Below are positions 1-64,000 of a stretch of DNA of 64,000 nucleotides, one piece after another (position 1 is the first letter of the stretch; each line of letters opens with the position of its first letter). A program made the position numbers and the translations under genes. Origin of the DNA: Oribacterium sp. WCC10 (GTDB taxonomy: Bacteria; Bacillota; Clostridia; Lachnospirales; Lachnospiraceae); the NCBI RefSeq assembly GCF_900113415.1, contig NZ_FOPH01000013.1, positions 1 through 64,000 on the forward strand, read 5' to 3'. Below the pieces are notes generated by a model, which had not been told where the DNA came from, did not search any database, and saw only the letters and a program-made list of their open reading frames with translations.

Positions 1-198
1 TACGTTAATCGGAGTGTTACGGCGTGAAGGCTGATCACTGTACAATACTCGGAAAGGCTCTTCATCTATAGCTGGAAAAATATTTTCAGAAAAAAATTTA
101 GCCCATGATTTTTCAAGCATTTTTACTTCTCTTTGGGTTAAATTAGAAGTAGAATCAAACAAGCTGATTTGCTGAGATGAATTTGTTGCAAATGACAT
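1..198 (-). CDS. IS1182-family transposase, N-terminal part (runs off the window)
   Basis: The minus strand from 198 reads MSFATNSSQQISLFDS, then residues 29-48 MLEKSWAKFFSENIFPAIDE and ..LYSDQPSRRNTPINV, the typical N-terminus of IS1182/DUF772 transposases (helical lead followed by an R/S-P-x-N-T-P-I/V-N-V motif). A GGAGG ribosome binding site sits 7 bases before the ATG. Only 66 residues are in the window; the DDE catalytic core and the other IS end lie to the left, so completeness cannot be judged. No terminal inverted repeat was identified to the right of the gene. The repeat-rich spacer that follows (303-545) may include the IS end. Confidence 0.75.
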   Translation of the reverse strand, partial: MSFATNSSQQISLFDSTSNLTQREVKMLEKSWAKFFSENIFPAIDEEPFRVLYSDQPSRRNTPINV

Positions 199-302
199 AA
201 ACTATACCTCCAACAGATCCTATCTCTATTATACTATTTAGAAAAGGTAATGTATTAGGTTTTTAAGGTTCTAGCGCCCCATTTGTCGGGCGACTCATCA
301 TA

Positions 303-375
303 TGATGTAAGGATCAAAAGTACGAAATCACGTGCTTGCACGTTGATTTGAGACTTTATGACCCGCCCGAACACG
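303..375. repeat. Intergenic repeat B, copy 1
   Basis: Begins GATGTAAGGATCAAAA and contains a hairpin AAATCACGTGC-TT-GCACGTTGATTT. A second copy lies at 32060-32131 with the same hairpin core and the same GATGTAAGG left end. No coding capacity. It sits between the IS1182 transposase start and the 3' end of uxaC. Confidence 0.65.
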
Positions 376-436
376 AATAAAGTAGTCGTTTTGCACAGCA
401 AAAGGACCCAAGTTTGAATGTTCAGCAGCACATCTG

Positions 437-545
437 CCTTCGATTTTTAATCGAAGGAGCCACGCGGCTTTGAGCGCTTCAAAGGAATCTGTAAGGATTC
501 CTTCTCATTGCACACGAATATGTGCGTTTGTGCTGTACATCATAT
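437..545. repeat. Two hairpins and partial repeat A downstream of uxaC
   Basis: CCTTCGATT-TTT-AATCGAAGG (437-457) is a perfect hairpin; AAGGAATC-tgtaa-GATTCCTT follows at about 482-503; then a partial copy of repeat A (TGCACACGAATATGTGCG near 510-527). uxaC ends at 562 on the minus strand, so these hairpins may terminate it, but the T-runs on that strand are short. The rest of the 199-561 spacer shows no gene. Confidence 0.45.
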
Positions 546-561
546 TATCTATCCTAAGCTC

Positions 562-1977
562 TTAGCACTGCTCAAGATCAAATCCGAAATATCTTGCAGC
601 ATTGTTGTAAGATATGCCCTTGATGATGTCGCAAAGAGCCTTCTTGTCGTATGGATACTCGCCGTTCTCAACCCAACCACCTACGAGCTCGCAAAGGATA
701 CGACGGAAGTAGTCGTGACGTGTGTAGGAGAGGAATGAACGTGAGTCAGTAAGCATTCCGTTGAAGTTTCCAAGTGTTGACAGGTTAGCATAGTTGATGA
801 GCTGATCTGTCATGCCCTGCTTGTGATCATTGAACCACCATGCAGCACCCTGAGTGATACGGTTCTGTACAGGTGCCTTGCAGAAGCATCCTGTGATAGT
901 ATTGATGGTTGTGTTGTCACAAGGATTCAGTGAGTAAAGAATGGTCTTAGGAATTTCGTCGGTAGCAGAAAGAGCATTGAAGAATGCTGCAAGCTGGTCA
1001 GCAGGAGCATAGTTGTCAACCGCATCAAAACCTGTATCAGCGCCAAGCTTTCCATACATATCAGCATTGTTATCACGGATGCATCCGAAATGAATCTGGA
1101 ATACGAGATCTCTCTTGTTGTACTCCTTTGCAAGGAACTGCATCTCAGCTGTTCTGTACTTTGCGCACTCAAGATCTGTAAGCTTCTCGCCCTTAAGTCC
1201 CTTCTTTACAATCTCATCAACTTCAGCATCTGTAGCAGGAGCATACATAACATAGCGAAGAGCGTGGTCTGTAACCTTGCAGCCCATAGACTGGAAGAAA
1301 TCAAGACGATTCTTGAGAGCCTCCTTAAGTGATGCGAAATCCTTAACCTCTATACCTGATCTCTCAGAAAGCTTCTTCATGTATGAAGGGAACTCAGGCT
1401 TCTCGATATTTGTAACCTTGTCAGGTCTCCATGCAGGAAGAACCTGAACATCGAATGTAGGATCATCCTTTATCTTCTGATGCCACTCAAGTGTATCGAT
1501 AGGGTCATCTGTTGTGCAGATAAGGGTAACATTTGAAGCCTTGATAATGTTTCTTACAGACATGGACTTATCATGAAGCTTCTCATTACAGAGATTCCAA
1601 ACCTCTTCAGCTGTATCCCCGTTAAGGTAGCCCTGATATCCGAAATACTTGCGGAGTTCAAGATGAGACCAGTGATAAAGCGGATTTCCGATAAGCTTTG
1701 GCATAGTCTCTGCCCACTTCTGGAACTTCTCACGATCTGACTTGTCACCTGTGATATACTCCTCAGGAACACCGTTTGTTCTCATCTGTCTCCACTTGTA
1801 GTGGTCACCGCCAAGCCATACCTGGAAAATGTTATCGAACTGACGATCCTCAGCAATCTCCTGTGGGTTGATATGACAGTGATAGTCGAGAATAGGAGCA
1901 TTCTCAGCATAATCGTGATAAAGCTGCTTTGCTACATCTGTTGAAAGCAGAAAGTCCTTGTCCATAAATGGTTTCAT
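562..1977 (-). CDS. uxaC: Glucuronate (uronate) isomerase
   Basis: 471 residues, full length for UxaC. It isomerises D-glucuronate to D-fructuronate and D-galacturonate to D-tagaturonate in the cytoplasm, the first step of hexuronate breakdown. The amidohydrolase-fold metal site is visible as DYHCHINPQE (His33, His35), followed by the family-typical WLGGDHYKWRQMRTNGV. A GGAGG site precedes the ATG. It lies downstream of a LacI-type regulator on the same strand, and a PfkB sugar kinase is divergent from both, which fits a uronate to KDG to KDG-6-phosphate route. An operator-like AACCGGTTAC (2133-2142) in the spacer before it suggests that it has its own regulated promoter. Confidence 0.95.
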   Translation of the reverse strand: MKPFMDKDFLLSTDVAKQLYHDYAENAPILDYHCHINPQEIAEDRQFDNIFQVWLGGDHYKWRQMRTNGVPEEYITGDKSDREKFQKWAETMPKLIGNPLYHWSHLELRKYFGYQGYLNGDTAEEVWNLCNEKLHDKSMSVRNIIKASNVTLICTTDDPIDTLEWHQKIKDDPTFDVQVLPAWRPDKVTNIEKPEFPSYMKKLSERSGIEVKDFASLKEALKNRLDFFQSMGCKVTDHALRYVMYAPATDAEVDEIVKKGLKGEKLTDLECAKYRTAEMQFLAKEYNKRDLVFQIHFGCIRDNNADMYGKLGADTGFDAVDNYAPADQLAAFFNALSATDEIPKTILYSLNPCDNTTINTITGCFCKAPVQNRITQGAAWWFNDHKQGMTDQLINYANLSTLGNFNGMLTDSRSFLSYTRHDYFRRILCELVGGWVENGEYPYDKKALCDIIKGISYNNAARYFGFDLEQC

Positions 1978-2000
1978 TTTGAATTACCTCCATACTTTTT

Positions 2001-2038
2001 GCGCCGGCTAATGTTTTTATGTTCACATTAGCTGACGC
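2001..2038. promoter_or_regulatory. Hairpin in the uxaC leader
   Basis: GCGCCGGCTAATGT (2001-2014) faces ACATTAGCTGACGC (2025-2038), a 14-bp stem with two mismatches and a 10-nt loop, immediately upstream of the uxaC ribosome binding site. It could be an mRNA-stabilising or attenuating stem; function is inference. Confidence 0.5.
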
Positions 2039-2132
2039 CGTGTGTCTATTATTAAATTTGGGCGATGCAAGCTCATTGAAATCACAAAACCTAAAACCTA
2101 ACTGATTCATGAAAATCGCATCTTTATATTTG

Positions 2133-2142
2133 AACCGGTTAC
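2133..2142. promoter_or_regulatory. LacI-type operator-like site before uxaC
   Basis: AACCGGTTAC matches 9 of 10 bases of AACCGCTTAC inside the stronger site at 3346-3359. Both have the central CpG common in LacI-family operators. It lies between the lacI-type stop codon (2149) and uxaC. Confidence 0.45.
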
Positions 2143-2148
2143 CCGATA

Positions 2149-3177
2149 TCAAAATCTTGTTGTCTGTCTCTTTACGAGATGAGTCTTTACCACAGTCTTG
2201 CCGGGTAAAGAAACAGGTACTGCTTCTCCATTTTCATCCATTGGCGGATTCAAAAGTTTCATAAGAGACTTACATGTCTTTGAACAAAGCTCCTGAAGCT
2301 TCGCATCCACACTTGTAAGCTCCGGTGTGGAAGCTTCTGCAAGCTTGGAGTTATTGTAGCTGACTATCTGTATATCCTCAGGGATATTAAGGCCCTGACG
2401 GGTGGCAAATTTAACCGCACCGACGCCTGATGTGTCAGATGATGCGATGATGGAATCAAATGGTTCCTTTTCATATTCCTTCTGAAGAAGATCCGCAATA
2501 TCGGAATAGTCCTTCTTTCCCTTGACTATGCGAAGGTTTTCCTCCGGAATGCCGCACTTTTTAGCTCCGGCTCTGATGCCTTCGATCTTCTGACGCCCCG
2601 AAAAACTGTCACTGGAATATACATATATGATCTTTTGGGCTCCGGACTCATGAAGCTGTATAAATGCATCCTTCATGCCGCCTTTATCATCACTGATGAT
2701 AGAGTAAACATTGTCACCCTCGATAAATCCGTTAACAAGCATGACAGGATGTTCCTTCGCCCCGTCAATGATGTACTGATCATCCGCAGGATTCGGCTCT
2801 ACATACTTTGAACCGGCCAGAATAAATGCATCCACCTGTCTTGACTTGAGAAGTTCAAAGCTCTGCTTTTTTGTCTCGAGATCATAACCTGTACAGCAGA
2901 GAATAGAGTTGTAGCCATTCTTTCTGAGTTCCGTCTCAAGATAGTAGATGGCATTGGCAAGGTAAATATCTGATGAGTCTGAGCACATGATGCCGATGGT
3001 CTTCATGGAACCACGGCCAAGACCTCTGGCATATGCATTTGGCGTATAACCGTACTCATCAATAACGTCCATGACTTTCTTTCTTGTCTTTTCAGAAACA
3101 TTGTCCGCGCCGTTTATAACGCGTGAGACAGAGGCGATAGAAACACCCGCTGCCTTTGAAATGTCGTAAATATTCAT
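2149..3177 (-). CDS. LacI-family transcriptional regulator
   Basis: 342 residues, normal for LacI/GalR proteins. The N-terminal HTH (residues 2-23, NIYDISKAAGVSIASVSRVI) and hinge helix (TPNAYARGLG) are followed by a periplasmic-binding-protein-like effector domain. It sits just upstream of uxaC and divergent from the PfkB kinase gene, so it most likely represses or activates the hexuronate genes with a uronate or KDG derivative as effector (inference). An AAGGA ribosome binding site precedes the ATG. Matching operator-like palindromes occur in the divergent promoter region and before uxaC. Confidence 0.92.
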   Translation of the reverse strand: MNIYDISKAAGVSIASVSRVINGADNVSEKTRKKVMDVIDEYGYTPNAYARGLGRGSMKTIGIMCSDSSDIYLANAIYYLETELRKNGYNSILCCTGYDLETKKQSFELLKSRQVDAFILAGSKYVEPNPADDQYIIDGAKEHPVMLVNGFIEGDNVYSIISDDKGGMKDAFIQLHESGAQKIIYVYSSDSFSGRQKIEGIRAGAKKCGIPEENLRIVKGKKDYSDIADLLQKEYEKEPFDSIIASSDTSGVGAVKFATRQGLNIPEDIQIVSYNNSKLAEASTPELTSVDAKLQELCSKTCKSLMKLLNPPMDENGEAVPVSLPGKTVVKTHLVKRQTTRF

Positions 3178-3240
3178 TTTATTTAAATCCTTTTTATGTT
3201 ACGTGGCTTACCTGACTGTACCCACATGCGTTCCGCCCGG

Positions 3241-3269
3241 TTCACGCCGGTTCTGATAGCCGGTGTGAA
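3241..3269. promoter_or_regulatory. Inverted repeat in the divergent intergenic region
   Basis: TTCACGCCGG (3241-3250) and CCGGTGTGAA (3260-3269) form a 10-bp near-perfect inverted repeat between the LacI regulator and the kinase gene. It could be a leader hairpin of the regulator mRNA or a further binding site; no T-tract of terminator quality follows. Confidence 0.4.
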
Positions 3270-3345
3270 TTTTGATTCGCAAAACAGTTTTCCAAAGAAA
3301 AACTGCCATATCGCTACGAAATCCGCTTAATGTGGATCCTCACGC

Positions 3346-3359
3346 TGTAACCGCTTACA
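3346..3359. promoter_or_regulatory. LacI-family operator candidate
   Basis: TGTAACCGCTTACA has symmetric TGTAA/TTACA arms around a central CG, the form of LacI/CcpA-class operators. It abuts the -35 element of the kinase promoter, and a related site lies before uxaC. Confidence 0.6.
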
Positions 3360-3360
3360 T

Positions 3361-3389
3361 TTGACTTGATTATAACCAACTCGTGTTAT
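3361..3389 (+). promoter_or_regulatory. Sigma-A-type promoter for the kinase gene
   Basis: TTGACT (3361-3366), a 17-bp spacer and TGTTAT (3384-3389), directly next to the operator candidate. Confidence 0.5.
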
Positions 3390-3451
3390 AAAATCAATGC
3401 ATTAGCGAAATTTTGAAAAAAGAGTTTTTCAAACAAAAGAGGAGCAGAATC

Positions 3452-4483
3452 ATGAATTTTCCAAATCGTTCTTTTGACCTTGTTACCATGGGACAGCTCA
3501 TGCTGAGACTATCACCTCCCGGCAATGAACGTATAGCAAGAAGTGATATATTTGAGAAAAATGTAGGCGGTGCAGAGCTTAATGTTGCCGTCGGAGCATC
3601 ACTTCTCGGACTCCACACAGGCATCATCTCCAAGCTGCCTTCTCATGATCTCGGTCAGTTCATGAAAGGAACCATCAGAAGCTATGGCGTTTCTGATGAC
3701 TTTTTCATCTATGACAATTCACCGGAAGCAAGAGTAGCCGTCTACTTCTATGAGTACGGAGCTTACCCTCGTAAACCTCAGGTCATCTATGACAGACGTA
3801 ATTCCAGCTTCTTTTCCATTACACCTGACGAGATAAATCCGGAAGTTTATAAGAATACCAAATGTTTCCATACATCAGGCATCACGCTGGCGCTTTCACC
3901 GGAGATACGAAAGACTTCAATAGAAGCCATAAAGAAATTCAAGGAGAACGGTACACTTATATCATTTGATGTAAATTTCCGTGGAAATCTCTGGACAGGT
4001 GATGAAGCAAGAGAAACGATAGAAGAGATACTTCCTTATGTAGATGTTTTCTTCTGCTCTGAGTCTACAGCTCAGCTCACATTCAATAAGACAGGCTCAT
4101 GTCACGACATGATCAGAAGTTTCACAAAGGACTATCCGATAAAGGCTGTCTTTGCTACTCAGAGAACAGTTCACAGTCCTAAATGTCATGACTTTGGTTC
4201 TCTCGCTTATGATGCTGAGAAAGATATGTTCTTCGAGGAGCCGCCATACGAGAATATCGATGTAGTAGACAGAATCGGTTCCGGAGATTCATATATATCA
4301 GGCGCACTTTACGGACTTATCAGTTCAGGCGGCAACGTACAGGAAGCAGTGAAGTATGGTAATGCCACATCTGCCATGAAGAACACTATTCCCGGTGATC
4401 TTCCTCAGAGCAATCTGAAGGAGATAGATGCCGTAATCGAGGATCACTACTCAACAGGTTTCCACAGTGAGATGAACAGATGA
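3452..4483 (+). CDS. PfkB-family sugar kinase, 2-keto-3-deoxygluconate kinase-like
   Basis: 343 residues from the ATG at 3452, which has a good GAGGAG site; a longer reading from 3413 lacks one. The ribokinase fold is shown by the N-terminal VTMGQLMLRLSPPG, the GGAELNVAVGASLLG substrate motif and the C-terminal anion hole IGSGDSYISGALYG, which carries the catalytic Asp. The usual GAGD is GSGD here. The protein resembles KdgK-type kinases that phosphorylate KDG to KDG-6-phosphate. Divergence from uxaC and its regulator supports KDG as substrate, but a fructuronate-derived or other sugar is possible. KDPG aldolase and the mannonate enzymes are not in the window. Confidence 0.8.
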   Translation: MNFPNRSFDLVTMGQLMLRLSPPGNERIARSDIFEKNVGGAELNVAVGASLLGLHTGIISKLPSHDLGQFMKGTIRSYGVSDDFFIYDNSPEARVAVYFYEYGAYPRKPQVIYDRRNSSFFSITPDEINPEVYKNTKCFHTSGITLALSPEIRKTSIEAIKKFKENGTLISFDVNFRGNLWTGDEARETIEEILPYVDVFFCSESTAQLTFNKTGSCHDMIRSFTKDYPIKAVFATQRTVHSPKCHDFGSLAYDAEKDMFFEEPPYENIDVVDRIGSGDSYISGALYGLISSGGNVQEAVKYGNATSAMKNTIPGDLPQSNLKEIDAVIEDHYSTGFHSEMNR

Positions 4484-4542
4484 TTCATTTGCTCATAAAT
4501 GATTAGCAGAATTTTATAAAACATTGTCAGAGGGGGACAAGT

Positions 4543-5424
4543 ATGAAAATCAAAAAGAGAATAGTTACAGGAACTGCATTGGCATTGACTGCATTGGCAT
4601 TATGCTCATGCGGAAGTTCACAAACACCGGAAGCAACCACAGTAGCCAAAGCGGAATCTGAAAATGCAGAAACTACTGCAGCTGAGACAACAGCAGCTGT
4701 GAAGGAAACAGAGTCATCTTTAGTTGTTTATGAAAGTAAGGACGGCTGGTCAGTAAAGTATGACAAGGATCACTTCACCGTAAACGAGGGAAATGGCCTC
4801 ACAAACTTTGTCTATACCGGAGAATCCTCAGGATCTGATCTTGTGGAGATAAGCTATATCAAGGACAAGCAGCCCGAAGAAGTTCTCGGAGAAATCACAG
4901 AATCCTGGGGAGATCCTGATAAAGTATCAATATTTGAAAGTTTCTTCCCCGGAACTTCCGATAAATGGGGTTACTGGCGCACGCTCGATGGCACAGATAC
5001 CGGTTCAGGTCTTAACGAAACAGTCATCGCCGGAGAGTATAACGGAGGTGTCCTTCTTTTTGATATTACAACTCATGTCGAGAAAGGTGAGGATACATCT
5101 GTAAGCGATTATATCTCTGACATCATCAACTCCATATCCTATGATGACTTCAAGCCACAGACCATGTATGAATACGTGCCCGGCAAATACACCATGACTT
5201 ATGAGGACGAACTTGATGGAAATAAGGTGTCTTGCGAGTACTCTGTAACACTCAACGAGGATCACACAGGAATCCTCAGCATACAGGATGATATAGAGGT
5301 TCTCTGGGGAAGCAGTGAGTTCATCCCTACTTCCGGCGGTGACAAGATTGAATACACCATCGAGGGCGATAACCTGATGTTGAATCAGGACGGAGAGTGG
5401 ATTACATTTACAAAGGAGTCCTGA
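4543..5424 (+). CDS. Predicted lipoprotein, function unknown
   Basis: 293 residues. A signal peptide with lysines, a hydrophobic stretch of TALALTALALCSC and a Cys followed by GSS form a lipobox, so the protein is likely anchored outside the membrane. A Thr/Glu/Ala-rich linker (residues 26-58) precedes a folded region with many aromatic residues (WSVKYDKDHFTVNEG, DKWGYWRTLDGTD) and a C-terminal beta-rich part (YEYVPGKYTMTYEDEL). I do not recognise a family. A GAGGGGG ribosome binding site precedes the ATG. It is the last gene before the T-box leader and has no clear functional link to either neighbour. Confidence 0.8.
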   Translation: MKIKKRIVTGTALALTALALCSCGSSQTPEATTVAKAESENAETTAAETTAAVKETESSLVVYESKDGWSVKYDKDHFTVNEGNGLTNFVYTGESSGSDLVEISYIKDKQPEEVLGEITESWGDPDKVSIFESFFPGTSDKWGYWRTLDGTDTGSGLNETVIAGEYNGGVLLFDITTHVEKGEDTSVSDYISDIINSISYDDFKPQTMYEYVPGKYTMTYEDELDGNKVSCEYSVTLNEDHTGILSIQDDIEVLWGSSEFIPTSGGDKIEYTIEGDNLMLNQDGEWITFTKES

Positions 5425-5450
5425 TTCAAGCAAAAATATTCAGTCCGGTG

Positions 5451-5479
5451 TTGACACAATCGATTTAACGTGCTAAAGT
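5451..5479 (+). promoter_or_regulatory. Promoter of the T-box leader
   Basis: TTGACA (5451-5456), 17-bp spacer, TAAAGT (5474-5479) with a TG one base upstream (extended -10). Confidence 0.6.
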
Positions 5480-5489
5480 ACCTTTAAAT

Positions 5490-5782
5490 TAATAACAAAA
5501 ACCGATGACAGAGAGAAGTAGTTTATCTTTATCGTTCCAGAGAGCTGCAGGTGGTGGGATTGCAGTATGTGCGGATAAGTGAATGGCCTCTGGAGGGTGC
5601 TCAGAAAGACATTATCGTTTATTATCGAAGTCAAGTATGCGGCAACGGGTTCTGCACCGTTATCAGGCAGCACATATGCTGGTATGTGAAGAGTGACCTT
5701 TTTTATGAAGGTAATATGAGTGGTACCACGGATTTATATATTCGCCTCATGTCGGGAGCAATCCTGACATGAGGCTTTTTTG
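5490..5782 (+). ncRNA. T-box riboswitch leader, tryptophan (UGG) specifier
   Basis: The order of elements is that of a class I T-box. A stem I start with CAGAGAGCTGCAGG and a GGTGG/GGGATTGCAG arm is followed by a specifier loop GTGAATGGCCTCTGGAG whose codon-like triplet is TGG at 5584-5586. The T-box sequence GAGTGGTACCACGG lies at 5718-5731, and a terminator stem GCCTCATGTC/GACATGAGGC with six Ts at 5744-5780. The TGG triplet implies binding of uncharged tRNA-Trp and readthrough on tryptophan shortage. The importer genes that follow match the trpXYZ group known to carry Trp T-boxes in Firmicutes. An apparent reading frame at 5551-5772 lies inside this RNA and is not a gene. Confidence 0.88.
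5744..5780 (+). terminator. T-box-controlled terminator
   Basis: 10-bp perfect stem GCCTCATGTC/GACATGAGGC and a T-run; mutually exclusive with the antiterminator that contains the T-box sequence at 5718-5731. Confidence 0.85.
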
Positions 5783-5794
5783 TGTATAAGTCCT

Positions 5795-5853
5795 GTATCA
5801 GATGTCTGTAAATACTGCAAGCCGGCTTGCAAGTATTTACAGACATCTGATAC
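5795..5853. repeat. 59-bp near-perfect palindrome between T-box and trpX
   Basis: The 29-base left arm starting GTATCAGATGTCTGTAAATA is repeated, inverted, in a 30-base right arm; the only difference is one extra base near the centre (GCAAGCCGGCTTGC). It can form an almost loop-free hairpin in the readthrough transcript. It is not part of the T-box fold. From here to the trpX ribosome binding site (about 165 bases) nothing else is recognised. Confidence 0.8.
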
Positions 5854-6025
5854 GACAACAGAAATCGAGAATAAGCACGATAGCGCGGATTCAAAATTCC
5901 TGTCAGGATTGCGAGAGTTGCGCAAAAACGAAGCATTCCGCAGGACTTATACCAATTCAGTATCACATGGCTCCAGTAAAAACGAATCATTACAAATTGA
6001 CGTAACATAATTGGAGGAAAAACAA

Positions 6026-7126
6026 ATGAAGAAACAGTTAATCGCAGCATCTATGGCAACTTTTATGGCAGCATCACTTATGGCTTGCGGCGGAAGTTCA
6101 GCACCTGCATCCACAACAGCAGCCGCTGAAACTACAGCAGCTTCAACAGAGAAATCCGCTGCAGATTCCACAGACAGGAAAGAGTATAAAGTCGGTATCG
6201 TCCTTTTCATGGATCATCCGTCACTCAATCAGATAAAGGATAATGTTGCTTCTGAGCTCGATAGACTTTCAGCTGATATGAATGTCAACTTCAACTATTC
6301 AGACTACACATTCAACGGACAGGGCGATGCAACAGTTCTCAATCAGATTGCAAGCGAGCTTATATCTGACGAAGTAGATGTTATCATCCCTATCGCAACA
6401 CCGGCTGCACAGGTTGTTCAGGCCGCAGTAGAAGATAAGGCCATCCCTGTTGTATTCTCTGCAGTTTCAGATCCGGTTTCTGCAAATCTTGTTTCTTCAA
6501 TGGAGACTCCGGGTGCCAACATTACCGGAACCTCAGATGCCCTCAATACAAATGCCATCATGGATCTCATGTTTGCAGTAAATCCTGACACAGACTATGT
6601 CGGTCTCCTTTACTCAAATTCAGAGGATTCTTCTAAGCAGCCTATCGCTGATGCCAAGAAGTATCTTGATGATAAGGGTATCAAGTACATCGAAAAGACC
6701 GGTACAAAAACTGATGAAGTTCAGGCAGCAGCTGATGCACTTGTTGCAGAGGGTGTTGATGCGGTATTCACACCTACAGACAATACTATCCAGCAGGCTG
6801 AACTTGGAATCTACGAGAAGTTCCAGGATGCAAAGATAGCACACTACGCAGGCGCTGACAGCTTTGCTCTTAACGGTGCATTTATGGGCTATGGCGTTGA
6901 TTATTCATATCTCGGTGTTGCTACAGCAGACATGGTTGCTGACATACTTGTAAACGGCAAGGACGTTTCTACAACATCCGTGCAGACATTTGACAACGGT
7001 ATCGCCACCATCAATACAGATACCTGCGAAGTTCTCGGTCTCAGCCTTGATGATGTGAAGAAAGCCATTGAGCCTCTCTGCACACAGATCGTTGAAACAA
7101 AGACTGAGAAAGAATTCTCAAAGTAA
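6026..7126 (+). CDS. trpX: ABC importer substrate-binding lipoprotein (TrpX-type)
   Basis: 366 residues from the ATG at 6026, chosen because GGAGG is 8 bases upstream; the reading extends 5 codons further. The signal peptide ends in a lipobox LMAC-GGSS, followed by a Thr/Ala/Glu linker, then the ABC_sub_bind fold (YKVGIVLFMDHPSLNQIKDN, the repeated ASELISDEVDVIIPIATPAAQ and VFTPTDNTIQQ). The family binds amino-acid-like ligands outside the cell. The Trp T-box upstream and the permease and ATPase downstream make it a predicted tryptophan importer; the substrate rests on the regulation and is not proven by the protein sequence. Confidence 0.85.
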   Translation: MKKQLIAASMATFMAASLMACGGSSAPASTTAAAETTAASTEKSAADSTDRKEYKVGIVLFMDHPSLNQIKDNVASELDRLSADMNVNFNYSDYTFNGQGDATVLNQIASELISDEVDVIIPIATPAAQVVQAAVEDKAIPVVFSAVSDPVSANLVSSMETPGANITGTSDALNTNAIMDLMFAVNPDTDYVGLLYSNSEDSSKQPIADAKKYLDDKGIKYIEKTGTKTDEVQAAADALVAEGVDAVFTPTDNTIQQAELGIYEKFQDAKIAHYAGADSFALNGAFMGYGVDYSYLGVATADMVADILVNGKDVSTTSVQTFDNGIATINTDTCEVLGLSLDDVKKAIEPLCTQIVETKTEKEFSK

Positions 7127-7146
7127 ATTTTCAGGAGGAAATTCCA

Positions 7147-8100
7147 TTGACTGGCTTCTTAACAGCAGGCATAATCCGCACCGCACTTGAGGTGGGACTC
7201 ATATATTCACTTGTTGCACTTTCACTGTTCATCAGTTATTCGATTCTTAATATCTGCGATCTTTCAACTGATGGTTGCTATACTCTGGGCTGCGCCGTGG
7301 GTGCCATCATCACCATCGCAGGGCACCCGTTCCTTGCCATACCTGCCGCCATGCTTGCGGGTATTTGTTCCGGATTTGTAACAGCACTTCTCCAGACGAA
7401 GTTTGGAGTGGAAAGCATTCTCGCCGGAATCATTGTAAATACCGGCCTGTATACAGTGAATCTCGCCGTCATGGGATTCAGTTCCAATGTCTCTATCTTT
7501 GGCACCAATACCATCTTTTCTCTTTTCAAAGGATTGAGTGATTCAAGCTTCTGGAAGGACTGGTCAGCTCTTATCCTTTTGGCAGTCATAGTTGTAATCA
7601 TTTGTGCCATCATCAAGTGGTTCCTTGGAACAACTCTTGGTCTATCCATCCGTGCGACAGGAGACAGCCCTGCCATGGTCAGAGCTTCTTCCATCAACCC
7701 TATATTCACGACCACAGTAGGACTTTGTTTTTCCAATTCACTTACCGGTCTCGCAGGCTGTCTCATAGGTCAGTACAACAAAACCTGTGACATTAATCTC
7801 GGAACAGGTATGGTTACCATCGCGCTGGCATCTCTTGTGATAGGTGAGACTCTCTGCGGTAAGAAAAAGATGATGTTCAGAATCTTCGGCATGGTCATCG
7901 GTTCATGCTTTTACAGATTCATCATTTCCATCGCACTTCGTCTTAATGTTCCTACCGAGGCATTTAAACTTGTATCAGCAGTTATCGTTGCCATCGCCAT
8001 CGCAGCACCACGCGCAAAACAGCTCATCGAGTTTAAGCAAAAACAGCTCAGTGCCATGCAGGAAAGAAAAGCCCTGAGAGGAGGTAAGGCAAATGCCTGA
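7147..8100 (+). CDS. trpY: ABC importer permease (TrpY-type)
   Basis: 317 residues starting with TTG at 7147, 7 bases after AGGAGG and 20 bases after the trpX stop. It has about eight to nine hydrophobic segments and the BPD_transp_2 family motifs (ISYSILNICDLSTDGCYTLG near residues 24-43, and GLSIRATGDSPAMVRASSIN). It forms the membrane channel of the importer with the neighbouring lipoprotein and ATPase. The same organisation recurs at 36.4-39.5 kb with clearly related proteins. Confidence 0.85.
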   Translation: MTGFLTAGIIRTALEVGLIYSLVALSLFISYSILNICDLSTDGCYTLGCAVGAIITIAGHPFLAIPAAMLAGICSGFVTALLQTKFGVESILAGIIVNTGLYTVNLAVMGFSSNVSIFGTNTIFSLFKGLSDSSFWKDWSALILLAVIVVIICAIIKWFLGTTLGLSIRATGDSPAMVRASSINPIFTTTVGLCFSNSLTGLAGCLIGQYNKTCDINLGTGMVTIALASLVIGETLCGKKKMMFRIFGMVIGSCFYRFIISIALRLNVPTEAFKLVSAVIVAIAIAAPRAKQLIEFKQKQLSAMQERKALRGGKANA

Positions 8101-8180
8101 TATTGCACACACCTTCATCTCCCAAAACAGACATACCTGCTCTGTAAACAATTTGAGCACTTTATCAGGAGGCAGAGCAA

Positions 8181-8996
8181 ATGCTTAAGATCGAACACAT
8201 ATTTAAAACCTTTAACACAGGAACAGTTAATGAAAAAAAAGCTCTGACAGACCTTTGCCTCGATCTTGAGGACGGAGATTTCGCCACCATCATCGGCTCA
8301 AACGGTGCCGGAAAATCAACCCTGTTCAATGCTATAGCCGGTTCTTTCTATACAGATTCCGGCTTCATCGAACTGGATGGAAGTGATATCACTTTCACTC
8401 CGGAGCACGCTCGCAGCCGCTACATAGGTCGTCTCTTTCAGGATCCTCTCATGGGAACCGCACCTCATATGACCATAGAAGAAAACCTGTCTGTTGCATA
8501 CCTGAGAGCAAGTGAGCATAAAAGAGGTCTTTTCAGTCATGTTTCAAAAGCTGAAAGAGACAAGTTCAGAGAACAGCTTTCACTTCTCGATATGGGACTT
8601 GAAGACAGAATGAATCACCCTGTAGGACTTCTTTCCGGAGGTCAAAGACAGGCTCTGACACTTCTCATGGCAACTATGGTAACGCCGAAGCTCCTGCTTC
8701 TCGATGAGCACACAGCAGCTCTTGATCCTTCAACAGCTGCCAAGGTTCTTGATCTAACAAAGAAGATTGTTTCAAAGAATCACATCACCTGTCTCATGGT
8801 TACTCACAATATGAATCAGGCCCTGGAACTTGGAAACCGCACTCTTATGATGAACAATGGAAACATTGTCTTTGATGTCAAAGGTGAGGAACGTTCACAC
8901 ATGACCATTCAGGATCTCCTGGACAAATTTGAAGAGAGAGCCGGAAAGGGTCTCAATAACGACAGAATTCTTCTTTCGACGAAGGAAGGGGTATAA
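8181..8996 (+). CDS. trpZ: ABC importer ATP-binding protein (TrpZ-type)
   Basis: 271 residues. Walker A IGSNGAGKST, Q-loop in GRLFQDP, signature LSGGQRQALTLLMATM and Walker B LLLLDEHTAALD are all intact, followed by the H-loop VTHNM. It energises the permease. An 80-base spacer separates it from trpY and holds no gene; AGGAGG precedes the ATG. Codon use is like its neighbours. It ends just before a repeat A copy and a strong terminator. Confidence 0.88.
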   Translation: MLKIEHIFKTFNTGTVNEKKALTDLCLDLEDGDFATIIGSNGAGKSTLFNAIAGSFYTDSGFIELDGSDITFTPEHARSRYIGRLFQDPLMGTAPHMTIEENLSVAYLRASEHKRGLFSHVSKAERDKFREQLSLLDMGLEDRMNHPVGLLSGGQRQALTLLMATMVTPKLLLLDEHTAALDPSTAAKVLDLTKKIVSKNHITCLMVTHNMNQALELGNRTLMMNNGNIVFDVKGEERSHMTIQDLLDKFEERAGKGLNNDRILLSTKEGV

Positions 8997-9000
8997 ATCC

Positions 9001-9044
9001 TGCGCATAATCAGTGAGTGGCAAATACTTTTGACACTCACATCA
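9001..9044 (+). repeat. Intergenic repeat A, partial copy
   Basis: TAATCAGTGAGTGGCAAATA with the rest of the second stem-loop (arms GTGAGTGGCAAA and TTTGACACTCAC) up to CACATCA. It starts 5 bases after the trpZ stop codon. Confidence 0.7.
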
Positions 9045-9060
9045 AAAAATAGCTTAGTGC

Positions 9061-9098
9061 AGAAGTCCCGTTTTGTTGTAATGGGACTTCTGTTTTTG
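9061..9098 (+). terminator. Terminator of the trpXYZ operon
   Basis: AGAAGTCCC ... GGGACTTCT with a GTTTTTG tail. The following 200 bases up to the next gene hold a TATAAT (9259-9264) that may serve as its -10, and nothing else recognised. Confidence 0.85.
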
Positions 9099-9295
9099 TA
9101 TAATTCTATATAGAAAAAAATTATTCCACCGCATTAGTTCAGTTTCATAAACTCAATGAAACTTGTGCTTATAGTGAAAATACAAGATCGTAATTCATTA
9201 TGCCGAAGGAACTCGACATAACAGTATAAATCATCCTTCAGCATGGCAGGTTTCTATTATAATCGCCATGTCTATAGGAAACTCAGGAGGCAGTT

Positions 9296-9934
9296 ATGAT
9301 CAAAAAACATTTTGTCATCACTATCGACAGACAGTATGGTTCAGGCGGACGTGTAGTGGGCAAGCGTCTTGCTGAGGACCTGGGCATTCACTTTTATGAC
9401 AATGATATTCTGAAGCTCACATCAGAGCGTGCAGCCATAGGTGAACAGTATTTCCGTCTGGCTGATGAAAAAGCCGGCAATAACATTCTCTACAAAATCG
9501 TATCCCATCTGACACCTGACATCTCAAGCCCGAAGCTTGATGAGAACATCGTTTCTCCGGAAAATCTTTTCAGATTCCAGGCCGAAGTCATCAGAGAAAT
9601 CGCAGAAAACGAGACCTGTATCATCGCCGGTCGCTGCAGTAATTTCATTCTGTCAGAAGCAAAAATGGAAGACCATGTCGATTTCTTTGTTTATGCCGAT
9701 GAGGAAACACGTATAAAGCGTGCCATGGACTACGACAAGATCGACAGGGACGAGGCTGTAAAACGTATCAAGAAGATCAACAACGAGCGTAAAAAGTATC
9801 ATAAGTACTATACTGCTCATGACTGGATGGATCCGGATTGCTACGATCTCATGATCAATGCTTCACGCATCGAATATGACGACATGGAACGACTCATGAA
9901 AGACTACTTACGTATGAAGGGATTTATCGACTGA
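9296..9934 (+). CDS. Cytidylate kinase-like protein
   Basis: 212 residues of the cytidylate-kinase-like family (PF13189 type), a P-loop kinase group distinct from Cmk. The nucleotide loop appears as DRQYGSGGRVVGKRLAEDLG (residues 11-30), and a conserved IIAGRCSNFIL follows at about 108-118. It probably phosphorylates a nucleoside monophosphate, but the family's exact substrate is poorly defined. Its stop overlaps the aroA start (TGATG), so the two are translationally coupled, much as cmk and aroA are paired elsewhere. AGGAGG precedes the ATG. Confidence 0.82.
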   Translation: MIKKHFVITIDRQYGSGGRVVGKRLAEDLGIHFYDNDILKLTSERAAIGEQYFRLADEKAGNNILYKIVSHLTPDISSPKLDENIVSPENLFRFQAEVIREIAENETCIIAGRCSNFILSEAKMEDHVDFFVYADEETRIKRAMDYDKIDRDEAVKRIKKINNERKKYHKYYTAHDWMDPDCYDLMINASRIEYDDMERLMKDYLRMKGFID

Positions 9935-11259
9935 TGAACAAAACTGTAAATGGCATCGCAAGACCACTCCGCGGGGAGCTCACCGTTCCCGGAGACAAAA
10001 GCATTTCCCACCGCTCAGTTATGCTGGGGGCACTTTCCGAAGGAACCACGCATGTTAAAGGCTTCCTGAACGGAGCGGACTGCCTTTCAACTATCGAATG
10101 CTTCAGAAACCTCGGAATCGAGATAGAGCTAAGCGTTGATGAGACAGAAGTGACCATACACGGAAAAGGTCTCCATGGACTTAATGCCTATAACGGCACT
10201 CTGGACTGCGGTAATTCCGGCACCACAACGAGACTTATATCCGGCATTCTTTCCGCTCAGAATTTCGATTCAGAGCTCACAGGTGATGAAAGCATACAGA
10301 AGCGCCCCATGAAGCGTATCATGAAACCCCTCGGCGAAATGGGGGCCGAAATCACTTCAGTTCGCGGCAATGACTGCGCGCCTTTGCACATTCACGGAAA
10401 GGAACTTCACGGTATCACCTATGAATCACCGGTGGCAAGTGCTCAAGTGAAGTCAGCCATTCTTTTCGCTGGTCTGTATGCTGATGGAACAACTACAGTC
10501 ATCGAACCAACATTGTCGCGTGACCACAGTGAAAGAATGCTTACTGCACTGGGTGCCAATGTCTCTACCCGTAAACTTCCCGATGGAAGAGCAGCGATAA
10601 GCATTGAACACTGTGACAGGCTGGTGGCTCCCGGGGATGTTCTGGAAGTTCCCGGAGACATTTCTTCTGCCGCATACTTTATCTCGGCAGCTCTTCTGGT
10701 TCCGGGATCTGATGTAGTTATAAGAAATGTAGGTATCAACCCTACAAGAGACGGAATCATCGAAGCATATCTCAGTATGGGTGCTGACATAACACTTGAA
10801 AACAAACGTCTTTCAGGTTCCGAGGATGTTGCGGACATTCATGTACGATACACCGACGGACTACACGGCACAGAGATCGGCGGTTCACTTATTCCGAGAC
10901 TTATAGACGAACTACCTGTGATAGCTGCAGTGGCAGCAGGTGCTTCCGGAGAGACTCGTATCAAGGATGCAGCCGAACTTAAGGTTAAGGAATCAAACCG
11001 TATAGCTGTCATGGTTGACGGTCTGGAAAAAGTCGGCGTAAAAGCAACCGAAACTGAAGACGGTATGATCATCGAAGGGCAGGGCAGTGGACTCACTCTT
11101 ATATCCGGCGAGATCGATACTCATAAGGATCACCGTATAGCCATGACATTTGCGGTTCTGGCACTGGCAGGATCAGAAAATACAGAAGTTACTCTTAAGG
11201 ATGCAGATTGTATCAATATCTCTTACCCTACATTCTACGAGGATCTTGGGAAACTTTGA
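9934..11259 (+). CDS. aroA: 3-phosphoshikimate 1-carboxyvinyltransferase (EPSP synthase)
   Basis: 441 residues, full length. It condenses shikimate-3-phosphate with PEP to EPSP in the chorismate pathway that feeds Trp, Phe and Tyr. Family motifs are present in order: GDKSISHRSVMLGALSEG near the N-terminus, LDCGNSGTTTRL, SRDHSERML, KESNRI and DHRIAMTFAVLALAG. The start overlaps the stop of the kinase-like gene by one base. No other shikimate gene is in the window. Confidence 0.96.
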   Translation: MNKTVNGIARPLRGELTVPGDKSISHRSVMLGALSEGTTHVKGFLNGADCLSTIECFRNLGIEIELSVDETEVTIHGKGLHGLNAYNGTLDCGNSGTTTRLISGILSAQNFDSELTGDESIQKRPMKRIMKPLGEMGAEITSVRGNDCAPLHIHGKELHGITYESPVASAQVKSAILFAGLYADGTTTVIEPTLSRDHSERMLTALGANVSTRKLPDGRAAISIEHCDRLVAPGDVLEVPGDISSAAYFISAALLVPGSDVVIRNVGINPTRDGIIEAYLSMGADITLENKRLSGSEDVADIHVRYTDGLHGTEIGGSLIPRLIDELPVIAAVAAGASGETRIKDAAELKVKESNRIAVMVDGLEKVGVKATETEDGMIIEGQGSGLTLISGEIDTHKDHRIAMTFAVLALAGSENTEVTLKDADCINISYPTFYEDLGKL

Positions 11260-11270
11260 TTCCTGATCAC

Positions 11271-11341
11271 AACACATTACACACGAATGTGTACACTGGT
11301 GCTAATCAGTGAGTGGCAATACTTTTACAATCACGTCATAT
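11271..11341 (+). repeat. Intergenic repeat A, copy
   Basis: ACACATTACACACGAATGTG, then GCTAATCAGTGAGTGGCAAT and TCACGTCATA: both stem-loops of the family are recognisable. It lies 11 bases after the aroA stop. Confidence 0.8.
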
Positions 11342-11437
11342 AAATAGTGCGATGAATACGTATTTCATACTTTAAGATAAAGTAAAATTGCTTTTTGATA
11401 ATGCTGTGAGTATGAAAATCGACGTTGAAATATCTCA

Positions 11438-11481
11438 ATTAACCTCTCTGCATATAGCTCATATATACGGGGAGGTTGATT
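11438..11481 (+). terminator. Hairpin, possible aroA terminator
   Basis: AACCTC ... GAGGTT stem with a long loop followed by GATTCTTT; a weak T-tract. Between here and the tRNAs is only a promoter. Confidence 0.35.
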
Positions 11482-11553
11482 CTTTGTAAGAAGAGTGAGT
11501 ATTACATTATATCTTTACTTTATATGATAACTAAATGTAATATCAAAATGATG

Positions 11554-11582
11554 TTGACATTCTTGCGGCTCTCTGATAAATT
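11554..11582 (+). promoter_or_regulatory. tRNA operon promoter
   Basis: TTGACA (11554-11559), 17-bp spacer, TAAATT (11577-11582), about 30 bases before the first tRNA. Confidence 0.5.
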
Positions 11583-11612
11583 ATTCAAGTCGCATAAAGC
11601 GGCAAAACAAAT

Positions 11613-11684
11613 GGCGGATTGGTCAAGCGGTTAAGACGCAGCCCTCTCACGGCTGAATCCCGGGTTCGATTCCCGGATCCGTCA
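11613..11684 (+). tRNA. tRNA-Glu(CUC)
   Basis: 72 bases. Acceptor GGCGGAT pairs with ATCCGTC (one G-T), D-arm TGGTCAAGCGGTTAAGAC is glutamate-type, anticodon stem CAGCC/GGCTG carries loop CTCTCAC with anticodon CTC, T-stem CCGGG/CCCGG with loop TTCGATT. CCA is not encoded. Confidence 0.95.
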
Positions 11685-11705
11685 TTTGAAAACTTAATTT
11701 AATAT

Positions 11706-11777
11706 GGCGGATTGGTCAAGCGGTTAAGACGCAGCCCTCTCACGGCTGAATCCCGGGTTCGATTCCCGGATCCGTCA
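11706..11777 (+). tRNA. tRNA-Glu(CUC), second identical copy
   Basis: The 72 bases are identical to the copy 21 bases upstream; both are presumably cut from one transcript. A terminator follows directly. Confidence 0.95.
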
Positions 11778-11782
11778 CTAAG

Positions 11783-11810
11783 CTTCAGGTCGTTTGACCT
11801 GAAGTTTTTT
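11783..11810 (+). terminator. tRNA operon terminator
   Basis: CTTCAGGTC-gttt-GACCTGAAG stem followed by TTTTTT. Confidence 0.9.
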
Positions 11811-11977
11811 GCATATATCAGTATTTTCTACGGAAATACTGATACCGCCCAGCCAGCGAGGCTGGTTTCAGCTATAGACGAAATCAAACGAAAATACCCA
11901 CGAACCGTGCTAACGGTGCACATTCGAATGGCATTTTCTCCCTGTATATATCAGTGTTTCCACGGGAGGCAGGTTTA

Positions 11978-12853
11978 ATGAAAATAAAGCACTACGGTGA
12001 TGCCGGCACATTAGAACTTAAAAACCATATTAACGAAGACGGAAGTCTGCTTCAGTATCTTCAGTTTCCGGCTATAGAAAAGACAGGTATCGCTACTCAT
12101 GCATTCTCCACCAGGATAGGTGGCGCCAGCAAAGGGATATGGTCAACCATGAACCTGAGCTTCACAAGAGGTGATGATCCTAAGGATGCATACGAAAACT
12201 TCCATAGATATGCTGTTCTTTTCGGGGTACCTGATGAAAAGATTGTTCTTCCATACCAGACTCACACTGTCAATGTAAGAGTGGTGACAGAAGAGGATGG
12301 CGGAAAAGGATTCACAAGAGAAAGAGACTATACTGATGTCGACGGTCTGATTACCAATATTCCGGGGCTTGTCCTTGGCGTCTTTGCCGCAGACTGCGTA
12401 CCACTTCTTTTTGTTGATCCTGTTCACAAAGCCATCGGAGCCAGTCACTCAGGCTGGAGAGGAACAGTGAACCGCATGGGAAAGGTCACCATAGAAAAGA
12501 TGAAGGAAATCTATGGAACAGATCCTAAGGACATACTTTGCGCGATAGGCCCAAGCATCTGTCGAAAATGTTACGAGGTATCAGAAGATGTAGCTTTGCA
12601 ATTCAAAAAAGAATTTCCGGGACATGAGGAAGATATCATGGTGGACGACGGGTTTAATTCTGATGGCGAGCATAAGTTCCACCTTGACCTTTGGGCAGCA
12701 AATAAAGTCGTTCTGGAAGATGCAGGTGTAAAGACCGAAAACATTAGCCTAACAGATATCTGCACAAACTGTAATCCTGAACTCCTTTTCAGCCACAGGT
12801 TCACAAAGGGACAGCGCGGAAACAACGGAGCTTTCATAATGCTTAATTTTTGA
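11978..12853 (+). CDS. pgeF: Peptidoglycan editing factor PgeF (YfiH/laccase-domain family)
   Basis: 291 residues from the ATG at 11978, preceded by GGGAGGC; an upstream in-frame start at 11954 lacks a site. The DUF152/YfiH family has a Cys/His zinc site and acts on purine nucleosides or prevents misincorporation into cell-wall precursors. Motifs seen are AADCVPLLF, SHSGWRGTVNRM and CAIGPSICRKCYEV. It heads a short run with a small membrane protein and an RluA-type pseudouridine synthase. Confidence 0.9.
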   Translation: MKIKHYGDAGTLELKNHINEDGSLLQYLQFPAIEKTGIATHAFSTRIGGASKGIWSTMNLSFTRGDDPKDAYENFHRYAVLFGVPDEKIVLPYQTHTVNVRVVTEEDGGKGFTRERDYTDVDGLITNIPGLVLGVFAADCVPLLFVDPVHKAIGASHSGWRGTVNRMGKVTIEKMKEIYGTDPKDILCAIGPSICRKCYEVSEDVALQFKKEFPGHEEDIMVDDGFNSDGEHKFHLDLWAANKVVLEDAGVKTENISLTDICTNCNPELLFSHRFTKGQRGNNGAFIMLNF

Positions 12854-12907
12854 CCGGCTTAATATTTCGTGTTAGAATCATGTTCACATAAACAAGGAGT
12901 TATAACT

Positions 12908-13117
12908 ATGAATTTACCTATCGCAATCGGTATCATTATATTTTTAGCTGTCGGAACAGTTTTCATTTTCAAGAACGGCGTACGCATGGATAAACTCACT
13001 CCCGAGGAGCAGGAGACCATCATCAAGTCACGTTGCACTGCCTGCCGTATGTCACGTTACTGCAACGAATCAAAGACCGGGAACTGCAAGAGTCGTACCG
13101 TAAAGGATCTAAAGTGA
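12908..13117 (+). CDS. Small membrane protein with cysteine cluster
   Basis: 69 residues from an ATG with AAGGAG 8 bases upstream. One N-terminal membrane segment (LPIAIGIIIFLAVGTVFIF) is followed by a short cytoplasmic tail with CTACRMSRYC and a further C in GNCKSR, a spacing that could bind zinc or an iron-sulfur cluster. It is not a family I recognise. The gene lies between pgeF and the pseudouridine synthase, likely in one transcript. Confidence 0.7.
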   Translation: MNLPIAIGIIIFLAVGTVFIFKNGVRMDKLTPEEQETIIKSRCTACRMSRYCNESKTGNCKSRTVKDLK

Positions 13118-13154
13118 TATATCACTAATCCAAAGCTTTTCGGAGGCATCTCAT

Positions 13155-13802
13155 TTGGAAATCATACATGAAACCGAAAATTACATCGTAATAAACAAAG
13201 CTCCCGGAGAGGACTCTGAGAAAGACGTTCCTAAACTCATAGCAGAGTCACTTGGTGGGGAAGCCGCTGACTTTTTTTGTGTACACAGACTTGATAAGAC
13301 AGCTTCAGGTCTTCTCGTATATGGAAGAAATAAGGCTGCCGCTGCAGATCTAACCCGTCAGATACAGGATGAAACCATACAGAAAACCTATCTGGCCATA
13401 GTGGCAGGAAAGCCTGAAGAGGACACCGGAAGTTTCAGAGACCTTCTATATAAGGATAAGATAAAGCAGAAAGCTTTTCCTGTGAAACGTATGCGGAAAG
13501 GCGTGAAGGAAGCGATCCTTGACTATAAAGTTTTGGATACTACAGAGTTTGAGTCTCAGGTTATATCCATTGCAGAAGTAAAGCTTCACACAGGCCGTTT
13601 TCACCAGATTCGCTGTCAGTTTGCATCCAGAAAGATGCCTCTATTGGGTGACGGAAAGTACGGTTCAAGGATCAAAACAAAAAACCTCTGCCTTTTCTGT
13701 CAACGCCTCAGTTTCTATGATCAGACAGCGAAAGCAGTGGTTTCTTTCACAGCCGTTCCTCCGGCTGAAGAACCATGGACTCTTTTCAACCGGATACAGT
13801 GA
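13155..13802 (+). CDS. RluA-family RNA pseudouridine synthase
   Basis: 215 residues from TTG at 13155, with GGAGG 9 bases upstream. The catalytic motif CVHRLDKTASGLLVYGRN (Asp in HRLD) is intact, followed by the TGRFHQIRCQFAS and PLLGDGKYG motifs of the family. There is no N-terminal S4 domain, so it belongs with the short single-domain RluA-like enzymes that modify uridines in rRNA or tRNA. The exact target cannot be read from the sequence. Confidence 0.9.
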   Translation: MEIIHETENYIVINKAPGEDSEKDVPKLIAESLGGEAADFFCVHRLDKTASGLLVYGRNKAAAADLTRQIQDETIQKTYLAIVAGKPEEDTGSFRDLLYKDKIKQKAFPVKRMRKGVKEAILDYKVLDTTEFESQVISIAEVKLHTGRFHQIRCQFASRKMPLLGDGKYGSRIKTKNLCLFCQRLSFYDQTAKAVVSFTAVPPAEEPWTLFNRIQ

Positions 13803-13860
13803 CTCTTTTATTCCATATATTATCCGGACAAAGCATGACCGGATAATAGCTTTATATATT

Positions 13861-13892
13861 TACGTGAGTATTAATACTTTTATGCTCACGTA
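13861..13892 (+). terminator. Hairpin after the pseudouridine synthase, related to repeat A
   Basis: TACGTGAG ... CTCACGTA with AAAA following; the interior TATTAATACTTTTATG resembles the second stem-loop of repeat A. Usable as a stem but the T-tract is poor. Confidence 0.4.
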
Positions 13893-13960
13893 AAAAGCTC
13901 AGCATTCACACAGTTGTACTGCTGAATACCCGCTTAAAAACACATCTACGGAGGCATCAA

Positions 13961-14905
13961 ATGGATATACCGTTAAAAGCTTCATTATCCATTAGTTTTT
14001 CAACCCAAAAAGAAGCAGAAGAGAAGCTTGCAGAGCTCAATCAGCTGAATTCCGAAAAGATTCCTGATGGTATTGCACTTATCGCGGAACCATTGATCGA
14101 AAAAACAGATATCACTTCATTCTTAAGCTGTAAAAACATTTCATACCTCAGCTGTTCAGGTGATAATGCCGAAGACGGCTCTGTTCTTGACTTTGACTGG
14201 GTACTTGACTTAAGACGCCAGTGTATCCTTCGTGACATCCCTTTTTATTTCACGTCAACCGGAGCAAACTTCCGTATGCGGGGCCGTGATTTTCACATCA
14301 GCGAAAAATTCCGTGAATCTCAGGCTGCAAAGGCCAACGTTCATTACTTCCCGGTGTCTAAGGCATTGAATCCACCAACCTTTCAGGAAGACGATGACCT
14401 CCCCGAATCAGGTGAGATGCCTTTATCCTCTGTGGTTTTAGATGAAAACTTCGGATCAATGTCTGATAAAGATTCATGTTCCGGTGATATGAACGAGGAC
14501 GGCAGTATTTCCATCCCGGGCATCAATTACAAAATTGAGATCGAACCTGAGGACAGATACATTGACGAACTCTTTGTCCGCATAAGCCATAGTAAATTCC
14601 GCTCAAGCTTTCACTTGCGTGAACAGGAAAAAAACTACTATCTCTCACACGGCGAAGATGTCATAAGGCAGCATGCCTTTGATTTCATTTCCGAAAGACT
14701 GGCACCGGCTGAACCAGGGAATGACGGGAAGCAGACACCCATGAAGGGACACCCCGTATTTATCGCCCAGCATGCAACCGCCTGTTGCTGCCGTGGCTGT
14801 CTCCACAAATGGCACCATGTCCCTGAACACAGACCACTGACAGAAGGCGAACAACAGTATATAGTTAAAATCCTCATGTCATGGATCAAGAATGAGATGA
14901 AATAA
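13961..14905 (+). CDS. DUF5131-like / DUF4186 fusion protein
   Basis: 314 residues with CGGAGG before the ATG. Residues ~1-130 resemble the Gp37/Gp68 (DUF5131) family in DFDWVLDLRRQC and FYFTSTGANFRMRGRDFHI. Residues ~200-314 match DUF4186: KFRSSFHLREQEKNYY, ERLAPAEPGNDGKQTPMKGH, AQHATACCCRGCLHKWH and LTEGEQQYIVKILMSWI. The middle (140-195) is acidic and variable. DUF4186 has Cys/His residues compatible with metal binding. Function unknown; the two domains normally occur as separate neighbouring genes, which is my recollection of the families and would need a search. Confidence 0.75.
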   Translation: MDIPLKASLSISFSTQKEAEEKLAELNQLNSEKIPDGIALIAEPLIEKTDITSFLSCKNISYLSCSGDNAEDGSVLDFDWVLDLRRQCILRDIPFYFTSTGANFRMRGRDFHISEKFRESQAAKANVHYFPVSKALNPPTFQEDDDLPESGEMPLSSVVLDENFGSMSDKDSCSGDMNEDGSISIPGINYKIEIEPEDRYIDELFVRISHSKFRSSFHLREQEKNYYLSHGEDVIRQHAFDFISERLAPAEPGNDGKQTPMKGHPVFIAQHATACCCRGCLHKWHHVPEHRPLTEGEQQYIVKILMSWIKNEMK

Positions 14906-14911
14906 TTTTTT

Positions 14912-14998
14912 GATGTAAGGATTCCTGCTCTATGCACACGAATGTGTGCGTTGTCGCTAATCAGTGAGAGGCAAATACTTTTGACACTCACGTCATAA
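14912..14998 (+). repeat. Intergenic repeat A, full copy
   Basis: The clearest copy: GATGTAAGGATT left end, first stem-loop GCACACGAATGTGTGC, GTCGCTAATCA spacer, second stem-loop with arms GTGAGAGGCAAA and TTTGACACTCAC, right end CGTCATAA. It lies 6 bases past the DUF4186 gene stop. Confidence 0.85.
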
Positions 14999-15022
14999 CA
15001 TTCCTTTTTTAAGTGGAAATAC

Positions 15023-15051
15023 TTGCGGTGTGTTTTAGATATTGCTAAGAT
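15023..15051 (+). promoter_or_regulatory. asnA promoter
   Basis: TTGCGG (15023-15028), 17-bp spacer, TAAGAT (15046-15051) with an extended TG. No T-box or other riboswitch fits in the 35 bases before the start. Confidence 0.5.
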
Positions 15052-15086
15052 AATGCTTTAAAGTATAAAAATATAGGGAGGCAACT

Positions 15087-16094
15087 ATGGGACTTATTTT
15101 TCCTAAGGACTATGATCCACGACTTTCTGTTCGCGAAACACAGGAAGCCATCAAGTACATTCGCGATACATTCCAGAAAGAATTCGGCCGTGAGATGAAT
15201 TTGAGCCGTATTTCTGCACCACTTTTCGTACCGAAGAGCAGCGGTCTCAATGATAATCTCAATGGATATGAGCGTCCGGTAAGCTTTGATGTACCATGGT
15301 GGCCGGGTGAGACAGTAGAAGTTGTTCATTCACTTGCCAAGTGGAAGCGTATGGCTCTTAAGCGCTACGGTTTCAAGCCGGGCGAAGGTCTTTACACTAA
15401 CATGAATGCTATCCGCCGCGATGAGGAGCTTGATAACCTTCACAGCTGCTATGTTGATCAGTGGGACTGGGAGATGGTCATCGATAAGGCAGACCGCAAC
15501 ATGAACACTCTGGAAGGCACCGTACGCATGATTTTCCGTATCATCAAACATATGGAGCATGAGGTATGGTACAAGTATCCAAATGCTGTTAACAAGCTTC
15601 CTGATGACATATATTTCATTGATTCAGAGACTCTTCTCCAGATGTACCCTGACAAGACTCCAAAGGAGCGTGAGAACGCTATTACAAAGGAGCACGGCTG
15701 TGTATTCATCTCAAGAATCGGTGAGAAGCTTTCAAACGGAGAGCCTCACGACGGAAGAGCTCCGGACTATGACGACTGGCAGCTGAACGGTGATATCCTT
15801 TTCTGGTATCCAACACTTAACTGCGCTCTCGAAGTAAGCTCCATGGGTATCCGTGTAGATGAGGATTCACTTGCAGAGCAGCTCAAGAAGGCAGGCTGTG
15901 AAGAGAGAGCAGAGCTTCCTTACCACAAGATGCTTCTCAATAAAGAGCTTCCATACACCATCGGTGGTGGTATCGGACAGTCACGTCTCTGCATGCTTCT
16001 TCTTGACAGAGCACACATCGGCGAGGTTCAGGCAAGTATCTGGCCACAGGATATGATCGACGAGTGTGCAAAGCACAACATCACATTACTTTGA
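15087..16094 (+). CDS. asnA: Aspartate-ammonia ligase
   Basis: 335 residues, full length for the AsnA class II synthetase-like enzyme that makes asparagine from aspartate, ammonia and ATP. Family motifs seen are [40 protein letters not shown], the DQWDWEMVI motif and [15 protein letters not shown] near the C-terminus. GGGAGG precedes the ATG. It stands alone between a repeat A copy and a terminator. Confidence 0.96.
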
Positions 16095-16171
16095 TGTGAG
16101 TTTTCTATAGCCATATGATCAAGCCTTCGGGTATCGTTAGAGATACTTAGAACTGATTCGAAATTTAACAG

Positions 16172-16215
16172 AGCGTTCAAGTCATTGATAAGTGGCTTGA
16201 ACGCTTATTTTATTA
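16172..16215 (+). terminator. asnA terminator
   Basis: AGCGTTCAAGTCA ... TGGCTTGAACGCT stem followed by TATTTTATT. Its stem is almost the same as that of the terminator at 17383-17420. Confidence 0.75.
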
Positions 16216-16339
16216 CCTTCTACAGAATTTCATATTAAATGTTTTTATAAGTGCTCTACACAAAATATTAGTTGCATAAATCACCTGGGGATTTTATATT
16301 TTAAGTATACATTGAATACTCATCAAGGAGTTGATTGCG

Positions 16340-16606
16340 ATGAAAAGCATAAAAGAATTACGTGCCTTGACCGGACTTACTCAGGCAAGATTCGCCGAAA
16401 TATATCATATTCCTTTGCAAACGGTGAAGCAGTGGGAGTCATCAAAAGACAGCAGTTCTTATCGCACTCCACCGACCTATGCTCTCAGGTTATTGGAACA
16501 GACTATATTCAGAAGTATAGAAGATGAAATGATTTTCCTTTTAGTTTCCACAGAAAGCAAATCAAAAAATGCAAAACAGAATGAACTGATGAAAGCAGCT
16601 TCTTAA
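16340..16606 (+). CDS. Small helix-turn-helix (XRE-like) protein
   Basis: 88 residues from the ATG at 16340, with AAGGAG 9 bases upstream; a TTG at 16331 would overlap that site. The HTH is LTQARFAEIYHIPLQTVKQWE, as in XRE/HigA/MqsA-type regulators, followed by a helical TYALRLLEQTIFRSI. There is no toxin partner next to it: the next gene is 230 bases away in AT-rich DNA and encodes an amidohydrolase. It may be an orphan antitoxin-like regulator. The flanking terminators with matching stems hint that this segment was inserted or duplicated as a unit. Confidence 0.75.
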   Translation: MKSIKELRALTGLTQARFAEIYHIPLQTVKQWESSKDSSSYRTPPTYALRLLEQTIFRSIEDEMIFLLVSTESKSKNAKQNELMKAAS

Positions 16607-16838
16607 ATACAGAACGTAAAGATTTTTTGCTAAAACTTTACAATAATAAGGTGGAGTATTTAAAAAGCATGATATGACGGGCGGATTATAAAATCTCAAA
16701 TCAAAGTGAAAGCACATGCTTTGGTACTTTTTTCCTTTCATCATGATATAAATAAACAAAGGAGTCACATTATATACACCCATCATAGGTATACATGAAA
16801 TACTTATACGTGGATTATGCTAATTACAGGAGGGCGAT

Positions 16839-17363
16839 ATGAGAAAAATACTTGTTGTGGTGGACATGCAAAAGGATTTTGTTGACGGAGCACTTGGCTC
16901 AAAAGAGGCAGTAGCCATCGTTCCGGCTGTTGTGAAAAAGATCAAATCCTATAACATAAAGGATGTTTTTGTCACCCGTGACACCCATCAGTCTGACTAT
17001 ATGGAGACTCAGGAAGGCAAAAATCTTCCGATTGTGCACTGTGTAGAAGGTACGGATGGATGGCAGCTTGATTCAAGAGTGGAAGAGGTGGTTGAAGGTG
17101 CAACATTTATCAATAAGCCGACATTCGGTTCTACGGTTTTGGCGGACACCATCAAGACAATCAGCGAAAAGGAAAATATTGAGATAGAGCTCATTGGCCT
17201 CTGCACAGATATTTGTGTAGTATCCAATGCTTTGCTCCTGAAAGCCTCTATGCCCGAAGTTCCAATCTCTGTTGATCCTAAGTGCTGCGCCGGCGTGACT
17301 CCGGAAAAGCATGAGGCCGCCCTTGAAACAATGCGATCCTGCCAGATTTTTGTGAGATCTTAA
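16839..17363 (+). CDS. Isochorismatase-family cysteine hydrolase (nicotinamidase-like)
   Basis: 174 residues. The catalytic triad is visible as Asp in VVDMQKDFVDGALG, Lys in INKPTFGST and Cys in GLCTDICVVSNA. The nicotinamidase-type metal region reads RDTHQSDY and VHCVEGTDGWQL. It probably deamidates nicotinamide or a related small amide, but isochorismatase-fold enzymes vary in substrate. GGAGGGC precedes the ATG. It ends 20 bases before a bidirectional terminator shared with the Rpn gene. Confidence 0.85.
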   Translation: MRKILVVVDMQKDFVDGALGSKEAVAIVPAVVKKIKSYNIKDVFVTRDTHQSDYMETQEGKNLPIVHCVEGTDGWQLDSRVEEVVEGATFINKPTFGSTVLADTIKTISEKENIEIELIGLCTDICVVSNALLLKASMPEVPISVDPKCCAGVTPEKHEAALETMRSCQIFVRS

Positions 17364-17382
17364 AAAAAAATATATATATAAT

Positions 17383-17420
17383 AAGCGTTCAAGTCTACAA
17401 CTGACTTGAACGCTTATTTT
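17383..17420. terminator. Bidirectional terminator
   Basis: AAGCGTTCAAGTC ... GACTTGAACGCTT, with TATTTTAT on the right and a run of As and TA on the left, so it can serve both convergent genes. Confidence 0.8.
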
Positions 17421-17425
17421 ATATC

Positions 17426-18289
17426 CTATGATATTTCAGCCAACAGCTCATTGGCGGATTTAACGATATCCGGATTATATCCTTTATCAAGCAGTGTCTG
17501 AACCATGGAACCGGATTTTAACAGCTTTACTACCGTAGCTAATTCCGTAGCACCTTCTTTTCTCGCATTATCTGTTGCAGCATCAAGCTCGGGCTTCATG
17601 AGTTTTATTAGAGCTTCATTCATTTCCGGTACCTCCTTCAATTTGTTAAAAATCGCCTCGTTTTCTATCATTGCAAGATGTAACACTGAATCAGCATTAT
17701 CTCTATCATCTTTTTCAGTCAGGACTTTAGCAGACGAAACCAGGCTTTTAGCTGTCGTTTCATCCATCTTCCGGGTCAGGGCCCTTAACCATTGATGCTC
17801 ATCGACTCTCAATCTTGATGATATGATCAGCTGAGTAGGAAAAAGCACTTTTTCCCCGGATATGTAAAATATCCCTGGATATTCTTCGGCAACAACGCAA
17901 CTGTTGTTCTTAAACCAGTTGATCAATGTTCTGGTTATTCCCTCCCGGATAAGAGAGATGGTTATTTCCGATGATCGGATAGCATCTTCATTCTCAGCAT
18001 TGGCTTTATACAAGCATGCATAGGCTAAAGTCTTAAAATATTCATCTATACCAAGTTCATCTTCAGGTGACTTGTATTCAAAAATATTGTGCTGCAGGAA
18101 GATCTTGCCTATTTCATTCTTGATTTTAACGTCTTTTTGCTTTTTTATCACCAACAGATCCATCTGTATGGGCTTTGTGTTAAGCGTGCGTTCAGAATCA
18201 AAGCTTAAATCTTTTTTGTTGGCTTTAAGCTCCAGCTTTATGGCAGCACAAAATGGCGGATGCCATTGGGTCTTTTCGTATTCACTCAT
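17426..18289 (-). CDS. Rpn / PD-(D/E)XK nuclease-family protein, copy 1
   Basis: 287 residues. A PD-(D/E)XK core can be read: an Asp in PIQMDLLVIK and Glu-x-Lys in HNIFEYKSPEDELGIDEYFK. This is the arrangement of the recombination-promoting nuclease (Rpn/YhgA) and PDDEXK transposase-like families that are abundant in Lachnospiraceae. The C-terminus is helical (KEGATELATVVKLLKSGSMVQTLLDKGYN). An almost identical copy lies on the same strand at 29341-30228, with nine substitutions outside a short variable hinge. Function in the host is uncertain: mobile nuclease or phase-variable effector. Confidence 0.8.
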   Translation of the reverse strand: MSEYEKTQWHPPFCAAIKLELKANKKDLSFDSERTLNTKPIQMDLLVIKKQKDVKIKNEIGKIFLQHNIFEYKSPEDELGIDEYFKTLAYACLYKANAENEDAIRSSEITISLIREGITRTLINWFKNNSCVVAEEYPGIFYISGEKVLFPTQLIISSRLRVDEHQWLRALTRKMDETTAKSLVSSAKVLTEKDDRDNADSVLHLAMIENEAIFNKLKEVPEMNEALIKLMKPELDAATDNARKEGATELATVVKLLKSGSMVQTLLDKGYNPDIVKSANELLAEIS

Positions 18290-18530
18290 AATTATTTTTC
18301 TTTCTATGGTAATTATAAGTGATTAACGCTCAATCACCTTCATATTACCATCATTTGTTATGGGAAACAATAAGCGTAGATCTCGCTATTGAAACAGCTT
18401 CGATTTTTCTGATTTTTTAAGAATTGTTGTTTTTAGAAATTTTCAGATCAGGAAATTTGCAAATTCAATCTCTACTGATGATATCAGATTTTAACCGGAA
18501 ATCATATAGTCGAAATTCAGACTATATACC
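17426..18530. repeat. Long direct repeat, left copy
   Basis: The Rpn gene plus about 240 bases upstream (18290-18530) match the segment 29341-30475: both carry TTTCTATGGTAATTATAAGT after the start codon, GATATCAGA near the far end, and CATATAGTC next to AGACTATA. The two copies are in the same orientation and 11.9 kb apart. Confidence 0.75.
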
Positions 18531-18606
18531 TTAGATGGCTCATTATATTCAGATTTATCAGTCCTTAGCAATGTCTTTTTATATTACCGGAAAACCGGTC
18601 GAAATA

Positions 18607-18633
18607 TATACCGTATTGGTATAGTTCTATACC
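18607..18633. promoter_or_regulatory. Nested inverted half-sites before the WYL regulator
   Basis: TATACC-gtatt-GGTATAG-tt-CTATACC: the middle half-site pairs with both outer ones. It lies about 50-140 bases upstream of the regulator's start and is a plausible autoregulatory operator. The remainder of 18290-18749 is repeat or AT-rich spacer without a gene. Confidence 0.55.
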
Positions 18634-18749
18634 CTTATAAGTTTACAGATATTTTATACATACCACATTTACTTGGACATATCGTGACCAACCCGGTCAG
18701 TATACTACTTATAGAATCACTTAAACAATTCATTATAAGAGAATGCTAT

Positions 18750-19703
18750 ATGTATGAAAATGATCAGAACAAGAGCAACCGTGTTTTATTCATCTATTCG
18801 GAGCTCTTAAACGGCAATGTACTAAAGAAAAAAGAACTTGCAGAGAAGTTCAATGTAAATGAAAAGACCATACAACGTGACCTTGAAGACATACGACAGT
18901 TCCTTGATAACAGATTCATCAGCAATGATATACACAACGACCTTATCTATGATTACAAAGACCGCGGATACCGTTTAGAACATATCAACAGGATGAAGTT
19001 TTCAAACGATGAGGTTCTGGCTATATGCAAGATTCTCCTTGATAGCAGGGCCTTTCGAAAAGACGACATGAAAACCATCCTTGATAAGCTGTTGGACTGC
19101 TGTGTACCGAAGGAGAGTCAGAAAATGGTTACCGACCTTATTGCCAATGAAATCTACCACTACATCCCACCCATGCATAACAGTTATTTCCTCGATAAGA
19201 TGTGGTCCATCGGAACTGCCATAAGAGACGGATTAAAACTCCGGTTCTTTTATAAAGGTATCCGGGGAAAGACCGGACACGAACGTACAGTGAAACCTTT
19301 GGCGATAATGTTTTCGGAATACTATTTCTATCTGATAGCGATTCTTGAAAATGTAAACTACGAAACACAATCCACTAACCCTGATGATATAAACCCTACT
19401 ATATATCGTATCGACAGGATCAAGGACCTGAAGATAACTACCGAACACTTCTCAATCCCGTATAGAGACAGATTTGAAGAAGGAGAGTTCCGGAAACGAA
19501 TTCAGTTTATGTTCGGTGGAAAACTCCGGAGAGTAAAGTTTGAATATACCGGATACTCTGTTGAAGCAGTACTGGACAGACTTCCGACAGCAAAAATACT
19601 CAGCGAAAATGATGGCAAGTATGTGATACAGGCGGAAGTGTTTGGTGATGGGATAGATATGTGGCTGAGAAGTCAGGGAGAGAGTGTGAAGGTACTCACC
19701 TAA
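18750..19703 (+). CDS. WYL-domain transcriptional regulator
   Basis: 317 residues from the ATG at 18750. The frame is open from 18684 (GTG), but that start is upstream of a -10-like TATACT and has no ribosome binding site, so I prefer 18750, itself with only a weak site. An N-terminal winged HTH (KKKELAEKFNVNEKTIQRDL) is followed by a WYL domain (RFFYKGIRGKTGHERTVKPL, SEYYFYLIAILEN) and a C-terminal WCX-like extension. WYL regulators often control defence or mobile-element genes in response to nucleic-acid ligands. It is the first gene inside the Rpn-flanked region and may control the operon downstream. Confidence 0.85.
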   Translation: MYENDQNKSNRVLFIYSELLNGNVLKKKELAEKFNVNEKTIQRDLEDIRQFLDNRFISNDIHNDLIYDYKDRGYRLEHINRMKFSNDEVLAICKILLDSRAFRKDDMKTILDKLLDCCVPKESQKMVTDLIANEIYHYIPPMHNSYFLDKMWSIGTAIRDGLKLRFFYKGIRGKTGHERTVKPLAIMFSEYYFYLIAILENVNYETQSTNPDDINPTIYRIDRIKDLKITTEHFSIPYRDRFEEGEFRKRIQFMFGGKLRRVKFEYTGYSVEAVLDRLPTAKILSENDGKYVIQAEVFGDGIDMWLRSQGESVKVLT

Positions 19704-19765
19704 TAAAAAAGAGGGTTTTATGATTACAATACTTACTTTTACATAGTTCTAAAGGAGGATGCAAA

Positions 19766-20914
19766 ATGGCTCAAAAGATTACTGGTGACTTATACTCAAA
19801 AGAAGAAATACTAAGCGATGCAAAAAAAGCCGAAAACATAGGTGATTTAGATACAGCGATGAAGCTGTATTTAAGTTTAGCTGAAACCGGAGATGCTGAA
19901 GGACAATATAAATACGCTGAAATAAAAGAGAGTTTATTACAAGATGATGATAATCCATCAAAAAGTGATTTAAATCAAATATTCAATTTGTATAAACAAT
20001 CAGCTGAACAAGGTTATGCTCCTGCGCAATGTGCATTAGGATATCTTTATGAGTATGGATCGGATAAAAGTCGGGCTTTATACTGGTTTCAAAAATCTGC
20101 CGAACAGGGTTATCCTATTGCACAATATAACGTGGGATATTTTTATAAGAATGGTATATCAATTCCTAAAGATAATGATAAGGCATTTTACTGGTTTCAA
20201 AAATCTGCCGAACAAGGTTATTCTCCTGCACAGTGGGTAATGGGGAATTATTATGCTGAAGGAATAGTAATTCCGGAAGATAAAAACAAGGCTTTAATTT
20301 TGTATAAAAAATCAGCCGAACAAGATTTTTCACCGGCTCAAAACACATTAGGGATTTATTATGCTGAGGGAATAGTTGTTCCTAAAAATAACAGTCAGGC
20401 CTTATATTGGTTTCAAAAATCTGCCGAACAAGACTTCGGTCCTGCACAGTCAAATTTGGGTCGTTTTTACCTTGAATCTGATGAAGAAAAAGCCTTTTAT
20501 TGGCTGCATAAAGCAGGAAATAATTACTGCGATGATGAAGATTCTGATGGAAACGAGTTATGTGAGATAGCAAATATGTATAACTATCTACTTACTCCAG
20601 AAGATTGGAGAGACAAGATTATTCAAACAAAAAATAATGGAAGAATACAAAAAGCAACAGGTATAAGTATGGCTTTGATCGGACTTTTTGTATCTGCGCC
20701 TCTGGTTATTGGCGGAATCTTACTGTCATCATATGGAAGTTTCAATTCAGGTAAAGCATATGGATCAATAGATAGTTATAAAAACATTTTGCAATCTACT
20801 AGAGGGCAAGAAATGATTTACTTTTATGAAGAAGCTAAAAAAAGAGGATCTCAAGAAGCTCATGAATACCTTAATAATTTACATGATTTTTTGAAAAAAT
20901 TCAAAATCGAATAA
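19766..20914 (+). CDS. Sel1-repeat membrane protein
   Basis: 382 residues with AAAGGAGG before the ATG. Residues ~60-250 contain about five or six Sel1-like (SLR/TPR-type) repeats, each built around A-x-Y-W-F-Q-K-S-A-E-Q-G-Y-x-P-A-Q, a solenoid for protein contacts. Residues ~299-322 (GLFVSAPLVIGGILLSSYGS) form a membrane segment, with a short helical tail after it. No signal peptide, so the repeats are probably cytoplasmic. AT-rich codon use differs from housekeeping neighbours. A hairpin and 178 bases separate it from the dynamin operon; it may act with it, but this is inference. Confidence 0.8.
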   Translation: MAQKITGDLYSKEEILSDAKKAENIGDLDTAMKLYLSLAETGDAEGQYKYAEIKESLLQDDDNPSKSDLNQIFNLYKQSAEQGYAPAQCALGYLYEYGSDKSRALYWFQKSAEQGYPIAQYNVGYFYKNGISIPKDNDKAFYWFQKSAEQGYSPAQWVMGNYYAEGIVIPEDKNKALILYKKSAEQDFSPAQNTLGIYYAEGIVVPKNNSQALYWFQKSAEQDFGPAQSNLGRFYLESDEEKAFYWLHKAGNNYCDDEDSDGNELCEIANMYNYLLTPEDWRDKIIQTKNNGRIQKATGISMALIGLFVSAPLVIGGILLSSYGSFNSGKAYGSIDSYKNILQSTRGQEMIYFYEEAKKRGSQEAHEYLNNLHDFLKKFKIE

Positions 20915-20988
20915 TTATGCTATCGTTGAGGTAAAAAATCGAGATAGAAAAGCATCTCACTATATTCTTACAGGTTCATCATACATGG

Positions 20989-21016
20989 AGTCAATCTTCC
21001 AAGTAGAAGATTGACT
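20989..21016 (+). terminator. Hairpin between the Sel1 gene and the dynamin operon
   Basis: AGTCAATCTTC-caagta-GAAGATTGACT is a perfect 11-bp stem; the tail TGTTAC is T-poor, so termination may be partial. Confidence 0.55.
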
Positions 21017-21092
21017 TGTTACACTCATATCATACAGTTACAATCTGTCATTTTTAATTTGCATTGATATACAGCCTTTGGAGGAATTACAT

Positions 21093-23549
21093 ATGCACAA
21101 GATAATGATTAAGTACCATCCTGTAAAAAAGGAAATACATTTCTTAACTGATGATAATGGCAGTTTTAATGAGGTTAAGTATACGGATAGTCCTGCATTA
21201 GAAGAGTATTCACCTGAGAATGGAGAATTTCTTTTACAAGATCAGGGATATTCATTTTTTGATAATTTACAAGAAGCTTTTCTGGGTTTACAGAATACAG
21301 AAATAGTGTTTAAAGGTACAAAGATTGATTACGAAGATTTTCAGAAAATGGTTGCCAATTATAATAGGCATCAGGAAAGAGAGGGGTCCGAAGTGAAATT
21401 GAACCTAGGGGAGTTTATTGAGCTTCCGGACGTCGGAGCTATTTATGATGAAATAAAGAGTGTTGCAGGTGATACCGTAGAACTTTTTGAAAGCGAATTG
21501 TCTGAAGGATCTACAAAGGATATTTTTAGAGCACGAAAACAGAAGCTCGATGATAAGGTTACGGATATTGAACAAGATAATGTTAATCTTTGCTTTGTAG
21601 GTACATATAGCTCAGGCAAATCCACGTTTATAAATGCCATCATAGGAGCTAAAATCCTTCCCGAGAAGATTAGGCCTGAAACGGCTAAAATGTTTAGAAT
21701 AAAGCACGCAGAATTACCTACAGTTAATTTTTTGGTAAAGACGAATAATGATGCCGGAAGTGTGGCATCTTTGTTGTGGTCGGATGATCTTAATAAGTTT
21801 CAGTTTACTACAAATATTAATGATGGATTAAAAGGACAGATTGATAAGGTTTGTCAGAAGAATGCGGGAAAGCCACGTCACGAGCAGATGAGGTCTCTCT
21901 TAAATGCAATTAATGAGATGCCCAATAGCCCCTGTGAGGATGGGGTGTGTTTTGTGGAAGGCATGATAGATGTCAGATATCCAATGGATATACAGTCTGA
22001 TATAAACTTTACCTTCTATGACACTCCAGGAACAGATAGCAACTCTAGCGAGCATTTACGTATTCTCAAAGATGCATTGGCTCAACAAACGAATTCTGTT
22101 TTGATTGTGATGTATGAGCCGGTGAAAATGGATGGTAAGGGAAACTCTGTTTTGTATGATCTTATGCTCAAGTCACAAGCAGATTCAAGTAATGAGGATG
22201 GTGTTACCATAGATCTTTCGAGATCATTGCATATTGTAAATCAAGTAGACAGATATGGCACTACAGAATTGAGAGATGCTCTTAGCAAACCCATTCGCTT
22301 GTCAAAGAATGTTCAGGATGTTATTGACGAATCAGAGGAAAATGAATTTGAGTATGATCTTCAAGACAAGAGAGTGTTTTACGTTTCGTCAAAGGCAGCG
22401 TACTGTGCAAGGGCTCAGAAAAAGGGAATCTGTGATTTGGATGATGAGGAGTTTATTGAAGACAGCGCAGACAAGGTAATTAAGCGTAAATACTACAGAA
22501 ACAACCACATGGCTGATGCTGAATTTGATACGCAGGAAGTTATAGAACTATCGGACGCTCAGTTTGAACAGAGCGGATCGGATCAAGTTAGTGATCAGCT
22601 TTATATTGCTTCTGGCATGTATGCGGTTGAGCGCGAGATAATAAAATATGCTGAAAAATATGCACTAGCAGTAAAAGCAAAAGGGTTATACGATGCAGTT
22701 TTATATATGATGGATGGCGTAGAGGATGAGTGTCAGGTTATTGAAGAGGCAAAGAGACTTGAAAAGGAAGATCTGCTAGCTTTAGTTGCAAAACTGAAAA
22801 CTGATATGATAGCAGATATTAATCAGTGCACCGAAGATTTTAAGAAGGATATAAAGGCAAAGAAGCCGGAAATAATGCCTGCTGAGATTAGTCTTATACA
22901 AACCAAAGTGACCAATGCAAGCACAAAGGCAGAGCGGCAGATAAATAAACTGCCAAGGATTGTTTTGAAACCTGAAAAGATAGGTGAAAAAAACAAGGCG
23001 ATTATGGAAAACCTAAATGACTACATTCATGAGGTTGATGCATTTTATCTTGAAAAGCGAGCCACTATCCTGCAGCAACAAATGAAGGTATTAAAGAAAA
23101 AAATAGAATCTAAAATTGCCGAATACAAAGAGATTGATAACAGTATTATTAGTAAGATATTGAAAATAGGCGATACGACAATTCCTACTTCTTCAATATC
23201 GTCAATAAGAATGAGCGATTATATTAATTCAGAAAAGGCACTATGGATTTTCACAACAACTGATAAAGGCAAGTATAAAGAAGAGGTGTTTGGAGAATTC
23301 CTGGCAATTACTGGCAGACAGCATAAAGCTTATCTAAAAGAAATTGATTCTGTTGCTCAAAAGAAGGCTGAAGAGATGGCTCAGCAGTTTATTGAGAATA
23401 TATTTAGGGTATCTGAAACATTGGAACACACACAGGAGGAAGCTTATCAAGCAGTAAGAGAGCAGGCTGATGCTCTTAGATGTTTGAATTTGGCAAAGGA
23501 GAAAATTGCAACTTTAGAGGAAAGAATTTGGAGGGGCATCAATGAGTAA
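21093..23549 (+). CDS. Dynamin-like large GTPase
   Basis: 818 residues from the ATG at 21093, with GGAGG upstream; TTG at 21078 would include the site. GTPase motifs are G1 GTYSSGKST (170-178), G3 DTPG (310-313) and G4-like NQVD (383-386). Long helical, Lys/Glu-rich regions follow (residues ~525-680 and 750-818), as in the stalk of bacterial dynamin-like proteins. There is no clear membrane segment; peripheral membrane remodelling would be the family's role. Residues 1-110 are a separate acidic N-terminal domain I do not recognise. Its last 8 bases overlap the next gene, so it is coupled to the small tail-anchored protein and the HerA-like ATPase. AT-rich. Confidence 0.85.
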   Translation: MHKIMIKYHPVKKEIHFLTDDNGSFNEVKYTDSPALEEYSPENGEFLLQDQGYSFFDNLQEAFLGLQNTEIVFKGTKIDYEDFQKMVANYNRHQEREGSEVKLNLGEFIELPDVGAIYDEIKSVAGDTVELFESELSEGSTKDIFRARKQKLDDKVTDIEQDNVNLCFVGTYSSGKSTFINAIIGAKILPEKIRPETAKMFRIKHAELPTVNFLVKTNNDAGSVASLLWSDDLNKFQFTTNINDGLKGQIDKVCQKNAGKPRHEQMRSLLNAINEMPNSPCEDGVCFVEGMIDVRYPMDIQSDINFTFYDTPGTDSNSSEHLRILKDALAQQTNSVLIVMYEPVKMDGKGNSVLYDLMLKSQADSSNEDGVTIDLSRSLHIVNQVDRYGTTELRDALSKPIRLSKNVQDVIDESEENEFEYDLQDKRVFYVSSKAAYCARAQKKGICDLDDEEFIEDSADKVIKRKYYRNNHMADAEFDTQEVIELSDAQFEQSGSDQVSDQLYIASGMYAVEREIIKYAEKYALAVKAKGLYDAVLYMMDGVEDECQVIEEAKRLEKEDLLALVAKLKTDMIADINQCTEDFKKDIKAKKPEIMPAEISLIQTKVTNASTKAERQINKLPRIVLKPEKIGEKNKAIMENLNDYIHEVDAFYLEKRATILQQQMKVLKKKIESKIAEYKEIDNSIISKILKIGDTTIPTSSISSIRMSDYINSEKALWIFTTTDKGKYKEEVFGEFLAITGRQHKAYLKEIDSVAQKKAEEMAQQFIENIFRVSETLEHTQEEAYQAVREQADALRCLNLAKEKIATLEERIWRGINE

Positions 23550-23913
23550 TATTTATGATAAGTATTTTTCAACGGGCGATCTTTATGACGGGCTTAGTAA
23601 AGTGATGTATGACATTCGTGCTTCCAGAATTAGTGAGCAGTCTCTTGTGGAATTAGCAGATGAATTAGTAAAAAAAGAACAGATTCCATTAAACAGCTCG
23701 TTTGAAAAGAAAAAATGGTGGGGTTGGTCAAAGGGATATGTAAACTATCTCATGAATGGCATGAGTACAGGAAGTGTCAGTAAGGAATACTTACTTTTTT
23801 ACGCAAAGGTAAGTAGAGCTGTAAAGATTAGAGACACTGTTCTTAAGGTCGCTGTCGTGTGTATATCTTTGATTATTCTTGGAATAGTAATCAAATCATT
23901 AATTAACGGGTGA
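23542..23913 (+). CDS. Small tail-anchored membrane protein
   Basis: 123 residues. The first 95 are charged and soluble (MSNIYDKYFSTGDLYDGLSK, a WWGWSKGYVNYLMNG motif), and residues ~100-121 form one C-terminal membrane helix (VLKVAVVCISLIILGIVI). It starts within the dynamin gene and its stop overlaps the ATPase start (TGATG). I know no family for it. Position suggests that it is a membrane receptor or adaptor linking the GTPase and the ATPase. Confidence 0.8.
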   Translation: MSNIYDKYFSTGDLYDGLSKVMYDIRASRISEQSLVELADELVKKEQIPLNSSFEKKKWWGWSKGYVNYLMNGMSTGSVSKEYLLFYAKVSRAVKIRDTVLKVAVVCISLIILGIVIKSLING

Positions 23914-26900
23914 TGCATATGGAAGATTTGACTTTAGAATTGCAAAGTAATTTGGATAAAATCAGAAGAACAGTGTTTAGGGAATATCTCTATAATGTCT
24001 CGGAAGAATTCCTTGTTTATCCGTTTGATAGGTATAACACCTATAAAAACGATAAAAAAGAGGATACCAAGAGAATAGTTCCCGATGCCAATATTCAATG
24101 TATCCATGTTGATAGATGGGTATATGACAAGAAAGAACAAATCATTGATAGATTTGCAAATGTGTATAGCTCTTTTTCACAAAGAAAAGATGCTATTGCT
24201 ATGCTCGTTAATAGAACAGTCGATGGTGCGGATTTCTATTTTGTAATCAGATCGGATTCGTCTCAAGGTGGAAATAAGACTAATACAAATAGTAGTTTGG
24301 ATTTACTGATAGCTTCTATAAAGGGGAACTTTCCAGGTACTATTGTAGAAAAGGTATCTTCCGTTCAAAAAGAAGTAATTGAAAAAAAGAATGGTGAGGA
24401 AGAAAAGAAAAATACAGATATTTGGGGACTTCGAGAGAAGGCGGCAATCTCAGCAATTACGAGTATTTCAAGTGATAAGTCTGAAAAACATCTTAGTCAG
24501 GGTTTAGAGAAGGTGCTAAGTGGTATTTCGCCAAAAGACAAAAAGGATGAGTATACACTTGTGTTTTTGGCAGAGCCTGTTTCAAACAAAGAAATAAAAA
24601 GCATTAAGAATGGATACGAAGCACTCGCATCAGGAATACATTCATATTCAGAATATCAGAGCAATGAAACATTGACAGAAGCGGTAACAGATGGCACTTC
24701 ATGGGCAACTGCGCATACAACAGGTACTAATCGTTCTATTGCAAAGACGAGGGGCATAAATGCTGGTGTATCTGGAAACCTTACAACTTCAGCAGGATGG
24801 TTGAAGGGAATAGTTAAGAATTGGAAGAAGGCAAAATCTTCTTCCGTAGGAGCAAATATTGGTTTTCAGTATTCAAGAACCACAACAGAAGGATCTATGA
24901 CAAGTGATACCGATACCGAAGGTACAAATCACTGTGTATCTAATGGTGCCTTAAAGGGAGAAACTCATACGGTAAAGTCATATCCTATAGCTGATATGCT
25001 TAAGAGAATCGAGAAGCAGATTGATCGCCTAGATGAGTGTGAAGGCGTTGGAATGTGGAAGAATGCCACATACGTTCTGGCGAACAACACAGTTCAGGCT
25101 GAGAGTGTTGCAAATTTTCTCTTGGGATTAATTCAAGGAAAAGAATCGTTTGTTGAAGCATCGGTTATTAATACATGGGCGAAGGCCAGTGATAAGGACG
25201 AGTTTAAGAATGTGTTGGAGTATATTTGTAATTTTTCTCATCCTCTTTTAGTAAATGCTTCTGATATTGAAAAGGTTGATGAAAAGAATACGGATAATGC
25301 ATATGCAATTGAACCTTTAATACTTGCAAATCAGGTAACATCAATAGAATTAGCTATGTTAATGGCATTCCCTTATAAATCCGTGAAAGGATTGTCATGT
25401 GTAGAATGCGCAGAGTTTGAAAGAAACGTTCTGTACAAAGATATTGATCGCTTTTCAAATAAGCGTATTGATGAAGTGGATGCAAAGAAACGCCAGATAA
25501 ATCTTGGTGAAATCTATCATATGCATGAGTTTGATGGAAAGAATGTACCTATTGATGTAGATGAACTGCCAAAGCATTCATTTATTACCGGATCTACGGG
25601 TTCTGGTAAATCTACAACAGTGTATAAAATACTACATGAATTATATAATAATTATAAGATTCCATTTCTGGTAGTCGAACCAGCAAAGGGTGAGTATTAT
25701 AAAGAGTTTGATAACATTGCCAGTATATATTCCACAAATAGCAATCACGGAAACTTACTGCGCTTAAATCCATTTTATTTTCCGGCAGAAGGTGAAAATA
25801 GGATATTTGTATCTGAGCATATCGATAGACTTAATAGTATTTTCAATGTGTGTTGGCCAATGTATGCTGCCATGCCGGCTGTATTAAAAGAAGCCTTGGA
25901 AGCGGCATATGAGGAAGCAGGTTGGGATTTGACATTATCGGTGAACAACGTAAGCAATAAGCTTTTCCCGACTTTTGACGATCTTCTCATACAGCTGAAA
26001 CGTGTGATAAATGCTTCGGATTTTTCAGAAGAAGTAAAAAGCAATTATACGGGATCTTTAATTACAAGAGTAAAGTCTCTTACAAACGGTATATATCGAC
26101 AGATTTTTACAGCAGATGGATTAGATGATGGGGAATTGTTTACAACTAATGTAATAGTAGATATCAGTAAAGTAGGTTCTCCGGAAACCAAGGCATTAAT
26201 CATGGGAATGATAGTAATGCGTATGCAGGAATACCATATGGCTAATAGTGAACCTGTTGATGAACTGCGGCATATTACGGTACTCGAAGAAGCTCATAAT
26301 TTGCTTAAGAAAACAAGTACAGAGCAATCCTCGGAATCATCAAATGTTCAGGGTAAATCAGTTGAGATGATAGCTAACGCAATTGCGGAAATGAGAACAT
26401 ATGGCGAGGGATTTGTGATTGCAGATCAGGCACCAGGGCTTCTTGATGAATCTGTTATCAGAAATACCAATACAAAAATGATTATGAGCTTACCTGATTT
26501 TTCGGATAGGGAGCTTGTAGGTAAGGCGGTTGGTTTGTCAGATGAGCAAGTGGTTGAGATTACAAGGTTGCCAAGAGGTAAGGCAGTAGTGTATCAAAAC
26601 AACTGGGTCGCACCAGTGTTATGTGCGGTAGAAGCATTTGATAAGTCTAAAGCTTCCGAAGAGAAAAAGAAGAGCTCCTTTGAAAAGAGGGAGTATGATG
26701 CGAAAAAGGTTAAAGCAACAATAGTAAATGCTGTATTACATAATAAGATAGATGACATTGGGACATACGAAGTAGAGGGCCTTCAAATCCTTAGCGTGCC
26801 TGCCAGCGCGAAGAAGAGGGTTTTGATGCACGTAAAGAATAATGCTCCTTTTAATAAACAGGATAGGATAGAAATTATAAATGACTTCTATGCTACCGAT

Positions 26901-27140
26901 TTTGTGAAGAGCGTAATGCTCAAAACAGAAGGTAATATTGAAATCATACAGGATAGTGATGTAGAAGCTCTTAAGGCTGAGTTCCAGAAATGGATAGAAG
27001 CAATAGGTGTAACAGAACAGATAGAAACAGTTGACTTAATGGGAATCATCAACATTATCCTTTATAAGATTGAGCAGGTTGAACAGGTTGAGCTTTCACA
27101 ATGTGAACGCTTGTTTAACTTCGCTGAACACTGGAGGTGA
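23913..27140 (+). CDS. HerA/DUF87-type ATPase
   Basis: About 1075 residues; the start is 23913, overlapping the previous stop, or 23919. The second half carries the HerA-FtsK superfamily motor: Walker [10 protein letters not shown] (560-568), LVVEPAKGEYY, Walker B ITVLEEAHNLL (Glu792-793) and the sensor region EGFVIADQAPGLLDESVIRN. The first ~500 residues are specific to this type and include a Ser/Thr/Gly-rich stretch near residues 255-345. Related motors pump DNA or protein through membranes or act in defence. No membrane helix is evident, so anchoring may come from the small protein upstream. The toxin-like gene follows 4 bases after its stop. Confidence 0.88.
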   Translation: MHMEDLTLELQSNLDKIRRTVFREYLYNVSEEFLVYPFDRYNTYKNDKKEDTKRIVPDANIQCIHVDRWVYDKKEQIIDRFANVYSSFSQRKDAIAMLVNRTVDGADFYFVIRSDSSQGGNKTNTNSSLDLLIASIKGNFPGTIVEKVSSVQKEVIEKKNGEEEKKNTDIWGLREKAAISAITSISSDKSEKHLSQGLEKVLSGISPKDKKDEYTLVFLAEPVSNKEIKSIKNGYEALASGIHSYSEYQSNETLTEAVTDGTSWATAHTTGTNRSIAKTRGINAGVSGNLTTSAGWLKGIVKNWKKAKSSSVGANIGFQYSRTTTEGSMTSDTDTEGTNHCVSNGALKGETHTVKSYPIADMLKRIEKQIDRLDECEGVGMWKNATYVLANNTVQAESVANFLLGLIQGKESFVEASVINTWAKASDKDEFKNVLEYICNFSHPLLVNASDIEKVDEKNTDNAYAIEPLILANQVTSIELAMLMAFPYKSVKGLSCVECAEFERNVLYKDIDRFSNKRIDEVDAKKRQINLGEIYHMHEFDGKNVPIDVDELPKHSFITGSTGSGKSTTVYKILHELYNNYKIPFLVVEPAKGEYYKEFDNIASIYSTNSNHGNLLRLNPFYFPAEGENRIFVSEHIDRLNSIFNVCWPMYAAMPAVLKEALEAAYEEAGWDLTLSVNNVSNKLFPTFDDLLIQLKRVINASDFSEEVKSNYTGSLITRVKSLTNGIYRQIFTADGLDDGELFTTNVIVDISKVGSPETKALIMGMIVMRMQEYHMANSEPVDELRHITVLEEAHNLLKKTSTEQSSESSNVQGKSVEMIANAIAEMRTYGEGFVIADQAPGLLDESVIRNTNTKMIMSLPDFSDRELVGKAVGLSDEQVVEITRLPRGKAVVYQNNWVAPVLCAVEAFDKSKASEEKKKSSFEKREYDAKKVKATIVNAVLHNKIDDIGTYEVEGLQILSVPASAKKRVLMHVKNNAPFNKQDRIEIINDFYATDFVKSVMLKTEGNIEIIQDSDVEALKAEFQKWIEAIGVTEQIETVDLMGIINIILYKIEQVEQVELSQCERLFNFAEHWR

Positions 27141-27144
27141 GTTG

Positions 27145-28308
27145 ATGGCTATTGAAATAGCGGGAATGGTTGCTAAAGCTGTTGAAACAGGAAAAAAAGT
27201 TGTTGAAGTCGCAAAAAAGGCAGAGAAAGTTGCTTCCTCCGTAAAGAAACCCGTTAAGGCGATTGAAAAAGTCACTGCTGACAAAGACGGAAATTGGGGT
27301 TCAGATATTGTCAAAGGTCAGGTGCAAAAAGGTGTTGGAGAGATTAAGAGTGTACTTTCAGATAAATTGAAAGACTATCTTAGCAAAGATGATATTCCTT
27401 CAAAGCCTACTGAAACTTCTGGAGAGGTTGGAATGCAAGAAGATATTAGTGGAAAGAAGGAGGGCGATGCACCTAAAGAAGAAAAAAACGGCTTAAAGGA
27501 TAGTTTGAACAGATACTTGGATTCTGCAGATAGTCAATCCAATAAAGGTGAAGATGTTCAAGATGACATCGTTAGTGATGAAAAAGAAAACGTCTCAAAT
27601 GATGCTAAAGATGATAATCTGAACCGCGACAATAGAGATAACAGCAAAAACGATGAAACAGGCGAAGAACCGGAAAATAAAAAAGAACCTGAGAATAATA
27701 AGGATATACCCAATAACAATAATAATACTACTAATGAGGTGGATAACACTGAATATAATGAAGATGGCACCAGAGAACTAACAGAAGACGAGAAGCAGGC
27801 TATCAAAGATAAATTAGGATGGTCTGACGAAAAACTGAAAAAATGTACAATAGATAAAGATGGCGTTATCCATTATAAAACAGATAGGTGTGACTTAGAG
27901 GGCAAGACTTCTGAAAATGGTGTGCCATATGAACGACGAAGAATTGTAATAAATGGCGTTACCATCGAAGGAGTTTTCCCGAAATTTGAAAGCGTTTTTG
28001 ATACAGAACTTGCTCCGGATAATTTGAAAACAAAAGCATATGCTAAGGAATGTAATGCAGCGCTGAAGGAAGCCATTTCGAACGATTCTGAGTTAAGAAG
28101 TAAGTTTACACCTGAACAGATAAAAGATATTGAAGAGGGTAGAACTCCCACGGGTTATGTTTGGCACCATAATGAAGAACCAGGAAAGGTGCAACTTGTA
28201 AAAAGAGAAGATCATGATCGAGCAATTGGTGGTGCAGCTCACACAGGTGGAAATTCTCTATGGGGTGCTGATAGTGTTGATAATAGTAGGAAGGAGGAAC
28301 ATTTCTAA
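27145..28308 (+). CDS. Polymorphic-toxin-like protein with C-terminal WHH nuclease domain
   Basis: 387 residues from the ATG at 27145; its GGAGG lies inside the end of the ATPase gene. Residues 1-85 are Lys/Ala/Val-rich helices with no classical signal peptide. Residues ~90-225 are a low-complexity Asp/Glu/Asn/Lys linker. Residues ~225-387 are folded and contain YVWHHNEEPGKVQLV (W340, H341, H342) and HDRAIGGAAHTGG, the signature of the HNH/Endonuclease VII WHH toxin nucleases. N-terminal targeting part, disordered linker and C-terminal nuclease are the layout of a polymorphic toxin. The next gene overlaps by one base and resembles its immunity protein. Confidence 0.82.
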   Translation: MAIEIAGMVAKAVETGKKVVEVAKKAEKVASSVKKPVKAIEKVTADKDGNWGSDIVKGQVQKGVGEIKSVLSDKLKDYLSKDDIPSKPTETSGEVGMQEDISGKKEGDAPKEEKNGLKDSLNRYLDSADSQSNKGEDVQDDIVSDEKENVSNDAKDDNLNRDNRDNSKNDETGEEPENKKEPENNKDIPNNNNNTTNEVDNTEYNEDGTRELTEDEKQAIKDKLGWSDEKLKKCTIDKDGVIHYKTDRCDLEGKTSENGVPYERRRIVINGVTIEGVFPKFESVFDTELAPDNLKTKAYAKECNAALKEAISNDSELRSKFTPEQIKDIEEGRTPTGYVWHHNEEPGKVQLVKREDHDRAIGGAAHTGGNSLWGADSVDNSRKEEHF

Positions 28309-28712
28309 TGAAATGCATTTCTGAAAAACGTAAGTTGAATATCAATAAGAAGATATTTGAAGATGCAGAGAAAACATATTCTATTACCATCAGATCGGAT
28401 ATCAAAGATTTTCTGGGAAAGAACTCAGGGGGGTATCCAACAAAAGATATAATTATATCTGATGGGGAAGAATATGAAGTAAGAGTATTCATGTCATTAG
28501 ATGAATCTGATAAAAACTATTATATCCTTAAGCCAATGGATTATTTTTTGAAGAAGACGAAGGGTAAAATTATACCAATTGGAATTGATTCGGGAGATAA
28601 TTATTACTGCGTGAATAATGAAACTGGTAAGGTTTATTATTGGAGTGCTGGTGAAGATACTTATTATTGTATATCAGAAACATTAGATAGATTTATCTCA
28701 TTATTTGAATAA
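28308..28712 (+). CDS. SMI1/KNR4 (SUKH)-family immunity-like protein
   Basis: 134 residues, starting inside the toxin stop (TAATG). SUKH features include FLGKNSGGYP, the strand FMSLDESDKNYYILK, GKIIPIGIDSGDNYYCVN and the closing GKVYYWSAG followed by a helix (LDRFISLFE). SUKH proteins neutralise nuclease toxins by direct binding, and a SUKH gene directly after a WHH nuclease is a recurrent toxin-immunity pair. The assignment as immunity to this toxin is inference from position and family. Confidence 0.85.
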   Translation: MKCISEKRKLNINKKIFEDAEKTYSITIRSDIKDFLGKNSGGYPTKDIIISDGEEYEVRVFMSLDESDKNYYILKPMDYFLKKTKGKIIPIGIDSGDNYYCVNNETGKVYYWSAGEDTYYCISETLDRFISLFE

Positions 28713-28785
28713 ACTTAAACATAAATGAAAACCTGTTGCAGATTCAACACGTTAGTATGCAGAAAAAAATGGTTTGAAATATACT

Positions 28786-29178
28786 ATGAACACTTATGAA
28801 TCATATTTAAAACATGAAGCCGGCTTTATAATCACAATTGAAGAGTGTATGCAGATTTATTCCAAATTAGCAGAAAGCATCACTTTATGTACGTTGGAAG
28901 ATAAGGATAAATTTTGGAATGATTTTATCAATCGCACGGCCAGATATACCTTTATTAGAAATCAGTGGGAGACCATGAGCTCAGAAGAAAGAATGGCAGC
29001 TGACGATGGCCGTACCCAGGCACATAACGTAGTAATCACTTCCCTCAATACTCTTGCCAGAATAGTCGAGCATGATGTTGGCGATGCCTCTTGGCGTTTA
29101 CAACTTGGTGATAACAGGAAACGTATAGGTGATTTTGCCTGCTTTGTTTCATATATTACCGGAATATCTAACAGATAA
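28786..29178 (+). CDS. Hypothetical protein at the end of the toxin operon
   Basis: 130 residues from the ATG at 28786 (TTG at 28774 also possible; neither has a strong ribosome binding site). Predominantly helical with motifs FWNDFINRTARYTFIRNQWE, SLNTLARIVEHD and GDNRKRIGDFACFVSYI. I do not recognise the family. It follows the immunity gene by 73 bases on the same strand and precedes a strong terminator. It may be a second immunity or accessory protein, or an unrelated passenger. Confidence 0.6.
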   Translation: MNTYESYLKHEAGFIITIEECMQIYSKLAESITLCTLEDKDKFWNDFINRTARYTFIRNQWETMSSEERMAADDGRTQAHNVVITSLNTLARIVEHDVGDASWRLQLGDNRKRIGDFACFVSYITGISNR

Positions 29179-29290
29179 AATACAAATTTCAATAAGTATG
29201 AAACAAGGTAAATCATTAGAGACTAGGTCATAACAGAGTACAACACTTGTGTCCATCAGCAAAAAGCTGTTCAGCAATCCAATAAAGAAA

Positions 29291-29332
29291 GAGCTGTTGT
29301 ATCAGATGATTCGTTCATCTATGCAACAGCTC
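29291..29332. terminator. Bidirectional terminator with UUCG-type loop
   Basis: GAGCTGTTG ... CAACAGCTC with an inner GATGA-ttcg-TTCATC. It separates the toxin operon from the convergent second Rpn gene. Confidence 0.8.
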
Positions 29333-29340
29333 ACACTCTA

Positions 29341-30228
29341 TTACGATATTTCAGTCAGCAGCTCATTGGCGGATTTAACGATATCAGGATTATATCCTTT
29401 ATCAAGAAGTGTCTGAACCATGGAACCGGATTTTAACAGCTTTACTACTGTAGCTAATTCCGTAGCGCCTTCCGCTTTTCCTTCGGCAATGCCTTCTTGT
29501 CTTGCACTGGCTTTTGCAGCATCAAGTTCGGGCTTCATGAGTTTTATTAGAGCTTCATTCATTTCCGGTACCTCCTTCAATTTGTTAAAAATCGCCTCGT
29601 TTTCTATCATTGCAAGATGTAACACTGAATCAGCATTATCTCTATCATCTTTTTCAGTCAGGACTCTGGCAGACGAAACCAGACTTTTAGCAGTCGTTTC
29701 ATCCATCTTCCGGGTCAGGGCTTTTAACCATTGATGTTCATCAATTTTCAATCTTGATGATATGATCAGCTGAGTCGGAAAAAGAACTTTTTCTCCGGAT
29801 ATGTAAAATATCCCCGGATATTCTTCGGTCACGATACAACTGTTGTTCTTAAACCAGTTGATCAATGTTCTGGTCATTCCCTCCCGGATAAGAGAGATGG
29901 TTATTTCCGATGATCGGATAGCATCTTCGTTCTCAGCATTGGCTTTATACAAGCATGCATAGGCCAATGTTTTAAAATATTCATCTATCCCAAGTTCATC
30001 TTCCGGTGACTTGTATTCAAAAATATTGTGCTGCAGGAAGATCCTGCCTATTTCATTCTTGATTTTAACGTCTTTTTGCTTTTTTATGACCAACAGATCC
30101 ATCTGTATGGGCTTTGTGTTAAGCGTGCGTTCAGAATCAAAGCTTAAATCTTTTTTGTTGGCTTTAAGCTCCAACTTTATGGCAGCACAAAATGGCGGAT
30201 GCCATTGGGTCTTTTCGTATTCACTCAT
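29341..30228 (-). CDS. Rpn / PD-(D/E)XK nuclease-family protein, copy 2
   Basis: 295 residues from the ATG that matches the start of copy 1; an upstream in-frame start at 30309 is not supported. The catalytic-type residues (PIQMDLLVIK, FEYKSPEDELGIDEYFK) are the same as in copy 1. It differs by nine scattered substitutions plus the hinge, where KASARQEGIAEGKAEG replaces TDNARKEG (eight extra residues). Both copies look intact. The matching copies bracket the WYL-to-toxin region. Confidence 0.8.
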   Translation of the reverse strand: MSEYEKTQWHPPFCAAIKLELKANKKDLSFDSERTLNTKPIQMDLLVIKKQKDVKIKNEIGRIFLQHNIFEYKSPEDELGIDEYFKTLAYACLYKANAENEDAIRSSEITISLIREGMTRTLINWFKNNSCIVTEEYPGIFYISGEKVLFPTQLIISSRLKIDEHQWLKALTRKMDETTAKSLVSSARVLTEKDDRDNADSVLHLAMIENEAIFNKLKEVPEMNEALIKLMKPELDAAKASARQEGIAEGKAEGATELATVVKLLKSGSMVQTLLDKGYNPDIVKSANELLTEIS

Positions 30229-30475
30229 AATTATTTTGCTTTCTATGGTAATTATAAGTGATTTACCTTCAATCACTTTCATATTACCATTATTTATTAT
30301 TAGAGACAATAAGTGGAAATCCAGCTGATACGACAGCTGTAAAAGATTGGATTTTGATTAAAAGAAATGATGATTTATAAGATTTTTTATGTTCGATATT
30401 CGAATTCGATTTCCAATAAATGATATCAGAGTTTAACAGAAAATCATATAGTCTGAATTTAGACTATAAAGCCGA
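29341..30475. repeat. Long direct repeat, right copy
   Basis: Counterpart of 17426-18530. Conservation continues upstream of the gene (TTTCTATGGTAATTATAAGT, GATATCAGA, CATATAGTC) to about 30475, then stops. The rest of the spacer to 30513 has no gene. Confidence 0.75.
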
Positions 30476-30513
30476 AACATAGCTGACTACATCAGCATCC
30501 CGGGAGTACATAT

Positions 30514-31161
30514 ATGTTTACGATAATTTTTCTTGAATTTGTATTTGTCATCATACTGATCATAGCCGAGTTAAAAAAACAAAATATTAAAACTTTGATT
30601 TTCAAGACATTGTCTTCACTGATGTTTGTATTGTTGGGATATCAAAAGCTTTCCTTTGACATGATAGTCCCTGGTCCGATATTTTTCGGATTATGTTTCG
30701 GAGCTGTGGGAGATGTATTGCTTGCTATATGCCTTATTTCAAAAAGATACGAAAAAGTTTTTTTCGCATTCGGCGGGATTATGTTTTTCATTGGTCATAT
30801 TTTCTATCTTATGGCAGCAGTGGCCATGTCTCATCATGTTGTCATGGCATTCGTCATTACCATTATCATAAACTATTTACTGATGGCCCTTTTATTTAAA
30901 AAAATCGACCTGGAATATAAGCTTAAGATACCGGGCATGGTCTATGTGTTCATGGTAGTCTTTATGGCTTCAAACGGACTGATGAATCTCATCACCATAC
31001 CCGGAACCAAAACATTTTTCTTCGGAACAGGAGCTGTCCTGTTTATGATTTCTGATGTGATTCTGATCATTGAAAGATTTATAGAAGAGAAGAGGATTTA
31101 TACCGTGGGTGTTCTACTGTGTTATTACACGGGGCAGACACTGATAGCATTGAGCATATAA
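30514..31161 (+). CDS. Lysoplasmalogenase (YhhN/TMEM86 family)
   Basis: 215 residues, almost wholly hydrophobic with about eight membrane segments. The YhhN signature is visible: CFGAVGDVLLAIC with its conserved Asp, GGIMFFIGHIFYLMA and GTGAVLFMISDVILII with the second Asp. The family hydrolyses the vinyl-ether bond of lysoplasmalogens; plasmalogens are common in anaerobic Clostridia. GGGAG precedes the ATG. It is the first core-like gene right of the accessory region. Confidence 0.85.
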   Translation: MFTIIFLEFVFVIILIIAELKKQNIKTLIFKTLSSLMFVLLGYQKLSFDMIVPGPIFFGLCFGAVGDVLLAICLISKRYEKVFFAFGGIMFFIGHIFYLMAAVAMSHHVVMAFVITIIINYLLMALLFKKIDLEYKLKIPGMVYVFMVVFMASNGLMNLITIPGTKTFFFGTGAVLFMISDVILIIERFIEEKRIYTVGVLLCYYTGQTLIALSI

Positions 31162-31162
31162 A

Positions 31163-31213
31163 AAAACGCCGCTACATTATCGGTTTTTATTCCGATATGT
31201 AACGGTGTTTTCC
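31163..31213. terminator. Terminator between convergent genes
   Basis: AACGCCGCTACATTATCGG and CCGATATGTAACGGTGTT pair across a T-rich loop, with TTTT on one side and AAAAAA on the other. Confidence 0.75.
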
Positions 31214-31234
31214 ACTGTCAATATTTACTGAACC

Positions 31235-32032
31235 TCAAAGTATTCCGACAGATCCTTTGGCAAGCTTATCTACAAGTTCGTTAAATCTGACACCTGTATG
31301 GGCAGCCACCTTTTGGAAACGGATTTCCATACTGTTTCTCATTTCTGAAATAAAAGCCTTATACTCAATGGTACCTTCTTTATTGGCTTTCCATTTGTTG
31401 TCAGCCCACATTTCGATTCCCATATAATCATAGAAAACCGTGATACTTTTGATTCCCTGTTTTGATGCAGCACTGATAGCCGCCATGGAACCATGTATCT
31501 CCCCGGCAACATTTCTCATGGACGCAAGAGATGCATCTGTACCTGATCCCTGAACTGTCTCAAATGTTCCGTCTCTTCTCATGAGAATCCCGCCATACCC
31601 GAATTTCTTTGATCTAATGTTATAACTTCCGTCAACATAGGCTAGAGCTTCAGTTTCGACACCGGCAAATTCTGCAATTATGTCCTCCGGTTTGATATCA
31701 GCCACCGAGTGGAACTGAGGTCCCTGCGGAACTGATGCTGAATGTACTCCGGAAGCATTGTGTCTGTTTGTCGAGGATGCGGCCCTACCTGTAACTATCC
31801 CTCCGGCTGATCTACCATATCTGTTACTGCTGACCGAATCGACTCTTTGGCTTGTCCCCCCGGTACTTTGTCCATATCCACCGCTTGCTCCTGCAAATGC
31901 CTCTGCCTCAGCACGTGTGCTGAACTTCTTATATACTGCTCCGGAAAATCCCGTAACCTGTGCTTTACAGTCATTCCAGTTACTGTAGACTCCCGGTTTT
32001 TTTCCTCTTTGAACTGCGTAATAAAATGCCAT
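31235..32032 (-). CDS. rnhA: Ribonuclease HI with viroplasmin domain
   Basis: 265 residues. Residues 1-48 form the caulimovirus-viroplasmin (RNase H N-terminal) domain that grips RNA/DNA hybrids: FYYAVQRGKKPGVYSNWNDC and GAVYKKFSTRAEAEAFA. A Ser/Gly-rich linker follows, then RNase H with the four acidic residues in AYVDGSYN, GEIHGSMAA, VFYDYMGIE and NELVDKLA. It removes RNA from RNA/DNA hybrids. AAGGTGA precedes the ATG. It is convergent with the lysoplasmalogenase gene. Confidence 0.93.
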   Translation of the reverse strand: MAFYYAVQRGKKPGVYSNWNDCKAQVTGFSGAVYKKFSTRAEAEAFAGASGGYGQSTGGTSQRVDSVSSNRYGRSAGGIVTGRAASSTNRHNASGVHSASVPQGPQFHSVADIKPEDIIAEFAGVETEALAYVDGSYNIRSKKFGYGGILMRRDGTFETVQGSGTDASLASMRNVAGEIHGSMAAISAASKQGIKSITVFYDYMGIEMWADNKWKANKEGTIEYKAFISEMRNSMEIRFQKVAAHTGVRFNELVDKLAKGSVGIL

Positions 32033-32059
32033 ATGTCACCTTTCATAAATTAGAATACG

Positions 32060-32131
32060 ATGTAAGGGTCAAAATACCAAATCACGTGCTTGCACGTTGA
32101 TTTGATACTATATGTCCCACCCGAATATAGT
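32060..32131. repeat. Intergenic repeat B, copy 2
   Basis: GATGTAAGGGTCAAAATACC then the same AAATCACGTGC-TT-GCACGTTGATTT hairpin as at 303-375. Confidence 0.65.
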
Positions 32132-32143
32132 AAAATCCCAGTT

Positions 32144-32356
32144 CTATTCAGTTCATCATTTAAACTGAGCAGAATTGGAAGAAAATGCAAGGGATGGGTG
32201 CCAGGGCTTGCGAGTTGAGAGCACTTCCTGTGCCGGCACGTACGTATCCGGACGCATGCTGGTGCGACCGGTACGAACCTGGCAAACAGGATGTGAAATC
32301 AACCGAGTGAGCCGGCACGCGCCCTGCATTTTCTGTATTATTTCAACACTGAATAG
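32144..32356. repeat. GC-rich inverted-repeat element or structured RNA
   Basis: Outer arms CTATTCAGT (32144-32152) and ACTGAATAG (32348-32356); inner arms GAAAATGCAAGGG (from 32181) and GCCCTGCATTTTC (to 32333). The interior is strikingly GC-rich for an AT-rich spacer and has further complementary blocks (GTGCCAGG with CCTGGCA; CCGGCAC near both ends). Reading frames occur on both strands but none has a start signal or family features. It is either a small non-autonomous mobile element or a non-coding RNA. From 32357 to 32592 only AT-rich spacer is seen. Confidence 0.55.
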
Positions 32357-32592
32357 CACCTAATTCTACCCAATAGTCTAAAATAATTCCACATAATCAT
32401 AAGTTAATGTTTTATGAAGATTTCAATTTCTCTTTAGATGCCGGATATTTAGTGTTATAATGCAGCAGACTTTATATAAACATTTATTTCCTTAAATATA
32501 GCATTATCCATATATACGGTCATATACATGAACCATATATCACTAATCCGGTTAATGTTTTCTGACAAACAATCGAAGAAAGGACCTTCACT

Positions 32593-33345
32593 ATGTCTCA
32601 GAAATTCAATGCAATTCTTTTAGATCTCGATGGTACACTTGTTAACACTCTTTACAGTCTTCAGGATACAATGAATAAGGCCATGGAACGTTTCGGATTT
32701 GATCCTATTTCCATGGAGCAGACAAAAAAATACGTCGGAGTGGGCAGCTACAAGTTTGTTGAACGTTCCGTTGAAGCAACCGCCAATCGTCTATACAGAG
32801 AGGCTGAAAAGTGGGAAGAGAAAGACGAGGACAAGGCATTTGACCTTGATCAGAAGGCTGACGAGGTTATGGAGCAGATCGACGATGCACATGAGGCATA
32901 CATGGAAATCTTCCGTGACAACTGTACATTTAAGGCAGAGCCTTACCCCGGAATGAGAGAATCTCTTGATGCTCTCAAGGCTAAGGGATGGAAAGTTGCC
33001 TGTATTACAAACAAACCTTTGGAAGAGGCAATATTAGTTCTCAATCACGCTTTTGGAGAAGGTTATTTTGATTACATTTCAGGTGATGACGGAACACATC
33101 CTTTGAAGCCTGACACAGGTGTTGTGGATGATACATTAAGCCATATAGGCTGCAGCAAAGAAGAGTGTGTTTACGTCGGTGATACAAACACAGATATGGA
33201 GACAGCAAAGAGAGCCGGTATAAAGTCCATCGGCTGTATCTATGGTTTCCGCAACCAGCAGGAGCTTGAAGAAGCCGGTGCTGATGTTCTCATAAAGAGC
33301 GCAGAAGATATAGTGAAGGCTATCGAATATCTTGAAAGTGTTTGA
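32593..33345 (+). CDS. HAD-superfamily phosphatase (phosphoglycolate phosphatase-like)
   Basis: 250 residues. HAD motifs: DLDGTLVN (nucleophile Asp in LLDLDGTL, residues 10-17), motif II VACITNKP, Lys in HPLKPDTG and motif IV YVGDTNTDMETAKRAG. The helical cap domain (residues ~20-110) is typical of the Gph subclass and includes a long charged helix (REAEKWEEKDEDKAFDLDQK). It dephosphorylates a small phosphorylated metabolite; 2-phosphoglycolate is likely but not certain. AAAGGA precedes the ATG. Confidence 0.85.
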   Translation: MSQKFNAILLDLDGTLVNTLYSLQDTMNKAMERFGFDPISMEQTKKYVGVGSYKFVERSVEATANRLYREAEKWEEKDEDKAFDLDQKADEVMEQIDDAHEAYMEIFRDNCTFKAEPYPGMRESLDALKAKGWKVACITNKPLEEAILVLNHAFGEGYFDYISGDDGTHPLKPDTGVVDDTLSHIGCSKEECVYVGDTNTDMETAKRAGIKSIGCIYGFRNQQELEEAGADVLIKSAEDIVKAIEYLESV

Positions 33346-33407
33346 TTGTGCAAAACTGATTTTACAAAATTTTCATTATTTAAGCCGTTTTATGGCAGTT
33401 TCGTCTG

Positions 33408-33436
33408 TTGACAATGATTTTTCATGAACCTATAAT
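33408..33436 (+). promoter_or_regulatory. Consensus sigma-A promoter of the CobW-like gene
   Basis: TTGACA (33408-33413), exactly 17 bases, TATAAT (33431-33436). Confidence 0.85.
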
Positions 33437-33462
33437 TAGCAATGCTGAATCAAGAGTGCTAA
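33436..33462. promoter_or_regulatory. CIRCE-like HrcA operator
   Basis: TTAGCAATG - 9 bases - GAGTGCTAA. The right half is identical to the CIRCE consensus, the left half matches 7 of 9, and the spacing is exact. It begins at the last base of the -10 element, where a bound repressor would block transcription. Confidence 0.65.
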
Positions 33463-33630
33463 TTTTGTATACACATTCATTCAGCCTGAAACGTTGATGG
33501 ATTTTTCTTTTAGAGTTTTTAGATGCCATCATTAATATAGATTATTCTCATCTATAAACGCATATTTTGGGTCGTTTATCTCTGGCATACAGATGTCAGT
33601 CTAATCAGCTCATTACTGGAAGGAGTAATT

Positions 33631-34974
33631 ATGACAAGTATAGATATCGTTTCCGGTTTCCTTGGAGCCGGCAAAACAACATTTATCCAGAGACTTCTGG
33701 ATGAAGCATTAAAGACAGAAAAAGTGGTTCTCATCGAGAACGAGTTTGGCGAGATCGGAATCGACAGTGGTTTCCTCAAGGATTCAGGAATCCAGATCCG
33801 TGAGATGAACCAGGGATGTATCTGCTGCTCACTTGTAGGCAACTTCGAGCAGTCACTCACTGAGGTTGTCAATACTTATAAGCCTGACCGTATCATCATC
33901 GAGCCTTCAGGTGTAGGTAAGCTTTCTGATATCATCGGTGCAGTCAAGTCTGTTTCAGAAAACCTTGAAGTAGAGCTTCACGCTGCAGTTACAGTTGTAG
34001 ATGCCAAGAAGGCAAAGATGTATTCCAAGAACTTCGGTGAGTTCTTCAACAACCAGATCGAGTATGCAGGTACTGTTGTTCTTTCCAGAACTGATATAGC
34101 TGACGATGCAAAGATCGGTGAAGCTGTTTCTATCATAAAGGGAATCAATGAGCGTGCTACAGTTATCACAACACCTGAGGCAGAGCTTACAGGCGAGCAG
34201 CTCGTTAACATTATCTCAAAGAAGTATGATCTTGCAGAGGAGATGCTTGAGGATGTTATGGAGCGTGTTCATGAGCACGAGGGTCACGAGCATGAGGATG
34301 AGCATGATGAAGTAGAGACTCTTCCAAACGGTGTTCAGATTCACCACAGTCATTCACACCATCACCATCATCACGATCACGAGCATGAGCATGAGCATCA
34401 CCACCATGACGAGGATGAGCATGAGCATCATCACCACCATGAGGACGGTGAGGAATGCTGTTGCCACCATCATGACGAGGATGAGCATGAGCACCATCAC
34501 CACCATGAGGACGGTGAGGAATGCTGTTGCCACCATCATGACGAGGATGAGCATGAGCACCATCACCACCATGACCACGACGATGAGTGTTGCAGTCATC
34601 ATCATGATGAGGATGAGCACGATCATCATCACCATGAGCACGATCATGAGCATCATCACGATGGATGCTGCTGCGGACACGATCACGATGCCGATGAAGT
34701 ATTTAAGACCTGGGGTGTAGAGACTCCTTATGCATTTGAGAAGGACAAGCTCTCACAGATTCTTGAAGAAATGGCTCATTCCGAGAAGTTCGGTAAGGTC
34801 GTAAGATGTAAGGGAATGCTTCCTACAAAGGAGACCGGAGAGTGGATGTACTTTGATCTCGTTCCTGAACAGACTGAGATCAGATCAGGCTCACCTGATT
34901 ACACAGGTAAGGTTGTTGTTATCGGAGCTGACCTTAATGAGAGTGCACTTCGCGAAGCATTTGCAGGAATGTAA
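33631..34974 (+). CDS. CobW/COG0523 GTPase with long His/Cys-rich metal-binding region
   Basis: 447 residues. Walker A GFLGAGKTT (9-17), the CxCC metal motif GCICC (62-66) and the family IENEFGEIGID are intact. Residues ~210-355 are an insert of His, Asp, Glu and Cys built from four tandem units of about 22 residues (two units match almost exactly in DNA), each with H-H-H-D-E-D-E-H-E-H and C-C-C blocks. A short CobW C-terminal domain follows. COG0523 proteins deliver or store zinc, cobalt or nickel; the insert would bind many ions. It is preceded by a perfect promoter and a CIRCE-like operator and followed by a related gene. Frames in the insert on other strands are shadows of the repeat. Confidence 0.92.
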   Translation: MTSIDIVSGFLGAGKTTFIQRLLDEALKTEKVVLIENEFGEIGIDSGFLKDSGIQIREMNQGCICCSLVGNFEQSLTEVVNTYKPDRIIIEPSGVGKLSDIIGAVKSVSENLEVELHAAVTVVDAKKAKMYSKNFGEFFNNQIEYAGTVVLSRTDIADDAKIGEAVSIIKGINERATVITTPEAELTGEQLVNIISKKYDLAEEMLEDVMERVHEHEGHEHEDEHDEVETLPNGVQIHHSHSHHHHHHDHEHEHEHHHHDEDEHEHHHHHEDGEECCCHHHDEDEHEHHHHHEDGEECCCHHHDEDEHEHHHHHDHDDECCSHHHDEDEHDHHHHEHDHEHHHDGCCCGHDHDADEVFKTWGVETPYAFEKDKLSQILEEMAHSEKFGKVVRCKGMLPTKETGEWMYFDLVPEQTEIRSGSPDYTGKVVVIGADLNESALREAFAGM

Positions 34975-34979
34975 AAAAT

Positions 34980-35010
34980 ACGACGGTGATTTCCATCACC
35001 GTCGATTTAT
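34980..35010 (+). terminator. Hairpin between the two CobW-like genes
   Basis: GACGGTGA-tttcca-TCACCGTC then GATTTATT; weak T-tract, so readthrough into the second gene is possible. Confidence 0.5.
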
Positions 35011-35070
35011 TGCATTTATAAACAATTATCATCCGTAACCGATGTAATATTTTTTTGAAATGGAGTTTTT

Positions 35071-36111
35071 ATGGCAACAAGTGATAATTATGAATTAAGA
35101 GATGATCAGATTCCTGTATTCCTCATTAACGGATTTCTTGAGGCAGGAAAAACTGATTTTATAAAGTACACCATGGCACAGGAGTACTTCCAGGCTGAAG
35201 GCACAACACTTCTCCTTCTTTGTGAAGAGGGTGAGTCTGAATATGATGACGCGACACTTGAGAAGTACCATACAGTTAAAGTTGTCATGGAAAATGAAAC
35301 TGATTTCAATGAAGAGAATCTCAAAAAGCTTCAGGAGCAGTATAACCCTGAGCGTATCATCATTGAGTGGAACGGAATGTGGAATCAGGATGATCTTTTC
35401 AACGGTCCTATGTCAGAGGTAGCTCTTGCGGAGCAGCAGGGTCGCGATCCTGAATACGTTCTTTCACTTCCAGAGTCATGGGTCATCTATCAGGTGATCA
35501 CCATCATCAACGGCGCGACACTTGACCTTTACTTGAACAACATGAAGAGCTTCATTGGTCAGATGCTTCGTCAGGCTGAACTTTGCATCGTCAACCGTTG
35601 CGATAACATACCTAATGAGAAGCTTGTAGACTACAGAAGAAAGTTAAGAGCCATGGGTCAGAATGCCATGCTTGTTCTTGAGGGCAAGGATGGTGAGATA
35701 CCTCAGGATACTCTTCCGGAGGATCTTCCATACGACATCAACCAGCCTTCTTTTGCCATCAATCCTGAGGATTACGGTACATGGTTCGTTGACTGTATGG
35801 ACAATCCGGATCGTTACATCGGTAAGGAGATCACTTTTACCGCCATGGTTCTCAAGAGAAACGGAAGCCCTAAAAACGAAATCGTTCCGGGACGTATGGC
35901 AATGACCTGCTGTGCGCAGGATATGACATTCCTCGGATATGTTGCCAAGGCTGATCCTGCAGTTCTTGCTCCATACAACACAAGAGACTGGGCTAAGATC
36001 ACAGCTGTAGTAGGCATGGAAGAAAGAGAAGAGTATGGCGGAGAGGGTCCTGTTCTTGATATAAAGAAGATTGTAAGAACAGGTGCAATCGATGATGCTG
36101 TAACATTCTGA
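35071..36111 (+). CDS. CobW-like GTPase with DUF1980/TIGR03943-like C-terminal domain
   Basis: 346 residues. The P-loop GFLEAGKTDF (21-30) and RIIIEWNGMW match CobW-type G domains, but the CxCC metal motif is missing and the sequence has LLCEEGESEYDD instead. The C-terminal third (residues ~235-346; YIGKEITFTAMVLKRNGSPK and VPGRMAMTCCAQDMTFLGY) resembles the C-terminal part of the TIGR03943/DUF1980 proteins that normally partner a DUF318-type permease. That permease is not present here. A role in metal handling beside the His-rich GTPase is likely by position; the fusion suggests a GTP-driven metal chaperone. Separate domain search is needed to confirm the C-terminal match. Confidence 0.75.
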   Translation: MATSDNYELRDDQIPVFLINGFLEAGKTDFIKYTMAQEYFQAEGTTLLLLCEEGESEYDDATLEKYHTVKVVMENETDFNEENLKKLQEQYNPERIIIEWNGMWNQDDLFNGPMSEVALAEQQGRDPEYVLSLPESWVIYQVITIINGATLDLYLNNMKSFIGQMLRQAELCIVNRCDNIPNEKLVDYRRKLRAMGQNAMLVLEGKDGEIPQDTLPEDLPYDINQPSFAINPEDYGTWFVDCMDNPDRYIGKEITFTAMVLKRNGSPKNEIVPGRMAMTCCAQDMTFLGYVAKADPAVLAPYNTRDWAKITAVVGMEEREEYGGEGPVLDIKKIVRTGAIDDAVTF

Positions 36112-36210
36112 TGATATAAATCATTTCACAGATAATATACGCGCTTAATCATAGACCTGAGGCTATATATTGGCCTCTGCACAATCTGACACATCGGAAC
36201 CATCGTCACC

Positions 36211-36292
36211 GACACAAATGTAAGTCCGACACAGTACTTCTGTAGATATATCCTATCTCACGAAGCTGCTGTGCCGGACTCTTTTTATTTCT
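36211..36292 (+). terminator. Terminator upstream of the second ABC cassette
   Basis: AGTCCGACACAG ... CTGTGCCGGACT with inner CTTC/GAAG and a TTTTTATTT tail; long loop. The rest of 36112-36453 is AT-rich spacer; no T-box or other known leader is present. Confidence 0.7.
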
Positions 36293-36453
36293 CACATAAC
36301 CCAAAGTAATAAAGTGAAAAAATATCATAATTCCATCTTGATATCCCATTATCCTTGTCCTATACTATAAACAATAAATCGATTTAAAGTGTTAAAGTGT
36401 AAAGCACAAAATCAAAATTTGAGATTGGTTTACAAAGGAGAGGAGATAGTGAT

Positions 36454-37506
36454 ATGAAGAAAATGAACAAATTAACAGCAGTTTCAATGGCAGCTGTTCT
36501 TGCTGCCGCTTCACTTTCAGCTTGCGGCGGATCAGCACCTGCAACCACCGAGACCAAAGCAGCTTCATCAGACGGAGCAACAGCAGCCGCTACAGAGGCA
36601 GCCAAGGATACAGCTTCTTCTGACAAGAAGTTCAAGGTTGGTATCTGCCAGCTCGTTCAGCACAATGCTCTCGATGCAGCCACAAAGGGTTTCATCGATG
36701 TACTGAAGGAAGAGTATGGTGACAATATCGTCATCGACGAGCAGAACGCACAGGGTGATTCAGCAACATGTACCACTATCGTAAACGGTTTCGTTTCAAA
36801 CGAATATGACCTTATCCTTGCAAATGCTACTCCTGCACTTCAGGCAGCCATGAACGCAACAGAGGATATCCCAATCCTTGGAACTTCCGTAACAGATTAC
36901 GGCACAGCACTTGCGATGGACAGCTTTGATGCTTCCAAGGGAACAGGCATCAATGTTTCCGGAACATCGGATCTTGCTCCGCTTGATCAGCAGGAAGACA
37001 TGATCCTTGAGCTCGTTCCTGACGTAAAGAAGGTTTCCATCCTTTACTGTTCAGCAGAAGCAAACTCACAGTATCAGGCAACTCAGATTGAAAAGTATCT
37101 TGAGGAAGACGGCGTAGCTTATGCCGAGTTTACATTCTCGGATTCAAACGATCTCCAGTCTGTTGTTCAGTCAGCTATATCAGATTGCGATGCAATGTAT
37201 ATCCCTACAGATAATACAGCAGCTTCCAATATGACTGTAGTAAACAACATCGTTCAGCCTGCGGGTATTCCTATCATCTGTGGTGAAGAGAACATGATGA
37301 AGTCAGGTGCTCTCGCAACTCTTTCTATCAGCTATGAGGATCTTGGCCGTGCAACAGGTAAGCAGGCTATCGAAATCCTTTCAAACGGTGCAGATGTAAA
37401 GACAATGCCTATCGCTTATGCAGAGGCTACTACCAAGGAGTACAACAAGGCTTACGCTGATGCCATCGGTATCACAATTCCTGATGACTACAAGGCAGTA
37501 GAATAA
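36454..37506 (+). CDS. ABC importer substrate-binding lipoprotein, paralogue of TrpX
   Basis: 350 residues with AAAGGAGAGG before the ATG. A signal peptide ends in lipobox LSACGGSA, followed by an Ala/Thr/Ser/Glu linker and an ABC_sub_bind-type domain (KVGICQLVQHNALDAATKGF, YDLILANATPALQAAMNATE, DAMYIPTDNTAASNMTVVNN). It is clearly related to the 6026-7126 protein in layout and motifs. The absence of a Trp T-box means that its ligand need not be tryptophan. GC and codon use are like the core genes. Confidence 0.85.
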   Translation: MKKMNKLTAVSMAAVLAAASLSACGGSAPATTETKAASSDGATAAATEAAKDTASSDKKFKVGICQLVQHNALDAATKGFIDVLKEEYGDNIVIDEQNAQGDSATCTTIVNGFVSNEYDLILANATPALQAAMNATEDIPILGTSVTDYGTALAMDSFDASKGTGINVSGTSDLAPLDQQEDMILELVPDVKKVSILYCSAEANSQYQATQIEKYLEEDGVAYAEFTFSDSNDLQSVVQSAISDCDAMYIPTDNTAASNMTVVNNIVQPAGIPIICGEENMMKSGALATLSISYEDLGRATGKQAIEILSNGADVKTMPIAYAEATTKEYNKAYADAIGITIPDDYKAVE

Positions 37507-37541
37507 TTCGCGTTCATTTGTGATACGGACTTATCCAACAA

Positions 37542-37596
37542 AACAATACTCAGTACGGTATTGAGTTCTTTGATACTGTGCTGAGTTGTTTTTTTC
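37542..37596 (+). terminator. Strong hairpin inside the second ABC cassette
   Basis: ACTCAGTACGGTAT pairs with ATACTGTGCTGAGT (two wobble pairs) with an AACAAT/TTGTT extension and TTTTTTT. It lies between the binding-protein and permease genes, so would raise binding-protein expression relative to the transporter. Confidence 0.8.
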
Positions 37597-37728
37597 AGAC
37601 AAGTCCCGTTCAACGCGTGATGTATCGGTAAGACAACGGATTTTATACACACTTGTTGATACGTCAGGTCAAAAAGTGACGGCGGTTTCTTTGCCGCTCA
37701 CATAAAAATATTAACGGAGATTCAGACA

Positions 37729-38712
37729 ATGGCAGCTTATTTTTCTTCATTAAACCCGGTAGCTCTATGGAATGCAGCCCCAGGCGGAGTGGCTCAGGGA
37801 CTTATATGGGGTATCATGGCACTTGGTGTCTACATTACATTCAGGGTACTTAACTTTGCGGATATGACCGTTGACGGTTCCTTCTCTCTGGGAGGCGCTG
37901 TAGCAGTTATGCTTATGCTTAAGGGGGTGAGTCCTCATGTGGTTCTTTTTGTATCCTTCGGAGCAGGACTCTTATCCGGATGTATCACCGGCATACTTCA
38001 CACAAAACTCGGAATACCTGATATCCTTGCGGGAATACTTACACAGATTTCACTATATTCCATCAATCTGAATCTCATGGGTAAAGCCAATCAGGCTGTA
38101 CCCGTAAACTCAGTCCGGGTATTCTTTACCTCAAATGTTCGTTACCTCGGGCAGACATTGACACTCACTCTTGTGGTTGATGTGATCATTGTCGCCATCA
38201 TTTACTGGTTCCTTGGCACAGAGCTCGGAAGTTCCATCCGTGCCACAGGTATCAACCCCAACATGTCAAGAGCACAGGGTATAGATACCAACAAGATGAA
38301 AATCATCGCTCTCATGCTGGGCAATGGTCTCGTGGCTCTTTCAGGTGGAATCCTCTCTGAATATCAGGGATTTGCAGATGTAAAGATGGGTCAGGGTTCA
38401 ATCGTTATCGGACTTGCAGCAGTCATCATCGGTGAAGTTCTGGCTGAAGCACTTGTAGGCAAACGTCTCAACTTCATCATGAGACTCAGTTTCACTATAG
38501 TCGGAGCCATCACCTACTATATGGTTTATGTATTCGTTCTTTGGCTTAAATTCCCTGCAGACGACATGAAGCTTCTTACAGCTATCGTTGTTGCTGCCTT
38601 CCTTGCTGTTCCATATCTCAAGGAGAAGAGAACCAATTCATTTTCGGGACTGACAAGAAGAAATGCAAAGCTTGAAGCAGCCTCTGCTCAGGTTGATAAG
38701 GAGGACGCATAA
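37729..38712 (+). CDS. ABC importer permease, paralogue of TrpY
   Basis: 327 residues, about nine membrane segments, BPD_transp_2 family. Motifs parallel to TrpY: VLNFADMTVDGSFSLGGAV, ILHTKLGIPDILAGIL, GSSIRATGINPNMSRAQGID. ACGGAG precedes the ATG; 222 bases with a terminator separate it from the binding protein. Its stop overlaps the ATPase start (TAATG). Confidence 0.87.
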   Translation: MAAYFSSLNPVALWNAAPGGVAQGLIWGIMALGVYITFRVLNFADMTVDGSFSLGGAVAVMLMLKGVSPHVVLFVSFGAGLLSGCITGILHTKLGIPDILAGILTQISLYSINLNLMGKANQAVPVNSVRVFFTSNVRYLGQTLTLTLVVDVIIVAIIYWFLGTELGSSIRATGINPNMSRAQGIDTNKMKIIALMLGNGLVALSGGILSEYQGFADVKMGQGSIVIGLAAVIIGEVLAEALVGKRLNFIMRLSFTIVGAITYYMVYVFVLWLKFPADDMKLLTAIVVAAFLAVPYLKEKRTNSFSGLTRRNAKLEAASAQVDKEDA

Positions 38713-39509
38713 TGCTGGAGATCAGAAACATTTACAAAACCTTTAATCCTGGAACCATCAACGAAAAGAAGGCTCTTTGCGGTGTAAACATCACCCTGAA
38801 CGACGGAGATTTCTGTACGGTCATCGGTGGAAACGGAGCCGGAAAATCAACTATGATGAATGCTGTTGCCGGAGTATGGCCACTGGATTCAGGTGTGATA
38901 CTTGTTGACGGTACCGATGTTTCAGGGCTTTCAGAATATCAGAGAGCTCCTTTCTTCGGAAGAGTATTCCAGGATCCAAGAACAGGTACTGCAGGTGACA
39001 TGCAGATCGATGAAAACATGGCGCTTGCCGCAAGAAGAGGTCAGAGAAGAACATTACGCTGGGGCGTCACAAAAAAAGAAAGAGATGAGTATCGTGAATA
39101 CCTTAAAACCTTGGATCTTGGTCTCGAAGACAGACTGACAGAAAAGGTAGGACTTCTCTCCGGTGGACAACGTCAGGCTCTTACACTCATCATGGCAACC
39201 ATGAAGAAGCCCAAGGTTCTTCTTCTCGATGAGCACACAGCCGCCCTTGACCCGAAAACAGCTTCAAAGGTTCTTGCTGCTACAGACAAGATAGTAGAAG
39301 AGAACCATCTCACAACTCTTATGGTAACTCACAACATGCGTGATGCAATTCATCACGGAAACCGTCTCATAATGATGAATGATGGTAATGTGGCTTTCGA
39401 CATCTCCGGTGAAGCAAAGAAAAAACTTACCGTAGAGGATCTTCTTCATAAGTTTGAGGAAGTCACGGGCGGAACATTTGCAAACGACCGAATGCTTCTT
39501 TCGAAGTGA
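38712..39509 (+). CDS. ABC importer ATPase, paralogue of TrpZ
   Basis: 265 residues. Walker A IGGNGAGKST, signature LSGGQRQALTLIMATM, Walker B VLLLDEHTAALDPKTASK and the H-loop VTHNM are intact, closely matching the first cassette's ATPase. Coupled to the permease by one-base overlap. Confidence 0.9.
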   Translation: MLEIRNIYKTFNPGTINEKKALCGVNITLNDGDFCTVIGGNGAGKSTMMNAVAGVWPLDSGVILVDGTDVSGLSEYQRAPFFGRVFQDPRTGTAGDMQIDENMALAARRGQRRTLRWGVTKKERDEYREYLKTLDLGLEDRLTEKVGLLSGGQRQALTLIMATMKKPKVLLLDEHTAALDPKTASKVLAATDKIVEENHLTTLMVTHNMRDAIHHGNRLIMMNDGNVAFDISGEAKKKLTVEDLLHKFEEVTGGTFANDRMLLSK

Positions 39510-39616
39510 TGACTTACCGGGTTTCCGGTATGATCCGGTATATGGTAGCAGCGGAATTTCTGTACCATTGCTTCTGACAATCATTAAAATGAATATTATG
39601 ACCGGGCTAAACGCAA

Positions 39617-39657
39617 GGATGCTATCCTGTATTTCACAGGTGGCATCCGTTTTTTTA
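39617..39657 (+). terminator. Terminator of the second ABC cassette
   Basis: GGATGC.TCCTGT-atttc-ACAGG.GGCATCC with seven Ts. Confidence 0.85.
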
Positions 39658-39815
39658 TATCTTGTTCATGTCCCTGAAAAAGACTTGAAATCCTATATCC
39701 TATACAATCTTAAAATTTCATGGTAATATACGATGATGCATTTGTTAATAAATAGGACTGTATCTGTCGATGTGAGATATAAGGATATTAGTGTCCTAAA
39801 AGCTGCACTTATACA

Positions 39816-39905
39816 ATGACGTGAGTATCAGAAGTATTTACGGCTAACTGATTAGCGACACCGCACGCATTTATGTGCAATGTGCTGCTACAATAATCCT
39901 TACAT
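39816..39905 (-). repeat. Intergenic repeat A, inverted copy
   Basis: Read on the minus strand: ATGTAAGGATT, GCACATTGCACATAAATGCG, GTGTCGCTAATCAGT, then ATACTTCTGATACTCACGTC. Both stem-loops are recognisable with substitutions. It lies upstream of the NlpC/P60 gene. The remainder of 39510-39955 is spacer. Confidence 0.75.
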
Positions 39906-39955
39906 TTATCGACAACACAACAGGTTTAAGTCCTGCATATTAAGGAGTATCATTC

Positions 39956-41653
39956 ATGTCAAAACTGAATTTCAATTTTCATATAGATCCCCAAAAGGAC
40001 AGGGATCGATACATCGTTTTGGCTTCGGCCGGAGTTCTTACTGTTTTAGTCATTGCCATCGTTATAGCACTGGCAGTAAAGGGACAAAAGTCAACATACA
40101 GTGAAGAAATCACCGCCGAGTCACTTGCAGCCGATGCCTCACTTGAAGCATCGGGAGCTCAGCATTCCGGCTCATCGGGAGACAGTTCAGCGAAGACTGA
40201 GAAAACCACCCTCGAGGAAGTTCAGGAATTCACCAAATCCATCCAGATGGAGGCCATAAACCAGTCCATCGCACAGTACTCAAATCTTGGAATCGTAAAG
40301 TGCGACAGCTACATCAACTTCAGAAGCGCACCGGATCAGAATGACCTGACTACTATCATGGGTATGCTTGCAAACGGTTCAGCAGTAGACATCATCGAGG
40401 CAGCTCCCGAAAATGCAGAGGGCTGGATGCATGTCAGATCCGGAGGCATGGAGGGTTACGTTGCATCAAGCTATATCGCAACAGGAGATGAGGCCGTGAC
40501 CCTTGCAGGAAGTCTCATTAAGCCGAGAGCCACAGTTCTGGCTGACAAGCTCCGTATCCGTTCCACACCGGAGATTGCAGACGGCAATACTGTAGGTTCA
40601 GCCGCAAAGGGCGAAAAATACGAAATCATCAGCCGTGTCAACAAGGACTGGATCATGATTGCCTCAAGCAACATCGACAACATCGATATCGCTTATATGT
40701 CAGCATCAGATGAGAATGTTTCACTGGGCTACGGCCTCGACGAAGCAAAGTCTCTTAACCTTAAGCAGAAGGTTCTCAACATGTATGACAACCTCGGTGT
40801 TTCTCTTGCATCAGACTACATCAATGTGCGTTCTTCACCAAAGGAGGACGGCATTGCAAACATCATCGGTAAGTTCCCGGGATATGGCGGATGTAACATC
40901 CTCGGTGAAGAAAACGGCTGGTACCATATCAAGTCAGGTTCAGTTGACGGATACGTTCGTGCGGACCTCCTTGCAACAGGTCAGGCAGCTCAGGATCTGG
41001 CAGTACAGAATGCTCACGTCATGGCCATCATCAATACACAGTCTCTGAACGTAAGATCTCAGGCTTCAACCGATTCAGAGGCCTGGACACAGGTAACAAG
41101 CGGTCAGCGCTATGACGTTGTAAATCAGATGGACGGTTGGGTAGAGCTTGACCTCGGTGACGGTGATGACAGCAATTCAGATCAGGGATCCTTTGTTTCC
41201 ACAAGAGATAACAATGTATCTGTAACTTACGCTCTTCAGGAAGCCATCGAATATTATCCTGCAGTTGAAGCTGCCAATGCAGCTGCTGCCTTCCGAAACA
41301 AGATTGTCAACTTCGCATGTCAGTTCGTAGGTAATCCTTATGTTTGGGGCGGAACATCCCTTACACACGGTGCCGACTGCTCGGGTTTCGTACAGTCAGT
41401 TCTCAAGAACTTCGGCATTTCCGTACCTCGTGTATCCCGTGATCAGGCACAGGCCGGCGTCAAGGTTACAAGCGATACCATGAAGCCCGGAGACCTGGTA
41501 TTCTACGCAAACAGAAGCGGAACCATCAACCATGTAGGTATGTACATCGGAAACGGTCAGATTGTTAATGCCGCATCTTCAAGATCCGGTATCAGAATCT
41601 ACCGCTGGAACTACAGAACACCTGTCGCTATACGAAATGTAATCGGTGATTGA
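39956..41653 (+). CDS. SH3-domain NlpC/P60 cell-wall hydrolase
   Basis: 565 residues. A short cytoplasmic start is followed by one membrane segment (~20-41), a low-complexity linker, about four bacterial SH3 (SH3b) repeats spanning ~95-440 (CDSYINFRSAPDQNDLTTIM, DYINVRSSPKEDGIANII, TQSLNVRSQASTDSEAWTQV), and a C-terminal NlpC/P60 peptidase with Cys475 in GADCSGF and His526 in INHVGMYIGNG. It likely cuts between D-Glu and the diamino acid in peptidoglycan stems. AAGGAG precedes the ATG. Confidence 0.92.
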   Translation: MSKLNFNFHIDPQKDRDRYIVLASAGVLTVLVIAIVIALAVKGQKSTYSEEITAESLAADASLEASGAQHSGSSGDSSAKTEKTTLEEVQEFTKSIQMEAINQSIAQYSNLGIVKCDSYINFRSAPDQNDLTTIMGMLANGSAVDIIEAAPENAEGWMHVRSGGMEGYVASSYIATGDEAVTLAGSLIKPRATVLADKLRIRSTPEIADGNTVGSAAKGEKYEIISRVNKDWIMIASSNIDNIDIAYMSASDENVSLGYGLDEAKSLNLKQKVLNMYDNLGVSLASDYINVRSSPKEDGIANIIGKFPGYGGCNILGEENGWYHIKSGSVDGYVRADLLATGQAAQDLAVQNAHVMAIINTQSLNVRSQASTDSEAWTQVTSGQRYDVVNQMDGWVELDLGDGDDSNSDQGSFVSTRDNNVSVTYALQEAIEYYPAVEAANAAAAFRNKIVNFACQFVGNPYVWGGTSLTHGADCSGFVQSVLKNFGISVPRVSRDQAQAGVKVTSDTMKPGDLVFYANRSGTINHVGMYIGNGQIVNAASSRSGIRIYRWNYRTPVAIRNVIGD

Positions 41654-41708
41654 TGATAAATCATCATAACCCGGGATAGCAAAACTTATTATTCGTTTTT
41701 TGGTAAGC

Positions 41709-41741
41709 AAAGAGGCAGCCTCACGGCTGCCTCTTATTTTT
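41709..41741 (+). terminator. Terminator
   Basis: AAGAGGCAGCC-tcac-GGCTGCCTCTT with TATTTTTA. Confidence 0.85.
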
Positions 41742-41742
41742 A

Positions 41743-41832
41743 ATGACGTTAATGTCATAAATATTGTCACTCACTGCTTAGCGCCAACGCACACATTCGT
41801 GTGCAATGTGCTGCTGAATTATAATTACATCA
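41743..41832 (-). repeat. Intergenic repeat A, inverted copy
   Basis: On the minus strand: GATGTAATTATAATTCAGCA, GCACATTGCACACGAATGTG, GCGTTGGCGCTAAGCAGTGA, then TAACGTCATTA. It directly abuts the terminator at 41709-41741 and the 3' end of the regulator gene. Confidence 0.8.
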
Positions 41833-43141
41833 ACGCATTTCTGAATTCAATCAGATTGAAGTTATAATAGTGTGTCGGTCTTCCCTGTCTTACCGACTTA
41901 TCCTGTACATCATTCTCCGTAAGCCTGATGATATTGAGATCAAGAAGCTTGGCAAGAATACGGCTGGCAGATCTCGGCGTGATACCAAGGATGGTAGACA
42001 ACTCATGAGAACTGATGATCTGCTTGTCATTCTGCTCGAACATACTTATAAGCTTAAGGATATTTGTCTCATTGATTCCATTCTCACGAGAGAAGTTAAG
42101 AGCCTTCTCATTGGAATAGTTATACATAAGCTGCGTATCTGAGCTTAACGGACCCGTTACCTTTCCTTCCTCGCCAACAAAAAATGCATCATTTCTTCCG
42201 TATCTGTTGGCCTCCATCAGAGCATGCTCCGCAAAATAACGTGAACGCTCCTTGGAAGAGCTGACACCTGCGCCGATACGGAAAGCAAATCCAAGCTCTT
42301 TCTTCATCTTGAGAAGAATGGGCCTTATTCTGTCGATTTCAAATGTTCCTGTCTCCATACGGGCATGAATCTCAAACTGATTGAAACCCTGTGTGATAGA
42401 AAAATGAACATGATTATCCTTACGATAATCCGCCAGCATTTTATAAACCGTGGCCTCACGATATTCCTGTTCCTCCTGCTCGATGTCCTCACCGAAAGGG
42501 AGTCTGATAAGAATAGTAAGCTCATCCTTTTGCTCAATCTGATTAAGCCTCAACTCGTTCATGGCCGAACGGATAGACTTTACTATCATGTCCTCAGACG
42601 GGAATACAGCGACATACGGAATATGAAGTTCATCCAGACGCTTCAGGTTATTAATTGAACGGGAGAGTATATAGTCGATTTTTCCCTCATCCCAAAGCTT
42701 TTTGGCTGTAGCAGTGATATGCCTGTAATCATAATGAGTGTCCTCAAAGAAATACGGACAGTCTTCCTTTTTTATATAATGTCTTATCCCCATGTAATTA
42801 TTTGTCGAGGTCAGAAAATCACAGAACACACGATTTAAAGGTGTGGCAGGATGCTCTATCTTAAACTGTAAAAGTATAGAAAGTACATCTATAGGCTCGT
42901 ATGCGGTAAATGTACACGGAATTCTGATGTCAGGAAACTTGTTCTTGATATAATGATATCCAAGTTCCCCCGAAAAGAAGATGACATCGCACTTTCCTTT
43001 GCAATCCTGATATATCTCATCGATATCAGTCATCTTCTTATATATATACTTATGAAACTGTACTCCGAAATCATGCTCGGCGATAACCTTATCCACCGGT
43101 TCCAGTGAATGATCCGGACTGACAATAGCTACATTTGTCAT
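41825..43141 (-). CDS. Multi-domain transcriptional regulator (sensor, degenerate GGDEF-like, winged HTH)
   Basis: 438 residues. Residues ~1-190 resemble a PrpR-N-type receiver/sensor (VAIVSPDHSLEPVDKVIAEH, VIFFSGELGYHYIKN). The middle (~205-330) has the GGDEF-like fold order ending in RIGAGVSSSKERSRYFAEHA but lacks a GGDEF motif. The C-terminus (~350-435) is a winged HTH (SSHELSTILGITPRSASRIL; VRQGRPTHYYNF). This fits a DNA-binding regulator sensing a small molecule. GGAG precedes the ATG. Its start lies opposite the ftsK promoter region, where a perfect palindrome (43312-43325) could be its site. Confidence 0.6.
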   Translation of the reverse strand: MTNVAIVSPDHSLEPVDKVIAEHDFGVQFHKYIYKKMTDIDEIYQDCKGKCDVIFFSGELGYHYIKNKFPDIRIPCTFTAYEPIDVLSILLQFKIEHPATPLNRVFCDFLTSTNNYMGIRHYIKKEDCPYFFEDTHYDYRHITATAKKLWDEGKIDYILSRSINNLKRLDELHIPYVAVFPSEDMIVKSIRSAMNELRLNQIEQKDELTILIRLPFGEDIEQEEQEYREATVYKMLADYRKDNHVHFSITQGFNQFEIHARMETGTFEIDRIRPILLKMKKELGFAFRIGAGVSSSKERSRYFAEHALMEANRYGRNDAFFVGEEGKVTGPLSSDTQLMYNYSNEKALNFSRENGINETNILKLISMFEQNDKQIISSHELSTILGITPRSASRILAKLLDLNIIRLTENDVQDKSVRQGRPTHYYNFNLIEFRNALM

Positions 43142-43311
43142 AAAAACTCCATTCCGTCATTAAAGACGAATCATAATACATTTGATATGTCCTCCCAAAC
43201 CCTGCCTGATATGTAAAGAATACTCAGACCCCCGTGTCATCACAGGAAAAACAGACACAAAGAAGCTCTGATCATATCTTCATTTTACAAAGCTTTAATT
43301 TTAGGACATAA

Positions 43312-43325
43312 GACATTTATGTCTT
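43312..43325. promoter_or_regulatory. Palindrome in the divergent regulator/ftsK spacer
   Basis: AGACATTTATGTCT is a perfect 14-bp palindrome; GACATAA immediately before it repeats a half-site. The 43142-43519 spacer has no gene; TATAAT (43476-43481) is a possible -10 for ftsK. Confidence 0.4.
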
Positions 43326-43519
43326 TAAACGTAGGGTAGCACCCGCTATTTTTAAAGTCAAACAAAACATGTTCAATTTTCCTAAATCAACGGTGGTTCC
43401 TTGTATACACGATGACATTTTTCATCAAAATAGAACGTAAGTTTATAGGATATGGATTTTATGAGGCAGATGGTCTATAATGTAGTGGTTATATTTTGCA
43501 ATTTTTTAAGGTGGAACAA

Positions 43520-46500
43520 ATGGCTAGACCAAAAGGCAGTAAAAATAAAACAAAAAAGGGACAGGCAGCAAGAAGCCGCTCTAAAAAAAGCACTTACGAT
43601 GCACCCATGATGGGAGATGAAGTTGCTATCATTATCACATTTGCAATTTCAGCATTTTTATTTTTATCAAATTTAGGACTTTGCGGACCCATAGGCATGA
43701 TTTTAAAAAGCATCCAGCTGGGTCTTTTCGGTATTGTAGGATTCCTTTTCCCTATAGTATTAAGCTTTGTAGTTGTATTCATTTTATCCAATCTGGATAA
43801 TCCATACGCAACATTTCGCATGACCACGGCTTTGTTCATGCTGATTTTTATTTCAGCTATACTTCAGCTCACTCTGGGCGGCGGTGTCAACAACATGGGA
43901 CTTGGTGACTTCTATAAAGAAGGTGCCGAACTCGGCTCCGGAGGAGGCGTCATCGGCGGTGCCCTTGCCATGGTGCTCTACACTATCACAGGCAAGGTGG
44001 GGTCTATGCTCATCCTTCTCGCGGCATGCTTTATATGTCTCATTTACATCACAGGCAAGCCTCTCGCAAGGATGCTTGCCGAGAGTTCAAGTGTTGCCGC
44101 ACTTCGCGCCAGAGATCGTGCAAGAGAAGATTGGAACAATGTCACTACATCCGCACGTATTCATAGAGAAGAAAGAAGACTCGCAAGAGAAGCAGCACAA
44201 CGTGAACAGGCAGAAAAGCAGGTTGACTTCGCTTTGAAAGAGCCGGTTGTGCCTGAAGCCATCACAGATACAGCGGCTGATACCGCATATCTTGCGGCTG
44301 AAGGACCGTTTTTACCGGATCCGGCACCGGCATCAGAGCCCAAAACCGATCCGGGACGTATTCTCGGACCGGATGAATACGCAGAAAACACAGTTGAACT
44401 TCCTTTGAATGTAAGACATACTCCTGTAACTCTTGTAGATCCGACAACATTGCCAAGACCACAGGTGGTTGCGACTAATTCAGATTCTTCTGCCAAAACT
44501 TCTGCAAATGCTTCATACAGCGTAGAAGAGACATCGACTTCATCTGCGCTGCCAGAAGTTGACACAACTTCCACGGATAACGGATATGATGCCGTAGAAG
44601 CCGCATTGAATGCTGCATTTGACCGTATGACTGTCAGCACACCATCAGCACAGTCTGAAAATTATTCCGGTATTTCGGAGGACTCCTATGCTGAGGTTGA
44701 TTACGATGATTCTATGATTCAGGCTGAAGAAGATACTGTGGCAGAATCATCAGATTCATTCGATGATTACAACAGCGAAGATGAATCGAATACATCGTCA
44801 TATGAAACTCCATTAACTGACGGCGGCTCTTCATCCTATGAAGATATGCCCGGTGCAGAAGACTATTCCGAAAACGGATTCTCTGACGAGGACATTATCA
44901 TCAATGAGCTTCCTCCTATCACTCCGATGGAAGAGGAGAGTAGTGATGTTTCTTCTTATACAGAAGACTCATTCGCAGAGGATTCCGAAGTAACACTTCG
45001 TTCAAACGGAACAGCAGTTATAGGCAGAGGCGATATGGAACAGGGTACACGTCGCATTGTGGCCTCAAACGGTCAGGTCATTGAGGCCGATGTTGAACCT
45101 GTAACAAAGAAAATCGAAACTCAGCTTGATCGTGAAAAGCGTGAAAACACTCCAACAGAAGCAGACAACAGAAAGGTTGAACAGGAGATAAAAGAGAAAA
45201 AGCCTCAGAAGCCTTATGTCATTCCTCCTCTAAGCCTGCTTTCATCAGGAGGTAATCAGGATGTGGATTTCAGAGATGAGATTCGCCAGAATGCCGTAAT
45301 TCTTCAGGAAACACTGAAGAGTTTCGACATTGAGGTAAAAATCACAGACATTTCTGTCGGACCTTCCGTTACACGATATGAGATCCAACCGGACATTGGT
45401 GTTAAAGTTTCAAAGATCGTTTCTCTTACAGACGATATCAAGATGAGACTTGCGGCTACGGATATACGTATTGAAGCACCAATACCGGGAAAGTCCGCAG
45501 TCGGAATAGAAGTTCCCAACAAGCACAGCTCTGTAGTACATCTTGGCGATGTGCTCAGGAGTACTGAATTCGGAGATGCTAAATCAAAAATTGCCTTTGG
45601 CGTGGGCAAAGACATTTCCGGAAAAATCATCGTTACAGATATCGCAAAGATGCCACATCTTCTTATCGCAGGATCAACAGGTTCAGGTAAGTCTGTTTGC
45701 ATAAACACACTTATCATGTCCATGCTCTTCAAGTACAAGCCGGAAGAGCTTCGTATGATCATGGTTGATCCAAAGGTTGTTGAGCTCAGCGTCTATAACG
45801 GAATACCTCACCTTCTCATCCCTGTTGTAGTGGATCCGAAGAAAGCTGCCGCTGCACTTAACTGGGCAGTAGCAGAGATGACAGACAGATATAAGAAATT
45901 TGCCGAAACAGGTTCAAGAGACCTGAAGGGCTATAACGAAAAAATCGAAAGAATCATCAATGATCCTGAAATTCCGGAAGACCAGAAACCTGAAAAGCTC
46001 CCTCAGATCGTCATCATCATCGACGAGCTGGCTGACCTTATGATGGTTTCAAGCCAGGAGGTCGAGGATGCAATATGTCGTATCGCACAGCTTGCCCGTG
46101 CAGCAGGTATGCATCTTGTTATCGCAACCCAGCGTCCTACCGTTAATGTCATCACCGGACTTATCAAGGCCAATGTACCAAGCCGTATAGCATTTGCTGT
46201 ATCTTCAGGTACCGATTCACGTACCATCATAGACATGAATGGTGCCGAAAAACTTCTTGGTAAGGGTGATATGTTGTTCTTCCCTCAGGGAATTCCTAAG
46301 CCGATACGTGTGCAGGGTGCATTTGTATCAGATCAGGAAGTAAGTGCTGTTACTGATTTCATCAAGAAAACAATGGGTGACATACAGTATAGTGAAGATA
46401 TCCAGGCTCAGGTACAGTCAGGCGGCGGCTCTTCCATGCCGGGCGCCGGCCAGAGTGATATAGATGATCTTTTCCGTGATGCCGGTCAGCTTATCATAGA

Positions 46501-46672
46501 AACCGATAAGGCATCCATCGGTATGCTTCAGCGTAAGTTCCGCATCGGTTTCAACAGAGCTGCCAGAATCATGGATCAGCTTGCCGATGCCAATGTTGTA
46601 GGCCCTGAAGAGGGCACCAAGCCTCGTAAGATCCTTATGAGTCTTGATGAGTTTAATTCCTTGTTTTCATAG
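43520..46672 (+). CDS. ftsK: FtsK/SpoIIIE DNA translocase
   Basis: 1050 residues from the ATG at 43520, with AAGGTGG upstream; TTG at 43496 is weaker. A basic N-terminus is followed by four membrane segments (~36-175), a long acidic Ser/Glu/Asp linker (~210-560), and the motor: Walker A GSTGSGKS (from 718), Walker [14 protein letters not shown], and the RecA-like [20 protein letters not shown]. The C-terminal gamma winged helix ([20 protein letters not shown]) reads the KOPS-type DNA signals. It pumps chromosomal DNA through the division septum or spore septum. Confidence 0.95.
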
Positions 46673-46736
46673 GATTTAATCCTTTGAATATATGTTTTGT
46701 TGTCTACTTTTACTACTGAGGAGAAAGAGGTAAAAA

Positions 46737-48404
46737 ATGAAGTCTGATATTGAAATTGCACAGCAGGCCACTATGGAACGAATCACTGACGTAGCTGCAA
46801 GATACGGCATCGATAACGATGACCTTGAGCAGTACGGAAAGTATAAGGCAAAACTGAGCGATGAGCTTTGGACAAAGATCAAGAACCGTCCAAACGGTAA
46901 ACTTGTCCTTGTAACAGCCATCAATCCTACACCTGCCGGAGAAGGAAAAACCACAACCTCCATCGGCCTTTCTGACGCTCTCAATTATGTCGGCAAAAAA
47001 ACTGTTGTAGCATTGAGAGAGCCGTCTCTCGGACCTTGCTTCGGCATAAAGGGTGGTGCTGCAGGCGGCGGATATGCCCAGGTAGTTCCAATGGAAGACC
47101 TCAACCTTCACTTCACAGGAGATTTTCATGCCATAACAAGTGCCAACAATCTCCTTGCGGCACTTCTCGACAATCATATTCAGCAGGGCAATGAACTTCG
47201 CATCGATCTCAAGAACATAAACTGGAAGAGATGTGAGGATATGAATGATCGTCAGCTTCGTAACATCGTTATCGGTATGGGCAAGAAAACAGACGGTGTT
47301 GTCAGAGAGGATCACTTCGTCATCACAGTCGCATCCGAGATCATGGCTGTTCTCTGCCTTGCAGATGACATGGATGACCTTAAGAAACGTCTTGCACGTA
47401 TCATCGTTGCCTACGACGTAGACGGAAAGCCTGTCACAGCCGATGACCTAAAGGCCACAGGTTCCATGGCAGCTCTCCTGAAGGATGCCATCAAGCCCAA
47501 TATCATTCAGACTCTTGAGCACAACATGGCCATCGTTCACGGAGGACCTTTCGCAAATATCGCTCATGGATGCAACTCTGTTCAGGCAACAAGATTTGCT
47601 CTTAAGCTCGGCGATATTGCTGTTACGGAAGCAGGCTTCGGTGCTGACCTCGGTGCTGAAAAGTTCTTCGATATCAAGTGCCAGATGGCCGGATTCAAGC
47701 CGGATGCTGTAGTACTTGTTGCAACAGTAAGAGCACTCAAGTATAACGGCGGTGTTCCAAAGGCTGAGCTTGGATCAGAGAATCTTGATGCTTTAAAGAA
47801 GGGTATCGTCAACCTCGAAAAGCATATTGAAAACCTTCAGACTTACGGTGTTCCTGTAGTAGTTGCCATCAACCAGTTTGCATCCGACACTGATGCCGAA
47901 CTCGGTTTTGTAGAGAACTTCTGTCGTGAAAAGGGCGCAGACTTTGCTCTCTCAAAGGTTCACGGAGAAGGCGGCAAGGGCGGTGTAGAGCTTGCCAATA
48001 CAGTCATCAGAACACTTGAGACAAAAGAGTCACATTTCACACCTGTACAGAATCTTTCAGATTCTCTCTACGACAAGATCAATGCAGTTGCCACAAAAAT
48101 CTATGGCGCCGATGGTGTAGATTTCGACTCAAAAGCAAAGAAGTCGATCGACCGTCTCACAGAACTTGGTTTCGGCAATGTTCCTGTTTGTATGGCAAAG
48201 ACCCAGTACAGCTTAAGTGATGATCCTAAGAAGCTTGGCAGACCTTCCGGTTTCCGTATCACCGTAAGAGACGTATATGTTTCAGCAGGTGCGGGATTCA
48301 TCGTATGTCTCACAGGTGACATCATGACCATGCCGGGTCTTCCCAAGAAGCCAGCTGCCTTTGACATTGATGTTGTAGACGGCAAGATCGTTGGATTATT
48401 CTGA
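46737..48404 (+). CDS. fhs: Formate-tetrahydrofolate ligase
   Basis: 555 residues, full length. It makes 10-formyl-THF from formate, THF and ATP. The P-loop [38 protein letters not shown] and [17 protein letters not shown] are the family's conserved blocks. GAGGAGAAAGAGG precedes the ATG. 10-formyl-THF is also the substrate of the fmt gene 6 kb downstream. Confidence 0.97.
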
Positions 48405-48422
48405 TTAAAACAATGTATACAT

Positions 48423-48456
48423 ATAGCCGGTCAATGATTCACCGGCTATACATTTA
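48423..48456 (+). terminator. fhs terminator
   Basis: ATAGCCGGT ... ACCGGCTAT with a moderately T-rich tail. Confidence 0.65.
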
Positions 48457-48515
48457 TTTCACGTATGAATGAATCAGTGCACTATATTATTCATTAAAAA
48501 GAAAGCGTTATTATC

Positions 48516-50009
48516 ATGGCTAAATTTTCAGAGTGGCTTACAGACCTTAAGTACGAAACAGTTCACGGAGATCCTTCATCATGTGAAGTGAACGAAGTCG
48601 TTTTTGACTCACGTAAGGCTTCATGTGACACAATATTTGTGTGCATGAAAGGTTCCAATGTTGATTCTCATCAATACATTCCTGATGTTATTTCAAAGGG
48701 TTGCATTTCTATAGTTGTAGAAGAGGAAGCATCCTCTCTCCCTGTAGATATTTCCGAAATCAATGATGACATCACTATCATTAAAGTGGAAAATGCACGA
48801 GAAGCCCTTGCTAAGATCAGCGCTGCACGATTCGGTTATCCTTCAAAGGAGCTTTGTGTCATTGCCATAACCGGCACAAAAGGAAAAACCACAACCGCTC
48901 ACATGATCCAGCAGGTTCTCACATCTGCCGGCAAAAAAGCAGGATGTATCGGAACCACCGGAGTCGAATACCTGGGCAATCACATCCCAACCAAGAATAC
49001 AACTCCGGAGTCCTATGATCTCCAGCATTATTTCCGCGATATGGTTGATGCAGGATGTGAATATGTGGTTATGGAAGCGTCTTCACAGGCATTCAAACTC
49101 CACAGAGTAGATGCCATAACCTTTGATTACGGTATTTTCACCAATATCGAGCCTGACCATATCGGTCCGAATGAGCACAAGGATTTCGAAGAGTATAAGT
49201 TCTTCAAGAGCTGCATCTTCAGACAGTCAAAGGTCGGTATCATCAATCTTGACGCTGACTATGCTGACGAGCTTATATCTGAAGCGCCATGCAAAATGTA
49301 CAGTTTCGCTATAAACAGGACGGCAGATTTCATGGCAGAGCATATCGCACCTGTGACACATTCTGATTTTGTGGGAACAGAATTCAATGTTATCGGCCAT
49401 ACAGAGCTTTCCGTACTCCTCAATCTTCCAGGAAAGTACAATGTCTACAATGCCATGGCAGCCATTTCCTGCCTTACACTTGCAGGCATAAAGCCAGAAG
49501 CCATCCTTCATGCCCTTCGAAGGATTCATGTTGACGGAAGAACTGAGGTTGTATTCAAAAATGACACCATGTCTGTTCTCGTGGACTATGCCCATAATGA
49601 AATGGCTATGGAAAACCTCCTTAGTACATTGAGAGAGTATCAGCCCAAGCGACTCGTTGTCGTATTCGGCTGTGGAGGAAACAGGGCAAAGGACAGAAGA
49701 TACGGTATGGGCAAAGCTGCTGCAGAGTTTGCAGATCTTAGTATCCTTACCGCTGACAATTCCCGTTTCGAAGAGACCGAAGATATCATAAACGACATCA
49801 AATCGACCCTGGTTCCTGCCGGAGGAAAGTTCATAGAGATTCCTGATCGTCGTGAAGCCATAGAGTTCGCTATGACTCATGCTGAGGCAGGGGATATGAT
49901 CGCTGTTATCGGAAAGGGTCACGAGGATTATCAGGAGGTTAAGGGTGTCCGCACACACTTCCTTGACAGTGAAGTAATTCAGGAGACAGCAAAAAAGTAC
50001 AATCTTTGA
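48516..50009 (+). CDS. murE: UDP-MurNAc-tripeptide synthetase MurE, meso-DAP type
   Basis: 497 residues. It adds the third residue to UDP-MurNAc-L-Ala-D-Glu. The ATP-binding TGTKGKTTTAHMI, the lysine region MEASSQAFKLHRV and VDYAHNEMAMENLL are conserved. The amino-acid-selecting motif reads DNSRFE, like the DNPR of meso-diaminopimelate enzymes rather than the lysine type. It overlaps the potential upstream start of murF and runs in the same direction. Confidence 0.95.
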   Translation: MAKFSEWLTDLKYETVHGDPSSCEVNEVVFDSRKASCDTIFVCMKGSNVDSHQYIPDVISKGCISIVVEEEASSLPVDISEINDDITIIKVENAREALAKISAARFGYPSKELCVIAITGTKGKTTTAHMIQQVLTSAGKKAGCIGTTGVEYLGNHIPTKNTTPESYDLQHYFRDMVDAGCEYVVMEASSQAFKLHRVDAITFDYGIFTNIEPDHIGPNEHKDFEEYKFFKSCIFRQSKVGIINLDADYADELISEAPCKMYSFAINRTADFMAEHIAPVTHSDFVGTEFNVIGHTELSVLLNLPGKYNVYNAMAAISCLTLAGIKPEAILHALRRIHVDGRTEVVFKNDTMSVLVDYAHNEMAMENLLSTLREYQPKRLVVVFGCGGNRAKDRRYGMGKAAAEFADLSILTADNSRFEETEDIINDIKSTLVPAGGKFIEIPDRREAIEFAMTHAEAGDMIAVIGKGHEDYQEVKGVRTHFLDSEVIQETAKKYNL

Positions 50010-50059
50010 CCGCCTTCCGATCATCAAATTTATCAATAAGTACAAGAGGACATAAGGAT

Positions 50060-51400
50060 ATGAATACCGCAGATAAAAGTTTTGGTTTTACAGATGAAGG
50101 AATCGAAGAGATAGTTTTGGATTCCAGAAAAAAGATGCACAATGCATTGTTTGTTCCTATCGTAGGCGAGAGAAGTGATGGTCACGATTATATAGATATG
50201 GCCATAGCTAACGGTGCTGTTGCAGTCTTAAGTTCCAGAGATACCGAGGCTCTGCAGGAAAAATATCCTAATGTAAAGTTTTACAGGGTTCCTGATACTA
50301 AAGCCGCTCTCCAGGAGATCGGCTACATGGAACGTCTCAAGTTCAGCGGCAAAGTAGTGGGTGTGACAGGTTCTGTCGGAAAAACCACCACCAGAAATAT
50401 GATCGCCACAGCGCTCAGTGCAGGGATGAAAGTATTTCAGACTGCCGGAAATGCCAACTCACAGGTAGGCGTTCCCATTACCATGTTTCAGATGGCACGT
50501 TCCTGTGCTGATATTGCAGTTATCGAGCTTGGTATGTCCGAGCCCGGTGAGATGACAAAGATTGCCCGGATCGCATGTGTGGATATCGCAGTCATTACCA
50601 ATATCGGAATCGCTCATATAGAGTACCTTAAGACTCAGGAGAACATTCTTCGTGAAAAGCTTCATATACTTGACGGAGCCTCCGGTCAGGCAGTTCTTTA
50701 TATCAACTCAAAGGACGCCATCCTCAGAGAACTGAGCATTGAAAAGATTCATGAATTCGGTATTGCAGAAGATACTTCACTGGTTATAAAGAGCTATTCA
50801 CCTGATGATTATGCCCTCACACTTATCACAAAGGGTGACCACATGCTTCAGAATGCTTCTGCCGCCATGCATATTTGTGAAGATAATGATGTTGATTTGG
50901 ATGGCGCAAAAGCAAAGCTTGAGTCATTTACAGGCGTAGCAGGTCGCGGAGAAACCTTCCGTACCGAAAAGGGCGTGCTCATCATCGATGATGCATACAA
51001 TGCTTCACCTGTTTCTATGAAAGCAGGACTTGATACCCTTTCTCAGCTCGAGGGTTCAAGAAAGATCGCAGTTCTCGCTGATATGCTGGAACTTGGCGAG
51101 AAAACTCTCGACTATCATCGTGAAGTTGGAACATACATTGCAACACTTCCTATAGATGTTGTATTCCTCTATGGTGAAAAAGCCGCAAGCATCGGCGCCG
51201 GAATCAATGCCGCATTCGATATGTCCGACAAAGACTCCGGAAAGAGTCGAAAGCCGACCATAGAGTATTTTAATGATTTCACTGAGCTTAACAATACAAT
51301 CCGTTCTGTAGCAAAGGATGGCGATGTTATTCTGTTTAAGGGCTCTAACAGTATGAAGCTGTCTGAAATCGTTAATACCTTTAAGCAGGAAAAGATTTAA
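50060..51400 (+). CDS. murF: UDP-MurNAc-tripeptide-D-Ala-D-Ala ligase MurF
   Basis: 446 residues from the ATG at 50060 (AAGGAT upstream); TTG at 50006 would overlap murE and add 18 residues with no family similarity. It adds D-Ala-D-Ala to finish the cytoplasmic peptidoglycan precursor. ATP site GVTGSVGKTTTRNMI, AGNANSQVGVPITMF, IDDAYNASPVSMKAGLDTL and FKGSNSMKLSEIV are conserved. The N-terminal domain is about 15 residues shorter before the DSR motif than in most MurF. Its stop overlaps the priA start (TAATG). Confidence 0.93.
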   Translation: MNTADKSFGFTDEGIEEIVLDSRKKMHNALFVPIVGERSDGHDYIDMAIANGAVAVLSSRDTEALQEKYPNVKFYRVPDTKAALQEIGYMERLKFSGKVVGVTGSVGKTTTRNMIATALSAGMKVFQTAGNANSQVGVPITMFQMARSCADIAVIELGMSEPGEMTKIARIACVDIAVITNIGIAHIEYLKTQENILREKLHILDGASGQAVLYINSKDAILRELSIEKIHEFGIAEDTSLVIKSYSPDDYALTLITKGDHMLQNASAAMHICEDNDVDLDGAKAKLESFTGVAGRGETFRTEKGVLIIDDAYNASPVSMKAGLDTLSQLEGSRKIAVLADMLELGEKTLDYHREVGTYIATLPIDVVFLYGEKAASIGAGINAAFDMSDKDSGKSRKPTIEYFNDFTELNNTIRSVAKDGDVILFKGSNSMKLSEIVNTFKQEKI

Positions 51401-53415
51401 TGTACGCACAGATAATTATTGATATAACAAGTGATGCTTTGGACAAGGCATATACATATCGCATTCCGGATGGAATGGAAGTACACACAGGGGATAGAGT
51501 TTCTATCCCTTTTGGTATTTCTAATGCCATAAAAACCGGTTACGTCATCGGACTGACTGATCAGGTGGACTATGACCCGGCAAAAGTAAAAGAAATTAAT
51601 AGCGTTATGCACGATGCCATATCTGTAAAAGAGCAGCTCATACATCTGGCATCATGGATGTCTTCAGAATACGGAACAACATTAAATCAATGCCTTAAGA
51701 CAGTACTTCCCGTAAAACGTGCGGTCAGAAAAAACTCAAGACGTATAGATCCGCTCCTTAGGTATGCATCAGAAAAGGATGAATATCATGAGCTGAACGA
51801 AGAACAACAGGCCGCCGCGGATACCATCATTTCCGGTTTCAGACGCTGCATATCAGGCACGGCCGGAGAAACTCCACGCTACCTTCTTAACGGAATAACA
51901 GGTTCCGGAAAGACCGAGGTTTATCTACATGTTATGGAACAGGTCATAAAAGCCGGATACAAAGTCATCATGCTTATTCCGGAAATATCTCTGACCTACC
52001 AGACTGTCATCAGAGTCTCAACCCGTTTCCGGGGAAAAGTTGCGATTCTTAACTCCAGGATGAGTACAGGGGAACGTTATGAGCAGTATATGAAGTGTGA
52101 AAGCGGAGAGGTAGACATACTTATAGGTCCGCGTTCTGCAGTATTTGCACCTTTCGAGAAGCTCGGCATGATAATCATGGACGAGGAACACGAGGGTGCT
52201 TATAAAGCAGAAACGGCTCCACGCTACGAAACAAGGGATGTAGCTTATCACAGGGCAAAGCAAAGTCATTGTCCCGTTCTTTACGGTTCAGCCACACCTT
52301 CAGTTCACATATACACTAAAGCTCTTCAGGGGGAGATATCTCTATTAGAACTGCACCGTCGTGCAAAATCAGGTTCAAGTCTGGCCGCAACAGAGATCAT
52401 AGATCTGAGGGCAGAACTTGAAAAAGGAAACAGAAGTATATTTTCTGACAGACTTTACGAACTCATCACAGACAGACTGAACAAACATGAGCAGATCATG
52501 CTATTCATGAATCGCCGTGGCTACAGCAGCTTTGTATCCTGCAGAAGCTGCGGTCAGGCAATCAGATGCCCCCATTGTGACGTATCCCTGACACTGCACA
52601 GAGACGGTACTATGAGATGCCACTACTGTGGTTATGAAATTCCTGTTATGAAGAAGTGTCCAACCTGTGGAAGTCCTTATCTTGCCCCCTTCGGTTTCGG
52701 AACCGAAAAACTGGAGAGTCACGTAAAGAAGACATTTCCCAATGCTTCTGTACTTCGTATGGATGCCGACACAACAAAGAACAAGGGCGGACATGAAAAG
52801 ATACTTGAACAGTTCAGGAATCATAATGCTGACATACTTATAGGTACACAGATGATTGTTAAGGGACACGACTTCCCGGATGTTACACTTGTGGGACTCA
52901 TAGCCGCAGATCTCAGCCTGTCTGCACCTGACTTTCACGCATCGGAAAAAACTTTTCAGCTCATAACCCAGGCGGCAGGAAGAGCAGGACGAGACAAAGG
53001 AGCCGGTAATGTCATCATTCAGACTTATCAGCCGGATCACTACGCCATCGTTCTGTCAAGTGCACAGAACTATAAACTTTTCTATGAAAAGGAGATAGCA
53101 TTCCGCAAACTTATGGGGTATCCGCCCGTAGAATATCTCATGACCATACAGCTATTATCAAAGGATGAAGATATGCTCGACATGATAAGTAAATCGGCAT
53201 CCGAACCCTTCAAGGCGGATTGTACTGAAGCAAATGCAGAATTCATAGGTCCGCTTAACGCAAGCGTCTATAAGGTGAATGACATATACAGAAAAATCGT
53301 GTATATTAAACATCCTGAGCATGATATAATTATTCAGCTAAGAGACAAGTTCACAGCACACGTAAGAAGCGTGGATAAACGCGGCTTTGTGATGCTTAAT
53401 TACGACATACAATAG
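51400..53415 (+). CDS. priA: Primosomal helicase PriA
   Basis: 671 residues, somewhat short for PriA. It reloads the replicative helicase at stalled forks. Motifs: Walker A GITGSGKT (165-172), DEEH (261-264), the zinc site with CRSCGQAIRCPHCDVSL, MRCHYCGYE and KKCPTCGSPY (eight Cys), and the helicase motif QAAGRAGRDKGAGNVIIQTY. It starts in the murF stop and is followed by def 14 bases later. Confidence 0.95.
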   Translation: MYAQIIIDITSDALDKAYTYRIPDGMEVHTGDRVSIPFGISNAIKTGYVIGLTDQVDYDPAKVKEINSVMHDAISVKEQLIHLASWMSSEYGTTLNQCLKTVLPVKRAVRKNSRRIDPLLRYASEKDEYHELNEEQQAAADTIISGFRRCISGTAGETPRYLLNGITGSGKTEVYLHVMEQVIKAGYKVIMLIPEISLTYQTVIRVSTRFRGKVAILNSRMSTGERYEQYMKCESGEVDILIGPRSAVFAPFEKLGMIIMDEEHEGAYKAETAPRYETRDVAYHRAKQSHCPVLYGSATPSVHIYTKALQGEISLLELHRRAKSGSSLAATEIIDLRAELEKGNRSIFSDRLYELITDRLNKHEQIMLFMNRRGYSSFVSCRSCGQAIRCPHCDVSLTLHRDGTMRCHYCGYEIPVMKKCPTCGSPYLAPFGFGTEKLESHVKKTFPNASVLRMDADTTKNKGGHEKILEQFRNHNADILIGTQMIVKGHDFPDVTLVGLIAADLSLSAPDFHASEKTFQLITQAAGRAGRDKGAGNVIIQTYQPDHYAIVLSSAQNYKLFYEKEIAFRKLMGYPPVEYLMTIQLLSKDEDMLDMISKSASEPFKADCTEANAEFIGPLNASVYKVNDIYRKIVYIKHPEHDIIIQLRDKFTAHVRSVDKRGFVMLNYDIQ

Positions 53416-53429
53416 AATGGAGTTTAAAT

Positions 53430-53933
53430 ATGGCTTTAAGAACAATCAGAGTAATCGGAGATCCTATCCTTGAGAAGGAGTGCAAACCGTTAAAGGAAGT
53501 TTCCGAAAGAACCAAAGAGATGATCATGGATATGTTTGAGACCATGTACGATGCCAACGGTGTTGGACTTGCCGCTCCTCAGATCGGTATCCTTCGTCAG
53601 ATATTTGTTGTTGATATCGGAGATGGCAAGCGCTATGTCTGCATCAATCCTACAGTTACCGCCATCGGTGATGAAGAGCAGACAGGTGAGGAAGGATGTC
53701 TTTCCGTTCCCGGCAAGGAGGGTGTTGTAACACGTCCTCTTAAAGTACATGTAAAGGCATACGATATCAATATGGAGCCTTATGAGTTCGATGCAGAGGG
53801 TCTTCTTGCGAGAGCCATGGCTCATGAAAATGATCACTTACACGGTGTACTCTACACTACCAAGGTTGAGGGCGAACTTGAGGATGTTACCTACGAGAAT
53901 CTTGAAGAGTACGATTATGAGGACGAAGAATAA
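53430..53933 (+). CDS. def: Peptide deformylase
   Basis: 167 residues. It removes the formyl group from new polypeptides. Motif 1 GVGLAAPQIG (44-53), motif 2 EEGCLSVPG with metal ligand Cys90, and motif 3 HENDHLHG with His132, Glu133 and His136 are complete. It is followed by fmt, the enzyme that adds the formyl group. Confidence 0.97.
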   Translation: MALRTIRVIGDPILEKECKPLKEVSERTKEMIMDMFETMYDANGVGLAAPQIGILRQIFVVDIGDGKRYVCINPTVTAIGDEEQTGEEGCLSVPGKEGVVTRPLKVHVKAYDINMEPYEFDAEGLLARAMAHENDHLHGVLYTTKVEGELEDVTYENLEEYDYEDEE

Positions 53934-54015
53934 TTCTGATTCCGTCTTTTGTTTATACCTATAGCATTACTTGAGCCGGCACTGCCGGCATAGACATTTA
54001 CCCGGAGGTGAGCTT

Positions 54016-54993
54016 TTGAAGGTTATATTCATGGGGACACCCGATTTTGCAGTTTCTACATTAGAGGCACTTTATAAGGCCGGTCACGAAGTTGCTCTCG
54101 TTGTCACACAGCCCGATCGTCCAAAGGGACGTCATGGCGAAGCACAGAAAAGTGATGTAAGGATTGCCGCAGAGGAACTGGGCATTCCTGTGATCACTCC
54201 GCTCAAGATCCGTTCCGACGAGGAGGCCAAGGCCAGATTAAAGGACATTGCACCTGATGTTATTGTCGTAACGGCTTTTGGACAGATTCTTCCTCAGGAT
54301 ATTCTTGATATACCAAAGTACGGATGCATCAATGTTCATGCTTCTCTGCTTCCTAAGTACCGCGGCGCAGCACCTATACAGTGGGCGGTTCTTAACGGTG
54401 ATGAGGAATCAGGTGTTTCTACCATGCTCATGGATGCAGGTCTTGATACCGGCGACATCCTTATGACAAAGAAACTTAAGCTTGATCCTAAAGAAACCGG
54501 CGGAAGCCTTTTTGACAAACTTGCAGTTCTTGGCGGAGAGCTCATAGTTGAGACTCTCGATGCATTAAAGGAAGATAAGCTTACCCGTACGCCCCAGGAT
54601 CCTGAGCTTGCGACAAAGGTTGGACTTTTCACCAAGTCATCCGGCCTTATAGACTGGACACGTTCTGCAGCAGAAATCGAACGTCAGATACGAGGCCTCA
54701 ATCCATGGCCTTCAGCATACAGCTTCCTTTCAGGCAAGCAGTTAAAGCTTTGGGATGCTGATGTACTGAAAAAAGATGATTTCACTGATACTGATTCCCC
54801 TGTGGCGGTGCTTGATAACGACAGAAACTCTTCAGCTTCAGATGCGTCGGAAACAGGAAGTCTCTATGTTTCGGACAAGCGGCTTATAGTTTCCTGCGGA
54901 GAAGATTTCCTCAGGATTAACGAACTTCAGCTTGAAGGAAAGAAGAGAATGAGTGCAGAAGATTTTCTGAGAGGCTACCGGTTCAGTGTTTAA
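54016..54993 (+). CDS. fmt: Methionyl-tRNA formyltransferase
   Basis: 326 residues from TTG at 54016, 5 bases after GGAGGTG; the frame is open from 53971 but the N-terminal extension is not family-like. It formylates initiator Met-tRNA from 10-formyl-THF. KVIFMGTPDFAVSTLEALY, the catalytic INVHASLLPKYRGAAPIQWA (Asn, His) and LDTGDILMTKK are conserved. The C-terminal OB domain has a variable Asp/Ser-rich insert (TDTDSPVAVLDNDRNSSASD). Confidence 0.96.
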   Translation: MKVIFMGTPDFAVSTLEALYKAGHEVALVVTQPDRPKGRHGEAQKSDVRIAAEELGIPVITPLKIRSDEEAKARLKDIAPDVIVVTAFGQILPQDILDIPKYGCINVHASLLPKYRGAAPIQWAVLNGDEESGVSTMLMDAGLDTGDILMTKKLKLDPKETGGSLFDKLAVLGGELIVETLDALKEDKLTRTPQDPELATKVGLFTKSSGLIDWTRSAAEIERQIRGLNPWPSAYSFLSGKQLKLWDADVLKKDDFTDTDSPVAVLDNDRNSSASDASETGSLYVSDKRLIVSCGEDFLRINELQLEGKKRMSAEDFLRGYRFSV

Positions 54994-55066
54994 TGCTGTA
55001 TCAAACGATGTTTTTTAGATATCATCAAGACTTAAAACGTCGTTGACAGATTAGGAGGTTTTGTCT

Positions 55067-55783
55067 ATGTACGGTTATTACGGATATCCAATGTACGGAT
55101 ATGATTGGACTTATATACTTGTTCTTATCGGAGCAGTTATAAGTATGCTTGCAAGTTACAATGTCAAAGCTACCTTTGAAAAGTTTGCAAAGGTGCAGTC
55201 CTTTTCAGGTCTTACCGGTGCTCAGGCAGCACAGATGATACTTGAAAGAAACGGAATCAACAATGTCAGAATTCAGGGTATAGCCGGAAGTCTGACTGAT
55301 AACTATGTTCCAAGTAAAAAGATTCTTAATCTCAGTCAGTCAACCATCAACAGTACTTCCATAGCCGCCATAGGTGTTGCAGCCCACGAATGCGGACATG
55401 CCATTCAGGATGCAAAGGGCTATCAGCCGCTTGTGCTGACAAGAACCATTTCGCCCATGTGCGCCATTGCCTCCAAGATATCTATTCCTTTGATATTTTT
55501 CGGACTTATCGTCAGTATGACACCTCTCATAAAGATCGGTATCATAGCATTTGCCGTCGCTATATCGGTACAGCTTCTGACTCTGCCTGTTGAGTTTGAT
55601 GCTTCAAAACGTGCAGTTCAGACTCTGGCGGAATACGGCATGGTCACAGACCAGGAGCTTTCGGGCATCAAGTCGGTACTTTCAGCCGCAGCTCTTACTT
55701 ATGTTGCTGCAGCTGCATCATCAATCTTACAGCTCCTTCGTTTACTTATGATCGTACGTGGAAGGGAAAACAGAAGAAGATAA
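55067..55783 (+). CDS. Zinc metallopeptidase (YugP family)
   Basis: 238 residues from the ATG at 55067, 8 bases after AGGAGG; TTG at 55061 is too close. A Tyr/Gly-rich start is followed by several membrane segments and the HExxH zinc motif AAHECGH (His107, Glu108, His111) with a downstream EFDASKRAVQTL that supplies the third ligand. The PF04298 family is widespread in Firmicutes, of unknown target, and usually sits in this def-fmt-rsmB cluster. Confidence 0.92.
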   Translation: MYGYYGYPMYGYDWTYILVLIGAVISMLASYNVKATFEKFAKVQSFSGLTGAQAAQMILERNGINNVRIQGIAGSLTDNYVPSKKILNLSQSTINSTSIAAIGVAAHECGHAIQDAKGYQPLVLTRTISPMCAIASKISIPLIFFGLIVSMTPLIKIGIIAFAVAISVQLLTLPVEFDASKRAVQTLAEYGMVTDQELSGIKSVLSAAALTYVAAAASSILQLLRLLMIVRGRENRRR

Positions 55784-55794
55784 GCATTTCATAT

Positions 55795-57159
55795 ATGGAT
55801 AATAAAAAACCAAACAATTCTTATAAAAAAACAAAAAACAGTCGTCCCGGCACAGTTAGAAGATCCTCTTCCAAACATCCTCAGGGAACAAATAAAAAGA
55901 TAAATCCACTTCAGCAAAAGACCGCAGTTACACCGCGGTCTATTGCAATTTCCAGCCTTATAAAGATCCTTGAAGAAAAGCAGTTCTCACACATCATATT
56001 GAGAGAACAGCTTCATCAGTATACCAATCTGACAGAGCGTGACAGAGCATTCATTACCCGTCTCGTTGAAGGTACCATCGAGTACACCATTCAGTTGGAT
56101 TTCATACTCAATAAATACAGCAAAACTCATACCAAGAATATGCATCCTGTCATAAGAACCATTCTTCGCATGGCAGTTTATCAGATACTGTACATGGACA
56201 AGGTTCCTGACAGTGCCGCCATCAACGAAGCTGTGTCCTACGTCAAGGCACAGAACGAAGACAAGCTGTTTTATCTTTCCGGATATGTGAACGGTGTTTT
56301 ACGCTCTATTTCAAGAGAAAAGGAAACTGTATTTGCAGACCTTGCCCACACAGGCAAAACTCCTGCATACATACGTTTGAGTACACCGCTCTGGCTTTAT
56401 GATTATCTGAGAAAGCTATACGGAAAGGATAGTGCTGAAAAAATGCTTAACTGGTTCCTTGAAGGATCAAAGGAAAACTATGTGCGATTCAAGGACGGTC
56501 ATTCTGAGGTTATGGATGGTAATATCACCAAAACAAAACTCTTTAAGAGTGGAGAGATAACCATTCAGGATTATGCATCCCAGCAGGTCGGTATAGAAGC
56601 TGCTCCTGACAGAAACTCCTATGTCGTTGATGTATGCGCTGCTCCGGGTGGTAAAAGCTGTCATATTGCATCCCTCCTTAACGGAACAGGACATGTGGAT
56701 TCCAGAGACCTTACAGAAGATAAGGTAAAGCTCATACAGGAAAATATAGACAGATTAAAGCTCACCAATATTACTGCCAGAGCTTTTGATGCCAGAGTAA
56801 CGGACGATTCACTCATAGACGAAAACGGCAATGGAAAGGCTGACATAGTACTGGCCGATCTTCCATGTTCAGGTCTCGGCATCATCGGCAAAAAACCTGA
56901 TATCCGTTTCAGTGCCTCTCTTCAGGGCATCACAGAGCTTCAGAAACTTCAGCGCGAGATCCTTGATACTGTAAACCGCTATGTTAAACCAGGCGGAAAG
57001 TTCATTTATTCGACATGTACTCTCAGTAAAGAAGAAAATGAAGATAACAGAGACTATATCACATCACTGGGAGGTTTCAGACTTGTAAAAGAGCGTAAAT
57101 TCCTTCCGGGAGAACCTTCCGACGGATTTTATCTCTGCGTATTTGAAAAAGAACGATGA
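55795..57159 (+). CDS. rsmB: 16S rRNA (cytosine-967) methyltransferase RsmB
   Basis: 454 residues. A basic, disordered start (~1-45) is followed by the NusB-like RNA-binding domain (~46-170) and a Rossmann methyltransferase: SAM motif VDVCAAPGGKSCHIAS, DLPCSGLGIIGKKPDIR and the catalytic-Cys motif YSTCTLSKEENE. It modifies C967 of 16S rRNA. Confidence 0.94.
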   Translation: MDNKKPNNSYKKTKNSRPGTVRRSSSKHPQGTNKKINPLQQKTAVTPRSIAISSLIKILEEKQFSHIILREQLHQYTNLTERDRAFITRLVEGTIEYTIQLDFILNKYSKTHTKNMHPVIRTILRMAVYQILYMDKVPDSAAINEAVSYVKAQNEDKLFYLSGYVNGVLRSISREKETVFADLAHTGKTPAYIRLSTPLWLYDYLRKLYGKDSAEKMLNWFLEGSKENYVRFKDGHSEVMDGNITKTKLFKSGEITIQDYASQQVGIEAAPDRNSYVVDVCAAPGGKSCHIASLLNGTGHVDSRDLTEDKVKLIQENIDRLKLTNITARAFDARVTDDSLIDENGNGKADIVLADLPCSGLGIIGKKPDIRFSASLQGITELQKLQREILDTVNRYVKPGGKFIYSTCTLSKEENEDNRDYITSLGGFRLVKERKFLPGEPSDGFYLCVFEKER

Positions 57160-57271
57160 TCAAATAACAGATAGTCATAAAGTTCATATCCCATGCCTTT
57201 ATGAGATATGGGCTTTATATACGGCCCGGGTATTTATAAGCGGGCATCAAACAAACTCAGTAAGGAACAGA

Positions 57272-58324
57272 ATGAATAATCTTAGAGATCTTGAATTAAA
57301 AGATTTGGAAAAGCTTCTGCAGGATATGGGAGAAAAGCCATTCCGTGCGAAGCAGCTATATCAATGGCTTCATGTGAAGCTTGCATCAGGATATGATGAG
57401 ATGACCAATATCTCCAAATCCTTAAGGGATAAACTTTCAGAGAACTATACCTCTGACCTTCCGGAAGTGGTTGAGATACTGACATCCAAAATTGACGGCA
57501 CTAAGAAGTTCATACATCGCATGAAGGACGGACATGTCATAGAGTCTGTATGGATGAAGTATCAGCATGGTAACTCAGTGTGTATATCGAGCCAGGTAGG
57601 TTGTCGAATGGGATGCAAATTCTGTGCATCCACACTTGACGGTTTGGCAAGAAATCTCACTTCCGGCGAGATGCTTGGTCAGGTCTATCAGATGCAGCGA
57701 ACCACAGGCGAACGTGTTGACAATATCGTCATCATGGGCTCAGGTGAACCTCTCGACAATTACGATGAGTTCACCCGTTTTATCCGTATGATTTCCGATG
57801 AAAACGGCCTCAATATATCAAGACGAAACATTACCGTTTCCACCTGCGGACTTGTACCAAAGATTCGCGAACTTGCAGATGCCAACTATGGCATAACTCT
57901 GGCTTTGAGTCTTCATGCGCCAAATGACGAAACAAGAAAAACACTTATGCCTATTGCGAATAAATACTCGCTTTCAGAGATCATGCCTGCAATAGAATAT
58001 TACTTTGAAAAGACAGGTCGTCGCGTAACCTTCGAGTATTCTGTTGTCGAAGGTGTCAACGACAATAGGGATGAGGCTCAGCAGCTTGTACGTCTCATAC
58101 GAGGTATGAAGGACAATGGCAGACTTCAGTGCCATGTTAATCTGATTCCTGTAAACCCTATTAAGGAACGCGACTGGAAGAGACCCGATCGTACAAAGAT
58201 CGAAGCGTTCCAGCACATTCTTGAGAGGAACGGCATAGCAGCAACCATTCGCCGTGAGATGGGCTCAGACATTTCCGGTTCCTGCGGACAGCTTCGCAGA
58301 GACTATCTTGAAAATGAAGCTTGA
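57272..58324 (+). CDS. rlmN: 23S rRNA (adenine-2503-C2) methyltransferase RlmN
   Basis: 350 residues from the ATG at 57272 (TAAGGAA upstream); the frame opens earlier, overlapping rsmB, without family similarity. Radical-SAM cluster motif GCRMGCKFC (CxxxCxxC), the preceding ICISSQVGCR-type block, GSGEPLDNYDEF and SLHAPNDETRKTLMPI are conserved. It methylates A2503 of 23S rRNA and some tRNAs. Confidence 0.96.
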   Translation: MNNLRDLELKDLEKLLQDMGEKPFRAKQLYQWLHVKLASGYDEMTNISKSLRDKLSENYTSDLPEVVEILTSKIDGTKKFIHRMKDGHVIESVWMKYQHGNSVCISSQVGCRMGCKFCASTLDGLARNLTSGEMLGQVYQMQRTTGERVDNIVIMGSGEPLDNYDEFTRFIRMISDENGLNISRRNITVSTCGLVPKIRELADANYGITLALSLHAPNDETRKTLMPIANKYSLSEIMPAIEYYFEKTGRRVTFEYSVVEGVNDNRDEAQQLVRLIRGMKDNGRLQCHVNLIPVNPIKERDWKRPDRTKIEAFQHILERNGIAATIRREMGSDISGSCGQLRRDYLENEA

Positions 58325-58339
58325 TTTAAGGAGTAGATG

Positions 58340-59086
58340 ATGGACTTTTTTGCAAAAACGGATAAGGGCCGCAAAAGACGTGTTAATCAGGATTACGTCT
58401 TCGCGACCGGTCAACAGATAGGAGCATTACCCGACCTTTTCCTTCTTGCCGACGGCATGGGCGGACATAAGGCCGGAGATTTCGCTTCACGTTTTGCTGT
58501 AGAAGAGTTTAAAAAATATATATCAGAAGATACATCAGAGACGCCGGCCATCCAGCTTATCCAGAACGGTATCTCATCTGTAAATGAACGTCTCTTTATT
58601 CTGTCTCAGGAAGATGAGAATCTCAGTGGCATGGGAACAACCTTTGTTACCGCATTTATCGACGGAAACAATCTTACTGTCTCCAATATCGGAGATTCCA
58701 GGGCGTATCTCATACATGGTAATACAATCAAACAGATCACAAGGGATCATTCTTACGTTGAGGAGATGATAAGACGCGGATTTATGCGCCGCGGTTCAAA
58801 GGAATATCTTGATTCCCGGAATATTATCACCCGTGCTGTAGGCATTGAACCGCATGTTACTGCTGATTTCTTTGAGATCGAGATCACTGAAGGGGACTAT
58901 CTCCTTATGTGTTCGGACGGACTCACAACCATGGTCGATAATGAATCCATCCGGAATATCATTTGCGAACGAAGTTCTGTATCGGATAAGGTACAGGCAC
59001 TTATTGATATCGCCAACATAAACGGCGGCAAGGACAACATTGGAATCGTACTTGTAGATCCTTTTGGAGAGGAGGTGGCATCATGA
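58340..59086 (+). CDS. prpC: PP2C-type protein phosphatase (PrpC/Stp)
   Basis: 248 residues (ATG at 58340; 58337 is equally possible), AAGGAG upstream. PP2C motifs: KGRKRRVNQDYVFA, LADGMGGHKAGDFAS, SNIGDSRAYLI, TRDHSYVEEM and GKDNIGIVLVD. It reverses the action of the Ser/Thr kinase whose start overlaps its stop (ATGA), a pair conserved through Firmicutes. Confidence 0.96.
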   Translation: MDFFAKTDKGRKRRVNQDYVFATGQQIGALPDLFLLADGMGGHKAGDFASRFAVEEFKKYISEDTSETPAIQLIQNGISSVNERLFILSQEDENLSGMGTTFVTAFIDGNNLTVSNIGDSRAYLIHGNTIKQITRDHSYVEEMIRRGFMRRGSKEYLDSRNIITRAVGIEPHVTADFFEIEITEGDYLLMCSDGLTTMVDNESIRNIICERSSVSDKVQALIDIANINGGKDNIGIVLVDPFGEEVAS

Positions 59087-61227
59087 TAGTTCAGGAAGGA
59101 CATATTCTCGATGAACGTTATGTAATCGACTCTCTCATAGGTCAGGGCGGCATGAGCTTCGTATATCGTGCCACAGATAAGAAGATGGGCCGTTCTGTTG
59201 CCATCAAGGTGCTGAAGGAAGAGTACTGTGAGGATGAAGACTTCATACACAAGTTCCAGAATGAAGCACAGGCGGCAGCAAAACTCAATCATCCAAACAT
59301 CGTTGCGGTTTACGATATTGTTGATAATCATAAAGACAAACTTCACTATATAGTTATGGAGCTTGTTGAAGGTATCACTCTGAAAACCTATATACAGCGC
59401 AAGGGCCGAATGGATTCAAAAGAAGCCATAGCCATCGCTCTGCAGGTTGTGGGAGGTATCGAGCAGGCTCATAAAAACGGCATTGTCCATCGTGATATCA
59501 AACCGCAGAACATGATAGTTTCCGGTGACGGGACTGTTAAGGTAGCTGATTTCGGTATCGCAAGAGCAGCCACACAGCAGACTGTGAACACAACAGTCAT
59601 GGGTTCTGTACATTACATATCACCTGAACAGGCCCGCTCAGGAAAGTCAGATCAGCGCTCAGATATATACAGCTTTGGATGTACACTATATGAGATGCTC
59701 ACAGGTAAGGTTCCTTATGATGGCAGCACTTCAGTAGCTGTGGTTTTTGCCCACCTTGAGAATTCTATCCCAAGAGTAAAGGATCTTGTACCTGATGTTT
59801 ACCCTGCACTTGACGTCATCGTCTTTAAGTGCATGCAGAAGCGCCCCGAAAGACGTTATCAGCATGTGGATGAACTCAGAGAGGATCTTCAGAAGGCTGT
59901 AAAGGATCCGAGGGGATCATTCTTTAAAGGAAACATACCAGAGGATCTCAACGAAACAAGGGTATTGTCAGCCTCTGAACTTGAAGACATCAAGGCAATG
60001 CAGAAAGATTCGGCAAATAACGGATCTTCATCTGATGATATCGATGAACACAAACTTCTCAATGAACGCACACTTTTGATCTACCGTATCATCTCGATCG
60101 TTTGTGTGATTGCAATACTTATCCTTGTATTGGTCATAGGAAAGAGTGTCATCAGTTTCTTCAGACACAGTGATACAACACTTGAAACTACTGTAGCAGC
60201 AACAGAGCAGACAGAAACCAGCGAAGTGAGCATTACCATTTCAGCACTTGAGACTCATCTGCAGGGCATCATCGGTCTCACTGTTCAGGAGGCCGAAGAG
60301 GAATTGCATGAATACAATGTTCACATTGTTTCTGTAAAAGAAGAGTACTCAGACAGATATAACGAGGGTGTCATCATAAGTTATCCGGACAAAAACTACA
60401 GAACCGGAGATACCATTGAAGTAACAGTTTCAAAGGGAGCCGAAACCATCGTATTTTATGACAAGAACGATCCGGCAAGTTTTGATGAACTTCACTCAAT
60501 AAATATACAGGATCTGGAAAATCAGCTGACTGACAGGGGTGTCAAGTATAAGATTACAGAGACATTCTCCGACACCATCCCTGCCGGATATGTCATCAGC
60601 ACCAGCAGACCGGATTCATCAGGAACCGACACTCTTGAAATCGTAGTTTCAAAGGGACTCAATGAGAATGCTGTTACCGTTCCGGATCTTAAGGGATACA
60701 GTGAGAGTGATGCCTTAACCGCATTATCTCTTCTCGACCTTGTTTCCGGTGATATCACCTACCTTCCCGACAACGCTGTAGAAAAAGGCAATGTCATCGG
60801 GCAGTCACTGGCAGCAGGCTCATCCGTTCCAAAGGGAACCTCTGTCAATCTTACTGTTTCAGCCGGTCCTGACGGAGAAGTCAGTGTTAAGTCTGCAGAA
60901 AGCGAAAGCTCTACGCGCAGCTCATCTTCTGATGATTCTGCATGGTATGGTTCTATCAACACTGTTGTTCCTATCGGCACAGCACTTGAACCGGGTTCAA
61001 GCAGTACGATACTGATTTCCATCAGACTTCGTCAGGATGTCAATGGTGAGGAGCATTACAAGACACTTCAGAGTGCACGTTCCTACGCAGTCGGAACCGA
61101 GCTTCAGGTACTGTTCCCGAATATCAAGGGAGAATCAGGAATACCTTACGGTGTGGTTGAAGTAGTGGATGCAAGCACTGATACAGTCATTGCCTCCTAT
61201 GAATGTGCATTTGCCCCGAACAAATGA
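59083..61227 (+). CDS. prkC: PASTA-domain Ser/Thr protein kinase (PrkC)
   Basis: 714 residues. Hanks kinase: GQGGMSFVYRA, catalytic Lys in VAIKVLK (K42), HRDIKPQN (H136-D138) and DFG (156-158). An acidic juxtamembrane region leads to one membrane segment (~333-358). The outside part has about three PASTA domains (~385-620; DLKGYSESDALTALSLLDL is the clearest) that sense muropeptides. A Ser-rich linker and a C-terminal beta-rich domain (~640-714) follow. Confidence 0.96.
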   Translation: MIVQEGHILDERYVIDSLIGQGGMSFVYRATDKKMGRSVAIKVLKEEYCEDEDFIHKFQNEAQAAAKLNHPNIVAVYDIVDNHKDKLHYIVMELVEGITLKTYIQRKGRMDSKEAIAIALQVVGGIEQAHKNGIVHRDIKPQNMIVSGDGTVKVADFGIARAATQQTVNTTVMGSVHYISPEQARSGKSDQRSDIYSFGCTLYEMLTGKVPYDGSTSVAVVFAHLENSIPRVKDLVPDVYPALDVIVFKCMQKRPERRYQHVDELREDLQKAVKDPRGSFFKGNIPEDLNETRVLSASELEDIKAMQKDSANNGSSSDDIDEHKLLNERTLLIYRIISIVCVIAILILVLVIGKSVISFFRHSDTTLETTVAATEQTETSEVSITISALETHLQGIIGLTVQEAEEELHEYNVHIVSVKEEYSDRYNEGVIISYPDKNYRTGDTIEVTVSKGAETIVFYDKNDPASFDELHSINIQDLENQLTDRGVKYKITETFSDTIPAGYVISTSRPDSSGTDTLEIVVSKGLNENAVTVPDLKGYSESDALTALSLLDLVSGDITYLPDNAVEKGNVIGQSLAAGSSVPKGTSVNLTVSAGPDGEVSVKSAESESSTRSSSSDDSAWYGSINTVVPIGTALEPGSSSTILISIRLRQDVNGEEHYKTLQSARSYAVGTELQVLFPNIKGESGIPYGVVEVVDASTDTVIASYECAFAPNK

Positions 61228-61254
61228 TGAAACATTCCGGAGTGCCCCAATGCC

Positions 61255-61325
61255 TGTTATAGCGTTGGTGTCACAGTATTGAGGAGTAGTGATTGCCACT
61301 TACATAGTGTAATGTGCTGATAATT
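61255..61325. repeat. Degenerate relative of repeat A, uncertain
   Basis: GCGTTGGTGTCACAG, GAGGAGTAGTGATTGCCACT and AATGTGCTGATAA echo parts of the family, but the stem-loops are not preserved. It lies in the prkC-rsgA spacer. Confidence 0.3.
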
Positions 61326-61348
61326 TATGATTAATCTATGAGGTAAAA

Positions 61349-62332
61349 ATGCCGTTAAAAGGAAAAATATACAAAGGAATAGGCGGGTTCTACTATGTTC
61401 ATACTCCGGAAGGTGACTATGAGTGCCGCGCAAAGGGTATCTTCAGAAACAGAAATGAGAAACCCCTTGTGGGCGATGATGCAGAGATAGAGCCTGTACA
61501 GGACAGTGAGAAGGAACGCGAGGGGTCTGTCATCAGGATTCTTCCGAGAAAGAACCAGCTTATACGTCCTGAAGTTGCCAATGTTGATCAGGCAGTTGTG
61601 GTGTTTGCATTGAGACACCCTGACCCTAATCTGAGTCTTTTGGATCGCTTTCTGATAAACATGGAACAGCGTGACATTCCTGTGGTCATCATTTTTAATA
61701 AGGCCGATCTTGTAGACTCCGGCGATGATGATACTGCCGATACAGAGGATGAAGAGATACCTGAGTACAAAAAGAGGAAAAGAGATAAAGCAGCCTTTGT
61801 TCCGGAGATTCATTCCGATCATCCGGAACTTATCCCGGGAGTTTACAGAAAAGCCGGATATAAGGTGCTTGAGATCAGCGTGAAAACAGGAGACTGCTAC
61901 GAAAAAGTCATGGAAGTTCTCCGCGGCAAGACAACCGTTCTTTCCGGGCCGAGCGGCGTAGGGAAATCCTCACTCACAAATCTCATTCATCCTGCAGCCA
62001 ATATGGAAACCGGAGAACTCAGCAGAAAGATTGAGCGAGGAAAAAACACCACCAGACATTCGGAGTTTTTCTACATCGATGATGACACCTATGTTCTTGA
62101 CACTCCGGGATTTACCTCTCTTTATATCAACGATATAGAACCCGAACGTCTCATGTACTATTTCCCGGAGTTTGAAGAGTACAGACACGACTGTCGCTTC
62201 AAAACATGCATTCATATAGGCGAAAAGGATTGCGCCGTCAAGGATGCCGTAGAAAAAGGGCTTATTTCAAAAGAGCGCTATGAAAGCTACGTTTTACTTT
62301 ACAATGAACTGAAATCACAAAGGAGATACTGA
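61349..62332 (+). CDS. rsgA: Ribosome small-subunit GTPase RsgA
   Basis: 327 residues. The permuted GTPase order G4-G1-G3 is visible: FNKADL, then GPSGVGKSSLTN, then LDTPGF, with an N-terminal OB domain and a C-terminal zinc site (DCRFKTCIHIGEKDCAVK). Helps maturation of the 30S subunit. A charged insert of about 35 residues follows G4 (DDDTADTEDEEIPEYKKRKR), which I do not expect in most RsgA. Confidence 0.95.
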   Translation: MPLKGKIYKGIGGFYYVHTPEGDYECRAKGIFRNRNEKPLVGDDAEIEPVQDSEKEREGSVIRILPRKNQLIRPEVANVDQAVVVFALRHPDPNLSLLDRFLINMEQRDIPVVIIFNKADLVDSGDDDTADTEDEEIPEYKKRKRDKAAFVPEIHSDHPELIPGVYRKAGYKVLEISVKTGDCYEKVMEVLRGKTTVLSGPSGVGKSSLTNLIHPAANMETGELSRKIERGKNTTRHSEFFYIDDDTYVLDTPGFTSLYINDIEPERLMYYFPEFEEYRHDCRFKTCIHIGEKDCAVKDAVEKGLISKERYESYVLLYNELKSQRRY

Positions 62333-62335
62333 TTT

Positions 62336-62998
62336 ATGAAGAGTTACTTATCACCATCTATTCTGTCTGCCGACTTCGGCAACTTAAGAAACAGCATCAT
62401 GGCAGCAGAAGAAGCAGGTGCAGAATATATTCACTTTGATATGATGGATGGAACTTTTGTTCCTAATATCTCTTTCGGTGCTCCTATCGTAAAGGCAGTC
62501 CGCAAGGATTTAAAGGCATTCTTTGATGTCCATATGATGGTTCAGGAACCTATCAGATATATTGACGATGTGGCAGCAGCCGGAGCAGACGGAATCACTG
62601 TTCATCAGGAGGCATGCCTTCACCTTGACCGTACCATCGCAAAGATAAAAGAGACAGGACTGAAGGCCGGCGTTGCATTGAATCCCGCAACTCCTGTAGA
62701 AACCCTTTCCTGCATTCTTCCTATGGTGGATCTCGTTCTCATCATGACTGTGAATCCGGGATTCGGCGGACAGAAGTTCATTCCATATACCCTCGACAAA
62801 GTTCGCGATCTTCGCCGTATCGCAACAGAAAGAGGTCTTGACCTTACCATCGGTGTAGACGGCGGAGTAACACTCGCCAATATTAAGGAAATAGAAACCG
62901 CAGGCGCCAATTTCTTCATTGCAGGTTCAGCCGTATTCAATCCTGTTGATAAGATTGCTGAAAATGTCAAGGCATTTAATGCTCTTCTTAAAGGATAA
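62336..62998 (+). CDS. rpe: Ribulose-phosphate 3-epimerase
   Basis: 220 residues, full length. It interconverts ribulose-5-phosphate and xylulose-5-phosphate. PSILSADFGNL, HFDMMDGTFVPNISFG, DVHMMV, MTVNPGFGGQKFI and VDGGV are conserved, with the metal-binding His and Asp. It begins 3 bases after the rsgA stop, as in many Firmicutes. Confidence 0.97.
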   Translation: MKSYLSPSILSADFGNLRNSIMAAEEAGAEYIHFDMMDGTFVPNISFGAPIVKAVRKDLKAFFDVHMMVQEPIRYIDDVAAAGADGITVHQEACLHLDRTIAKIKETGLKAGVALNPATPVETLSCILPMVDLVLIMTVNPGFGGQKFIPYTLDKVRDLRRIATERGLDLTIGVDGGVTLANIKEIETAGANFFIAGSAVFNPVDKIAENVKAFNALLKG

Positions 62999-63108
62999 AT
63001 CACCTGCCCGTTAATAATACAGCCAATATATAGTTATACTTTAGCAGTACATACTTCATGTCACTTTCTGCTGAAGTATATCTTTATTTTACGGAGAATG
63101 TTTTTATT

Positions 63109-63978
63109 ATGAAAAAATTAGCAATCATCAACGACCTCAGCGGTGTTGGCAGAAGCTCCCTTTCCATACAGCTTCCGGTTGTATCCTGCCTCGGAATCAC
63201 CGCCTGCCCTGTTCCTACTGCCATTTTAAGCAGTCATACAGCATTTAACGAGGTTTCAAAAGTAAACTTCAGCGATCATATGACAGCATACTTTGATGCC
63301 TGGGACAAAAATGATTTCAGATTTGACGGAATACTTATAGGGTATCTCGGAGATGAAAACGAGCAGAAAATCATAGAACAGTTTATAGTTAAGCAACGAG
63401 AAAAGAATCCTGATGTGAAGGTCATCCTTGACCCTGTTATGGCAGACCACGGCAAACTCTACAGACACATGTCTGACAGGAATATTTCGGCACTTCGTTC
63501 CCTTGCAAAACATGCCGACCTGATCTGTCCGAATCTTACAGAAGCTGCATTTTTGGCAGACTATGATTACGAAGGTTTAAGGGAAACATTGGACAGCTGT
63601 AACCATGACTCTGCAAAAGCTATAGTTTTCAACGCTTTACTTTCCGCACTTCATCATATCACGAACGGTACTGTGGTCATCACGGGAGTGGAAGACATTT
63701 CAGAAAATGATGAAGACTGTCTTTTGAATGTTCTTTCCGAGTCTGACGGAGATGTGCGCTTCATCAGAAATCCGAAAACAGGAAACAACCGTCCGGGAAC
63801 AGGTGACCTTTTCAGTGCGATCCTTGCTTCAAAGCTTATTAAAGGAACCGAGCCTGAAAATGCATGCCGAACCGCCTCTGTTTTCGTAGGACGTGCAATC
63901 AGGCACTCAGAAAACGAACATGTACCGGTTACAGAAGGTGTACAGTTTGAAGATCTGCTTCATCAGCTTTCAGACTAA
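63109..63978 (+). CDS. Pyridoxal/pyridoxamine kinase-like protein (PfkB superfamily)
   Basis: 289 residues from the ATG at 63109 (CGGAGA upstream); a start at 63058 adds 17 residues without family similarity. MKKLAIINDLSGVGRSSLSI, CLGITACPVPTAILSSHT, ILDPVMADHGKLY and RPGTGDLFSAILASKLIKG match bacterial pyridoxal kinases, with the catalytic Asp in GTGD. It phosphorylates vitamin B6 vitamers for salvage; a hydroxymethylpyrimidine kinase role is less likely. The last 22 bases of the window hold nothing recognised. Confidence 0.87.
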   Translation: MKKLAIINDLSGVGRSSLSIQLPVVSCLGITACPVPTAILSSHTAFNEVSKVNFSDHMTAYFDAWDKNDFRFDGILIGYLGDENEQKIIEQFIVKQREKNPDVKVILDPVMADHGKLYRHMSDRNISALRSLAKHADLICPNLTEAAFLADYDYEGLRETLDSCNHDSAKAIVFNALLSALHHITNGTVVITGVEDISENDEDCLLNVLSESDGDVRFIRNPKTGNNRPGTGDLFSAILASKLIKGTEPENACRTASVFVGRAIRHSENEHVPVTEGVQFEDLLHQLSD

Positions 63979-64000
63979 TTAAAACGCGCCGCCCTTGAAA

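Follow-up and report, generated by a model that had tools for sequence, protein, structure and literature searches.

A conserved CIRCE-type operator suggests HrcA control of a COG0523 metallochaperone-type gene pair in Oribacterium

The analyzed window, a 64-kb stretch of the 3.64-Mb Oribacterium sp. WCC10 assembly (genome G000), contains two adjacent genes for CobW-type GTPases, termed here cobW1 and cobW2, which are preceded by a promoter, an inverted repeat resembling the CIRCE operator of the HrcA repressor, and an untranslated leader (Table 1). The initial annotation had described the first gene as a COG0523 metallochaperone-type GTPase, an assignment borne out by the Pfam models cobW (1.1e-38) and CobW_C (2.1e-10). 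COG0523 is described as a metal-homeostasis family of G3E GTPases (PMC9164220). The GCICCS stretch is invariant in the 16 cobW1 orthologs, out of 17, that were aligned, and the His/Glu/Asp/Cys-rich linker is encoded by tandem repeats at positions 34365-34658 (66-bp unit, 3.6 copies); the length of the protein differs among species. In genome G014, the coding sequence is split between two frames, the first giving 279 aa and the second the C-terminal part, which reflects a frameshift or an assembly error. The metal handled by both products is most likely zinc, judging from the protein family and the DUF1980 partner.

Table 1. Features of the cobW1-cobW2 locus, with positions in the window, and CIRCE sites of heat-shock genes in the same genome
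Feature	Position	Strand	Description
-35 box TTGACA	33408..33413	+	read in the sequence and found by promoter scan; TTGACA in 15/15 operator-bearing orthologous promoters
-10 box TATAAT	33431..33436	+	final T doubles as the first T of the operator
Candidate CIRCE operator (HrcA site), TTAGCAATG-N9-GAGTGCTAA	33436..33462	+	2 mismatches
Leader, untranslated	33463..33630	+	168 bases; ribosome-binding site AAGGAG at 33620-33625; ATG at 33631
cobW1	33631..34974	+	COG0523/CobW G3E GTPase, 447 aa; CICC motif; long His/Glu/Asp/Cys-rich linker
Intergenic hairpin	34981..35004	+	10-bp stem; T tail weak on the + strand, better on the minus strand
cobW2	35071..36111	+	CobW-type GTPase domain fused to a C-terminal DUF1980 domain, 346 aa
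CIRCE site of hrcA			own genome, 0 mismatches
CIRCE sites of hsp20, clpB and lon			own genome, 1 mismatch each
CIRCE sites of ftsH and htpG			own genome, 2 mismatches each
CIRCE site of groES-groEL			own genome, 3 mismatches; groEL read from its translation

The cobW2 gene follows cobW1 in 15 out of 17 genomes of the genus, the remaining two having a cobW1 piece at a contig edge, and it is probably the second gene of a cobW1 operon. Cotranscription is likely, though not certain, as transcription might stop at the intergenic hairpin before reaching cobW2. Hairpins of the same 10-bp stem type are present in G000, G004, G006, and G013, and other stems lie between the two genes in G002, G011, G014, and G016; perfect stems of at least 6 bp are absent from this gap, which is very short in several cases, in G001, G003, G005, G007, G008, G009, and G010, which completes the 15 genomes compared.

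A consensus TTGACA-17-TATAAT promoter overlapped by TTAGCAATG-N9-GAGTGCTAA, as proposed in the initial annotation, was confirmed at positions 33408-33436, with one T common to the -10 box and the repeat. This promoter scores 12 out of 12 and is the sole perfect one among seven promoter-like sites in a scan of 5.1 kb (32500-37600), where promoter-like sites as such are no commoner than in shuffles (shuffle mean of 10.7 versus 7 observed). The full operator stretch reads TTAGCAATGCTGAATCAAGAGTGCTAA; compared with TTAGCACTC-N9-GAGTGCTAA, it matches 16 of the 18 arm positions with exact spacing, and the two mismatches that had been noted in its left half were located at left-arm positions 7 and 9. 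The transcription start, as predicted from the position of the -10 box, would fall inside the operator. The window contains a single occurrence of the CIRCE pattern at up to three mismatches, whereas 100 shuffles of the window gave a mean of 0.01 sites (any site in 1 of 100 shuffles).

The same earlier reading had pointed to an uncharacterized leader of about 170 bases. Its length is as described, whereas distinctive content was not found: leaders across the genus range from 32 to 192 bases and share no conserved sequence, and Rfam gave no match in the leader of the window, so that a riboswitch or structured leader was rejected as a candidate. An Rfam search at E up to 1 returned three matches, each located within the His-codon repeats of cobW1 and scoring far below its gathering cut-off. 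Elsewhere in the window, positions 5496-5949 contain a T-box leader with a Clostridiales-1 RNA close behind.

The CIRCE pattern with up to three mismatches was found at eight places in the 3.64-Mb genome, versus one place for the reversed control pattern. The remaining seven sites are all located upstream of heat-shock genes (Table 1), which were named by Pfam or, for groEL, from the translation. HrcA itself is encoded once in this genome, behind the CIRCE site without mismatches (PF01628, E 1.5e-56), and it is present in all 17 genomes of the genus. In six annotated genomes we identified 42 CIRCE sites at the same threshold, including 38 at heat-shock genes, three at cobW1, and one other. Sites at hrcA, groESL, clpB, hsp20, lon, and htpG occur in each of the six genomes (in G001 and G002, the lon site lies 199 and 67 bases, respectively, before the start of the open frame that runs into the match), and ftsH has a site in two of them, G000 and G007. 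A three-mismatch site in G002 (C12:83484) was rejected as a regulon member, as it matched none of 12 reference proteins, and was treated as chance. The premise that CIRCE is normally limited to groE/dnaK operons does not hold for this genus, where the operator is also found at clpB, hsp20, lon, htpG, and, in two of the six genomes, ftsH. A scan for TATAAT abutting CIRCE across the family had matches in 355 of 397 genomes and was too unspecific to reveal further cobW targets.

Two Pfam models for CtsR had no match in any of the 17 genus genomes; among the control genomes they matched in Lactococcus only and missed B. subtilis, which has ctsR, so their sensitivity may be low and the absence of CtsR from the genus is probable rather than proven. 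HrcA may have taken over genes that are under CtsR elsewhere. In G000, the CIRCE site of ftsH lies between a copper-ATPase/CsoR-type gene pair and ftsH on contig C13 (L012, 271-5492), so that the gene directly follows a probable copper-response operon; the order csoR-CIRCE-ftsH also occurs in G007 (L172).

For quantitative comparison, a position matrix was built from the 38 heat-shock CIRCE sites of the six genomes (G000, G001, G002, G003, G007, and G010), leaving out the three cobW1 sites and one site without assignment. By this heat-shock-only matrix, the cobW1 operator of the window scores 27.9 bits, above the groESL (23.9), ftsH (25.3), and htpG (26.1) sites of the same genome, which belong to the training set, so that the comparison favors them and not the cobW1 site. 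The second-best position within the window scores 8.4 bits, and 60 mononucleotide shuffles, which amount to 3.84 Mb of sequence, reach 13.1 bits at best. Four of the 15 orthologous cobW1 sites lie below the weakest training site (23.5 bits), namely those of G005 (23.3), G003 (22.1), G010 (22.0), and G016 (19.6), and all 15 exceed the best shuffle. Functional CIRCE elements of Mycoplasma gallisepticum are reported to carry at most two mutations (PMC5138195), a limit exceeded by five of the 15 cobW1 sites, which have three or four mismatches. For the window site, the concern that two mismatches could abolish binding is weak, because the groESL site of the same genome has three. As judged from its sequence, the window site is an authentic operator of the HrcA/CIRCE type.

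L046 and L047, the two nearest named relatives, belong to Oribacterium, and orthologs of cobW1 are present in all 17 genomes of the genus. In 15 of these genomes the gene is preceded by the operator, with two mismatches in ten genomes, three in G003, G005, and G014, and four in G010 and G016; in each case the operator begins at the end of the -10 box. Fourteen of the 15 operators carry the complete GAGTGCTAA as their right arm. The left arm keeps TTAGCA (TTGGCA in G005 and G016, TCAGCA in G003) and then varies; it is canonical in none of the 15 sites, so the affinity for HrcA may be low or tuned. Among nine divergent species (G000, G003, G008, G009, G010, G012, G014, G015, and G016; six closer relatives of G000 were omitted), the most frequent base is shared by an average of 8.4 of 9 species in the operator arms, by 4.7 of 9 in the N9 spacer, and by 4.0 and 3.8 of 9 upstream of the -35 box and downstream, respectively. 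The resulting footprint comprises the -35 box, the -10 box, and the operator arms, and little else is held across the nine species. Sequence comparison establishes the operator at cobW1, its conservation, and which genes bear CIRCE sites.

This footprint contradicts the view of the repeat as a chance match without function, a view that could draw on its two mismatches and on its absence from G001, G002, and all 78 examined loci outside the genus (among the best 80 of at least 590 matches); with 0.01 such sites expected per 64 kb and a fixed position in 15 of 17 genomes despite diverged flanks, we consider it exceedingly improbable. Another repressor, for example a metal sensor with a CIRCE-like operator, might instead bind the inverted repeat, as the left arm departs from TTAGCACTC in all 15 orthologous sites with a signature of its own (approximately TTAGCA for six bases, followed by two variable positions and, in 14 of 15 sites, a G) and the downstream genes are of metal type. 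However, the same loosened second arm is seen at the genome's own heat-shock sites (groESL, TTAGCAACG; lon, TTAGCAATC; htpG, TTAGCAGTA), the opposite arm is intact in all but one of the orthologous sites, and a paralogous gene pair next to a Fur-family gene bears a different palindrome, TTGCAACATTGTCGCAA; binding by another repressor thus appears unlikely.

Two genomes of the genus, G001 and G002, encode HrcA and the gene pair and have no operator at cobW1 (the best stretch within 1500 bp has seven mismatches). One of the seven-mismatch stretches in G001 overlaps TATAAT and might be a relic, although chance would also account for it. Upstream of cobW1 in G002 (contig C1; L032, L177), the palindrome AAAGTTAAGTATAGCTAACTTT lies just before the promoter and is a possible replacement operator.

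The initial proposal was to scan orthologous promoters for the same repeat; conservation was confirmed within the genus, whereas it did not extend to the relatives outside. The relatives examined were the best 80 of at least 590 confirmed stretches, two from Oribacterium, both with the operator, and 78 others. Among these best 80, none of the 78 others has the operator with up to four mismatches within 400 bp upstream (three regions being shorter than that), nor does any have it within 1500 bp upstream (available at full length for 72 of 78). Stretches with five or six mismatches in four of the 78 regions were read as chance. Counts of inverted repeats and 8-mers in the same upstream regions revealed no common operator, and the commonest 8-mers are partly derived from RNase P RNA genes. 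A word typical of RNase P RNA occurs within the upstream 300 bases in 13 of these 78 relatives; in all nine of the 13 loci that were run through Rfam, the match is closely preceded by an RNase P RNA gene (L053, L057, L062, L063, L077, L093, L107, L109, and L124, all from other Lachnospiraceae, with the cobW1 ortholog close behind the RNA gene), and Rfam gave no match at six other loci. The cobW1 gene of the window follows a HAD phosphatase gene rather than RNase P RNA; thus, a different neighborhood accompanies the different operator.

The cobW1 tree includes 19 outgroup rows and was drawn with a midpoint root; within the genus, it joins the pair of G001 and G002 to the operator-bearing G003 (support 97/81), and the deep forks of the genus lack resolution. 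Because of this grouping, the simplest history is that the operator arose at the base of the genus, or close to it, and was lost once. Together with the presence of the operator in 15 of 17 genomes inside the genus and in none of the 78 relatives outside it (among the best 80 of at least 590), this placement suggests that an enlarged HrcA regulon probably acquired the metallochaperone pair early in the genus, near its base, and that one branch later lost this control.

HrcA is activated by free GroESL (PMC3828012, PMC3842655). We consider it highly probable that the repeat is a functional CIRCE operator, by which HrcA would repress cobW1-cobW2 until the pair is released together with the heat-shock genes, and that the two products handle a transition metal. 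The earlier suggestion that HrcA controls a COG0523 gene is strongly supported by the presence of HrcA, by the matrix score above that of the groESL site, and by the retention of the operator in most of the genus, while HrcA binding, GroEL control, and heat induction at cobW1 are predicted from established HrcA biology. In unstressed cells, HrcA kept active through free GroEL would bind positions 33436-33462, where it would cover the border of the -10 box together with the predicted transcription start, and block RNA polymerase at an otherwise consensus sigma-A promoter. Once unfolded proteins occupy GroEL, HrcA would be inactivated and released, and cobW1-cobW2 would be transcribed along with groESL, hrcA-dnaK, clpB, hsp20, lon, htpG, and ftsH. 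At that point, the His-rich COG0523 GTPase and the partner with the DUF1980 fusion would most likely hold or deliver a transition metal, probably zinc, at a time when damaged metalloproteins undergo refolding, remetallation, or degradation; DnaJ and FtsH are candidate clients. Such metal buffering or re-delivery would be the most likely benefit of HrcA control over the pair.

A weaker form of this explanation, which is not exclusive of it, is that HrcA binds but represses modestly, leaving cobW1-cobW2 nearly constitutive with a small heat induction. The perfect -35 and -10 boxes, the imperfect left arm, and the low matrix scores of some orthologous sites are in line with modest repression, as is the report that the C. 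acetobutylicum gene CAC2705, which has an HrcA site, was only weakly overexpressed (PMC3828012). However, an operator placed over the start site suits repression, the groESL site is a poorer match, and the operator is conserved across the genus, so that we regard modest repression as rather unlikely.

The paralogous pair is located on contig C46 of the same genome (approximately 25090-27900; L010, L006, L208), where a cobW2-like gene and a cobW1-like gene are followed by a Fur-family gene; the cobW1-like product shares 31% identity with cobW1 in the G domain. The 17-bp palindrome TTGCAACATTGTCGCAA precedes this pair, and a second similar stretch, TGCGACTGTGTTGCA, follows the -10 box. The motif TTGCAACANTGTTGCAA with up to two mismatches occurs at three places in the genome and is operator-like only before the paralogous pair; the other two places (two mismatches each) are inside or beside genes without an obvious metal role. 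The C46 pair and its Fur-family gene are likely to form a self-regulated Zur-type operon, and this seemingly metal-regulated arrangement supports a division of labor between the pairs. DnaJ and FtsH are zinc proteins. It is possible, as a tentative extension, that the two CobW plus CobW-DUF1980 pairs answer to different masters, a Fur-family regulator upon metal shortage and HrcA upon protein damage, with metal re-supply serving DnaJ and FtsH. If so, metal re-supply would form an integral branch of the heat-shock response for zinc-dependent members of the regulon such as these two proteins.

HrcA regulons are usually described as consisting of chaperones and proteases. The findings suggest that metal allocation is probably part of protein quality control in one bacterial genus and that metal delivery in Oribacterium is probably under joint control with the response to protein damage, which would represent a case of class I regulon widening in a lineage where CtsR was not detected. 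The conserved HrcA site further suggests where to seek clients of this uncharacterized COG0523 branch, namely among heat-damaged metalloproteins. A search of open-licence PMC literature (regulon databases being outside its scope) turned up no paper that places a COG0523 gene under HrcA; within that literature, cobW1-cobW2 is an unreported target of a known regulator acting by an ordinary mechanism.

Among the known systems, the enlarged HrcA regulons are similar in having targets or affected genes beyond groE/dnaK: clpB and lon in Spiroplasma (PMC5138195), htpG and the membrane protein gene CAC2705 in C. acetobutylicum (PMC3828012), rpoH in Geobacter sulfurreducens (PMC545781), and, in L. plantarum, the unknown gene lp_1880 and the integrase gene lp_1268, which are affected by loss of hrcA (PMC3842655); unlike the pair described here, the targets named in the passages considered from these four papers do not include a COG0523 gene. 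The sole solved relative of cobW1 at E up to 0.001 is E. coli YjiA (PDB 1NIJ, 4IXM, and 4IXN; best E 7e-24, G domain), which is not expected to share HrcA control, as the control genomes in which HrcA was detected do not include E. coli. The zinc-starvation GTPases of the ZigA/ZagA and YciC type are controlled by Zur. They resemble cobW1 in protein family, CxCC motif, and His-rich stretch; however, the cobW1 promoter carries CIRCE, and the NCBIfam model NF038288 for ZigA gave cobW1 77.5 bits against a cut-off of 600. The class I HrcA/CIRCE systems of groE and dnaK operons share with cobW1-cobW2 the arms, the 9-base spacing, the place of the operator over the promoter start, and an encoded HrcA, whereas the genes behind the operator in the window are a metal-type GTPase pair instead of a chaperone or protease, and its left arm has two mismatches.
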